Source: an uncultured Candidatus Nemicrothrix sp.
GTDB lineage: Bacteria > Actinomycetota > Acidimicrobiia > Acidimicrobiales > Acidimicrobilacustridaceae
NCBI GenBank assembly: GCA_903867185.1
Contig: CAIPQK010000191.1
Coordinates: 1 to 38,166 of the forward strand
Length of the DNA: 38,166 bases
Direction of reading: 5' to 3'
Part shown: one piece after another, positions 1-38,166 of the stretch
Position numbering within the stretch: position 1 is the first letter of the stretch
Layout: each line of letters starts with the position of its first letter
Program-made: the position numbers and the translations under genes
Notes under the pieces: model-generated
Database searches by the model: none
What the model was told of the DNA's origin: nothing
What the model saw: only the letters and a program-made list of their open reading frames with translations

Positions 1-352
1 ACGCTGTTGTGCGCTCAGCTGCCGTGCCCTCGCCGAGCAGGTCGCTTGCGTCGACAGCAATTCGCTTAGAACGAGATCCAGCGCGCACAGCTTGTGCACC
101 AAACCGACGGAGTCGATTGTCGTCGACCGACTTCATTGGTCCGACACCAATAACGATGAGTGAACGACCACTGGCGTCAACAACGAATGCTGTCTGATCG
201 GCTGCCCCAGTGAATCCCTGAGTATGCAACGCCGCAACTGGTAGTCCGCGAGCTTTGAGAGCCCGATCCGAACTCTTCTCCGACCCAACAGCGACGATGA
301 CCGCATCGACACTCGCAGGAACGGAACGTGCTGGAGAAATCTTCAGAGACAC
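1..352 (-). CDS. pepA: Leucyl aminopeptidase (peptidase M17), N-terminal part, cut by window edge
   Basis: Reading the minus strand from a GTG at 352 gives 117 codons that run open off the left edge. The translation starts VSLKISPARSVPASVDAVIV and continues through an SLIVIGVGP strand and a DDNRLRRFGAQAVRAG helix. This is the pattern of the N-terminal macrodomain-like regulatory domain of M17 cytosolic leucyl aminopeptidases; the catalytic metal-binding domain would lie outside the window. The GTG is preceded by AGAGG with a 5-nt spacer, which decides the start. It follows the adenosyltransferase by 40 nt on the same strand and may be co-transcribed with it. In Mycobacterium pepB lies close to dlaT-lipB-lipA, so its presence near the lipoylation genes fits an actinobacterial neighbourhood. 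The family call rests on the N-terminal domain only. Confidence 0.7.
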   Translation of the reverse strand, partial: MSLKISPARSVPASVDAVIVAVGSEKSSDRALKARGLPVAALHTQGFTGAADQTAFVVDASGRSLIVIGVGPMKSVDDNRLRRFGAQAVRAGSRSKRIAVDASDLLGEGTAAERTTA

Positions 353-392
353 GGGGACCTCTTTATTGGGTTCAGGAGAACGAATTGATCAC

Positions 393-929
393 TTATGGCT
401 TCACGGACCGCGTTGGCAACGACGTTCCTTCTTGCCAGCGGGCAAGAGTCCAAAGCAGATCCGACAAGCGGTTGAGATAGGGAACGACTGCGCTTCCGGC
501 ACCAGCAGCCGCAAGACTGTCGCGCTCGGCACGACGAGCGACCGTTCGAGCGACATCGAGAAGTGCACCGATTCGATTCTGACCCGGAACCACAAACTCG
601 GTCGGCGGTTCGAACTTCGCACTTGTGCTGTCGATCAATTCTTCAAGATGGGTGACCATGTCGTCGGTCACGAGCGTTGCCCCTGCGGTCAACTTGTCGC
701 GACTACCGGGGTCGGCGGCGAGCTCGCCCATCAGAACCCAGAGGTCCCGTTCAAGGTGCACCAACAGGTCACCCAATTCGGCGTCGGCTTCCGCACGAGC
801 AAGTCCGAGAAACGATTGCAACTCGTCGACCGTGCCGTAGGCAGTCGGCGCCGCTGAATCTTTTGCGACACGACCGCCGTAGAGCAGTCCGGTTGTGCCG
901 TCATCACCTTTACGCGTATAGATCTTCAC
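393..929 (-). CDS. pduO: ATP:cob(I)alamin adenosyltransferase, PduO type
   Basis: A 178-residue protein that transfers the adenosyl group of ATP to cob(I)alamin to form coenzyme B12. The N-terminus TRKGDDGTTGLLYGGR is the family's ATP-binding loop, followed by YGTVDELQSFLG, then VPGQNRIGALLDVARTVARR with the conserved Arg-rich helix, and YLNRLSDLLWTLARW near the C-terminus. The length is usual for the trimeric PduO-type enzymes. The start is GTG (MKIYTRKG read from GTG). There is no Shine-Dalgarno sequence, but a TAGGCT box ends 7 nt before the GTG, which suggests a leaderless transcript. It is divergent from metH, the other B12-dependent function in the window. The C-terminus beyond the YLNRLSD motif is short and normal. 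High confidence in family and function. Confidence 0.93.
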   Translation of the reverse strand: MKIYTRKGDDGTTGLLYGGRVAKDSAAPTAYGTVDELQSFLGLARAEADAELGDLLVHLERDLWVLMGELAADPGSRDKLTAGATLVTDDMVTHLEELIDSTSAKFEPPTEFVVPGQNRIGALLDVARTVARRAERDSLAAAGAGSAVVPYLNRLSDLLWTLARWQEGTSLPTRSVKP

Positions 930-936
930 GAAAGCG

Positions 937-942
937 AGCCTA
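937..942 (-). promoter_or_regulatory. Putative -10 box of the adenosyltransferase gene (leaderless)
   Basis: On the minus strand TAGGCT fits TANNNT and its last base is separated from the GTG start by 7 nt, so transcription would begin at or next to the start codon. No convincing -35 hexamer is seen. The same arrangement recurs before several other genes in this window, which raises confidence a little. Confidence 0.45.
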
Positions 943-996
943 GAGGCAGCCGAGCAGCTGACCCGCCTCCAGCGTCTGATCGCGACCCTGCTCTGC

Positions 997-1002
997 TACC
1001 GT
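997..1002 (+). promoter_or_regulatory. Putative -10 box of metH
   Basis: TACCGT fits TANNNT and would place the metH transcription start near 1009, giving a leader of about 98 nt before the GTG. No clear -35 hexamer is visible. The intergenic stretch 930-1106 holds this box, the divergent box of the adenosyltransferase and a foldable leader; no coding sequence is seen in it. Confidence 0.35.
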
Positions 1003-1008
1003 GTGAGA

Positions 1009-1054
1009 GCCGAAGCTGACCTGATGGGTAGGGCGTGATGCCCCGGCTTGCGGC
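1009..1054 (+). promoter_or_regulatory. Foldable element in the metH leader
   Basis: GCCGAAGC at 1009-1016 can pair with GCTTGCGGC at 1046-1054 (eight pairs with one bulged G at 1050). Inside it GGGC at 1031-1034 pairs with GCCC at 1040-1043 around GTGAT. If the TACCGT box at 997 is the -10, this structure would be the very 5-prime end of the metH mRNA. It does not match the cobalamin-box pattern. The match to known SAM or SAH riboswitch patterns is poor, although CCCCGGCTTGC resembles a stretch of SAM-IV. Its role is inference. Confidence 0.3.
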
Positions 1055-1106
1055 GAGATCACAACCGATCCTCGTTCCGCGCCAGTCCATCTTCAGGAGA
1101 TCCACG

Positions 1107-4100
1107 GTGAGCACATTCCTTGAGGCAATCCATGACCGAGTCGTCATCTTCGACGGCGGCATGGGCACCTGCATTCAGACCAGTGGCGTTACCGAAGAGG
1201 ATTTTGGCGGACCTGATCTCGAGGGTTGCAACGAGCTCCTTGTGGTTACCCGACCCGACATAATCGCTGATGTCCACGCTCGTTATCTCGAAGTCGGTTG
1301 CGATGTCATCGAGACAGATACGTTCGGTGCTTTCGCTATCCCACTAGGCGAATACGACCTCGCCGATCGCGTTCACGAATTGAACGTTGCGGCTGCCCGC
1401 CTTGCCCGAGGAGTCGCAAATGACTTTTCGACACCAGACCGACCCCGCTGGGTTGCCGGCTCAATTGGGCCAGGTACACGCTTCCCTTCACTCGGCCAGA
1501 TTCGCTATGCCGAACTCCGAGACCACTACGAAGCGCAGGCACGGGCACTGATCGAAGGCGGCGTCGACCTCCTCATCATTGAAACCATGTTCGACCTCCT
1601 CACGGTGAAGGCCGCCATGAACGGTTCTCGCCGAGCGATGCGAGCAGAGGGTCGTGAAGTCCCCCTTCAGGTGCAGGTCACGATGGAACTCACGGGCCGC
1701 ATGCTGCCCGGAACGGAAATCGCGGCGGCTCTTGCAGCAATCGACCCCCTCCACCCCGATGTGATTGGCATCAACTGTGCGACAGGACCAGTCGAAATGG
1801 GCGAACACCTTCGCCATCTCGCCGCCCACGCACGCATGCCGATCTCATGCATTCCAAATGCTGGTCTACCCAGTGTTGTCGACGGACATATGCATTACGA
1901 CCTCTCCCCAGAAGGTCTGGCCGATCACCACGAACGATTCATCACTGAACTCGGTGTGAACATCGTTGGCGGCTGCTGCGGGACAACCCCCGAGCATCTC
2001 GCAGCTGTTGTCGAACGATGCCGCGATCTCACTCCGGCTCCACGTAAACCACTACACGAGGCCGGCGCAACGTCGATCTATTCGCTCGTACCGTTTGAAC
2101 AAGACACCTCGTTCATGATCATCGGCGAACGAACGAACGCCAATGGCTCGAAGAAGTTCCGTGAGGCGCTTCTTGATTCTGACCTCGATACATGCGTACA
2201 GATGGCCAAAGACCAGGTACGCGAGGGCGCACACGTTCTCGATGTCTGTGTCGACTACGTCGGACGCGATGGGGCCAACGACATGGATGAGTTGGCCAAA
2301 TTGCTCGCCACGCAGTCCAGCGTTCCGCTCGTGCTTGATTCGACGGAACCTGAGGTTTTGGAAGCGGGACTTTCCTGGCTCGGGGGTCGCGCAATCCTCA
2401 ACTCTGCCAATCTCGAAGACAGCGATACTGAAGGCAGTCGTCTTGATCGGGTTATGAAACTCGCCGCCGAATACGGCGCAGCAGTGATCTGCCTTCTCAT
2501 CGATGAAGAAGGACAAGCACGAGATATTGAATGGAAGTTGCGAATTGCCCACCGCATTCACGACCTCGCCGTAAATCGCTACGGCTTGGAACCCAGCGAT
2601 CTCATTTTTGATGCGCTCACGTTCCCGCTTTCCACGGGTGACGACGATCTACGCGGCGACGCAGTCGCAACGATTGAAGCAATCCGACGCATCAAAGCCG
2701 AATTGCCTGGCGTTTTCACAACGCTTGGGGTTTCAAACGTTTCCTTTGGTCTCAAGCCTGCCGCCCGCCACGTACTCAATTCAGTGTTTCTTGCCGAATG
2801 CGTCAAAGCCGGGCTCGACTCGGCGATCGTGCACGCTGCCCGCATCATGCCGCTCAACAAAATTCCCGATGAGCAACGAGAGGTAGCCCTCGATCTCATT
2901 TATGACCGCCGGAGCGAGGGCTACGACCCACTTACGAAACTTCTCGACATCTTCGCCGATGTGAAGGCCGCTGACGTTGTCCGAGAAGACCGTAGTGACT
3001 GGTCGATCGAAAAGATTCTCAGCCAGCGAATCATCGACGGCGAGCGCGAAAACCTCGAAGCCGATCTCGACCGAGCAATGAGCGAAGGCATGGAACCGCT
3101 CTTCATCATTAACGATGTGCTCCTCGCTGGAATGAAAGTCGTGGGTGAGCTTTTCGCCACCGGAGAGATGCAACTTCCGTTCGTTCTCCAATCAGCGGAA
3201 ACAATGAAGACCTCGGTTGCCCATCTTGAGCAGTTCATGGAAAAAGTCGACGATGGGGGCAAAGGCCGCATTGTCCTCGCCACCGTCAAGGGCGACGTCC
3301 ACGACATCGGTAAAAACCTTGTCGACATCATCCTCACCAACAATGGCTACGAGGTCATCAACCTCGGAATCAAGATTTCGATTGCCGAGATGATCGAGAA
3401 GGCCGTCGAGGTAAACGCCGACGCCATCGGCATGAGCGGACTTCTCGTGAAGTCCACACTCATCATGCGAGACAATCTCGAAGAATTGAACGCGCGGAAT
3501 CTCTCGAACATCCCTGTGCTCCTCGGCGGCGCCGCCCTCACACGTAGTTACGTCGAACGCGATCTGCGCGAGGTCTACGAGGGTCGTTTGTTCTATGGCA
3601 AAGACGCATTTGAGGGTCTTCGTGTTATGGACCGAATTGGCGACATCAAGCGCGGCACCGAGCCAGACGATTTCGATTGGGGTCGAGTCCCCAGCGAAAG
3701 CAAGGTCCCAGCACGCTCTGGCACAAAAACGGTGACGGCCGCCGAGGACCTTCCGCTGCGATCGCCCGAGGTGACCTCCGATAACGAGATCTTCACTCCC
3801 CCGTTTCTCGGCACCAAAGTCATCAAGGGAATTTCGCTTGACGACATTGCGGCATATATCAACGAAACCGCTCTGTTCCGAAACCAGTGGCAATTCCGGC
3901 CTGAAACAACCGACGGCGTCACGGAAACCGACGAAGAGTTCAAGAATCGAATTCGTCCAACACTGCGATCACAACTTGCTGAGGCGAAAGCTGCCGACAT
4001 GCTCATTCCCCAGGTCGTCTATGGGTATTTCGCAGTGAATAGCGACGGAGATGACCTCGTCGTCTGGACTGACGCGACTCGCTCGGAAGAGCTCACTCGC

Positions 4101-4592
4101 TTCCACTACCCGCGTCAACAATCAGCCCCTTTTATGTGCATCGCCGACTTCTTCCGGCCAACCGATGCTGATGTCGACTACGCCGCATTCCATATCGTCA
4201 CTATGGGTCAACGCGTCAGCGATGTCGCCGCGAAACTCTTCGAGGAGAACCGCTACCAGGAGTACCTCTTGGTGCACGGCCTCGGCGTCGAGATGGCTGA
4301 AGCGCTTGCTGAGTATTGGCATCGCCGCATGCGCGAAGACTGGGGCTTCGCCCAGGATGATGGCCCATCGCTCGCAGGCCTTTTCCGCCAGCAATATCGC
4401 GGTGGACGCTATTCGTGGGGTTACCCCGCATGCCCTGATCTTGAAGACAACGAACGTGTTGCCAAAATTCTTGATGCGGGACGCATTGGCATCGAGGTCA
4501 ACGAGGACACTGGCTTCCAATACCAGCCTGAACAAACCACGTCAGCGCTGATTTGCCATCATCCGCAGGCCAAGTACTTCGTCGCCCGCTGA
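1107..4592 (+). CDS. metH: Cobalamin-dependent methionine synthase
   Basis: This 1161-residue cytoplasmic enzyme moves a methyl group from methyltetrahydrofolate through methylcobalamin to homocysteine. All four modules are visible. The homocysteine barrel occupies about 1-320 (FDGGMGT, GINCATGP and GGCCGTTPEHL, giving the zinc cysteines). The pterin-binding barrel covers about 330-620 (IIGERTNANGSKKF, LVLDSTEP). The B12 module covers about 640-840 and has DVHDIGKN with the cobalt-ligating His, plus SGLLVKS and LLGGAALTRSY. The AdoMet-binding reactivation domain runs to the end (RYSWGYPACPD, HPQAKYF). The start is taken as the GTG at 1107 because AGGAGA at 1095-1100 precedes it by 6 nt and VIFDGGMGT follows at the usual distance. 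An in-frame ATG at 1035 lies upstream but would add 24 unrelated residues. The gene is complete, with no missing key residue seen. It ends 3 nt from the convergent neighbour. Confidence 0.97.
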   Translation: MSTFLEAIHDRVVIFDGGMGTCIQTSGVTEEDFGGPDLEGCNELLVVTRPDIIADVHARYLEVGCDVIETDTFGAFAIPLGEYDLADRVHELNVAAARLARGVANDFSTPDRPRWVAGSIGPGTRFPSLGQIRYAELRDHYEAQARALIEGGVDLLIIETMFDLLTVKAAMNGSRRAMRAEGREVPLQVQVTMELTGRMLPGTEIAAALAAIDPLHPDVIGINCATGPVEMGEHLRHLAAHARMPISCIPNAGLPSVVDGHMHYDLSPEGLADHHERFITELGVNIVGGCCGTTPEHLAAVVERCRDLTPAPRKPLHEAGATSIYSLVPFEQDTSFMIIGERTNANGSKKFREALLDSDLDTCVQMAKDQVREGAHVLDVCVDYVGRDGANDMDELAKLLATQSSVPLVLDSTEPEVLEAGLSWLGGRAILNSANLEDSDTEGSRLDRVMKLAAEYGAAVICLLIDEEGQARDIEWKLRIAHRIHDLAVNRYGLEPSDLIFDALTFPLSTGDDDLRGDAVATIEAIRRIKAELPGVFTTLGVSNVSFGLKPAARHVLNSVFLAECVKAGLDSAIVHAARIMPLNKIPDEQREVALDLIYDRRSEGYDPLTKLLDIFADVKAADVVREDRSDWSIEKILSQRIIDGERENLEADLDRAMSEGMEPLFIINDVLLAGMKVVGELFATGEMQLPFVLQSAETMKTSVAHLEQFMEKVDDGGKGRIVLATVKGDVHDIGKNLVDIILTNNGYEVINLGIKISIAEMIEKAVEVNADAIGMSGLLVKSTLIMRDNLEELNARNLSNIPVLLGGAALTRSYVERDLREVYEGRLFYGKDAFEGLRVMDRIGDIKRGTEPDDFDWGRVPSESKVPARSGTKTVTAAEDLPLRSPEVTSDNEIFTPPFLGTKVIKGISLDDIAAYINETALFRNQWQFRPETTDGVTETDEEFKNRIRPTLRSQLAEAKAADMLIPQVVYGYFAVNSDGDDLVVWTDATRSEELTRFHYPRQQSAPFMCIADFFRPTDADVDYAAFHIVTMGQRVSDVAAKLFEENRYQEYLLVHGLGVEMAEALAEYWHRRMREDWGFAQDDGPSLAGLFRQQYRGGRYSWGYPACPDLEDNERVAKILDAGRIGIEVNEDTGFQYQPEQTTSALICHHPQAKYFVAR

Positions 4593-4595
4593 GAC

Positions 4596-5459
4596 TTAGT
4601 TGGCCGAGGACAGCAGCGCCCTTGCGACCAAGTCGGTCCCAAACGCAGTGAGAATCGCCAAGTACAGCAATCCTGTTGCCGCCATCACCGCGGAATACGC
4701 GCGTTCTTTCAGCGCGAGGCGTGTCGTGATGATCAAACCAATGGTGGTAATCGCGCACATCACCCAGAACCAGGTGAGCAGTCCGTTGTAACCGTCGTCG
4801 ATCGTTCCGTTGATCGCCGAGATCATTCCGGTTGGGACGAGCAGCAAGGCCACTTCAGGAACCCAGAGCCAACCCGTCCAGTAGACCAGCTCGAGCAGTG
4901 CGCCTCGAGCCAAGCCCGGCTGCACGAGATACCAGTGACCAAGCAGCATGGCATCGGTAACGGCGCCGAGGAACAGTGCCCCGACGACGAATCGTGAGAC
5001 CGCAAGCCAAGCTGGGCCACCGGCTTCGAGTCCAGCAGCGAAGACCCCCACGAAACCAATGATCGGAGCGATGAGATCTAGTCGGGGGTCAAACTCACGA
5101 ACAGTCGCATCCTTTTCAGCGACCTCGCGTTCGATGCCCGTCATCGCTGCGACGCGCTCAGTGCGGCTCTCGGCCAATGCGACTTGCCCCGATACCCCCG
5201 CTTTGCGGCGAACGATCGACAAGGCCAGCGCGTATCCCGATGCGAGAACTACGCCCACTGAAGCGACATCTCGCACGACTAACGGCTCGATCACAAATAT
5301 TCCGATGTACGCGGCTCCGCCCGCCATGAGCAGGTATGTCCCGCGCATAAGCCATCCGTAGCCAAGAGAGACCTCTCTGCGCCGCGTTGTAACCCAGAGG
5401 AACAGAAGCCCACCGGCTGCCCACTGAAGCAGGAGCGAGGCGGCGTCGAAATCAATCAT
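4596..5459 (-). CDS. Polytopic membrane protein of unknown function
   Basis: A 287-residue protein with about eight hydrophobic segments, near residues 8-24, 38-57, 65-82, 129-147, 153-176, 187-208, 225-247 and 255-280. A charged loop of about 45 residues (83-127) separates segments 3 and 4. Segment 5 ends in TDAMLLGHWYLVQPG, where a His-Trp-Tyr group sits at the membrane edge, and segment 6 is Trp-rich (WTGWLWVPEV). I do not recognise the family. The conserved-looking His could be a ligand site, but that is speculation. The gene follows the M24 peptidase by 14 nt on the same strand and is probably co-transcribed; its stop faces the metH stop across 3 nt. No Shine-Dalgarno sequence precedes the ATG. 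Coding status is well supported by length, codon pattern and topology. Confidence 0.8.
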   Translation of the reverse strand: MIDFDAASLLLQWAAGGLLFLWVTTRRREVSLGYGWLMRGTYLLMAGGAAYIGIFVIEPLVVRDVASVGVVLASGYALALSIVRRKAGVSGQVALAESRTERVAAMTGIEREVAEKDATVREFDPRLDLIAPIIGFVGVFAAGLEAGGPAWLAVSRFVVGALFLGAVTDAMLLGHWYLVQPGLARGALLELVYWTGWLWVPEVALLLVPTGMISAINGTIDDGYNGLLTWFWVMCAITTIGLIITTRLALKERAYSAVMAATGLLYLAILTAFGTDLVARALLSSAN

Positions 5460-5473
5460 GGGTCGTCACTTTG

Positions 5474-6577
5474 TCATGCTTCGACAGACACCAATGACCG
5501 ATCGGCGTTTGTTATTGATTCCGCCCCCGATTCGGTCACCACGATGATGTCTTCAAGGCGGAATCCAAATTCGTTAGGGAGGTAGATCCCTGGCTCGACC
5601 GAATACGCATTTCCAACGACAAGCGGGGCAGAATTTCCACGGACGATGTAGGGATCTTCGTGTTCTTCAACACCGATGCCATGGCCTGTGCGGTGCATGA
5701 ACCATTCGCCATAGCCGGCATCGTCGATGAGCGAACGCGTGACTGCATCGACGGCTTCGGCGGCAACACCAGCACCGCCCGCATTTCTGCCAGCCGACTC
5801 GGCGCGTTCCAGAATTTCATACACCTCAGTCATGCGCGCCGTTGGCTCACCCGTCACGACACAACGAGTGATGTCGGAGCAGTAGCCGATTCCGTTTCCG
5901 TCAGCCATGGTTCCACCAAAGTCACAAAGCACAACTTCGTTGGGCCTAATGACACGAGATGTTGGTTCATGATGTGGACTTGCGGCGTTCTCCCCCGCGG
6001 CAACGATCACGAAGTTCACTCGATGGTGACCGTCAGCCAGAATCCGTTGGCCGAGATCCGCCGAAACTTCTGCTTCGGTTCGGCCGATAAGCGGAATCTC
6101 GCCCCCTTGCAGTTGGCCAGCGATGCGGTCGACAGAGGCAGCGGCCGCACGCAGAGCGAGAACTTCTGAGGCATCTTTCACGGCACGCAATGGTCCGATT
6201 ACCGAAGACGTGGTGATGAAGGAAAGATCAGGACGAGCGTGCTGGAGTTCAACCAAAAAGCGTGCCCATGTGCGTTCGCCAATTGCGGCACTTTGAGCAG
6301 CGCCAACGAGATCCGAAACAATCGTGGTCGGGTCGTCGGTTTCACCCCATGGGCGAATGGCGAAGAGATCGTCACGAGGCACGACACGAGCGACTTCAAG
6401 TGACGGTACAACCAGCGTGGCCTCCCCATCGAGGGGCACGACGAGCATCGTGAGCCGCTCAAGAGGCATTGCTTCGTAACCGGTGAGCCAAGGAAGGTCG
6501 GGACCGACGGAAAGCAAACACACATCAACTCGTTGATCGGCCATTGCCGCTCGGACTCGTTCAAGACGGTCATTCAT
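5474..6577 (-). CDS. Xaa-Pro aminopeptidase / M24 family metallopeptidase
   Basis: A two-metal peptidase of the creatinase (pita-bread) fold, expected to cut N-terminal residues or dipeptides at proline in the cytoplasm. An N-terminal creatinase-like domain (about 1-130, RLERVRAAMADQRVDVCLL) is followed by the catalytic domain. Its five metal ligands can be placed: Asp in LCDFGG, Asp in CSDITRCVV, His in HRTGHGIGVEEHEDPY, Glu in YSVEPGIY and Glu in GFRLEDIIVVTE. The chosen ATG at 6577 matches where homologues begin (MNDRLERV) and has only a weak GGTG upstream. Alternatives are an ATG at 6619 that overlaps the preceding stop as TGATG, or a GTG at 6622. The tight link to the glycosyltransferase gene suggests one transcript, though the functions are not obviously related. 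Exact substrate is unknown; PepQ or PepP type cannot be told apart here. Confidence 0.9.
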   Translation of the reverse strand: MNDRLERVRAAMADQRVDVCLLSVGPDLPWLTGYEAMPLERLTMLVVPLDGEATLVVPSLEVARVVPRDDLFAIRPWGETDDPTTIVSDLVGAAQSAAIGERTWARFLVELQHARPDLSFITTSSVIGPLRAVKDASEVLALRAAAASVDRIAGQLQGGEIPLIGRTEAEVSADLGQRILADGHHRVNFVIVAAGENAASPHHEPTSRVIRPNEVVLCDFGGTMADGNGIGYCSDITRCVVTGEPTARMTEVYEILERAESAGRNAGGAGVAAEAVDAVTRSLIDDAGYGEWFMHRTGHGIGVEEHEDPYIVRGNSAPLVVGNAYSVEPGIYLPNEFGFRLEDIIVVTESGAESITNADRSLVSVEA

Positions 6578-6618
6578 CATCACACCGAGGTTAATGGGCA
6601 CCAGCAACGGATCAGCCA

Positions 6619-7611
6619 TCACGACAGCAAACGATTAAACGGATCGGTCGGACGCTCTTCGGGAACTAAAGACCGCCATTCGCTCCGCTCTTGATCTCGA
6701 ATTCGTGTTCCATCTCGGTAGAAACCGTATGACCATCGCTGCGATTCCATTCCCCTCGAAAAGTAATCGATTCGATCGAGATACCAACGCCAAAGGTCTG
6801 CGACTAGAGGGTTCTGCTCCATCTTCAACTTCGATCGTTCGAAACCAATACCCAGACCCTTTGTGAAGTGATACATCACGAGAGGGTCGCCATTCACCCG
6901 ATAGTCACCTCGGTCGTCAATCGAGAGATGCCGCTGGTGCATATTCCACGATGCAACATTGAATCCGGCCTGCCGGAAGATCAAGCAGTTCGGAAAAAAC
7001 GGCGGGATGAGGTCCCCCCACCGCTGATCAACGAATAATCCTCTTGCAATGTCATCGACACAATGATTCTCCAAACGACTCGCCCACCACTCAGCAAATC
7101 GAATGCCTTCCTCGCAAGGACTCACACCGAACATTCCGAAGTTGTAGATCCCATGCGCAAGAGTGGATATTTCCTCCTCAACTGCGTGACTATCGAGAGC
7201 CGACGCATCGAGTAGGTGAGGGGTCAGCAAGACTGAAGCCTCACTCAAAGCATTCTCAACATCGGAAAGCGGACCGAAAAGAGCGGTATCTGGATCAAGG
7301 TAAAGAACCGGATGTTCACGCTCGAGTAATCGCAGGAGCGCTCGTCCCTTGACTGCAGTGCACGCCGCAACCACGTCGTACCCGAAAATCCACGAGTCGT
7401 GTGCTTCGCCGAGCAGGTCCTCGGAGGTAAGAACCTCGTCAAACAAACCGCTGCGCAATCGTTGCCCATGCGGCGAATCCTCGGCTGGAAACGTATCGAC
7501 AAGCACAAGCGTGAATTTTGCGTCTGGAGCGTAACGCTTTACCGACTCAGCAAGTACGGAAGCTTGCGCCAAATAGGCGAGGTTTGCGGAGGTGAAAATC
7601 TCAAGCGCCAT
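6619..7611 (-). CDS. Nucleotide-diphospho-sugar transferase-like glycosyltransferase (GT8-like, GT-A fold)
   Basis: A 330-residue protein without a signal peptide or membrane segment. It begins with a Rossmann-like strand and helix (LEIFTSANLAYLAQASVLAESV) and carries a D-x-D type motif in LYLDPDTALFGPL at about residues 100-112. Further on are NFGMFGVSPCEEGIRFAEWW and VDQRWGDLIPPFFPN, a pattern I associate with GT-A enzymes found beside repeat-containing glycosyltransferases in surface polysaccharide loci. The donor and acceptor sugars cannot be read from the sequence. Its start overlaps the end of the larger glycosyltransferase by 11 nt, and its TGA overlaps a possible ATG of the M24 gene. 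Base composition looks closer to 50 percent GC in sampled lines than in the flanking housekeeping genes. The two glycosyltransferases probably act in one pathway. Confidence 0.8.
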   Translation of the reverse strand: MALEIFTSANLAYLAQASVLAESVKRYAPDAKFTLVLVDTFPAEDSPHGQRLRSGLFDEVLTSEDLLGEAHDSWIFGYDVVAACTAVKGRALLRLLEREHPVLYLDPDTALFGPLSDVENALSEASVLLTPHLLDASALDSHAVEEEISTLAHGIYNFGMFGVSPCEEGIRFAEWWASRLENHCVDDIARGLFVDQRWGDLIPPFFPNCLIFRQAGFNVASWNMHQRHLSIDDRGDYRVNGDPLVMYHFTKGLGIGFERSKLKMEQNPLVADLWRWYLDRIDYFSRGMESQRWSYGFYRDGTRIRDQERSEWRSLVPEERPTDPFNRLLS

Positions 7612-9736
7612 TCGACACCACCGAAAGGAGCGCAGGGGTTAATCCCGTGAATTCGAACCTACCGACATCGCATCTGCGTTTCCGACGAATCTCGTCTCGG
7701 ATCGCTTCATAGTCAAACTCCATGATGCCATCTTCAACTTGTACTAAGAGACCTTCTCCTTCTGCCGCAACTACGACGTTGCCGGACCCATGGGATGCCA
7801 CTACACAACAGCCGGCCGCCATTGCCTCGAACGTTACGAAATTGAAGGTTTCTTTCCCCTCGACAAGGTTCACTACAGCATCGATTCGGTTCTCTAAAAG
7901 TAGCTCCGTTGTGACGGAGCGGCCGCCCATGCTTGGTCGAAGTTCGATAAATGTCACAGAGGGAACTGACCGAGATTCGACGCCGAAGTGAAAGAAATCA
8001 AAATCATCGGCATGCACTCCTACATCGGAAACAAAAGTTGTGAATTGATTCCAACCTTTGCTTGCTGCGGGATGACCGACAAATGCAACGCGAACTTTGT
8101 CGTTAACGCTGCAGGGCTCCCTCAAAGCTCCATCCCACCGAATTGCTCCGTGAGGAATCACCAATGGTCGACTAGGAAGCGGCGTAGACCCATTCATCGA
8201 CTGATCAGCCGCGAATTCAGATGGCGCTGCGAAGGTCCAGGCAACACCCTCGAAAAGCGATCGAACACGATTGACGTGTTGTTCACGAACGGGACCATAC
8301 GCACACAGCTGGCAGGACTGACTCTCGGGAGCCGGGTCTCCACACCAATTCACTCCATTTCTGGTCAGCCGATAATTCTGACAGTGGGCAGAAAAGTCAT
8401 GAACCCACCAACATGCAACCGATGGTTGAAGCACCTCCATCGACTGCCGAATTGCTTCTGGCGCATGTCCAAGCACCGAGTGCACGACGATAACCACTTC
8501 TTTCTCAGAAAACCGCTGAGAAAATGCAGCAGAAAATTCGACCAAGGGAAACGCTGAATCGAAAAGTTCTCCATTGATGCGGCATCGGACGAGGAACTCT
8601 CTTGGAGATGAAGAACTCAGTGCGAGAAAGAGCCTGTTCGGAAAAACCGAAATATAGACGTCTCCGAGTTCCCGAAACTTCACTTCCTCCTGAGCCGAGA
8701 CGATCTGAACGCCGCCCACATGCTCGACGTAGTCATCGTGGGCGAACGATATGACCACCCGTGTACCCGCAATCAGTTGACGATCCAGAATCTCCGTGAC
8801 GACTTCGGCGCCGGTACGAATCTCCGCACCACTTTCGGCCGCTCCGTCGTAGGAATGAAGCGACAACGTCCTCGCGAGAAGTACCCGTTGGATGTTGTCC
8901 TTAAGGGAGCGTTCTTCATAGATTGCCGCATTAGGAAAGCGCCCTTCACGGTGGCCTGAATTCACAAAATGCGTGAACGCAGGAATGGCGGCATTTGCTA
9001 CGTCGGCATAATTTCGAAGATAGAACTCCGCATCGAACCATTCGAATTCGGCCTGGGAATCGAGCGTGCCGGCACGAAGGTCAATTTCAGCGACGTCGAA
9101 TTCGATCCCAACATGCTCCAAATACACGCCGAGTGATTCCCTCACATCAGCAGCCCATGGCGAATCAGGCGTTTTGTACCCAGGCTGCGCAAATTCAAGC
9201 GGTTCTACGATCGGTCGTCCTTCGTTCAACCCGTGGCGAACGTGGTGGGTGAGCGGATCATTGCCGCTCTCGGCAACTTCCGGATTGTCGTGCAGATAGC
9301 CGCGGGTCGAAAAGGACGGATGGGGGTCGAGTCCGTCGAGCCACCCCGTCGCAAGATAATGATCAAGCGCGCTCAGGACATCTGGGAATCGTTCATCTGG
9401 TAACTGAGATCGGTAATACGCCAGATCAAAAAGTTCCACTCGCCGAACCAGTTTGTTCGCCCGAGTTCGGCTCTCGTAGTCAGCCACTGACACAGATTGG
9501 CGTTTCTCTTCTCTTCCCCATCGTTCGAAGTGGATGAGCGGATTGATCCCCTCTCCCCGAACGTCCGGGTTGTCAGCAAGGTAGCCATTCGTTGAAAACT
9601 CTGGATGGGGATCAAGTCCAATCCGCCAACCAACCTCGTCGTAGTGCCCGAAGAGATTCTTTGGAAACTTTCCGTCCAATGAACGAATCTGGGAGCGGTA
9701 ATAACTGCGGTCGAAGTACTTAGATTCGCTCACCAT
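7601..9736 (-). CDS. Repeat-containing GT4-type glycosyltransferase
   Basis: A 711-residue protein in two parts. Residues about 7-80, 102-175 and 233-268 are three copies of a module. Copies 1 and 2 run from FDxxYYRSQ through GLDPHPxFSTxGYLxDNPxV to a PLxHxxRxGxxEGR-like end; copy 3 is shorter (WFDAEFYLRNYADV to GHREGRFP). From about 325 the catalytic part starts with a GGVQIVSAQEE donor-side loop. It continues with VHDFSAHCQNY and three more cysteines (C465, C475, C478), as in O-antigen-type enzymes. It ends with VAFVGHPAASKGW and a GT4 nucleotide-sugar site (NLVEGKETFNFVTFEAMAAG). The ATG at 9736 is preceded by GGAGG with a 6-nt spacer. It is cytoplasmic by sequence and probably adds sugars to a cell-surface polymer. 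The repeats may bind the growing glycan or a partner (inference). It is the first gene of a four-gene minus-strand run. Confidence 0.82.
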   Translation of the reverse strand: MVSESKYFDRSYYRSQIRSLDGKFPKNLFGHYDEVGWRIGLDPHPEFSTNGYLADNPDVRGEGINPLIHFERWGREEKRQSVSVADYESRTRANKLVRRVELFDLAYYRSQLPDERFPDVLSALDHYLATGWLDGLDPHPSFSTRGYLHDNPEVAESGNDPLTHHVRHGLNEGRPIVEPLEFAQPGYKTPDSPWAADVRESLGVYLEHVGIEFDVAEIDLRAGTLDSQAEFEWFDAEFYLRNYADVANAAIPAFTHFVNSGHREGRFPNAAIYEERSLKDNIQRVLLARTLSLHSYDGAAESGAEIRTGAEVVTEILDRQLIAGTRVVISFAHDDYVEHVGGVQIVSAQEEVKFRELGDVYISVFPNRLFLALSSSSPREFLVRCRINGELFDSAFPLVEFSAAFSQRFSEKEVVIVVHSVLGHAPEAIRQSMEVLQPSVACWWVHDFSAHCQNYRLTRNGVNWCGDPAPESQSCQLCAYGPVREQHVNRVRSLFEGVAWTFAAPSEFAADQSMNGSTPLPSRPLVIPHGAIRWDGALREPCSVNDKVRVAFVGHPAASKGWNQFTTFVSDVGVHADDFDFFHFGVESRSVPSVTFIELRPSMGGRSVTTELLLENRIDAVVNLVEGKETFNFVTFEAMAAGCCVVASHGSGNVVVAAEGEGLLVQVEDGIMEFDYEAIRDEIRRKRRCDVGRFEFTGLTPALLSVVSNGA

Positions 9737-9742
9737 TCAGAG

Positions 9743-9767
9743 CCTCCAGCCCAGTTTTCGTACCTTA
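9743..9767 (-). promoter_or_regulatory. Putative promoter and ribosome binding site of the glycosyltransferase run
   Basis: On the minus strand TAAGGT (9767 down to 9762) fits TANNNT and is followed by GGAGG (9747 down to 9743) 6 nt before the ATG. A TTGGCC about 25 nt further upstream could serve as a weak -35. The intergenic stretch 9737-9827 therefore separates this run from the lipB-lipA gene; no terminator hairpin with a T-run is seen in it. Confidence 0.35.
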
Positions 9768-9827
9768 TCTACACTTCTGGCTCATATCGGCCAAGACTGA
9801 TGCCAACGCTAAAGATCACCATCGCAA

Positions 9828-11552
9828 TCAATGCAAAGAAACTGCTACCGCACTTTCGGCTGCTGCTTGCTTTGCATGAAAACTCGAACGTGTGAGCGGA
9901 CTTGATTCCACATGATCAATGCCGAGTTCACGGCCGATCTCTGCATACGAAGTGAACTGCTCAGGTGTCACCCAACGGTCAACAGGCAGGTGCGTCGAAG
10001 TTGGCCGCAAGTACTGGCCAATCGTGACGATCGAAACTCCGATTCCCGCAAGATCAGCCAAGACCGATGCGATCTCGTCGTCGGTCTCGCCCATTCCTAC
10101 AACTAGACCTGACTTGGTAAGAAGACCGGCTCGCTTTGCCCGGGACAAGACTGCCAGCGAGCGTGCGTAGCCGGCCGAAGGTCGAACTGCCCGCTGAAGG
10201 CGCGGCACGGTTTCTACGTTGTGGTTGAGAACGTCGGGACGACTTTCGAAGATGAGATCAAGGGAAGCGGCCTGCCCACGACAGTCAGAAATGAGAACCT
10301 CGACCTGCACACCCGCATTGCGATCGCGAATGGCGCGAACTGTGTCCGCCATCGCGCCCGCACCTTCGTCGGGCAGGTCGTCGCGGGCGACGGTCGTGAC
10401 AACGGCAAAGTCAAGCTCCATGCGAGCAACGGCTTCAGCGACCCTTGCAGGTTCTTGGGGATCGAGTGCCTCGGGTAGCCGCGTGTCAACCAAACAGAAT
10501 CCACATTTTCGTGTGCAGCGTTCGCCGTTGATCATGAACGTCGCGGTGCCGTCAGACCAACACTCGGAAAGGTTCGGACAGCCCGCTTCTTCGCAGACGG
10601 TGACCAGTTGAAGATCTCGCAATGTTTTTTTGAGTTCCAGCGGACGAGCGCCAATGTTTAACTTGGCGCGCATCCATTCAGGCTTGCGTTCCATCACATC
10701 GATTCCATCGACCACGCCTGCTTGCGCCAAGCGGCCCTGCAAACGCAATGACGGACCTGCTCGATGATCGGCCCCCGTCTTCACAGGAAGACCAGCACCC
10801 ATGCCCCGGCTAAAGGGAGACAGATCGTCATCACCATCGGTCGCACGACGAATGATGTCGGCCCGATCGACATCTCGGTCGACTGCCCACATCGCTGCTG
10901 CCCGATGAACGACAGCGTCGATAACTTCGGACATCGTGACGTCGATGCCTTCCTGCGCAAGGGAGGTCACGGATTTATCGGCAATGCCGCAGGGAACGAT
11001 GTGCGTGAACATCGACATATCGGGATCGACGTTGATCGCGAAGCCATGCATCGAACGACCGCGGGTCAGTCGCACGCCGATTGCGGCGATCTTGCGAGGA
11101 TTCTCCGACTCTGGAGCGACCCACACTCCTGGGTACTGCTCAAGTCGACCAACGTCAGTTAGTCCGAGATCGTTCAAGGCGCCGATCACCAGTTCTTCAA
11201 CCGATCGCACGTAGGCGACCGTGTCAGCCATTCCCCCGCCGCGCTTACCGGGAACGGACAACACCGGATAGCCGACGAGCTGGCCAGGGCCGTGATAGGT
11301 GACGTCGCCACCGCGATCAGTGCGCAGACACTCAGCACCAACAGATGCCGGATCGACAAGCACATTGGCAGAATCGGCATTTGCCCCGAGCGTGTAGACG
11401 TGCGGATGTTCGAGCAACAACAACCAGTCGTCGCTGCCGTGCTCGAAAAACGCGTGCTGCAGATCAGAGGCTTCGGCGTACGGAACCGTCCCAAGCCAGC
11501 GGACGCGCAGGGGTGAAGCGCCGACGGTGGGGGTCTCCCCGGCCGTCGCCAT
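9828..11552 (-). CDS. lipB-lipA: Bifunctional lipoate synthesis protein: octanoyltransferase (LipB) fused to lipoyl synthase (LipA)
   Basis: One open frame of 574 residues carries both enzymes of de novo protein lipoylation. Residues 1-235 are LipB: RGGDVTYHGPGQLVGYPV at 80-97, the catalytic Lys154 in RKIAAIGVR, and the catalytic Cys188 in THIVPCGIADKS. A linker of about 50 residues (236-285) follows. Residues 286-574 are LipA, a radical SAM enzyme: C320, C325 and C331 (CEEAGCPNLSEC) hold the auxiliary cluster, and C346, C350 and C353 (CTRKCGFC) the SAM cluster. RSSFHA at 555-560 supplies the conserved serine region. LipB moves octanoyl from ACP to the E2 lipoyl domain and LipA inserts two sulfurs. 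The ATG lies 2 nt after the stop of the E2 gene, with no intervening promoter. All catalytic residues of both halves are present, so both should be active. The usual actinobacterial arrangement is two adjacent genes. Confidence 0.95.
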   Translation of the reverse strand: MATAGETPTVGASPLRVRWLGTVPYAEASDLQHAFFEHGSDDWLLLLEHPHVYTLGANADSANVLVDPASVGAECLRTDRGGDVTYHGPGQLVGYPVLSVPGKRGGGMADTVAYVRSVEELVIGALNDLGLTDVGRLEQYPGVWVAPESENPRKIAAIGVRLTRGRSMHGFAINVDPDMSMFTHIVPCGIADKSVTSLAQEGIDVTMSEVIDAVVHRAAAMWAVDRDVDRADIIRRATDGDDDLSPFSRGMGAGLPVKTGADHRAGPSLRLQGRLAQAGVVDGIDVMERKPEWMRAKLNIGARPLELKKTLRDLQLVTVCEEAGCPNLSECWSDGTATFMINGERCTRKCGFCLVDTRLPEALDPQEPARVAEAVARMELDFAVVTTVARDDLPDEGAGAMADTVRAIRDRNAGVQVEVLISDCRGQAASLDLIFESRPDVLNHNVETVPRLQRAVRPSAGYARSLAVLSRAKRAGLLTKSGLVVGMGETDDEIASVLADLAGIGVSIVTIGQYLRPTSTHLPVDRWVTPEQFTSYAEIGRELGIDHVESSPLTRSSFHAKQAAAESAVAVSLH

Positions 11553-11554
11553 GA

Positions 11555-12919
11555 TTAGAGCTCCGCTTCCCAGTCGCGGGTCTCGAGGATTTCCTTGACG
11601 TCACGGAGAAATGCTGCAGCGTAGGCACCGTCGAAAGCACGGTGATCCCAGCTCATCGCCAACATGCCGACCGAATGAATCGCTATTGATTCGCTCCCGT
11701 CGATGCCGGCGACCACGACGGGCTTGCGATGCACACCATCGGTCGAGATGATCGCCACCTGCGGCTGATTAATGATCGGAAGCACGAGGTGACTGCCAAA
11801 CGATCCTGAGTTGGAAAGTGTGAACGTTCCGCCCGAGATGTCGTCGGCCGACAGTTGCTTCGAACGAGCGCGTGCGGCGAGATCGTTAATGTCGCGAGCA
11901 ATGGCACGAAGTCGCTTGTCGTCTGCTTCGTGAATGACTGGAGCCAAGAGACCCGTGAAATCGAGGTCGACGGCAATGGCCAGATTCACGTAGTTGTGGA
12001 CGATGAGTTCACCGTCACCAACCGAAGCGTTCATATGCGGGTAGTTACGCAATGCATCGACGACAGCTCGTGAGATGAACGGCAGATAGTTAAGACCGAA
12101 ACCCTCTTCGGCTCGGAACGATTCTCGATGCGCTCGGCGAACTCGTTCGATGTTCTCGTAATCGACTTCAACGATTGTGTAGGCGTGCGGCGAGACCTGT
12201 TTCGACATCACCATGTGTTCGCCTGTGCGACGGCGGATGTTGTTGAGTGGTTCGACAGTGTCGCCCGTACCCGAACGCGGCGCGGGTGTTGCCCGGCGCT
12301 GACCACTGGAAGCCGCAGCGGGAGCAGATGATGCGGGAGTTGTAGACGCGACACCTGAACGAATTGCGAGTTCAACGTCGGAACGTGTGATTCGTCCGCT
12401 GGGTCCGGTGCCGGTGATTCGAGAGGTATCCAAGCCGTAATCGCTGATGAGACGACGAACGATCGGCGAAAGCACTTGACCGGCGGTCGAGGCCGCAGGC
12501 GCAGCGACCGGTGCGGCAGCCGCAACAGGCGCAGGCGGAGGTGTCGGAGCAGCAACAGGCGCTGGAGCCGCAACCGGAGCAGGCGCCGGTTGCGGTGCCG
12601 TCTCGACAACAGGTGCAACAACGGGAGCCGGTTCGGGCTCGGGCGCAGGAGTTGCAGTGGCGGGAGCCGGAGCAGGCACGCCAGCACCGTCACCCACAAC
12701 AGCGATCACAGTGCCAACGTCGACGGTGTCGCCTTCGGCCACACGAATTTCGGTGAGGACTCCACCAACTGGCGAAGGAACCTCGGAATCAACTTTGTCC
12801 GTGGAGACCTCGAACAAGACCTCGTCTTCAGCAACAGAGTCACCAACTGCTTTGAACCACTTCGTGATGGTTCCTTCAGTCACTGACTCGCCAAGTTGCG
12901 GAAGTTGAATCTCTGCCAT
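11555..12919 (-). CDS. sucB: Dihydrolipoamide acyltransferase, E2 of a 2-oxoacid dehydrogenase complex (SucB, actinobacterial type)
   Basis: A 454-residue core subunit that passes acyl groups from its lipoyl arm to CoA. Order of domains: one lipoyl domain at 1-78, with the lysine to be lipoylated in EVSTDKVDSEVPSP; a long Ala/Pro/Glu linker (about 80-150); a peripheral subunit-binding domain (LSPIVRRLISDYGLDTSRI, GPSGRITRSDVELAI); a second linker; and the catalytic domain ending in SWDHRAFDGAYAAAFL with the HRxxDG active site. Actinobacterial SucB/DlaT proteins can have two or three lipoyl domains, so a single one is on the short side. GGAGG precedes the ATG by 5 nt. It sits between lpd (16 nt upstream) and the LipB-LipA gene, and its lipoyl domain is the expected substrate of that fusion. 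E1 is not in the window, so succinyl versus acetyl specificity is open. Confidence 0.93.
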   Translation of the reverse strand: MAEIQLPQLGESVTEGTITKWFKAVGDSVAEDEVLFEVSTDKVDSEVPSPVGGVLTEIRVAEGDTVDVGTVIAVVGDGAGVPAPAPATATPAPEPEPAPVVAPVVETAPQPAPAPVAAPAPVAAPTPPPAPVAAAAPVAAPAASTAGQVLSPIVRRLISDYGLDTSRITGTGPSGRITRSDVELAIRSGVASTTPASSAPAAASSGQRRATPAPRSGTGDTVEPLNNIRRRTGEHMVMSKQVSPHAYTIVEVDYENIERVRRAHRESFRAEEGFGLNYLPFISRAVVDALRNYPHMNASVGDGELIVHNYVNLAIAVDLDFTGLLAPVIHEADDKRLRAIARDINDLAARARSKQLSADDISGGTFTLSNSGSFGSHLVLPIINQPQVAIISTDGVHRKPVVVAGIDGSESIAIHSVGMLAMSWDHRAFDGAYAAAFLRDVKEILETRDWEAEL

Positions 12920-12934
12920 GGAATCCTCCGGGAT

Positions 12935-14338
12935 TCAGCCGTGAAGCGAGCGCCCGGTAAGAGCGAGGACGCTCTCACCAAACAATTCGCTCAACGTTGG
13001 GTGAGGTTGAATGAAAGCGGCGACGTCGTCGACGTCGGCTTCCCAGTTCAATGCGAGGTAGGCCTGACCAAGTTGTTCAGTGACCCAAGGGCCAACCATG
13101 TGAACGCCGAGCAACCGACCGCCCGTTCCGTCGGAACGCTTCTCGGCGATGACCTTCACCATTCCCTCGGTTTCGCCGAGGATGAGCGCACGGCCGTTAC
13201 CTGAATAGCGGTGCTTGCTCACGATCACATCGAAGCCTGCTTCTTTGGCGGACTTTTCGGTGTGTCCGACGAAACTGACTTCGGGGTGGCAATAGATGCA
13301 CCACGGGACCTTTGAGTAATCAAGAGGAGTCGGGTCTTCATCCAGCATGTCGCGGATGGCCAACATGCCCTCTGCAAAACCGATGTGGGCAAGAGCTGGC
13401 GTGGCAATGAGATCGCCAACCGCCCAAACCCCGGGCTCGCCCGTACGACAATGTTCGTCGACAACCACGTGACCACGTTCGCTCACCGCAACTGCGGTGC
13501 CATCGAGTCCGAGATTTTCTGAAAGAGGACGGCGGCCAACCGAAACGACAACCATGTCGACATCGACCGATTCGCCCTCGCCGAACTTCACAGTTGTTCC
13601 GCCCGCGAACTTGGGGTCGTGACCTTGCACGGAAACGCCGGTGCGCACCGTGATGTTGCGGTCCTTGAATGATTTCAGCACCACTCGAGTGACATCTTCG
13701 TCACAGCCAGGAAGTATCTGCGGAAGCGCCTCAAGAATGGTCACTGCGGTACCGAGGTCGGACATCATCGAGGCGAATTCGCACCCAATTGCCCCGCCAC
13801 CAATCACAACGGCCGTTGCTGGCAGTTTCTGAAGCGAAAGTAATTCGTCAGAGGTAAGAACGGTGACGCCATCGACGTCGAAACCGGGGATGGTGCGTGG
13901 CACCGAACCCGAAGCCAAGATGACATTCTTGCCATGAAGTTCGACATCGCCAGACGAGCCACCAGAGACCTTGACGACGTGACCGGCGTGCAACGTGCCG
14001 ATTCCGTCGTAGACGGTGACCTTGCGCTTCTTCAGAAGACCGGTGAGTCCGCCGACAAGCCCGTCAATGACGCCTTGCTTGCGCACTTGGGTCACCGAGA
14101 AATCGAGGACTGGCTCCGACGTGGTCAGGCCAAAAGCGGCAGCGCTTTCGATAGCTCGGCGAATCGAAGCGGTCTCGAGCAATTCTTTGGCGGGGATGCA
14201 GCCAACGTTGAGGCAGGTGCCACCGATGCGGTTCTTCTCGATCAACGCAATAGTGAGCCCTGCCGATGCTCCATACAGTGCGGCGGCATAACCACCGGGA
14301 CCGCCGCCAATGATGACGACGTCGAAGTTCTCGGCCAT
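12935..14338 (-). CDS. lpdA: Dihydrolipoyl dehydrogenase (E3)
   Basis: A 467-residue FAD and NAD-dependent disulfide oxidoreductase that reoxidises the dihydrolipoyl group of E2. Visible are the FAD-binding GGGPGGYAAAL near the N-terminus, the redox-active disulfide in GGTCLNVGCIPAKELL, the NAD-binding loop VIGGGAIGCEFASM, the second FAD contact GEPGVWAVGDLIATPALAH, and the C-terminal catalytic HPTLSELFGE. The ATG at 14338 is preferred: GAGG lies 8 nt upstream and homologues start MAENFDVV. A GTG 9 nt upstream is possible but badly placed. It heads the lpd-E2-lipBA operon, so the cluster supplies E3, E2 and the cofactor-making enzyme together. No E1 gene is present. High confidence. Confidence 0.97.
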   Translation of the reverse strand: MAENFDVVIIGGGPGGYAAALYGASAGLTIALIEKNRIGGTCLNVGCIPAKELLETASIRRAIESAAAFGLTTSEPVLDFSVTQVRKQGVIDGLVGGLTGLLKKRKVTVYDGIGTLHAGHVVKVSGGSSGDVELHGKNVILASGSVPRTIPGFDVDGVTVLTSDELLSLQKLPATAVVIGGGAIGCEFASMMSDLGTAVTILEALPQILPGCDEDVTRVVLKSFKDRNITVRTGVSVQGHDPKFAGGTTVKFGEGESVDVDMVVVSVGRRPLSENLGLDGTAVAVSERGHVVVDEHCRTGEPGVWAVGDLIATPALAHIGFAEGMLAIRDMLDEDPTPLDYSKVPWCIYCHPEVSFVGHTEKSAKEAGFDVIVSKHRYSGNGRALILGETEGMVKVIAEKRSDGTGGRLLGVHMVGPWVTEQLGQAYLALNWEADVDDVAAFIQPHPTLSELFGESVLALTGRSLHG

Positions 14339-14632
14339 TGGGACCACCTCTATCGCGACTACGGGGAGCCCGAGCCTACCGTTACGGGCGCAATGGCTGA
14401 ACCCAAATGCTCAGCTCATTTTCAGCGGGTGGCAAGGAATAACTGTGCAGCTGCCGCGGCGAGTATCGCCAAGCCGCATGCGAGTGCCAAGAGGATCAGT
14501 TTCCGGGTGCTCATGAGGTTCTGAGCGTATCGGCCACAGACTCTCGGCCCGACCGCCCGATCCCGCAGCATGGGGCATACCCTCGGACTAGACCGTTCTC
14601 TACCTCCCCATCCCTCGTCATCAGGAGTCCTC
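14339..14632. other. Longest intergenic stretch, between lpd and the epimerase gene
   Basis: This 294-nt region separates divergent genes. It holds a possible 30-codon membrane ORF on the minus strand (14422-14514) with a TACGCT box 9 nt upstream. On the plus strand TACCCT at 14579-14584 is a candidate -10, and AGGAG at 14623-14627 is the ribosome binding site of the epimerase gene. No RNA gene or strong terminator was recognised in it. Confidence 0.4.
14422..14514 (-). CDS. Possible 30-residue single-span membrane peptide
   Basis: The translation is a short basic start (MSTRKL), one hydrophobic helix (ILLALACGLAILAAAAAQLFLA) and a final TR, then TGA. There is no Shine-Dalgarno sequence, but TACGCT (14529 down to 14524) stands 9 nt before the ATG, close to the leaderless spacing seen elsewhere here. 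It points toward lpd, 83 nt downstream. It could be a real small membrane peptide or the remnant N-terminus of a longer protein; the frame shows nothing recognisable after the stop. No function can be given. Confidence 0.3.
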   Translation of the reverse strand: MSTRKLILLALACGLAILAAAAAQLFLATR

Positions 14633-15544
14633 GTGAAGATCGCCATCACCGGAGCCTCAGGCCTCATCGGCCGGGCACTGACAACGTCCCTTGTCGCAGA
14701 TGGACACCAGGTCATTCCTGTTGTCCGCCGATCAAATCCTGCGACACCCGATGCAATCGAATGGAATCCAGCCGCCGGAACAATCGAGGCATCGAAATTT
14801 GAAGGTGTTGACGGAGTGGTTCACCTCGCCGGCGCAGGTATCGGCGATCATCGCTGGAGCGAGTCCTACAAGCGCGAGGTTCTCGAAAGTCGCACTAAGG
14901 GGACCGAACTTCTTGCGCGCACTCTTGCGTCGCTCACCACTCCCCCCTCAGTGATGGTTAGCGGATCAGCGATCGGCTTCTACGGCGACACCGGCGACAG
15001 TGCAGTCGATGAATCAGCATCTGCGGGCCATGACTTTTTGGCGGAAGTTTGTGTTGCATGGGAAGCCGCCGCCGCACCCGCCGCCGAGGCCGGCATCCGC
15101 GTGCCATTCCTGCGCACCGGCATCGTGCTCACCACCGACGGTGGAGCGCTCGCCAAGATGCTGCCTCTCTTCCGCTTTGGACTCGGCGGGCGCATGGGCT
15201 CGGGCAAACAATGGTGGAGCTGGATTTCGATGGCCGATGAAATCGGAGCAATCCGATGGTTGCTTGATCACGACATCAGTGGTCCCGTGAATGCCACCGC
15301 ACCGGCTCCAGTCACCAACAGCCAGTTCACCAAAGCTCTCGGCGAGGCCATGCATCGTCCGACATTTGCTCCAGTGCCGTCGTTCGGCCCCAAGCTTCTA
15401 CTGGGCGCCGAACTCGCCGATGCGCTCCTGTTCACCAGCACTCGCGTGCTTCCTGGGGTCCTCGAGGCCAGTGGCTATTCATTCGCCCACCGCACGATCG
15501 AGGCTGCATTGCCAGATGTACTCACATCAAAGGCAGCAGCCTGA
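14633..15544 (+). CDS. TIGR01777 / SDR39U1-type NAD(P)-binding epimerase-like protein
   Basis: A 303-residue extended short-chain dehydrogenase-like protein. It begins VKIAITGASGLIGRALTTSL, a Rossmann GxxGxxG nucleotide site, then PVVRRS at the end of beta-2, DGVVHLAGAGIGDHRWSESY, and GSAIGFYGDTGD in the strand that carries the catalytic residues in related enzymes. The C-terminus has the family's small DUF1731-like domain (about 250-300, VPSFGPKLLLGAELADALL). The start is the GTG at 14633, preceded by AGGAG with a 5-nt spacer; an upstream in-frame ATG at 14570 would add 21 unrelated residues. The physiological substrate of this family (YfcH in E. coli) is not firmly known. It probably forms an operon with the SRPBCC gene 12 nt downstream and rsgA. 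Confidence 0.9.
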   Translation: MKIAITGASGLIGRALTTSLVADGHQVIPVVRRSNPATPDAIEWNPAAGTIEASKFEGVDGVVHLAGAGIGDHRWSESYKREVLESRTKGTELLARTLASLTTPPSVMVSGSAIGFYGDTGDSAVDESASAGHDFLAEVCVAWEAAAAPAAEAGIRVPFLRTGIVLTTDGGALAKMLPLFRFGLGGRMGSGKQWWSWISMADEIGAIRWLLDHDISGPVNATAPAPVTNSQFTKALGEAMHRPTFAPVPSFGPKLLLGAELADALLFTSTRVLPGVLEASGYSFAHRTIEAALPDVLTSKAAA

Positions 15545-15556
15545 GAGACTGAAAAG

Positions 15557-16012
15557 ATGAGCACTCCAAAGTCAGAGCGTCACATCTCAACAACTCGAGT
15601 CATCGCAGCACCATCCCAAGAGATCTTCGAGGTCCTCGCTGATCCGGCGAGACATTCGATCATCGATGGTTCCGGAACACTTGTCGGGGCAAAGGGCAAC
15701 CCGCCTCGTCTCTTTCTTGGCGCCAAGTTTGGGATGAAGATGAGCTTTCACGCCACCATGCGCAACAAGGTCGTGGAGTTCGACGAAGGCAAGCAGATCG
15801 GTTGGCGTCATATCGGCCAGCACGTTTGGCGTTACGAGCTCGAACCAGTTGATGGCGGCACCAAGGTCACCGAAACCTTCGACTGGCGACCGAGCCCGCT
15901 GGCATGGCTCCTTGAGAAGCAGGACACGCCCGCAAAGAATCTCGCATCAATGGAAAAGACGCTTGCGCGTCTGGACACCTACGTGACCACTGGAAACGTT
16001 CCGGAATCATGA
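15557..16012 (+). CDS. SRPBCC (START-like) domain protein
   Basis: A 151-residue protein of the polyketide cyclase/dehydrase-like SRPBCC fold, which makes a deep hydrophobic ligand pocket. Signs are the opening strand HISTTRVIAAPSQEIFEVLADPARH with the typical helix after it, the central strands FHATMRNKVVEFDEGKQIGW and VWRYELEPVDGGTKVTETFDW, and a long C-terminal helix (KNLASMEKTLARLDTYV). It is a single complete domain without signal peptide. No catalytic residue can be assigned and the ligand is unknown. Spacing of 12 nt to the epimerase gene and 4 nt to rsgA supports co-transcription. The family covers lipid binding, toxin and enzyme roles, so a precise function cannot be given. Confidence 0.82.
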   Translation: MSTPKSERHISTTRVIAAPSQEIFEVLADPARHSIIDGSGTLVGAKGNPPRLFLGAKFGMKMSFHATMRNKVVEFDEGKQIGWRHIGQHVWRYELEPVDGGTKVTETFDWRPSPLAWLLEKQDTPAKNLASMEKTLARLDTYVTTGNVPES

Positions 16013-16016
16013 ACCT

Positions 16017-17018
16017 GTGAGTTCGTCACTCGACTCATTGGTCCCACTCGGTTGGGATCCCACCTGGGCAACGTCGTTGGCGTCGACTGCGCAAGGCGCC
16101 GAACCAGCACGAGTACTCCAACACCACGGGGTCGCTCTCGTCCTTGCTCTACCCGGGCGCACCGAAACAGTGATGCTTACGCTTCGTCTTGAACCGCAAC
16201 CCACCGTCGGCGACTGGGTCGCTCTGAAAAACGGCGAGATCATTGCGGTGCTCCCCCGCCGATCACTTTTACGTCGTCGCAATGCTCACGGCGACGGGGA
16301 ACAACAACTCGCCGCAAATATCGACAAAGTGTTGCTCGTGTGCGGACTTGACCGCCCCGTAAAAGATGGGCGTATCCAGCGAGGCACCGCCATCAGCCGT
16401 GATGCTGGAGCAGAACCAGTTGTCGTCCTCACTAAAGCATCGCGAGATGGCGCATCCGAGGTTGATCCTCAGCAAGCTGCCGACGAGGTTCGCACCGCGC
16501 ACCCGGGAATCGACGTCATCGTGACCTCGGTAAAGGAAGGCATCGGCATCGAGGAGATCCGTTCGATCATTGGTCACGACACCGTGACACTGCTTGGCGA
16601 ATCGGGAGCGGGAAAATCGAGCATCGTGAACGCTTTGCTCGGCGATGACGTCGTCACGATCGGCGATGTTCGTGAAAGCGATAGCAAAGGTCGGCACACA
16701 ACGACAACGCGGGAATTGCATCTACTCCCCGGCGGGGGCGTCCTCATTGACTCCCCCGGCATCCGCGCAGTCGGGCTTATTGCCGATACCGACGGCGTTG
16801 CCGAAACATTTGTGGATGTCGATGAAATCGCTTCAACCTGTCGCTTTGCTGATTGCCAACACGAAGGCCAACCAGGTTGTGCAATCGCCTCCGCCTTAGC
16901 CGACGGAACGCTCAAGGCCGAACGAGTCGAAGCCTGGCGCCGACTCGATGCCGAAACCGACTCCGCCGAGCCGATTACTCCCCGGGCAAGCGCACCGCCT
17001 CGACGACCCCGTCGCTAG
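16017..17018 (+). CDS. rsgA: Ribosome small-subunit-dependent GTPase (late 30S assembly)
   Basis: A 333-residue circularly permuted GTPase that checks maturation of the 30S subunit. An OB-like domain occupies about 35-90 (GDWVALKNGEIIAVLPRRSLLRR). The permuted GTPase follows with VVVLTKAS (G4) at 135-142, then GESGAGKSS (G1) at 194-202, then VLIDSPGIR (G3) at 242-250, the order that defines the family. The C-terminal zinc domain has C275, C280, H282 and C288 (CRFADCQHEGQPGC). The start is GTG with no clear Shine-Dalgarno sequence, 4 nt after the SRPBCC stop; LGWDPTWATSL right after it matches where homologues begin. The C-terminal tail is basic and proline-rich. High confidence. Confidence 0.95.
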   Translation: MSSSLDSLVPLGWDPTWATSLASTAQGAEPARVLQHHGVALVLALPGRTETVMLTLRLEPQPTVGDWVALKNGEIIAVLPRRSLLRRRNAHGDGEQQLAANIDKVLLVCGLDRPVKDGRIQRGTAISRDAGAEPVVVLTKASRDGASEVDPQQAADEVRTAHPGIDVIVTSVKEGIGIEEIRSIIGHDTVTLLGESGAGKSSIVNALLGDDVVTIGDVRESDSKGRHTTTTRELHLLPGGGVLIDSPGIRAVGLIADTDGVAETFVDVDEIASTCRFADCQHEGQPGCAIASALADGTLKAERVEAWRRLDAETDSAEPITPRASAPPRRPRR

Positions 17019-17086
17019 AGCGGCACGCGTGACCCACCGCAACACCTCGGGCCCAACTACGGTTCGCGAAAACGATCGGAGGTCCA

Positions 17087-17233
17087 ATGGGAACGCCATA
17101 TGAACCGAAAGAAGACCACAGCAAAGACTGGTTGAAGTTCACCGGACTGGGTTGTGCTTGGTACGGCGGAGGATTGTTACTCCTCATCGCAGTTGTTGCA
17201 GTTGTGGTTTCGCTCTTCCGTTGGATTCTCTAG
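17087..17233 (+). CDS. Small membrane protein, 48 residues
   Basis: An ATG at 17087 preceded by GGAGG with a 4-nt spacer opens a 48-codon frame ending in TAG. The product has a polar head (MGTPYEPKEDHSKDWLKF), a glycine-rich turn (GLGCAWYGGG), then one strong membrane helix (LLLLIAVVAVVVSL) and a short FRWIL end. I do not recognise a family. The excellent ribosome binding site, the clear charge and hydrophobic layout, and position just downstream of rsgA on the same strand (68 nt) argue that it is a real gene. The stop lies 15 nt from the convergent yebC stop. Confidence 0.7.
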   Translation: MGTPYEPKEDHSKDWLKFTGLGCAWYGGGLLLLIAVVAVVVSLFRWIL

Positions 17234-17248
17234 GTGACGACCGCGTGA

Positions 17249-17995
17249 TCAGCCGAGTTCCTGCATGAGTTCGTCGGGAATGTCAAAATTGGCGTAGACG
17301 TCTTGGACATCGTCATCGTCTTCCAAGGCATCGATAACTCGCAGCACAGAATTCGCGGCATCTGCCGTGTCAAGCATCACTGTCGTCGTTGACACCATTG
17401 TGGAGTCGGCAGATTCGATAGCGATTCCCGCTTCTTCAAGAGCAGTGCGCACTGACGGAAGATCGGTAGGTGCGCAGACGAGTTTCCATGTGTCGCCTTC
17501 GTCGGCAAGATCTTCCAGACCGGCATCGAGAGCCGCCATCATGATGTCGTCCTCTTCTGCAGCGCGGGGAAGGATGATGACGCCCTTGCGTTCGAACTGC
17601 CAAGCCACCGCTCCGGGCTCAGCGAGCGATCCACCGGTCTTCTTCAGAGCAGTTCGAACTTCGCTTCCAGTGCGATTGCGATTGTCGGTGAGGACATCGA
17701 TCAGGATCGCCACGCCGTGGGGCGCGTAACCCTCGTAGGTGATCTGTTCGTAGGTGACACCTTCAAGTTCACCGGTGCCGCGTTTAATGGCGCGTTCGAT
17801 GGTGTCAATCGGCACCGAACTATCACGAGCCTTTTGAAACATCGTGCGCAGTGCAGGGTTCATCGCAGGATCTCCGCCGCCTTCACGCGCCGCAACCTCG
17901 ACCTGACGAATGAGTTTGGCGAACACCTTGGCGCGCTTTTGGTCAGCAGCGCCCTTCTTGTGCTTGATCGTCGCCCATTTGGAATGTCCAGACAT
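17249..17995 (-). CDS. yebC: YebC/PmpR family protein (DUF28)
   Basis: A 248-residue cytoplasmic protein of the usual family length. It begins MSGHSKWATIKHKKGAADQK, the family signature, and has PALRTMFQKARDSSVPIDTI, YEGYAPHGVAILIDVLTDNRNRT and an acidic C-terminus (DALEDDDDVQDVYANFDIPD). Members are described as DNA-binding regulators or, for some, as factors that help translation through difficult motifs; which applies here cannot be read from the sequence. AGAGAGG precedes the ATG by 5 nt. It lies downstream of pdxT on the same strand, as in Mycobacterium where yebC, pdxT and pdxS are also neighbours. It ends convergently with the small membrane gene. Confidence 0.95.
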   Translation of the reverse strand: MSGHSKWATIKHKKGAADQKRAKVFAKLIRQVEVAAREGGGDPAMNPALRTMFQKARDSSVPIDTIERAIKRGTGELEGVTYEQITYEGYAPHGVAILIDVLTDNRNRTGSEVRTALKKTGGSLAEPGAVAWQFERKGVIILPRAAEEDDIMMAALDAGLEDLADEGDTWKLVCAPTDLPSVRTALEEAGIAIESADSTMVSTTTVMLDTADAANSVLRVIDALEDDDDVQDVYANFDIPDELMQELG

Positions 17996-18035
17996 TGATG
18001 CCTCTCTTACTGGTGAGAAAAGGTGAGGAGCGCAG

Positions 18036-18623
18036 TCATCCTGCCATCCCTTTGATGAAGAGTTCGTGGAGTCGAAGATCGGGCGACAGTTCAGGATGGA
18101 ATGAGGTCACCAATACGTTTCCCTGCCGGCAGGCCACGGGCTGCCCCTCCTCCACCGCCGCAAGAATTTCTACTTCGGGACCAACACGTTCGACGACTGG
18201 GGCCCGGATGAATACTGCATGCACCGGCGCCTCTGGAAGTCCGATCACACTGAGGTCAGTTTCGAATGAATCGATCTGGCGACCGAACGCATTACGCCGG
18301 ACCGAAATATCGATCGCTCCGAACGACAACTGATCGTCACGACCATCGAGAATTTCCGAGGCCAACATGATCATTCCGGCACAGGTTCCGAATGCGGGCA
18401 TGCCGTCGTTCAGACGTTGCGCTAACGGTTCGAATAATTCGTTGATAACCAACAACTTCGAGATGGTGCTCGATTCGCCACCGGGCAGCACCAATCCATC
18501 GACGCGAGCTAAATGCTCGGCGCGTCGCACCTCAACAGTTTCGACACCAAGGCGTTCAAGCGCGTGGACGTGTAGATCAACCGCGCCTTGCAGCGCGAGC
18601 ACTCCAATACGGGGAAGAGCCAC
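18036..18623 (-). CDS. pdxT: Pyridoxal 5-phosphate synthase, glutaminase subunit
   Basis: A 195-residue class I-like glutaminase that releases ammonia for PdxS. It starts VALPRIGVLALQGAV, and GLVLPGGESSTISKLL forms the oxyanion region. The nucleophile is the Cys of FGTCAGMIMLA, and the His-Glu pair is in TSFHPELSPD. Residues RAPVVERVGPEVEILA match the PdxS interface region of the family. The start chosen is the GTG at 18623 because GGAG lies 7 nt upstream and homologues begin there; a GTG at 18641 would add six residues. It follows pdxS by about 53 nt. All catalytic residues are present. Confidence 0.94.
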   Translation of the reverse strand: MALPRIGVLALQGAVDLHVHALERLGVETVEVRRAEHLARVDGLVLPGGESSTISKLLVINELFEPLAQRLNDGMPAFGTCAGMIMLASEILDGRDDQLSFGAIDISVRRNAFGRQIDSFETDLSVIGLPEAPVHAVFIRAPVVERVGPEVEILAAVEEGQPVACRQGNVLVTSFHPELSPDLRLHELFIKGMAG

Positions 18624-18676
18624 CTGGGGGCTCCGATCCACGAGTAGTCATCAGGAACGGTTCGCCGCAGTGCGGC

Positions 18677-19582
18677 TCACCAACCCCGCTCAGAAAGTTT
18701 GGTTTCGAGCGTTCCGATTTCGAGTCCGGGCATTGCGTCGCCAAGGCCACGACTGACCTTCGCGAGGATGTCGGGGTCGAGGTAGTTGGCGGTGGCCTCG
18801 ACGATGGCCTTGGCCATCAGCGAAGGATCAGAACTCTTAAAGATGCCTGAACCAACGAAGACGGCCTGAGCACCAAGTTGCATAACTAACGATGCATCGG
18901 CAGGCGTTGCAATACCGCCAGCGCAGAACATCGGGACAGGAAGCGTGCCCGTTTCAGCAATTTCCTGGACAAGGGGAAGTGGGGCTTGGAGGCGCTTGGC
19001 CCAATCGAAAAGTTCCGCTTGATCGGCGGTGGTGATCTTGCGAATGTCGCCAAGGATCGAACGAAGATGACGAACAGCCTCAACAACATTGCCGGTACCG
19101 GCTTCACCCTTTGAGCGGATCATGCACGCCCCTTCAGAAATACGGCGGAGCGCTTCACCAAGGTTCGTTGCGCCGCAAACGAACGGAACATCAAATGCCC
19201 ACTTGTCGATGTGATGGGCCTCGTCGGCGGGCGTGAGAACTTCGGATTCGTCGATGTAGTCGACCTGCAGGGCCTGAAGAATCTGTGCTTCGGCGATATG
19301 GCCGATGCGCGCCTTGGCCATCACGGGGATGCTCACGACCTCCTGGATACCTTGGATCATCTCGGGATCACTCATACGAGCAACGCCACCATCACGACGA
19401 ATGTCGGACGGCACACGTTCGAGTGCCATCACCGCAACCGCCCCGGCATCCTCGGCGATTTTCGCCTGAGCCGGATCGACGACGTCCATGATGACGCCGC
19501 CTTTGAGCATGTCAGCGAGTCCACGCTTTACGAGGTCGGTGCCAGTTGTTCGAGAAATGATCCCGGGAGTCAGATCAGCCAT
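18677..19582 (-). CDS. pdxS: Pyridoxal 5-phosphate synthase, synthase subunit
   Basis: A 301-residue TIM-barrel enzyme that condenses ribose 5-phosphate, glyceraldehyde 3-phosphate and ammonia into PLP. Seen in order: [23 protein letters not shown] with the Asp and first region of the ribose site, [28 protein letters not shown] with the second lysine, [16 protein letters not shown] (phosphate loop and first Schiff-base lysine area), and [18 protein letters not shown]. Length is typical. TAGACT ends 6 nt before the ATG, so the gene appears to have its own leaderless promoter. With pdxT downstream it forms the complete deoxyxylulose-5-phosphate-independent PLP pathway. Very high confidence. Confidence 0.97.
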
Positions 19583-19588
19583 GTGCGC

Positions 19589-19594
19589 AGTCTA
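19589..19594 (-). promoter_or_regulatory. Putative -10 box of pdxS (leaderless)
   Basis: TAGACT on the minus strand fits TANNNT and is 6 nt from the ATG. No Shine-Dalgarno sequence is present in the 47-nt gap to the DUF3048 gene, which supports leaderless initiation. Confidence 0.5.
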
Positions 19595-19630
19595 CGGGCG
19601 AAGACCCCACCCAAACGAAGTCGAAGCGGT

Positions 19631-20830
19631 TCAACCCTTGATTGCGAGGTACGAATCGGCGGTTGCTCGGTCGAGCAAAGAAATCGCCGAACCGACCCTC
19701 GGAAGCGCCACCCATGTGCGCCCAGGCGTGAGCAGGATCGGCGATCCATCGGCCGCCGTGTAGGTAGCTGGCTTGTCCGCCGTCGGACGTGACCAGGTGC
19801 CAGCAATGACACGACCATCAGTGAAGACCAATACCTTGCCCGTACCCACAGTAAGCGCCATCGGCGACCGACTGTCGGAAGGACTTTGGCCATAGTCGAT
19901 GAACTGGACAACGACGTTGGCCGGGGAAACCTGAACTCCGGCGGTGTCAAGAGTCGGACTCTTCGCCCGAGGGTGCGTTTGATCGACTTGGAGCCGCGAC
20001 CAACCTTGAGTTGCGGGATTCCAGACGTAGTCGACAGCAACGCCGCCAAAGTCGAGCGTGAAGCCCGGAGCCAGTGCGCCTGGAAGTGTTGTGCTCGTCG
20101 TCACCGGAGCAATCGTTGTTGTTGTCGACTCTGTTTTTTTCGACGTCGTCGATGACGATGACGATGTCGTTGTGGTGGCACCAGCAGCTACGACCTTGCG
20201 GAAGTTAAAGATCGGCGCGGGATTCGCCGGCTTGTCGGGTGCCTTCAATTCAAGAACCTGCGGCAGGTGCGCATACAGATTGTGGGGAGCTTGTCGATCG
20301 TTTGACCGATAGAAGGCCGGAGCCGCTGCGTCATAGGAAGCATCAATAAGGATGCCTTTACGCACAGCAGCTTGAACTTCACCTATCACTCCGCCATTTG
20401 CACCGGACCACACAAACAATGGCGTCGAAAGATCAGCAACGAGATCAATGTCGCTTGAACGAGCGGAACGAACCGGACCCACTGGATCTGCCAAGTTTGA
20501 GTGAAAGACCAAGGCGTATCGAGTGATGCCTTCGACAAGTAGTTCATAAACAACATCGGCTTCATTGATGCCTGTCTGCGGCCGAGCATCGGGGCTGTTG
20601 TCCATTTTCACAACGATTGCCGGATGCGCTGGCCCACTGGCTTTTGCATCAGCGACGCCCGTCAGTGGCCAGACAGGTAAGGGTGCGGTTGTCGTGGTCG
20701 TCGAAGCTTTCGGCTCAGAGCCGGCGTCATTCGTCGAATCTGAACGGGTGAGAGCAAACACCACGCCGCCAGCGATAAGCAGAACAGCTACCGCGCCGCC
20801 AATGATCAGTGCCAGTTTTTTTCTATTCAT
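19631..20830 (-). CDS. DUF3048 domain protein, membrane-anchored
   Basis: A 399-residue protein with an N-terminal membrane anchor (KKLALIIGGAVAVLLIAGGVVFAL, about 4-27) and then a Thr-rich stretch. The extracytoplasmic part has the DUF3048 (YerB-like) signature: HPAIVVKMDNSPDARPQTG, NEADVVYELLVEGITRYALVF and PVGPVRSARSSDIDL, then a C-terminal half with PLVFTDG-like strand VLVFTDGRVIAGTW. A low-complexity Thr/Ser segment of about 35 residues (around 215-252) interrupts the domain between its two halves. The function of the family is unknown; some members are lipoproteins, but no lipobox is seen here. Its ATG overlaps the stop of the upstream M48-like gene as ATGA. It lies between pimA and pdxS, a place where Mycobacterium has other genes. 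Confidence 0.88.
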   Translation of the reverse strand: MNRKKLALIIGGAVAVLLIAGGVVFALTRSDSTNDAGSEPKASTTTTTAPLPVWPLTGVADAKASGPAHPAIVVKMDNSPDARPQTGINEADVVYELLVEGITRYALVFHSNLADPVGPVRSARSSDIDLVADLSTPLFVWSGANGGVIGEVQAAVRKGILIDASYDAAAPAFYRSNDRQAPHNLYAHLPQVLELKAPDKPANPAPIFNFRKVVAAGATTTTSSSSSTTSKKTESTTTTIAPVTTSTTLPGALAPGFTLDFGGVAVDYVWNPATQGWSRLQVDQTHPRAKSPTLDTAGVQVSPANVVVQFIDYGQSPSDSRSPMALTVGTGKVLVFTDGRVIAGTWSRPTADKPATYTAADGSPILLTPGRTWVALPRVGSAISLLDRATADSYLAIKG

Positions 20831-21594
20831 AACAATCGGAGCGCTTCCATACGGTGGATAAGGGCATCGGCATCAACAGCGATCGGGTCAACAAGCCAGA
20901 GTCTGCGAAGCGAAGGTGATCCTGCAGACACCATTGCGCCGACACGAAGGCATGCCCCAAGGGCTCCTAAGAGTCCCGGAGGATAACGAGTGAGCATGAC
21001 CGCAGCACGATCAACCAAAACATCGCGATCAGCATCATTGAGATTTGAACGGTGCCCGAGCAGACCAGCAAAGAAACGCGTGGCTGGTGCCGACTCGAGA
21101 CGCAGACTCATCGTGGCGGCAAAGACATCACCTTGTCGCAGTTGAACAAATGCACGAGCCACAACGCCTTCAAGTTCAACACGGCTCAGCTGGCTCAACA
21201 ATCCCGAAGTTGCAACGATCGCTGCATGCTCAGAATCGGTACCGACCACCAGCAAGTTCACCGAAGGTGTATCGAGAACGAAAAGTCCGGGAAGCGGAAC
21301 GCCGGCAGTCGCCGAAAGCCCTTCCGCTAAATTGCGCAATCCTGCAGCGTCTGGTCCGGTGGCTGGCGTTGCGCCGAGTTGCCCCAAGATCGCCGCATCG
21401 ATTCCCTCGGCAAACGTGCGCATCCGCGCGACGACAGCCACAGCGGTAACAACCAGTCCGATGACCAGTCCGATGAGACCGCCAACAACAGCGAGAGCAG
21501 CCGTAAGCACAAGCCCGGCTAGTGCCAGTGGAAGTGCGGCAGCAGCCCCATAACTTGCGGAACGAGGCGTCGATTGCTCGAGGGTGGAGGTCAC
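20827..21594 (-). CDS. M48 (HtpX-like) peptidase homologue lacking the zinc site; probable pseudoenzyme
   Basis: A 255-residue protein with two adjoining membrane segments (about 17-57) followed by a cytosolic domain. Residues 85-156 follow the HtpX/M48 pattern closely: LAEGLSATAGVPLPGLFVLDTP, then NLLVVGTDSEHAAIVATSGLL, then LSRVELEGVVA. At the place of HExxH it reads R147-A-F-V-Q151, and the following QGD matches the ND/RD after the helix in real proteases. The region around 190-200 (VLVDRAAVMLT) aligns with the EADRxA segment that gives the third ligand, where Glu is replaced by Leu. All zinc ligands and the catalytic Glu are thus absent. It starts at GTG with GAAGG 6 nt upstream and overlaps DUF3048 by 4 nt. 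It may be a scaffold or regulator; no activity is expected. Confidence 0.78.
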   Translation of the reverse strand: MTSTLEQSTPRSASYGAAAALPLALAGLVLTAALAVVGGLIGLVIGLVVTAVAVVARMRTFAEGIDAAILGQLGATPATGPDAAGLRNLAEGLSATAGVPLPGLFVLDTPSVNLLVVGTDSEHAAIVATSGLLSQLSRVELEGVVARAFVQLRQGDVFAATMSLRLESAPATRFFAGLLGHRSNLNDADRDVLVDRAAVMLTRYPPGLLGALGACLRVGAMVSAGSPSLRRLWLVDPIAVDADALIHRMEALRLL

Positions 21595-21630
21595 ACAAAA
21601 CCTTCGCTCAGGGAATAGGGCAACGCCATA

Positions 21631-22707
21631 CTACCGGCGTATTGCCACTTGCTCGAAGATCGCCTCATAGCGTTCAGCGAGAGAATCCATCGAGAACCCT
21701 TCGGCCCGTTCGGCGCCGGAAGACACCAGTGATGAACGCAGTGTCGAATCATCAAGCACCGAGCGCAATGCCCCTGCAAGCGCACGAGAGTCACCAGGCG
21801 TGACCAGGAGCGCGTCTCGATCAGCACGAGCAACGTTGGCATATCCGGGCAAATCACTAGCGACAACAGCGGTACGAGCCGCCATCGCTTCAAGAAGCAC
21901 CACCCCGAAGGACTCACCTCCCAGCGACGGAGCACAGAAGACATCCGAAGTTCGAAGGCGTTGGATCTTTTCAGCTTCTGAGATTCGACCCAACCACTCG
22001 ATCCGAGTGTCGCCCGCCACCCGCCGTCGCAGTTCCTCTGTCTCAGGACCATCGCTGGCAACGACAAGCCGAACTCCAGCAGGAAGTTCTCCCATTGCAT
22101 CGAGCAAGACCGAAAGTCCTTTGCGGGGCTCATGGCGACCGAGGAAAAGAATTGTCCGGGGTTCCGGCGCCATGGTGACTGCGCCGGAATAAGCAGAAAG
22201 GTCAACCCCGTTGAACAGCAATTCATACGAACCGCCGACGGCTTGGACTGCCATGTCTCGCGCTTCGGCGGAAACCGCACATCGCACATCAATCTTGCGA
22301 GCAAGCCAGCGGACCACGGGCGTTAACCAGCGATAGGCAGCACTCTCCCCCGCTGCGTGAAACGTTCCAACAATTGGCTGGGACTTGAACAGCAGTGCGG
22401 TATTCGAAACACCCGGTGCCAGCGGTTCATGAACATTGACTACGTCGAACCGTTCGTCACGCAAAGCGCGGATTGTCCGAAGTTGCGCAGAAGGATCAGG
22501 CGCGATTGGAGCGACGGATCCGTTGGCTGCAGTGGGGAGGCTGTCGCCGAGCGGAGTGACCCCGGTATCGGGCGGTGGGCCATCACATGGACCAAGAACA
22601 CGAACATCGTGTCCGCGGGTTCGTAGCGCTCGCGCCAAAGAAAGAACTTGCCCCTGCACTCCACCGGGAAGCGTCAGACTGTATGGACACACAATGCCGA
22701 TGCGCAT
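21631..22707 (-). CDS. pimA: Phosphatidyl-myo-inositol mannosyltransferase-like GT4 enzyme
   Basis: A 358-residue retaining GT4 enzyme expected to move mannose from GDP-mannose to the inositol of phosphatidylinositol on the inner face of the membrane. It opens MRIGIVCPYSLTLPGGVQGQVLSLA, the PimA signature with the GGV loop. DVVNVHEPLAPG, GTFHAAGES, LFLGRHEPRKGLSVLLDAM and PSLGGESFGVVLLEAMAAR (the GT4 E-x7-E type site) follow. The ATG at 22707 is preferred since homologues begin MRIGxVCPYS; an upstream in-frame ATG at 22797 lies inside patA. The ATG is one base after the patA stop (TGA-A-ATG), so the two are translationally coupled. The gene order pgsA-patA-pimA matches Rv2612c-Rv2611c-Rv2610c of M. 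tuberculosis. Confidence 0.92.
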   Translation of the reverse strand: MRIGIVCPYSLTLPGGVQGQVLSLARALRTRGHDVRVLGPCDGPPPDTGVTPLGDSLPTAANGSVAPIAPDPSAQLRTIRALRDERFDVVNVHEPLAPGVSNTALLFKSQPIVGTFHAAGESAAYRWLTPVVRWLARKIDVRCAVSAEARDMAVQAVGGSYELLFNGVDLSAYSGAVTMAPEPRTILFLGRHEPRKGLSVLLDAMGELPAGVRLVVASDGPETEELRRRVAGDTRIEWLGRISEAEKIQRLRTSDVFCAPSLGGESFGVVLLEAMAARTAVVASDLPGYANVARADRDALLVTPGDSRALAGALRSVLDDSTLRSSLVSSGAERAEGFSMDSLAERYEAIFEQVAIRR

Positions 22708-22708
22708 T

Positions 22709-23665
22709 TCAGTTCTCGCCGCGTGCAGCGAGCGAAGATGGACCACGCTCTGGTCTTGGGTGGGGTTTCCCCAACTCTTCGAGCGCTTCGTAGTCACTCG
22801 GCCAATTCGGTTGTTGCAGATGCCACTGCGTCGGTGCTCGACGAATCAGTGCCTCTAATCGGCTCGCCAATTCGATTGTGATTCGACGCACGTCGTCGCG
22901 CAATCGACCTTCTCGAACAACATCCATCGGTTGTTCGACAACAGCGTGATGTCCTGTGTCCTCGTTGAAGTACACCGCACACGGAATGAGAGCAGCACCG
23001 GTGCGCAACGCCAGCGTTACTGGACCAGCAGGGATCGTTGTTCTCTCACCAAAGAAATCGACTTCGATTCCATCGCCGGGGATGTCTCGATCGGCAAGCA
23101 GACAAACGACATGATTAGAAGCAAGCGCTTGCAGGATTTCGCTACCTGCACTTGGACCGAGCGGAACAATATTCATGCCCAACTCGCGTCGAAAATCAAC
23201 AAAGAAATCAAATAACGCTGGTGGCTCTATGGGCTCCACCACAGCCGTAACCGGCACCTTCATCACCTGCGTAAGCCAAAAAGCAGCCCATTCCCAACTG
23301 CCGAGATGAGGGAGCACTGCGATCACGCCTTTACCAGTGGCCAAAGCATCAGCGATGTAACCGAAATTGTCGAACGAAAAACCAAAGTCCACTTCTTCTG
23401 GCGACATCTGAGGGAGTCGGAATGAATCGATCCAGTAGCGGGCGTAACTGTCGAATGTTGCATCGACTGCCCTATCGAGCGCTTTGCCATCAAGTGTTGG
23501 ATCAGCGCGATGAAGATGGCGAGCGACCAACATCCGCCGCTCTTTTGATACCGATGCCGCGACGCGACTTAAACCCTTGGCAGTGAGATCGGCAAGTGGT
23601 CGCGGAACCGACCGCGAGAAGGCTGCGCCCGCGCGATAGGCCGCGGTGACTGGATCGAGCGCCAT
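22709..23665 (-). CDS. patA: Phosphatidylinositol mannoside acyltransferase-like protein (LpxL/HtrB family)
   Basis: A 318-residue acyltransferase predicted to acylate the mannose of PIM1 on the cytoplasmic membrane. The HX4E active site is in VLPHLGSWEWAAF, VCLLADRDIPGDGIEVDFFG and TIPAGPVTLALRTGAALIPC form the acyl-acceptor pocket, and WHLQQPNWPSDY near the C-terminus is typical of the actinobacterial PatA group. The family also contains Gram-negative lipid A acyltransferases, but the position between pgsA and pimA supports PatA. The ATG is 6 nt after the pgsA stop with a weak AGG upstream. No signal peptide is seen; the N-terminus is amphipathic and may contact the membrane. Confidence 0.92.
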   Translation of the reverse strand: MALDPVTAAYRAGAAFSRSVPRPLADLTAKGLSRVAASVSKERRMLVARHLHRADPTLDGKALDRAVDATFDSYARYWIDSFRLPQMSPEEVDFGFSFDNFGYIADALATGKGVIAVLPHLGSWEWAAFWLTQVMKVPVTAVVEPIEPPALFDFFVDFRRELGMNIVPLGPSAGSEILQALASNHVVCLLADRDIPGDGIEVDFFGERTTIPAGPVTLALRTGAALIPCAVYFNEDTGHHAVVEQPMDVVREGRLRDDVRRITIELASRLEALIRRAPTQWHLQQPNWPSDYEALEELGKPHPRPERGPSSLAARGEN

Positions 23666-23671
23666 GAGCGC

Positions 23672-24364
23672 CTAACGGCGTCGACGCGCCTGGAGGTTCT
23701 GCCGCCACTGCGAAGACCCAGCGCGAGTCGCTCGGGCCGCACGACGCCGAGAAGCTCGGCGTGTCGGCGCCACTGCGGGCCGCTCCTGCGAGGCCTGGCT
23801 CCAGACCTTCGCGAATCGCTGGACGGCAGTGACAATCGTGAGAACCAACATCACCCAAAGGATGGGGATCAGGAGTACTGGGAACAAGAGACCAAGTCCG
23901 AGAAGGATGACTCGTTCGGCGCGCTCCATGACGCCGCCCTTTGCGTTGAAACCCAGAGCCTCGGCCTTGGCTCGTTCGTAGGAAATAATGAGCGATGCTC
24001 CCAGAACTGCCATCGGCAACAACGGCATAAGCCCGCCGTGAGTGTCGGCCAGGTACCAAGCAACACCACCAAGGAGCATCGTGTCGGACACTCGGTCGGC
24101 AACGGAATCGAAGAATGCTCCCCGGGGCCCGGCAGTGCCAGCAGCTTTCGCGACAGCACCATCGAGAGCGTCGGGCAGGCCGGTCAGCACGAGGAGAAGC
24201 AGACCCAGCGGCAAGAATCCCGCAGCGATCGCCACCGCGGCACACGCAGACATCACGACACCAAGTGCGGTAAGACGGTCGGCAGTAAACCCGATCTTGA
24301 GCAAGTTTGCTCCGACTGGTTTTAGTGCCTTTTCGATATTGGTCCGCCAGCGTCCGTCAAGCAT
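23672..24364 (-). CDS. pgsA: CDP-alcohol phosphatidyltransferase, phosphatidylinositol-phosphate synthase type
   Basis: A 230-residue integral membrane enzyme that joins a CDP-diacylglycerol to an alcohol phosphate, here most likely inositol phosphate. The signature DxxDGxxA-x-G-xxxD-xxxD is seen as PDALDGAVAKAAGTAG then AFFDSVADRVSD, with Lys in place of the common Arg. Six hydrophobic segments are visible. The C-terminal tail (about 195-230) is very rich in Arg. The ATG at 24364 has GGAGG 5 nt upstream, which rejects longer frames reaching 24490. It heads the pgsA-patA-pimA operon, and that context supports phosphatidylinositol phosphate synthase over phosphatidylglycerol phosphate synthase. 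Confidence 0.92.
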   Translation of the reverse strand: MLDGRWRTNIEKALKPVGANLLKIGFTADRLTALGVVMSACAAVAIAAGFLPLGLLLLVLTGLPDALDGAVAKAAGTAGPRGAFFDSVADRVSDTMLLGGVAWYLADTHGGLMPLLPMAVLGASLIISYERAKAEALGFNAKGGVMERAERVILLGLGLLFPVLLIPILWVMLVLTIVTAVQRFAKVWSQASQERPAVAPTRRASRRRAARATRAGSSQWRQNLQARRRR

Positions 24365-24494
24365 GGCTACCTCCAGTAGAGCAAGCGCCGCGCAGGGGTT
24401 GCAGCGGCAGTTTGGGCTGTTCTCTCGCCTTGTGGGCACTGCAGAACGGCACCGTTCGAACAACGAAACGCTAGCAGGAGCCCCTCTCAATCAA

Positions 24495-24520
24495 GGGAAC
24501 ACCCTCCCGGTAGCGTTCCC
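24495..24520. promoter_or_regulatory. Inverted repeat GGGAAC-N14-GTTCCC at the DinB-like gene start
   Basis: Perfect 6-bp arms at 24495-24500 and 24515-24520 lie 3 nt before the ATG and overlap the candidate -10 box. It could be an operator. It is short enough to arise by chance. The rest of the 159-nt divergent gap (24365-24523) shows only the pgsA ribosome binding site. Confidence 0.25.
24511..24516 (+). promoter_or_regulatory. Putative -10 box of the DinB-like gene (leaderless)
   Basis: TAGCGT fits TANNNT and is 7 nt before the ATG. There is no Shine-Dalgarno sequence; the bases between are a pyrimidine run. Confidence 0.45.
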
Positions 24521-24523
24521 CCT

Positions 24524-25024
24524 ATGGCTGAACAGGGTTCTTCACAGGTCTCCCCTTCCGATGCAGTGGTTGCCATGCGAACCTGGCCTCGGCGTTACAG
24601 GGCCACCCTCGCCCCGATCGCCGACGATCAGATTTCCGAAAAGGCGCTCAGGGTCGGCCCGCAGGGTGTTTCAGCGCTCGACCTTGCCATCAAAAGTCTC
24701 GGAACATGGGTGCTCCTTGAAAAGGCGCTCCACGACATCCGTATGACCGAGTGCCCGACGCTGCATCCTGCGGTGACCGAGAGTGCAGCCCGGTCGTGGG
24801 AGTCGCATCCAACCGAAACGCTCGAGTCGGTTCTTGATCAGATCGATGACGTTGCGAACTCACTTGCCGATGCAATCGCGGCGATGCCGTCATCTGACTG
24901 GTCTCGGACAGCGACGGTTGCCGGTGGTGGAACAACCACTGCACTTGCGATTGCCCGAGAAGCCGTGCACGTCGGGGCAGACAACCTTCGTGAAATCGAA
25001 CGCACACTCGCAGCCATTAGCTGA
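24524..25024 (+). CDS. DinB-like four-helix protein, function unknown
   Basis: A 166-residue all-helical protein. Long amphipathic helices are seen at about 48-72 (SALDLAIKSLGTWVLLEKALHDI), 96-121 and 138-165 (ALAIAREAVHVGADNLREIERTL). The pattern, with a His at 149 in the last helix and the SSDWSRTATVAGGG turn, resembles DinB / mycothiol-dependent isomerase N-terminal folds, which bind a metal through three His. Only some of the usual His positions are visible (His70, His149), so metal binding is uncertain. It is the only plus-strand gene between 17.3 and 30.7 kb and is divergent from pgsA. Family assignment is moderate; a mycothiol-linked role would fit the mshC gene nearby but is speculation. 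Confidence 0.6.
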   Translation: MAEQGSSQVSPSDAVVAMRTWPRRYRATLAPIADDQISEKALRVGPQGVSALDLAIKSLGTWVLLEKALHDIRMTECPTLHPAVTESAARSWESHPTETLESVLDQIDDVANSLADAIAAMPSSDWSRTATVAGGGTTTALAIAREAVHVGADNLREIERTLAAIS

Positions 25025-25052
25025 GAACTCTAACGACTACCACTTACTGGAA

Positions 25053-25595
25053 TCAGGAATCGAGTTCTTCCCAGTTCTCGGGGTTGTCTTCAACGAACCA
25101 CTCGACAACTGACCCATCAACGCCATCGACGAGAACGAGCCCACGCGTTTCCGGAGGATCGTCAGCGCTATAGAGCAGGATTCGCCAAGTCGGTCGGCTG
25201 AGAAGTCCACGCCACCCCATCTGTGCCGATGCGTGACCAACGGGAAACCCCACCTGCTTGGTGGCGGCGACAAGCGCGTCGCTTTCGTCAACCTTGAGAT
25301 TCCATCCGGCAATAAAACTGTAGAGACCGATGAGCGCTAGAACGATTGCGGCGATGACGACGCCTTGATTAATCAGAACCGGATCGCTTTCGCGACGCAG
25401 GAGCCAAATCAGCAGGCAAATTGACGAGATCGCCCAATACAAATACGCGGGAATGCGGCGTCGATTGTTGTTCGGAAAGAGATACGGCCCGACGAACCCA
25501 GCCGCGTTGAGATCTTCGGGGAGCGCGTCGCGAATTTCTGCGTCGTTCAGCGGCGCTGTCGAACCGGAGGCATTGGCATCGTTCATCTCAGACAT
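25053..25595 (-). CDS. Two-span membrane protein of unknown function
   Basis: A 180-residue protein. An acidic N-terminal part (about 1-47) is followed by two membrane helices (about 50-66, AYLYWAISSICLLIWLL, and 76-97, GVVIAAIVLALIGLYSFIAGW). A cytoplasmic domain of about 80 residues follows, ending in an acidic tail (EWFVEDNPENWEELD). I do not recognise the family. The ATG at 25595 is preferred over a TTG at 25598; it lacks a Shine-Dalgarno sequence, but TACGGT lies 8 nt upstream. It is convergent with the DinB-like gene (28 nt) and follows the copper lipoprotein on the same strand by 46 nt. Confidence 0.75.
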   Translation of the reverse strand: MSEMNDANASGSTAPLNDAEIRDALPEDLNAAGFVGPYLFPNNNRRRIPAYLYWAISSICLLIWLLRRESDPVLINQGVVIAAIVLALIGLYSFIAGWNLKVDESDALVAATKQVGFPVGHASAQMGWRGLLSRPTWRILLYSADDPPETRGLVLVDGVDGSVVEWFVEDNPENWEELDS

Positions 25596-25603
25596 CAACT
25601 GCG

Positions 25604-25609
25604 ACCGTA
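25604..25609 (-). promoter_or_regulatory. Putative -10 box of the two-span membrane gene (leaderless)
   Basis: TACGGT on the minus strand fits TANNNT and is 8 nt before the ATG at 25595; no Shine-Dalgarno sequence is present. Confidence 0.42.
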
Positions 25610-25641
25610 GCCCTCAAAGGACCACGGTCGCACACCCGAAA

Positions 25642-26136
25642 TCAGGATGCCTTGACCGTGACAGTGACTTTGATGATGCCAGCGTTCATGAATCCAAGAT
25701 TCAGGTCGAACTTCTGGCCAGCCTTCAACGGCGCTGCAATCCCAGCAAGCATCACGTGATAGCCGCCCGGCTCAAATGTGACAGTCCCATTTGCAGGAAT
25801 CGTCACTGAGATGACGTCGTTCATCGAGGTCGTCGCTGGACCAGCGATCGCCACGGATTCTTGAACCGACGCGCTTTTGGCAAATGATTGCGGCACTGAG
25901 GCAGAGAACAGTTTGTCCACTACCGCGTTCGTGTTTTCAATCGTTACGTACACCGACCCGTAATCAGCGGCAGTCGCAGACTCAGGAGTCCATGCGTTAC
26001 TCACAACCATCCCACGTTGTTTGACAGAGGACGACGAAGAGCCAGAACTTGAACAGGCAGAGACGAAAATGGCTGTGCACGCGAAAAGAGTGACCGCAGC
26101 AAAAACGAGCGGACGGGAAAACAAACGGGGGGTCAT
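25642..26136 (-). CDS. PCu(A)C-type copper chaperone lipoprotein with altered metal site
   Basis: A 164-residue exported lipoprotein: signal peptide with hydrophobic core LVFAAVTLFACTAIF, lipobox VSAC with the lipidated Cys at about 28, then a Ser-rich linker. The domain has VVSNAWTPESATAADYGSVY, TIENTN, and IPANGTVTFEPGGYHVMLAGI, typical of PCu(A)C (DUF461) proteins that deliver Cu(I) to cytochrome oxidase. The family copper motif is H-x10-M-x21-H-x-M. Here the M, H and M are present at exact spacing (M105, H127, M129), but the first His is Ser94. Copper binding may be weakened. GGAG precedes the second of two adjacent ATG codons by 5 nt, so that one is chosen. No copper oxidase genes are in the window. 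Confidence 0.87.
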   Translation of the reverse strand: MTPRLFSRPLVFAAVTLFACTAIFVSACSSSGSSSSSVKQRGMVVSNAWTPESATAADYGSVYVTIENTNAVVDKLFSASVPQSFAKSASVQESVAIAGPATTSMNDVISVTIPANGTVTFEPGGYHVMLAGIAAPLKAGQKFDLNLGFMNAGIIKVTVTVKAS

Positions 26137-26158
26137 CATGTCTCCAGTGGGGGGGTGG

Positions 26159-26164
26159 ATTATC
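26159..26164 (-). promoter_or_regulatory. Putative -10 box of the PCu(A)C gene
   Basis: GATAAT on the minus strand matches TATAAT at five of six positions, about 22 nt before the start codon. It directly adjoins the inverted repeat at 26166-26212. No -35 hexamer is clear. Confidence 0.42.
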
Positions 26165-26165
26165 G

Positions 26166-26212
26166 AGAACTCGAACGCTCAGTAGGTCTTCTAGACCGCG
26201 ACTACGAGTTCT
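26166..26212. promoter_or_regulatory. Extended inverted repeat upstream of the PCu(A)C gene
   Basis: AGAACTCG (26166-26173) and CGAGTTCT (26205-26212) are perfect 8-bp arms. Nested inside are AGT/ACT and GGTCT-TCT-AGACC (26185-26197), so the 47 nt can form one long interrupted hairpin. No T-run follows on the minus strand, so it is not a normal intrinsic terminator of the HIT gene. It could be an operator next to the GATAAT box. The 26140-26298 gap holds nothing else recognised. Confidence 0.4.
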
Positions 26213-26298
26213 TTGAGTGTTGCAGCAACTTCGGGTTATGTCCGCATGCGTCAGAACATTTGCCGGCAATGTGACGAACGCCACCTAAATGCGAACGC

Positions 26299-26823
26299 TC
26301 AGCGAGGCCAGGAAGTCCGGATCTTCTCGAGCGTTGCGTCGAGCGGTTCGGGAAGCACTCGGGCCAATGCCACTGCTGTCATGAAATTGCTGTCAGCGTC
26401 CCAACGAGGAAGCACGTGCGTATGCAAATGATCCGGAACCCCTGCCCCTGCAGCGCGGCCGAGATTCAGACCAACATTCACGCCATCACATCGGTACGCG
26501 CTTTTAAGAGCGACGACAGCGTCCCGAGAAAGATGCGACATCTCTTCGAGTTCTTCATCAGCGAGATCCTCAAGGTCAGCAACCGCTCGATTCGGAACCA
26601 CAAGAAGATGTCCGCTCGTATAGGGATACGCGTTCAACAGAACGGAACAAGTCGCTCCGCGGAACACGATCATTCCCTCGTCATCGGAAAGCGCCAACAC
26701 CCGCTCAAACAATGATCCATTTTCATCGGGATCTAACGAAGTGTCTTCCGGTTGAGTGACTGCTGTGATGTAGGAAAGGCGCCAACCGGCCCACAGATGA
26801 TCGAGACGCGGCGATTCGGTCAT
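26299..26823 (-). CDS. HIT-family hydrolase/phosphorylase (Ap4A phosphorylase-like)
   Basis: A 174-residue protein of the histidine-triad superfamily. FRGATCSVLLNAYPYTSGHLLVVPNR is the nucleotide-binding strand and GHLLV region, GVNVGLNLGRAAGAGVPDHLHTHVLPRW carries the H-x-H-x-H triad, and DSNFMT follows as in the mycobacterial Rv2613c protein, which acts on diadenosine tetraphosphate. The substrate here is inferred from that similarity. The gene is 3 nt after thrS on the same strand, matching the Mycobacterium order thrS-HIT-pgsA1 except that three genes are inserted before pgsA here. Tandem expression with a tRNA synthetase is sensible because synthetases produce Ap4A. Confidence 0.92.
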   Translation of the reverse strand: MTESPRLDHLWAGWRLSYITAVTQPEDTSLDPDENGSLFERVLALSDDEGMIVFRGATCSVLLNAYPYTSGHLLVVPNRAVADLEDLADEELEEMSHLSRDAVVALKSAYRCDGVNVGLNLGRAAGAGVPDHLHTHVLPRWDADSNFMTAVALARVLPEPLDATLEKIRTSWPR

Positions 26824-26826
26824 GAA

Positions 26827-28776
26827 TCAGGAATGCCCGGCAACATCGGCGGCAAGGTGTTCCACGAACGCTTCGAATGAGACGTTTCGTTCGACCTCTC
26901 CCCCGCGCGGATTCACACCAACGGTTGCGTGAGCGACGTCGTCATCACCAATTACCAGCACGTACGGCAGTTTCTCGAGCTTCGCTTTACGAATCCGACC
27001 GCCGAGCGGCTCATCGGCTTCGACCATATCGGCGCGGTAGCCGCGTGCGCGAAGGCTGGCCACAAGAAGACGTGCATGAGCATCGTGGTCGTCGCGGACA
27101 GGGAGGATCCGAACCTGAACGGGAGCGAGCCATGCGGGAAACGCACCGGCATAGTGCTCGAGTAGAACGCCAAAGAAACGCTCAATCGAGCCGAACAATG
27201 CTCGATGCAACATGATCGGACGTTTTCGCGAACCGTCAGCCGCAACATATTCAAGATCGAATCGATCGGGAAGGTTGAAGTCGCACTGGATCGTGCTCAA
27301 CTGCCACGTGCGTCCGATTGCGTCTTTGATATCAATGTCAATCTTCGGGCCATAGAACGCGGCATCGCCTTCTTTGACCGCGTACTCGAGGCCATATTTC
27401 TCAAGCGCGCCCTGAAGGGCATTTGTGGCCTTGTCCCAGATCTCGTCGCTACCGACATGCTTGTCGGGATCTTTCGTACTGAGGTTGGCCGTGAACTCGG
27501 TAAAGCCGAAAGCGCGTAAGACGCTCATTACGAAGTCAAGGAGCGATGCGATTTCGTCCTGAAGTTCTTCTTCGGTGCAATAGATATGACTGTCGTCTTG
27601 CGTGAATCCGCGGATTCGCATGAGCCCGTGCAGTGTTCCTGCCCGTTCGTACCGATACACAGTGCCAAGTTCGAAAAGGCGAAGCGGAAGTTCGCGATAG
27701 CTGCGCTGCCGGCTTCGATAGATAAGACAGTGCATCGGGCAATTCATGGGCTTCGGGTAGTAGGAACCGTTGTCCATTTCCATGGGCGGGTACATCCCGT
27801 CCTTATAGAAATCGAGATGCCCTGAGGTTTCAAAAAGGTTTGCGTTGGCGAGATGCGGGGTTACAACAAATTGGTAGTCACCCTTTTCATGGCGGTCACG
27901 GCTGTAGTCCTCCATGAGTTTGCGAACGATCGCACCCTTCGGATGCCACACCGCAAGCCCACCGCCAAGTTCTGACGGGAAACTCAGTAGATCAAGTTCT
28001 GTCGCAAGTTTGCGATGGTCGCGTTCGGCTGCCTCTTCGAGACGCACCAAGTAGGCCTCGAGATCTTTCTTCGATGCCCACGCAGTTCCGTAGATGCGTT
28101 GAAGCATCGGATTTCGTTCATCGCCTCGCCAGTACGCGCCGGCAACTCGCATGAGTTTGAAATGCCCAAGACGACCAGTATCGGGAACGTGAGGGCCCCG
28201 GCAGAGATCGATAAACCGTGGCGGATTTTCATACGTGCGAACAAGACCAGTCTCAGTCGCCGACATTGGATCTTCTGCAGCACCACGAATTATCTCGCAC
28301 TTGTATTTGTGTCCACTGAAAAGTTCAAGAGCCGCATCTTCAGCGATTTCATCGCGGATGAACGGCTGCTTCTCTTTGATGATCTCGCGCATTCGGGCGT
28401 CGAGACGATCGAGATCGTCTGGGGTAAACGTTCCGCCATCGGGAAGTTCAAAGTCGTAATAGAACCCGTTTTCGATCGGTGGGCCGATGGCGAAGGTCGC
28501 TCCGGGAAAGAGATCGAGGACGGCCTGAGCAAGCACGTGGGCCGTTGAATGTCGAATGGTGAAGAGGCCGCGTTCATCTGTTTCGGTAATGATCGAAACG
28601 ACGTCGCCCTGCTCGAGCGGCCATACGAGATCGCGCTCGGTTCCGTTCACGGATCCGATAACTGCGGCTTTGGCTAGGCGTGAACCGATCGAGGAGGCGA
28701 GCCCAGCGACGGTGGTGCCGGCGGGAACGGAGCGCTCGGAGCCATCGGGAAGGGTGATCAAGATCTCGTCAGACAT
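26827..28776 (-). CDS. thrS: Threonyl-tRNA synthetase
   Basis: A 649-residue class II synthetase that charges tRNA-Thr. Domains in order: TGS (1-60, ITLPDGSERSVPAGTTVAGLA), the editing-type second additional domain (HSTAHVLAQAV, with the later YKCEIIRG region), the catalytic core with zinc ligands in MNCPMHCLIY, motif 2 YRYERAGTLHGLMRIRGFTQDD, the second zinc region STIQCDFNLPDRF, motif 3 HRALFGSIERFFG, and a C-terminal anticodon-binding domain (PVQVRILPVRDDHD). The start is the ATG at 28776, where TACGCT stands 7 nt upstream and homologues begin; a longer frame to 28824 is rejected. It is followed after 3 nt by the HIT gene. Confidence 0.97.
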   Translation of the reverse strand: MSDEILITLPDGSERSVPAGTTVAGLASSIGSRLAKAAVIGSVNGTERDLVWPLEQGDVVSIITETDERGLFTIRHSTAHVLAQAVLDLFPGATFAIGPPIENGFYYDFELPDGGTFTPDDLDRLDARMREIIKEKQPFIRDEIAEDAALELFSGHKYKCEIIRGAAEDPMSATETGLVRTYENPPRFIDLCRGPHVPDTGRLGHFKLMRVAGAYWRGDERNPMLQRIYGTAWASKKDLEAYLVRLEEAAERDHRKLATELDLLSFPSELGGGLAVWHPKGAIVRKLMEDYSRDRHEKGDYQFVVTPHLANANLFETSGHLDFYKDGMYPPMEMDNGSYYPKPMNCPMHCLIYRSRQRSYRELPLRLFELGTVYRYERAGTLHGLMRIRGFTQDDSHIYCTEEELQDEIASLLDFVMSVLRAFGFTEFTANLSTKDPDKHVGSDEIWDKATNALQGALEKYGLEYAVKEGDAAFYGPKIDIDIKDAIGRTWQLSTIQCDFNLPDRFDLEYVAADGSRKRPIMLHRALFGSIERFFGVLLEHYAGAFPAWLAPVQVRILPVRDDHDAHARLLVASLRARGYRADMVEADEPLGGRIRKAKLEKLPYVLVIGDDDVAHATVGVNPRGGEVERNVSFEAFVEHLAADVAGHS

Positions 28777-28783
28777 GACGGCG

Positions 28784-28789
28784 AGCGTA
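28784..28789 (-). promoter_or_regulatory. Putative -10 box of thrS (leaderless)
   Basis: TACGCT on the minus strand fits TANNNT and is 7 nt before the ATG. No Shine-Dalgarno sequence is present. No T-box leader is seen: only 50 nt separate thrS from the mshC stop. Confidence 0.48.
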
Positions 28790-28826
28790 CCCGAGGCTGT
28801 CGAGAACTCTGGAAGGGGTGACAACC

Positions 28827-30002
28827 TCAGCGCTGAGGGTCACCGACGAGGAAGACGCCAAGTAATTCCGCCGCTGTTGCGACGCCTTCTCCCCGTTCAA
28901 CGGCGCGATCGATCGCTTCGACTGCACCTGGGGTATCGAGATCGTCATCGAGCCGCGTGCGGACCTCGTCGAGGGCTGCCTCACTATCGACGGCACCGGG
29001 AGCAATCGTTGCGGCAAGCCAAAGCTCAAGCCGCGCTGCTGCGATCGGCATGATTTCGTCTTCCCATTCCCACGAATCGCGGTAGTGATGAGAAACGATG
29101 GCGAGGCGGATTGCCCGGACATCCCAGGTCTTTCGCAATTCGCTGATGAAGACGAGATTCCCAAGTGACTTCGACATCTTCTCGCCGTCCATGCGGACCA
29201 TGGCTTGATGCATCCAGTGGCGAACAAAGGGCTGACCGGTTGCCGCCTCACTTTGAGCTGCTTCGCATTCATGATGCGGGAAGATCAGATCGGAACCACC
29301 ACCATGCAGATCGATCGTGGTGTCGAGTTCACGCAAGGCGAGAGCAGAACACTCGATGTGCCAACCAGGTCGGCCAGGGCCCCAGAGCGATTCCCAACTT
29401 GGCTCGTCAGGCGCCGAAGGCTGCCACAGAACAAAATCGAGTGGATCACGCTTATTTGGATCGTCAGGATTTCCACCATGCTGCCGAGCAAGGTCGATCA
29501 TTTGCTCACGGGTGTAATGCGAAACCTGGCCGAATCGATCGAACGAGCTCACATCGAAATAGACAGAGCCGCCGCTCTCGTATGCATGACCCTGATCAAG
29601 CACCATGCCGATGAATCCGCGAATGTCAGCGATTGCGCTCGTGGCACGCGGCTCGCTCCAACATTCGACCACGTTTAACGCTTCCATGTCGGCATCGAAG
29701 CGAGCCGTTTCGGCAGCAGCGAGGTCTAGGTAGTGAACACCGAGTTCCCGGGCTTTACGCAACAAGTCGTCGTCGACATCGGTGACGTTTCGGACACAAC
29801 GTGTTTCGTGACCCAGGTCTCGCAATCGCCTCTGGAGAACGTCGTAGGTGACATAGGTGGCCGCATGACCGAGGTGCGTCGCATCGTACGGAGTAATGCC
29901 GCAGGTGTACATGAGCACCAATGGTCCGGGCTCAAATGCAACAACTTCGCGACGAGCGGTGTCATAGAGGCGCATCGGGCCGGTCGGAGTTGCCATTGTC
30001 AT
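28827..30002 (-). CDS. mshC: L-cysteine:GlcN-Ins ligase, mycothiol synthesis (MshC-like)
   Basis: A 391-residue class I synthetase-like enzyme. MshC uses ATP to join cysteine to glucosaminyl-inositol. It differs from cysteinyl-tRNA synthetase in the signature LMYTCGITPYDATHLGHAA (C34 is a zinc ligand, HLGH the HIGH motif). KRDPLDFVLWQP, GPGRPGWHIECSALAL and GGGSDLIFPHHECE (remaining zinc ligands) and GEKMSKSLGNLVFISEL (KMSKS) follow. The length, close to 400 and without the long tRNA anticodon-binding end, also favours MshC. Cysteinyl-tRNA synthetase or an MshC-like carrier enzyme remains the alternative. Its ATG overlaps the npdG stop as ATGA, so the two are coupled. If the call holds, the organism makes mycothiol; the other msh genes are outside the window. 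Confidence 0.8.
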   Translation of the reverse strand: MTMATPTGPMRLYDTARREVVAFEPGPLVLMYTCGITPYDATHLGHAATYVTYDVLQRRLRDLGHETRCVRNVTDVDDDLLRKARELGVHYLDLAAAETARFDADMEALNVVECWSEPRATSAIADIRGFIGMVLDQGHAYESGGSVYFDVSSFDRFGQVSHYTREQMIDLARQHGGNPDDPNKRDPLDFVLWQPSAPDEPSWESLWGPGRPGWHIECSALALRELDTTIDLHGGGSDLIFPHHECEAAQSEAATGQPFVRHWMHQAMVRMDGEKMSKSLGNLVFISELRKTWDVRAIRLAIVSHHYRDSWEWEDEIMPIAAARLELWLAATIAPGAVDSEAALDEVRTRLDDDLDTPGAVEAIDRAVERGEGVATAAELLGVFLVGDPQR

Positions 30003-30667
30003 CGAAGTTTTTCGGGGTCGATTCCGGTGAACTTCACAGCGACGCGGGTTTTGTACTTGAGGTTGAGTTCAAGGAGCACTGCGGTAAACGCCTCGATCGG
30101 CGCGGCCTGAGTGAGATCGCCGGCGTCGAGTGCCCGCATATTTGGCATCTCGTTAATGAGGTCCATTGAGATCTTCTTGGCCGCCGGATGGTCTGAGCAC
30201 ACCAGAACATCGCTTTCAATCGGGTGATTGAGGTCAGCAAGTTCTTTGGCCGGCACATGGTGAAGCGCACCCACGACAAGCGAACGAGGCACGGCGGCTT
30301 GAACGCTGGCGGCAACCGATCCGCGCGGCGGCACCAGTGGCTGGAATTCATGTCCGACACGAATAAGGGCGTTGGCCATACAGATCACGACTTTGCCATC
30401 GAGTAATTCGCTTACCGATTTTGCGGTGGTCCATGCCGCATCCCATGGTGTCGCAATGACAATGAGTTCCGCAGCAGCAGCTCCGGCATTATCGGACGCG
30501 GTGATGTCGAGATTGTGGTCAGGCCAATCCGCGATGATCGAATCGGCGACCTCGGCGGCTCGTTCTGCACTTCGAGAACCCAAGATGACCTTGTGACCAG
30601 CTGATGCCAGCCTGATCCCGAGCGCACTTCCAGCTGGGCCAGTAGCGCCCACGATTCCGATCAACAT
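29999..30667 (-). CDS. npdG: F420H2:NADP oxidoreductase (NADPH-dependent F420 reductase)
   Basis: A 222-residue enzyme passing hydride between coenzyme F420 and NADP. It starts MLIGIVGATGPAGSALGIRLA, a Rossmann site, then KVILGSRSAERA at the end of beta-2, where Ser and Arg suit the NADP phosphate. VIATPWDAAWTTAKSV, GALHHVPAKELADLNHPIESDV and AGDLTQAAPIEAFTAVLLELN follow in the order of the family. Length is typical. TACCGT lies 7 nt before the ATG, so it is probably the leaderless first gene of an npdG-mshC operon, divergent from inhA. It implies F420 is used in this organism. Confidence 0.92.
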   Translation of the reverse strand: MLIGIVGATGPAGSALGIRLASAGHKVILGSRSAERAAEVADSIIADWPDHNLDITASDNAGAAAAELIVIATPWDAAWTTAKSVSELLDGKVVICMANALIRVGHEFQPLVPPRGSVAASVQAAVPRSLVVGALHHVPAKELADLNHPIESDVLVCSDHPAAKKISMDLINEMPNMRALDAGDLTQAAPIEAFTAVLLELNLKYKTRVAVKFTGIDPEKLR

Positions 30668-30674
30668 TCAGCGA

Positions 30675-30680
30675 ACGGTA
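30675..30680 (-). promoter_or_regulatory. Putative -10 box of npdG (leaderless)
   Basis: TACCGT on the minus strand fits TANNNT and is 7 nt before the ATG; no Shine-Dalgarno sequence is present. It lies in the 101-nt divergent gap to inhA. Confidence 0.48.
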
Positions 30681-30734
30681 GCGGACGATCGCGCCCTCTC
30701 GGTGCTGCTCCACCGAATCATTGGTTTGGCAACG

Positions 30735-30750
30735 TAACGTCTCTGCGTTA
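30735..30750. promoter_or_regulatory. Inverted repeat TAACG-N6-CGTTA in the inhA promoter region
   Basis: Perfect 5-bp arms at 30735-30739 and 30746-30750. The left arm begins TAACGT, which could be the inhA -10 box, so the repeat would cover the transcription start. A fatty-acid regulator site is a possibility, but no known operator consensus is matched. Short arms make chance a real option. Confidence 0.28.
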
Positions 30751-30768
30751 GCCGCGATCGGAGGACCC

Positions 30769-31536
30769 ATGGGATTGCTTGAAGGTAAGCGACTGTTGAT
30801 GACCGGAGTGCTCAATGACTCCTCGCTTGGTTTTGGCGTTGCCCGTCTCGCCCAGCAGGAAGGCGCGGAGATCGTCCTCACCGGACTGGGAAACGCAATG
30901 AAGCACACGCTCAAGGCAGCAAAGAAGTTCGACGTCGAACCTGAGGTCATTGAACTCGACGTCTCCGTACCCGAGCACCTCGATGCTGCTCGCGAGCATC
31001 TGTCAAAGAAATGGGGTCGAGTCGACGGGGCCCTCCACTCGATCGGCTTTGCCCCAGCGGTGTGTCTCGGAGGAACGTTCATGGACGCCACGTGGGAAGA
31101 CGTGTCTGTGGCGATGAACGTCTCTGCCTATTCGCTCAAGGCCCTTGCCGACGTGGTTGCGCCACTGATGACTGAGGGCGGATCGATCGTCGGCCTCGAT
31201 TTCGACAACACCGTGACGTGGCCTTCCTATGACTGGATGGGCGTGGCCAAGTCCGCGCTCGAGTCAACCTCCCGTTATCTCGCTCGCTATCTCGGCCCAC
31301 AACAAATCCGCGTCAACCTTGTTGCGGCTGGACCCATCAAAACCATTGCGGCACGATCGATACCTGGCTTTTCGAAGTTTGAAGACGTCTGGGATGAACG
31401 TGCACCGCTGGGGTGGGACGTTCGAGACTCAAGCGCAGTAGCAAAAGCGTGCGTTGCCCTACTCTCGGATTGGTTTCCGCAGACCACAGGTGAAGTCGTG
31501 CACGTTGACGGCGGCTACCACTCCACCGGCGCCTGA
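30769..31536 (+). CDS. inhA: Enoyl-ACP reductase (NADH), InhA/FabI type
   Basis: A 255-residue short-chain reductase that performs the last step of each fatty acid elongation cycle. It starts MGLLEGKRLLMTGVLNDSSLGFGVARLAQ, the FabI-type nucleotide site, and has LDVSVPEHLDAA, GALHSIGFAPAVCLGGTF, then LDFDNTVTWPSYDWMGVAKSALEST, with F145, Y154 and K161 matching F149, Y158 and K165 of mycobacterial InhA. The C-terminal loop AAGPIKTIAARSIPGF is the substrate loop. The ATG at 30769 has GGAGG with a 4-nt spacer; an in-frame ATG at 30721 is rejected. It resembles InhA more than E. coli FabI by eye. It is divergent from npdG and ends 3 nt from the convergent CorC-type gene. Confidence 0.94.
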   Translation: MGLLEGKRLLMTGVLNDSSLGFGVARLAQQEGAEIVLTGLGNAMKHTLKAAKKFDVEPEVIELDVSVPEHLDAAREHLSKKWGRVDGALHSIGFAPAVCLGGTFMDATWEDVSVAMNVSAYSLKALADVVAPLMTEGGSIVGLDFDNTVTWPSYDWMGVAKSALESTSRYLARYLGPQQIRVNLVAAGPIKTIAARSIPGFSKFEDVWDERAPLGWDVRDSSAVAKACVALLSDWFPQTTGEVVHVDGGYHSTGA

Positions 31537-31539
31537 GGG

Positions 31540-32598
31540 TTACTCCTCAGTCGGCAAATCTCTGGGTTCAAGTTCATCGGCGACGTCGCCTACAAGTTCT
31601 TCGAGAATGTCGTCGAGGGTCACAATCCCTGCGGTTGATTCATCGTCGTTTGCGACGAGCGCGAAGTGAACCCTCGAAGTCCTCATGTCGAGCAAAAGTT
31701 CCTTCAAATGCTGTTCACGAGGCACCCGAAGAGCTCGACGCATCAACCGTGGAGAAAAGGTTTCGTCGAGTTCGATTTCAGTGACTGACAACAAATCTTT
31801 AGCGTGGATGAAACCCCGAGGATCATCGATTCCGCCATCACCAACGACCAACAGCCTCGTGTGTCCGAGGGTTCGCACCGCTTCTTCAAGTTCACGCGGC
31901 GTGGCTTCGATCGAGACAGCAGCGACATTCGGACGATCGATCATCACTGAGGCAACAGTGCGCCCCGCAAATTCCAGGACACCGGCAAGCAACTCGGCCG
32001 AGAAACCCGTGATCGCGCCTTCCTCTTTCGACACCGAGACCAACACCGCCAGTTCTTCTGCGGTGTGCAATTCCGACAACTCATCACGAGGTTCTATGCC
32101 ACAGAGTCGAACTCCTACGTTGCCCATCCAGTTAAGGACGATGACGAGAGGTCGAGCAACAAGGAGATAGAGCCGATTCGGTCGACTCACGATCTTGAGA
32201 ACCGATTCAGGGTGCGTCAGCGTCAGATTCTTGGGAACCATTTCACCAATCACCATGTGCGCAAAAACGATGATGAGGAGTCCCAGCACCGCAGCCATCG
32301 GATGAATCCATGCATGGGGAATCCACGACACTTTTTGAGCGAGGCTCACGAGAAGGTGCGCAACTGCAGGCTCGCCGACAAGACCAAGCACGAGCGAGGC
32401 CACGGTGATGCCGAGTTGAGCCCCAGCGAGTTGGATGCTCAATTCCTTCATCGCCGCCAACGCGCGAATCGCTGAACGATCACCACTCTCAGCGAGAGGC
32501 TCTAGTCGGCTCCGGCGTGAGCCCACCAACGCAAACTCGAGTGCGACAAAAAAACCGTTGATCGCCAGAAGAACAACAATGACAAGGAAGGGCCCCAT
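31540..32598 (-). CDS. CNNM/CorC-type membrane protein (DUF21 + CBS pair), short form
   Basis: A 352-residue membrane protein. The DUF21 transmembrane domain (about 1-190) has [50 protein letters not shown] and VIGEMVPKNLTLTHPE. A CBS pair follows (SVMIDRPNVAAV, HTRLLVVGDGG, TLDDILEELVGDVADE). It stops right after the second CBS and lacks the C-terminal CorC/HlyC domain that its larger neighbour has. Family members move or sense Mg2+ or related cations; the old name hemolysin C family is misleading. It is one base after its paralogue's stop on the same strand (TGATATG). Confidence 0.9.
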   Translation of the reverse strand: MGPFLVIVVLLAINGFFVALEFALVGSRRSRLEPLAESGDRSAIRALAAMKELSIQLAGAQLGITVASLVLGLVGEPAVAHLLVSLAQKVSWIPHAWIHPMAAVLGLLIIVFAHMVIGEMVPKNLTLTHPESVLKIVSRPNRLYLLVARPLVIVLNWMGNVGVRLCGIEPRDELSELHTAEELAVLVSVSKEEGAITGFSAELLAGVLEFAGRTVASVMIDRPNVAAVSIEATPRELEEAVRTLGHTRLLVVGDGGIDDPRGFIHAKDLLSVTEIELDETFSPRLMRRALRVPREQHLKELLLDMRTSRVHFALVANDDESTAGIVTLDDILEELVGDVADELEPRDLPTEE

Positions 32599-32599
32599 A

Positions 32600-33952
32600 T
32601 CAGGCCCCCGTCTCGTCGTCGGCTGGCGTTGAGTTCTGCACGATTTGCTCAGATTGTTCCGATGGGGTTGTTCGCACCGTCACCTGAGCAATTCGGCGAC
32701 GTTCCATTTCAGCGATCTCGAAAGACCACTCTCCCCACGCAACGACTTCACCCGCAACGGGCAGGTGTCCGAGTTGGTCAAGGAGAAAGCCAGCGAAGGT
32801 TTCGTATTCACCTTCGGGAAGAACACAACCAATTTGATCGGCAACCTCATCGGGATGAAGTCCACCCGGGAGTGACCATTCGTCTCGCCGGCCCGGAATC
32901 GTCATTGCCGGCATCCGACGATCGTGTTCGTCGCCAATCTCTCCCACGATCTCTTCGAGAATGTCTTCGAGTGTGATGATTCCCGCAGTTCCGCCGTATT
33001 CATCGACGACAACCGCGAGATGAGAATTCGCCCTTCGGAGATCAATCAGAACGTCAGCAAGGTCTCGACTCTCCGGCAGAGCAAGAACCGCACGAACAAG
33101 CGTGGAAACTGGAGTGGTTGCCCGTTCCTCACGTGGAACACCGTGAACTGACCGGACGTGCACTGTTCCCAAAATGTCGTCGATGTCAGTGCGATAAACC
33201 AAGAACCGCGAATGACCAGTGCGGACTGACGCTTCGACGAGCGCCTCGACACTGTCAGTACTTCGAAGCGCTGTGACCGCAGTACGTGGAACTAAAACGT
33301 CTTCGGCGCTCTTACGTTCGAAGCGAATAGACCGCGTGAGAAGAACCGACGCCGAATCGTCGAGCGAACCACCGCGGGTCGACGCGCTCACCAGGATCTG
33401 CATCTCTGAAAGGGTCCGAACATGCGACAGTTCTTCTGTCGGTTCGACGCCAAGCAAACGAACAGTGCGGTTCGCTGCCCCATTCAGGATTCTGATCAGA
33501 CCACCAAAGACAACTCCGTACACACGGACGAGAGGACTGAGGAGATACACCGTCTTTTCTGGTCGAGCCAGTGCCAGACCTTTCGGCACCAGTTCTCCCA
33601 CAACCATTTGAACAACAGTTGCGATGAAAATTGCAACTGCCAGCGAAACTCCGGTCACGGCTGCGGTTCCGAGCACCGGTTCAAGAAGGGGATGCAATAA
33701 CTCTGCGATTGCAGGCTCAGCGAGAAGTCCAATCAAGAGCGATGTGACAGTGATCCCGAGTTGCGCTCCCGACAAATGAAACGACAGGTGCTTTAAGAGT
33801 CCCTTGGCGAGTTGGGCACGACGACGGCCAGAATCCGCATCGTTTTCAACTTTGGCCCGATCAACGGCAACGAGCGCGAACTCGGCGGCGACGAAGAAAC
33901 CGTTGGCGACGATCAATACCGCAACGGCAATGAGGCCCAACGCGTTATTCAT
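32600..33952 (-). CDS. CNNM/CorC-type membrane protein (DUF21 + CBS pair + CorC_HlyC)
   Basis: A 450-residue paralogue of the next gene. DUF21: [54 protein letters not shown] and [20 protein letters not shown] pair: [55 protein letters not shown]. The C-terminal CorC_HlyC domain is present ([37 protein letters not shown]). A role in Mg2+ or similar ion efflux is inferred from the family. The ATG at 33952 overlaps the ABC stop as ATGA, which favours it over ATG 33976. Confidence 0.9.
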
Positions 33953-34749
33953 GTGCCCGTACCCCATGCCCACCATCGGCCATGTCGGTATTCAAGACCT
34001 AGTTTCATCTCAAAGCACTCAGAAAGATTTGTTTCAGTGAGAATCTCGTCCAGAGGGCCAGCTGCGAGAACCTTTCCTTCGCGAAGCAACAAAACGTTGG
34101 TGAACCCCTCGGGAATCTCCTCGACATGATGTGTCACGAGCACCGTTGCCGGCGTGTCGTCGCCTGAAACCAACACACCGAGACTACGCACGAGGTCTTC
34201 ACGCCCGGCAAGATCAAGACCCGCCGTGGGTTCGTCGAGCAGCAGCAAACCTGGTTCGGGCATCAATGTGCGAGCTAAAAGAACACGCTGACGCTCACCC
34301 GAAGAAAGGGTGGCAAAACTGCGATCTGCGAGTCGACCAATTTCCATACGCTCAAGGCAGTCCCGGGCACGCTGACGATCCGCATCGTCATAGGTATGCC
34401 ACCACGGCTCGAGCGCAGCGTTCTTCGCTGTCATTACGACATCCGAAGAGGTCAGATCGGACCGAAGTTGATCGGCCATTCCCGTACTCGCCAAACCAAT
34501 CCGTTTACGAAGAGAGCGAACGTCGGTGCGTCCGAGTTTCTCGCCAAGTACCTCGACATCACCCGAAGATGGATGCAGATACAGCGAGGCGATTTTCATC
34601 AGCGAAGACTTTCCCGACCCATTCCGGCCAAGAACGACCCATCGCTCCTGTGCGGCGACTTCCCACGACACATGATCGAGAATTGGGCGCCCTTCGCGTA
34701 TCAGAGTGACATCGCGCAGCGAAAGGGCCGGCGGGTCGGTGCGACCCAT
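33949..34749 (-). CDS. ABC transporter ATP-binding protein, no partner permease
   Basis: A 266-residue single ATPase domain. Walker A is VVLGRNGSGKSSLMKI, the signature LSSGERQRVLLARTL, Walker B GLLLLDEPTAGLD, and the switch His VLVTHHVEEIP. A C-terminal extension of about 35 residues (ETNLSECFEMKLGLEYRHGRWWAW) resembles the end of ModF/YlmA-like orphan ATPases. No membrane subunit gene is adjacent: the neighbours are secG (6 nt upstream) and the CorC-type gene (overlap 4 nt). Partner and substrate are unknown. Confidence 0.9.
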   Translation of the reverse strand: MGRTDPPALSLRDVTLIREGRPILDHVSWEVAAQERWVVLGRNGSGKSSLMKIASLYLHPSSGDVEVLGEKLGRTDVRSLRKRIGLASTGMADQLRSDLTSSDVVMTAKNAALEPWWHTYDDADRQRARDCLERMEIGRLADRSFATLSSGERQRVLLARTLMPEPGLLLLDEPTAGLDLAGREDLVRSLGVLVSGDDTPATVLVTHHVEEIPEGFTNVLLLREGKVLAAGPLDEILTETNLSECFEMKLGLEYRHGRWWAWGTGT

Positions 34750-34755
34750 AGCGAC

Positions 34756-34986
34756 CTACTTGTCGAGCAGAAGTGCGAGTGCGACCGAAGCGAAGATGAA
34801 AATCACCGCTGCAACCACTGTGAGTCGGTCGAGATTCTTCTCAACCACTGTCGAACCTGCTGCCGACGCGCCAAGACCGCCACCGAACATGTCGGAGAGG
34901 CCACCACCCCGGCCGCTATGAAGCAGTACGAGGAAGATGAGCGTCAGTGCAGAGAGCACCTGAATAATGAGGACAGCGATCAACAC
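34756..34986 (-). CDS. secG: Preprotein translocase subunit SecG
   Basis: A 76-residue protein with two membrane helices (about 3-22 and 55-74) joined by a glycine-rich loop (LLHSGRGGGLSDMFGGGLGA). This is the exact SecG pattern, including the GGLSDMFGG motif. SecG assists SecYE during export. The start is GTG with no Shine-Dalgarno sequence; a TAACGT box immediately after the tpiA stop is 8 nt upstream, so secG may be transcribed alone as well as with the glycolytic genes. The order gap-pgk-tpiA-secG is common in actinobacteria. Confidence 0.94.
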   Translation of the reverse strand: MLIAVLIIQVLSALTLIFLVLLHSGRGGGLSDMFGGGLGASAAGSTVVEKNLDRLTVVAAVIFIFASVALALLLDK

Positions 34987-34994
34987 GGGTTAGG

Positions 34995-35000
34995 ACGTTA
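34995..35000 (-). promoter_or_regulatory. Putative internal -10 box of secG (leaderless)
   Basis: TAACGT on the minus strand directly follows the tpiA TGA and ends 8 nt before the GTG of secG. It fits TANNNT. It would give secG and the ABC/CorC genes a promoter of their own. Confidence 0.4.
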
Positions 35001-35777
35001 TCAGGAGAGCCGGAATTGGACGATTCGGGCAAATTCCTCTGGATCGAGCGCTGCTCCGCCGACGAGCGCGCCATCGATATCAGGCTGACCCATGAGTTCG
35101 GCAGCATTTCCTGCCTTCACCGACCCGCCGTACTGGATACGAACCGCCTTGGCCGCGTCAGTGCCCTTCATGTCCTTCACTTTGGCTCGGATCCAGGAAC
35201 ACACCTGCTGCGCATCTTCAGCGCTTGCGGTTCGACCGGTGCCGATGGCCCAAATCGGTTCATAAGCGAGGACCATCGCAGCCACCTGCTCCGACGTCAG
35301 CGCTTCAATGCCAGCATGAATTTGTCCAGTGACTTTGCCACGAGTGGCTTCACCTTCACGTTCTTCGAGCGTCTCGCCACAACACAGAATCGGAGTCATG
35401 CCGTTTTCAAAAACGGCTTTGGCCTTTCTGGCCACAACGATGTCGTCTTCGCCGAACAATTCACGGCGCTCGCTATGCCCAACGATCACATACGACACAT
35501 TGAGTTTGAACAGCATTCCCGGCGCAATTTCACCGGTGTACGCACCGTTTGCTTCCCAATGACAGTTCTGTGCACCGACAGCGATCGGTACCTTTTCGCT
35601 CTCAAGGAAGGTTTGCACTGTGCGAATGTCGGTGAACGGCGGATGGACCGATACGTCGACGACTTCGTAGTCATCCTTTGAAAGCAGGTAACGAAGTTTG
35701 TCGAGAGTTGCCGTGGCCTCAAAGTGGTTGAGGTTCATCTTCCAGTTACCGGAGATGAGTGGTTTGCGGTCAGCCAT
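35001..35777 (-). CDS. tpiA: Triose-phosphate isomerase
   Basis: A 258-residue TIM barrel interconverting dihydroxyacetone phosphate and glyceraldehyde 3-phosphate. ISGNWKMN carries the catalytic Asn and Lys, YVIVGHSERRELF the catalytic His, and LAYEPIWAIGTGR the catalytic Glu and phosphate loop. YGGSVKAGNAAELM and GALVGGAAL bind phosphate. The ATG at 35777 has GAGGAG 6 nt upstream, which rejects a longer frame to 35849. It overlaps the end of pgk by 8 nt, so the two are coupled. Confidence 0.97.
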   Translation of the reverse strand: MADRKPLISGNWKMNLNHFEATATLDKLRYLLSKDDYEVVDVSVHPPFTDIRTVQTFLESEKVPIAVGAQNCHWEANGAYTGEIAPGMLFKLNVSYVIVGHSERRELFGEDDIVVARKAKAVFENGMTPILCCGETLEEREGEATRGKVTGQIHAGIEALTSEQVAAMVLAYEPIWAIGTGRTASAEDAQQVCSWIRAKVKDMKGTDAAKAVRIQYGGSVKAGNAAELMGQPDIDGALVGGAALDPEEFARIVQFRLS

Positions 35778-36894
35778 TTGTTGCTCCTCGTAATGCTTCA
35801 AGCCCGGGGAGATCACCGTTCTCAAGCAACTCGAGCGATGCACCCCCACCGGTTGAAACGTGATCTACCTCGTTGGCAAGTCCGAATGCGTCGAGAGCCG
35901 CAGCAGAATCGCCACCACCTACGACAGTAAAACCGCGAGCCTCTGCCATGGCTTCGGCGATGACGCGAGTTCCTGCAGCGAATCGGGGATCTTCGAATAC
36001 CCCCATTGGGCCATTCCAAAAGATTGTTTTTGCTTCCGCGATGATGTCGGCGAATTCCGATGCGGTGCCGGGTCCGATATCGAGCCCCTTCCATCCGTCG
36101 GGAACATCGGATCCAAGCTGACGAACCTCTCCCCCGGCTTCGAGGTTCATGATTTCGCCGCCAGGGCCGAGCGCTGTCACATCGTGCGGGATGTGAATCG
36201 TGACATCGGAATCGAGGAATCGTTTACACGTTTCGATCTGGTCGACCTCAAGCAACGAATCGCCAACGCTGTGACCTTGAGCGGCAAGAAAGGTGAAACA
36301 CATTCCGCCGCCGATAATCAGTGCATCAGCAACAGTTGAAAGCGCGTCGATAACACCAAGTTTGTCGGAGACCTTCGACCCGCCAAGGATGACCACAAAC
36401 GGACGCTTCGGGTCGGAACGCAGCGGCAGCAACACCTCGACCTCACGCTGAAGAAGACGACCAGCAGCTGAAGGAAGAAACTGGGGAGGACCAACGATCG
36501 ACGCATGGGCGCGGTGCGAGGCACCGAATGCATCGTTGACGTAGAGGTCTTGACCTTCAATTAGTTTCTGAACAAAAGCCGGGTCATTCGAGGTTTCGCC
36601 TGGATCGAACCGAAGGTTGTCGAGCAGTTCGACACCCGGTGCGAGTTCAGCGAGACGACGACGAACTGGTTCGACCGAATACTTCGGATCGGGGGCACCC
36701 TTCGGACGACCGAGGTGGGTGCACGCCGTGACCGTCGCACCGCGCGACGTCAGGTAGTCGATGGTGGGAAGCGCCGCACGAATACGAAAGTCGTCGACGA
36801 TCTCGCCGTTGGCAATAGGCACATTGAAATCGGCGCGAAGAAGGACTCGGCGATCATTGACGTCGCCGAGGTCCTCCAGCGAGGGAACGCTCAT
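35770..36894 (-). CDS. pgk: Phosphoglycerate kinase
   Basis: A 374-residue two-lobe kinase, somewhat short for the family (usually about 390-400) but with every motif. VLLRADFNVPI and THLGRPKG are in the N-lobe. VVILGGSKVSDKLGVI, IGGGMCFTFL, IFWNGPMGVFEDPRF and VVGGGDSAAALDAFG follow in the nucleotide lobe, and FTVVGGGDS to STGGGASLELLENGDLPGLEAL closes the C-terminus. It transfers phosphate between 1,3-bisphosphoglycerate and ADP. It lies 9 nt after gap and overlaps tpiA by 8 nt. No Shine-Dalgarno sequence precedes the ATG. Confidence 0.97.
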   Translation of the reverse strand: MSVPSLEDLGDVNDRRVLLRADFNVPIANGEIVDDFRIRAALPTIDYLTSRGATVTACTHLGRPKGAPDPKYSVEPVRRRLAELAPGVELLDNLRFDPGETSNDPAFVQKLIEGQDLYVNDAFGASHRAHASIVGPPQFLPSAAGRLLQREVEVLLPLRSDPKRPFVVILGGSKVSDKLGVIDALSTVADALIIGGGMCFTFLAAQGHSVGDSLLEVDQIETCKRFLDSDVTIHIPHDVTALGPGGEIMNLEAGGEVRQLGSDVPDGWKGLDIGPGTASEFADIIAEAKTIFWNGPMGVFEDPRFAAGTRVIAEAMAEARGFTVVGGGDSAAALDAFGLANEVDHVSTGGGASLELLENGDLPGLEALRGATNG

Positions 36895-36903
36895 CGGGCG
36901 GTA

Positions 36904-37914
36904 CTACTTCGCCGCGCGGGCCATGACCTGCACGAGGTCGACCAGGCGGTTGGAGTAACCCCACTCGTTGTCGTACCAACCGAGGATCTTGACGAGGTTG
37001 CCCATGGCCATTGTGAGTTTCGAATCGAAGGTGCACGATGCGGGCTGTCCAACGATGTCAGAGGAGACGATTTCTTCATCGGTGAACACGAGCACCTTGG
37101 AAAGCGGACCGGAAGTTGCGGCTGCCTTGAATGCTGCGTTGATTTCATCGACGGTGACGTCACGCTTAAGTACGCCAACGAAGTCGGTGATTGAGCCGTC
37201 CGGAACCGGCACGCGAAGCGCGGTGCCGTCGAGCTTCCCCTTCATGGCCTCGAGTACAAGGCCAGTGGCGCGTGCGGCGCCAGTTGAGGAAGGCGTGATG
37301 TTGGCGGCCGACGCACGGGCACGACGCATGTCGGTATGCGGACCATCGACGAGGTTCTGATCGCCGGTGTAGGCATGAACGGTGGTCATGAGTCCCTTTT
37401 CGACGCCAAAGGCATCGTCGAGAACCTTGATCATGGGAACAAAGCAATTGGTCGTACACGAAGCGTTCGAGACAACCTTGTGCTTGGCCGGGTCAAAGGT
37501 GTCGTCATTCACGCCAACAACGAAGGTCGCATCGGCGTTAGTGGCCGGAGCCGAAATGATGACGTAGGGAGCGCCAGCTTCAAGATGGGCGGCGGCCTTA
37601 TCGCGATCAGTGAAGAAGCCCGTGGACTCGACAACGATGTCGACGCCGAGTTCCTTCCAGGGAAGATCCTTGGGATCGCGAATGGCGGTGATCTTCAGAA
37701 GTTTGCCGTCGACAAGGATTCCGTCCTCGGTTGCTTCAACAGTTGCGTCGAGGCGACCCATGACCGTGTCGTACTTAAGCAGGTGCGCCATAGCGGGCAC
37801 CGAACCCAAATCGTTGGCGGCAACGATCTCGACATCAGCGCCGGACTGCCTCACCGCCCGGAAGAAATTGCGGCCGATGCGACCGAAGCCATTGATGCCG
37901 ACACGGATGGTCAT
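36904..37914 (-). CDS. gap: Glyceraldehyde-3-phosphate dehydrogenase, type I
   Basis: A 336-residue NAD-dependent enzyme oxidising glyceraldehyde 3-phosphate. RVGINGFGRIGRNFFRA binds NAD; Asp35 in VAANDLGSV suggests NAD rather than NADP. The catalytic Cys153 is in SNASCTTNCFVP and His180 in MTTVHAYTGDQ. The C-terminus WYDNEWGYSNRLVDLV is typical. The ATG at 37914 is chosen because homologues begin MTIRVGINGF. The GGAGG at 37926-37930 is 11 nt away, while a GTG at 37923 is only 2 nt from it, so neither spacing is ideal. It heads gap-pgk-tpiA-secG, and a hairpin lies in its leader. Confidence 0.97.
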   Translation of the reverse strand: MTIRVGINGFGRIGRNFFRAVRQSGADVEIVAANDLGSVPAMAHLLKYDTVMGRLDATVEATEDGILVDGKLLKITAIRDPKDLPWKELGVDIVVESTGFFTDRDKAAAHLEAGAPYVIISAPATNADATFVVGVNDDTFDPAKHKVVSNASCTTNCFVPMIKVLDDAFGVEKGLMTTVHAYTGDQNLVDGPHTDMRRARASAANITPSSTGAARATGLVLEAMKGKLDGTALRVPVPDGSITDFVGVLKRDVTVDEINAAFKAAATSGPLSKVLVFTDEEIVSSDIVGQPASCTFDSKLTMAMGNLVKILGWYDNEWGYSNRLVDLVQVMARAAK

Positions 37915-37937
37915 TGTGGGCACTGCCTCCTAGATAT

Positions 37938-37956
37938 GCCGTCGGTTGTCGACGGC
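37938..37956. promoter_or_regulatory. Hairpin in the gap leader (GCCGTCG-N5-CGACGGC)
   Basis: Perfect 7-bp inverted repeat with a 5-nt loop, 7 nt upstream of the GGAGG of gap on the minus strand. It could be an operator or an mRNA leader hairpin that limits ribosome access. No T-run is adjacent, so an intrinsic terminator is unlikely. Confidence 0.45.
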
Positions 37957-37975
37957 GACGTATTGAGATGATGTG

Positions 37976-37981
37976 ACGTTA
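37976..37981 (-). promoter_or_regulatory. Possible -10 box of gap
   Basis: TAACGT on the minus strand fits TANNNT. It would start transcription near 37969 and place the hairpin at 37938-37956 inside a leader of about 55 nt. Confidence 0.3.
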
Positions 37982-38035
37982 CGCCAGACAGCACGTGCCG
38001 TTGGCCGGATCGATTCCTGACCGCCCCGCCGGCAG

Positions 38036-38049
38036 ATTGCGCCCGCAAT
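38036..38049. repeat. Palindrome ATTGCG-CC-CGCAAT after rapZ
   Basis: Perfect 6-bp arms with a 2-nt centre, starting 4 nt past the rapZ stop in the direction of transcription. It may be a weak terminator stem or an operator; no T-run follows. Confidence 0.3.
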
Positions 38050-38053
38050 GCTG

Positions 38054-38166
38054 TCAGCGGTCGAGGTCGCGATGGGTGACCCGCAGGTGGAACCCCTCGT
38101 CGCGAAGGGCTCCGGCAACGGCTTCAGCGATCGCCACCGATCGATGACGACCCCCGGTACAGCCAA
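38054..38166 (-). CDS. rapZ: RapZ/YvcJ-type nucleotide-binding protein, C-terminal end, cut by window edge
   Basis: The minus strand frame entering at the right edge reads [16 protein letters not shown], then a helix, then [10 protein letters not shown] and TGA. GCTGGxHRSV and the final HRDLD are the hallmark of the C-terminal domain of RapZ family proteins, which bind a small RNA or nucleotides and regulate cell-wall amino sugar synthesis in some bacteria. Only 36 residues are inside the window. In most actinobacteria rapZ is followed by yvcK and whiA; here gap follows after 139 nt. Confidence 0.85.

Follow-up and report, generated by a model that had tools for sequence, protein, structure and literature searches.

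Two enzymes of lipoate assembly are the closest described counterparts of the protein reported here. The octanoyltransferase LipB (TIGR00214 and PRK14345; M. tuberculosis structure 1w66) has a Cys/Lys dyad as its catalytic residues, as given in the accessible part of PMC9307952, and the lipoyl synthase LipA (TIGR00510; M. tuberculosis structure 5exk) carries two cysteine triads and an RSSY motif, of which, according to the accessible part of PMC13232139, the arginine and the third-position serine are required and the remaining residues dispensable. In M. tuberculosis the two are separate PDB chains, unlike the single chain described below. In other Actinomycetota lipB and lipA are tandem genes, often close together, which share their order and strand with the fusion gene but are read in two frames, or in a single frame that one or two stops interrupt. 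The nearest named fusion is NCBIfam NF053790 (LplA_LipA_fuse, bifunctional lipoate--protein ligase/lipoyl synthase), in which LipA is likewise preceded by an attaching enzyme from the superfamily to which LipB belongs. The N-terminal part there is an ATP-dependent ligase, whereas here it is LipB, and our protein stays below the cut-off of that model (346.3 bits vs 800), matching only profile positions 330-605 of 606, the LipA part.

A search of the open-access literature gave no description of a LipB-LipA fusion, and none is mentioned in the accessible parts of PMC10332631 (a survey on lipoate assembly from 2023), PMC5962788 (a 2018 study of Acidimicrobiia markers), PMC3917532, PMC9307952 or PMC12246082. 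An initial reading of the sequence without database searches (the sequence-only reading) knew of no description of this architecture, which agrees with the open-literature search, but the novelty is smaller than it supposed because NCBIfam already names the analogous LplA-LipA fusion. An attaching enzyme fused to LipA is already known; here the partner is LipB, and the fusion is class-wide and old.

One gene for LipB and LipA

On the minus strand of the window (the whole 38,166-nt stretch of DNA analysed) a single frame of 574 codons plus stop runs from 11552 to 9828, and the plus-strand reading of the same positions contains stops throughout (Table 1). The sequence-only reading had placed here a 574-residue frame joining LipB to LipA and starting 2 nt after the E2 gene. 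Direct reading of the frame and domain models scoring over their cut-offs bear out the joined frame, the junction reads TAA, TC, ATG from the E2 stop to the fusion start, and the coordinates and length hold as given; the strand, which had been left unnamed, is minus. A candidate GGAG-like stretch lies 5′ of the fusion ATG, and a scan for promoter- or terminator-like sites gave no excess over shuffled sequence.

Table 1. Features of the fusion locus in window coordinates, with fractions referring to distinct full-length fusions
Feature	Position	Strand	Details
lipB-lipA fusion gene	9828..11552	minus	574 aa, ATG at 11552
LipB (octanoyltransferase) domain	10887..11519	minus	residues ~12-222; PF21948 25-216, PRK14345 12-222
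Lys154, LipB Cys/Lys dyad	11091..11093	minus	73/73
Cys188, LipB Cys/Lys dyad	10989..10991	minus	73/73
Linker, residues ~223-268	10749..10886	minus	D-L-S-x-F-S-R type motif near 243-249
LipA (lipoyl synthase) domain	9855..10748	minus	residues ~269-566; TIGR00510, LIAS_N, Radical_SAM
Auxiliary-cluster cysteines C320, C325, C331	10560..10595	minus	CX4CX5C; 73/73
Radical-SAM-cluster cysteines C346, C350, C353	10494..10517	minus	CX3CX2C; 73/73
R555-S556-S557	9882..9890	minus	RSSY-type motif, fourth residue F here
E2 gene, dihydrolipoyl acyltransferase	11555..12919	minus	one lipoyl domain; PF00198, PF00364, PF02817
lpd, dihydrolipoyl dehydrogenase (E3)	12935..14347	minus	TIGR01350 over cut-off

Pfam recognizes LplA-B_cat (25-216), LIAS_N (288-325) and Radical_SAM (344-500) in the fusion. 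Curated NCBIfam cut-offs are exceeded for LipB by TIGR00214 (137 bits, cut-off 83.55) and PRK14345 (188.5, cut-off 155) and for LipA by TIGR00510 (342.8 bits vs 310.25), and the further LipB models PRK14341, PRK14343 and PRK14342 score under their own cut-offs. The N-terminal part is like LipB in its fold, its Cys/Lys dyad, its RGG loop and these scores, but its C-terminus continues into LipA; the C-terminal part is like LipA in its fold, both cysteine triads, the RSS motif and its score, but its N-terminus is joined to LipB, and the window protein reads RSSF, not RSSY. Removing duplicates and cut frames from 98 fused loci left 73 distinct full-length fusions, including the single one from outside the class (genome G489, below). 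Lys154, Cys188 and the two triads, which the sequence-only reading had singled out, are present and invariant in all 73, as is the LipB loop R80-G81-G82 among the aligned fusions. In the RSSY-type motif R555 and S556 occur in 73 of 73 and S557 in 72 (the other holds an X), and the fourth position is Y in 58, F in nine and H in six. Against seven relatives of equal length, a reference in which many dS values are near saturation, dN/dS is 0.033-0.048 for LipB and 0.018-0.045 for LipA.

A search of the source genome's contigs found no second LipA. A second protein of the LplA/LipB superfamily, of 220 residues, is encoded on contig C24 (L093, 1408-2067, plus strand); it scores 54.7 bits with PF21948, over the cut-off, with no NCBIfam model above its own, and could be a salvage ligase or amidotransferase.

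Distribution in Acidimicrobiia and origin

The fused architecture is the rule across the class and not peculiar to the window. In a class sample of 197 genomes of at least 90% completeness, 189 match the fusion and 187 of these hold both domains in one open frame, 145 through a single match spanning both and a further 42 on direct reading, as predicted from the phase of their matches. Four genomes (G047, G180, G189 and G164) had internal stops in their search matches; these were rejected as breaks, since in each both domains sit in one stop-free frame and the reported stop falls outside it. The two matching genomes lacking a single frame, G149 and G204, involve broken contigs or chimeras. One contig of G149 begins within the LipB C-terminus of a fusion, and a second contig of this genome encodes LipB on its own; in G204 the LipA frame of contig C113 (L144) is continuous with upstream residues that read by eye like the start of PurD, and a LipB fragment ends a different contig, so that C113 is probably a chimeric contig, or else a different fusion. 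G105 carries the fusion and, on the 5-kb contig C83 (L145), also lipB and lipA as separate genes next to an E2-like frame, and the extra genes of G105 and G149 are either second copies or operons or contamination. The remaining eight of the 197 genomes have no fusion match and show no separate lipA either, because the LIAS_N search was empty as well. An ordinary two-gene pair was the sole arrangement in no genome of this sample.

Named genome contigs tell the same story: of 447 candidates the 80 best were taken, a few of them cut by contig ends, and both domains share one frame in 80 of 80 cases. Ferrithrix thermotolerans DSM 19514 (class Acidimicrobiia at NCBI) is among them, and the class of the sample is identified as Acidimicrobiia through this organism. 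When the 60 nearest relatives are taken with the source genome, 55 of 61 genomes match. One frame in all of these best loci, together with dN/dS below 1 in the domains and the linker, places the fusion beyond chance, and the LipB-LipA fusion is real. We presume that UniProt's label of multifunctional fusion protein is attached to some such proteins.

The sequence-only reading had proposed mapping the taxonomy of proteins with both domains; in the genomes covered here the fusion is class-wide in Acidimicrobiia and occurs in at least one further genome of the phylum. In a phylum sample that includes the class, 311 of 398 genomes match, and among the matches listed G489 alone outside the class has a spanning match free of stops, LipB and LipA sharing one 712-codon frame; a fusion that gave two weak partial matches may have escaped this listing. 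In the congener G474 lipB and lipA are two genes, each in a frame of its own. Compared with G474, G489 is missing ∼134 nt in two gaps (107 and 27 nt), and the lipB stop lies within the lost part; G489 (L094/L148; G474 is L149) is apparently an independent fusion by deletion in one genome only, as judged from this alignment. Loci outside the class whose spanning match contains in-frame stops were rejected as chance same-frame neighbours: the 13 examined, taken from at least 17 such rows of the phylum search, have two separate frames each. In eight of the 13 the LipA frame starts straight after one lipB stop in the same frame, and because a single in-frame stop parts the genes there, fusion is an easy step.

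Domain trees were built from 33 hand-picked fused class rows, G489, and rows of separate genes, which numbered 31 for LipA and 30 for LipB. The fused rows of the class fall on one side of a branch with SH-aLRT 85 in the LipA tree and 95 in the LipB tree, these being quick trees with no fixed root and with long branches flagged by the program; long-branch separate rows stand beside the fused group in each (L117 and L127 for LipA, L116 and L138 for LipB). G489 groups with G474 in both trees. The simplest fit to these trees would be an ancient fusion event in the class and a second, recent event elsewhere in the phylum, the ancient fusion having arisen once, early in the class, out of neighbouring lipB-lipA genes. 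A plasmid collection returned 221 records at less than 60% identity, six of them covering at least 80% of the query, in two pieces among the matches listed, and a PHROGs search with the fusion gave no match.

Gene neighbourhood and clients

The fusion stands last in an operon-like minus-strand series of lpd, E2 and fusion. The E2 scores 415.5 bits with TIGR02927, slightly below the cut-off of 423.45. Among the 78 of 80 named loci with at least 600 nt upstream, an E2 frame ends no more than 75 nt from the aligned LipB start in 66, and because the other 12 (L035-L038, L043, L045, L046, L057, L058, L060, L067 and L081) have no E2 within 75 nt the link to E2 is not obligatory; in L057 and L081 an E2 lies slightly further upstream, and L067 has a weak E2-like match. 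An lpd gene lies upstream on the same strand in all 51 loci with at least 3.5 kb available. In five related fusions (L035, L037, L043, L045 and L046), some of them from marine Acidimicrobiia, a same-strand lpd precedes the fusion and no E2 match falls between the two.

The source genome has one GcvH and two PF00198 proteins, the second of which (on C81) is a Kgd-type 2-oxoglutarate decarboxylase with no lipoyl domain within the 827 residues covered. From this inventory the genome probably has no lipoyl-bearing E2 other than that of the window. The fusion is thus likely to serve the window E2 and GcvH, with E2 as the likely main substrate. The sequence-only reading had called the neighbouring E2 the substrate gene of the fusion, which fits its place directly upstream and its probable uniqueness, but E2 is not the sole substrate because GcvH must be served as well.

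Several other features of the window were recorded. On the opposite strand, adjoining lpd, lies a TIGR01777 (YfcH-type) oxidoreductase (14570-15544, plus), a relative of which, we assume, stands between dlaT and lipB in Mycobacterium. Directly behind the fusion are two glycosyltransferase-like frames (6619-9736, minus) in a stretch with few family matches and a G+C of 0.53-0.54 vs ∼0.58. An MshC/CysS-like protein of 391 aa follows thrS (28827-30002, minus); it scores 421.8 bits with MshC, under the cut-off of 485.1, and 353.2 with CysS, over the cut-off of 340, though it is short.

Linker, structure models and mode of action

The sequence-only reading put the linker at about 50 residues, close to what we find: ∼46 (223-268) if the LipA domain is taken to include an N-terminal segment resembling M. 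tuberculosis LipA, and ∼64 otherwise. A motif of the D-L-S-x-F-S-R type occurs in 51 of the 73 fusions, and F[ST]R was found in none of 28 separate LipB tails or LipA heads. Residues 223-286 have a dN/dS of 0.040-0.219 against the same seven relatives, and on these ratios the linker is under purifying selection. Its length, from W219 to E288, spans 36 to 92 residues across fusions. No internal start codon is conserved among the 73, the best being ATG at residue 294, inside LipA (31/73), and GTG at residue 233 (28/73), and LipA is for that reason probably made solely within the fused chain.

The AlphaFold2 model of residues 1-574, built on an alignment of 61 rows (the query and 60 of 64 usable relatives), has a mean pLDDT of 85.7 and a pTM of 0.89. 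Its LipA part aligns with M. tuberculosis LipA 5exk over 300 residues (Z 39.7) and its LipB part with M. tuberculosis LipB 1w66 over 203 residues (Z 29.0), with Foldseek TM scores by target of 0.93 and 0.84, respectively. The Ferrithrix protein, modelled on 38 rows all common to the first set, reaches a pTM of 0.90 despite 26 linker residues at pLDDT below 50. These lie at 217-242, and in the window protein such values occur at 238-242 and 260-262; the most conserved linker motif is itself modelled poorly (pLDDT 51-57). In the models it is plausible that the two domains pack against each other, as an unknown mutual placement would usually lower pTM.

The best reading of these data is that the fusion is the bifunctional lipoate-assembly enzyme (octanoyltransferase/lipoyl synthase) of Acidimicrobiia, which we hold to be highly probable, its activities being those we infer from the domains. 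The N-terminal LipB domain would take octanoate from octanoyl-ACP onto Cys188 and pass it on to the lysine in the lipoyl domain of E2 (and GcvH), and the C-terminal LipA domain would then add two sulfurs to the same octanoyl group, steps modelled on known LipB and LipA biochemistry as laid out in the accessible parts of PMC9307952 and PMC13232139. The tether would hold the two sites near each other at a fixed 1:1 ratio, and an octanoylated lipoyl domain would reach LipA soon after leaving LipB. The single chain is established; the straight passage of octanoylated E2 to sulfur insertion, proposed by the sequence-only reading, is a supposition. A stricter version, in which a rigid two-site enzyme with a geometry set by the conserved linker octanoylates and then sulfurates a single lipoyl domain in one docking event on the same molecule and this channelling has been fixed class-wide, is offered tentatively and strikes us as rather unlikely.

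The strongest alternative, which we rate a little short of an even chance, is that fusion fixes only co-expression and stoichiometry, with independent domains, a freely diffusing lipoyl domain and fixation by drift. The single in-frame stop in eight of the 13 two-gene relatives and the variable linker length speak for it, but the retention of the fusion in all but two of the matching class genomes, a linker motif kept in 51 of the 73 fusions and absent from all 28 separate pairs and the high pTM in two members point the other way. It is improbable that LipB and LipA are later separated by cleavage of the chain at the linker: the linker stretches predicted to be disordered in both models speak for it, but the linker motif is conserved over much of the class. 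Less probable still is that one domain is non-catalytic and kept as a binding or regulatory module. Nothing positive favours this beyond a faster-evolving LipB domain with long branches in its tree, and against it stand the invariant dyad, RGG loop and six LipA cysteines, the low dN/dS of both domains and a source genome with no other LipB or LipA of comparable quality. An assembly or sequencing artefact, including the stop lost through error that the sequence-only reading had named as the case against itself, has a negligible chance even with a source that is a draft genome of 232 contigs, and was rejected on the independent assemblies that share the fused frame, Ferrithrix thermotolerans, all 80 best named loci and 187 of 189 matching class genomes among them, and on the purifying selection on the linker.

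If both activities of the bifunctional enzyme prove true, Acidimicrobiia would possess a naturally occurring system that performs de novo lipoylation with one chain, a system that allows the hand-over of an octanoylated protein from LipB to LipA to be tested directly and that may serve as a compact part for producing lipoylated proteins. It is a candidate, too, as a molecular marker of the class.
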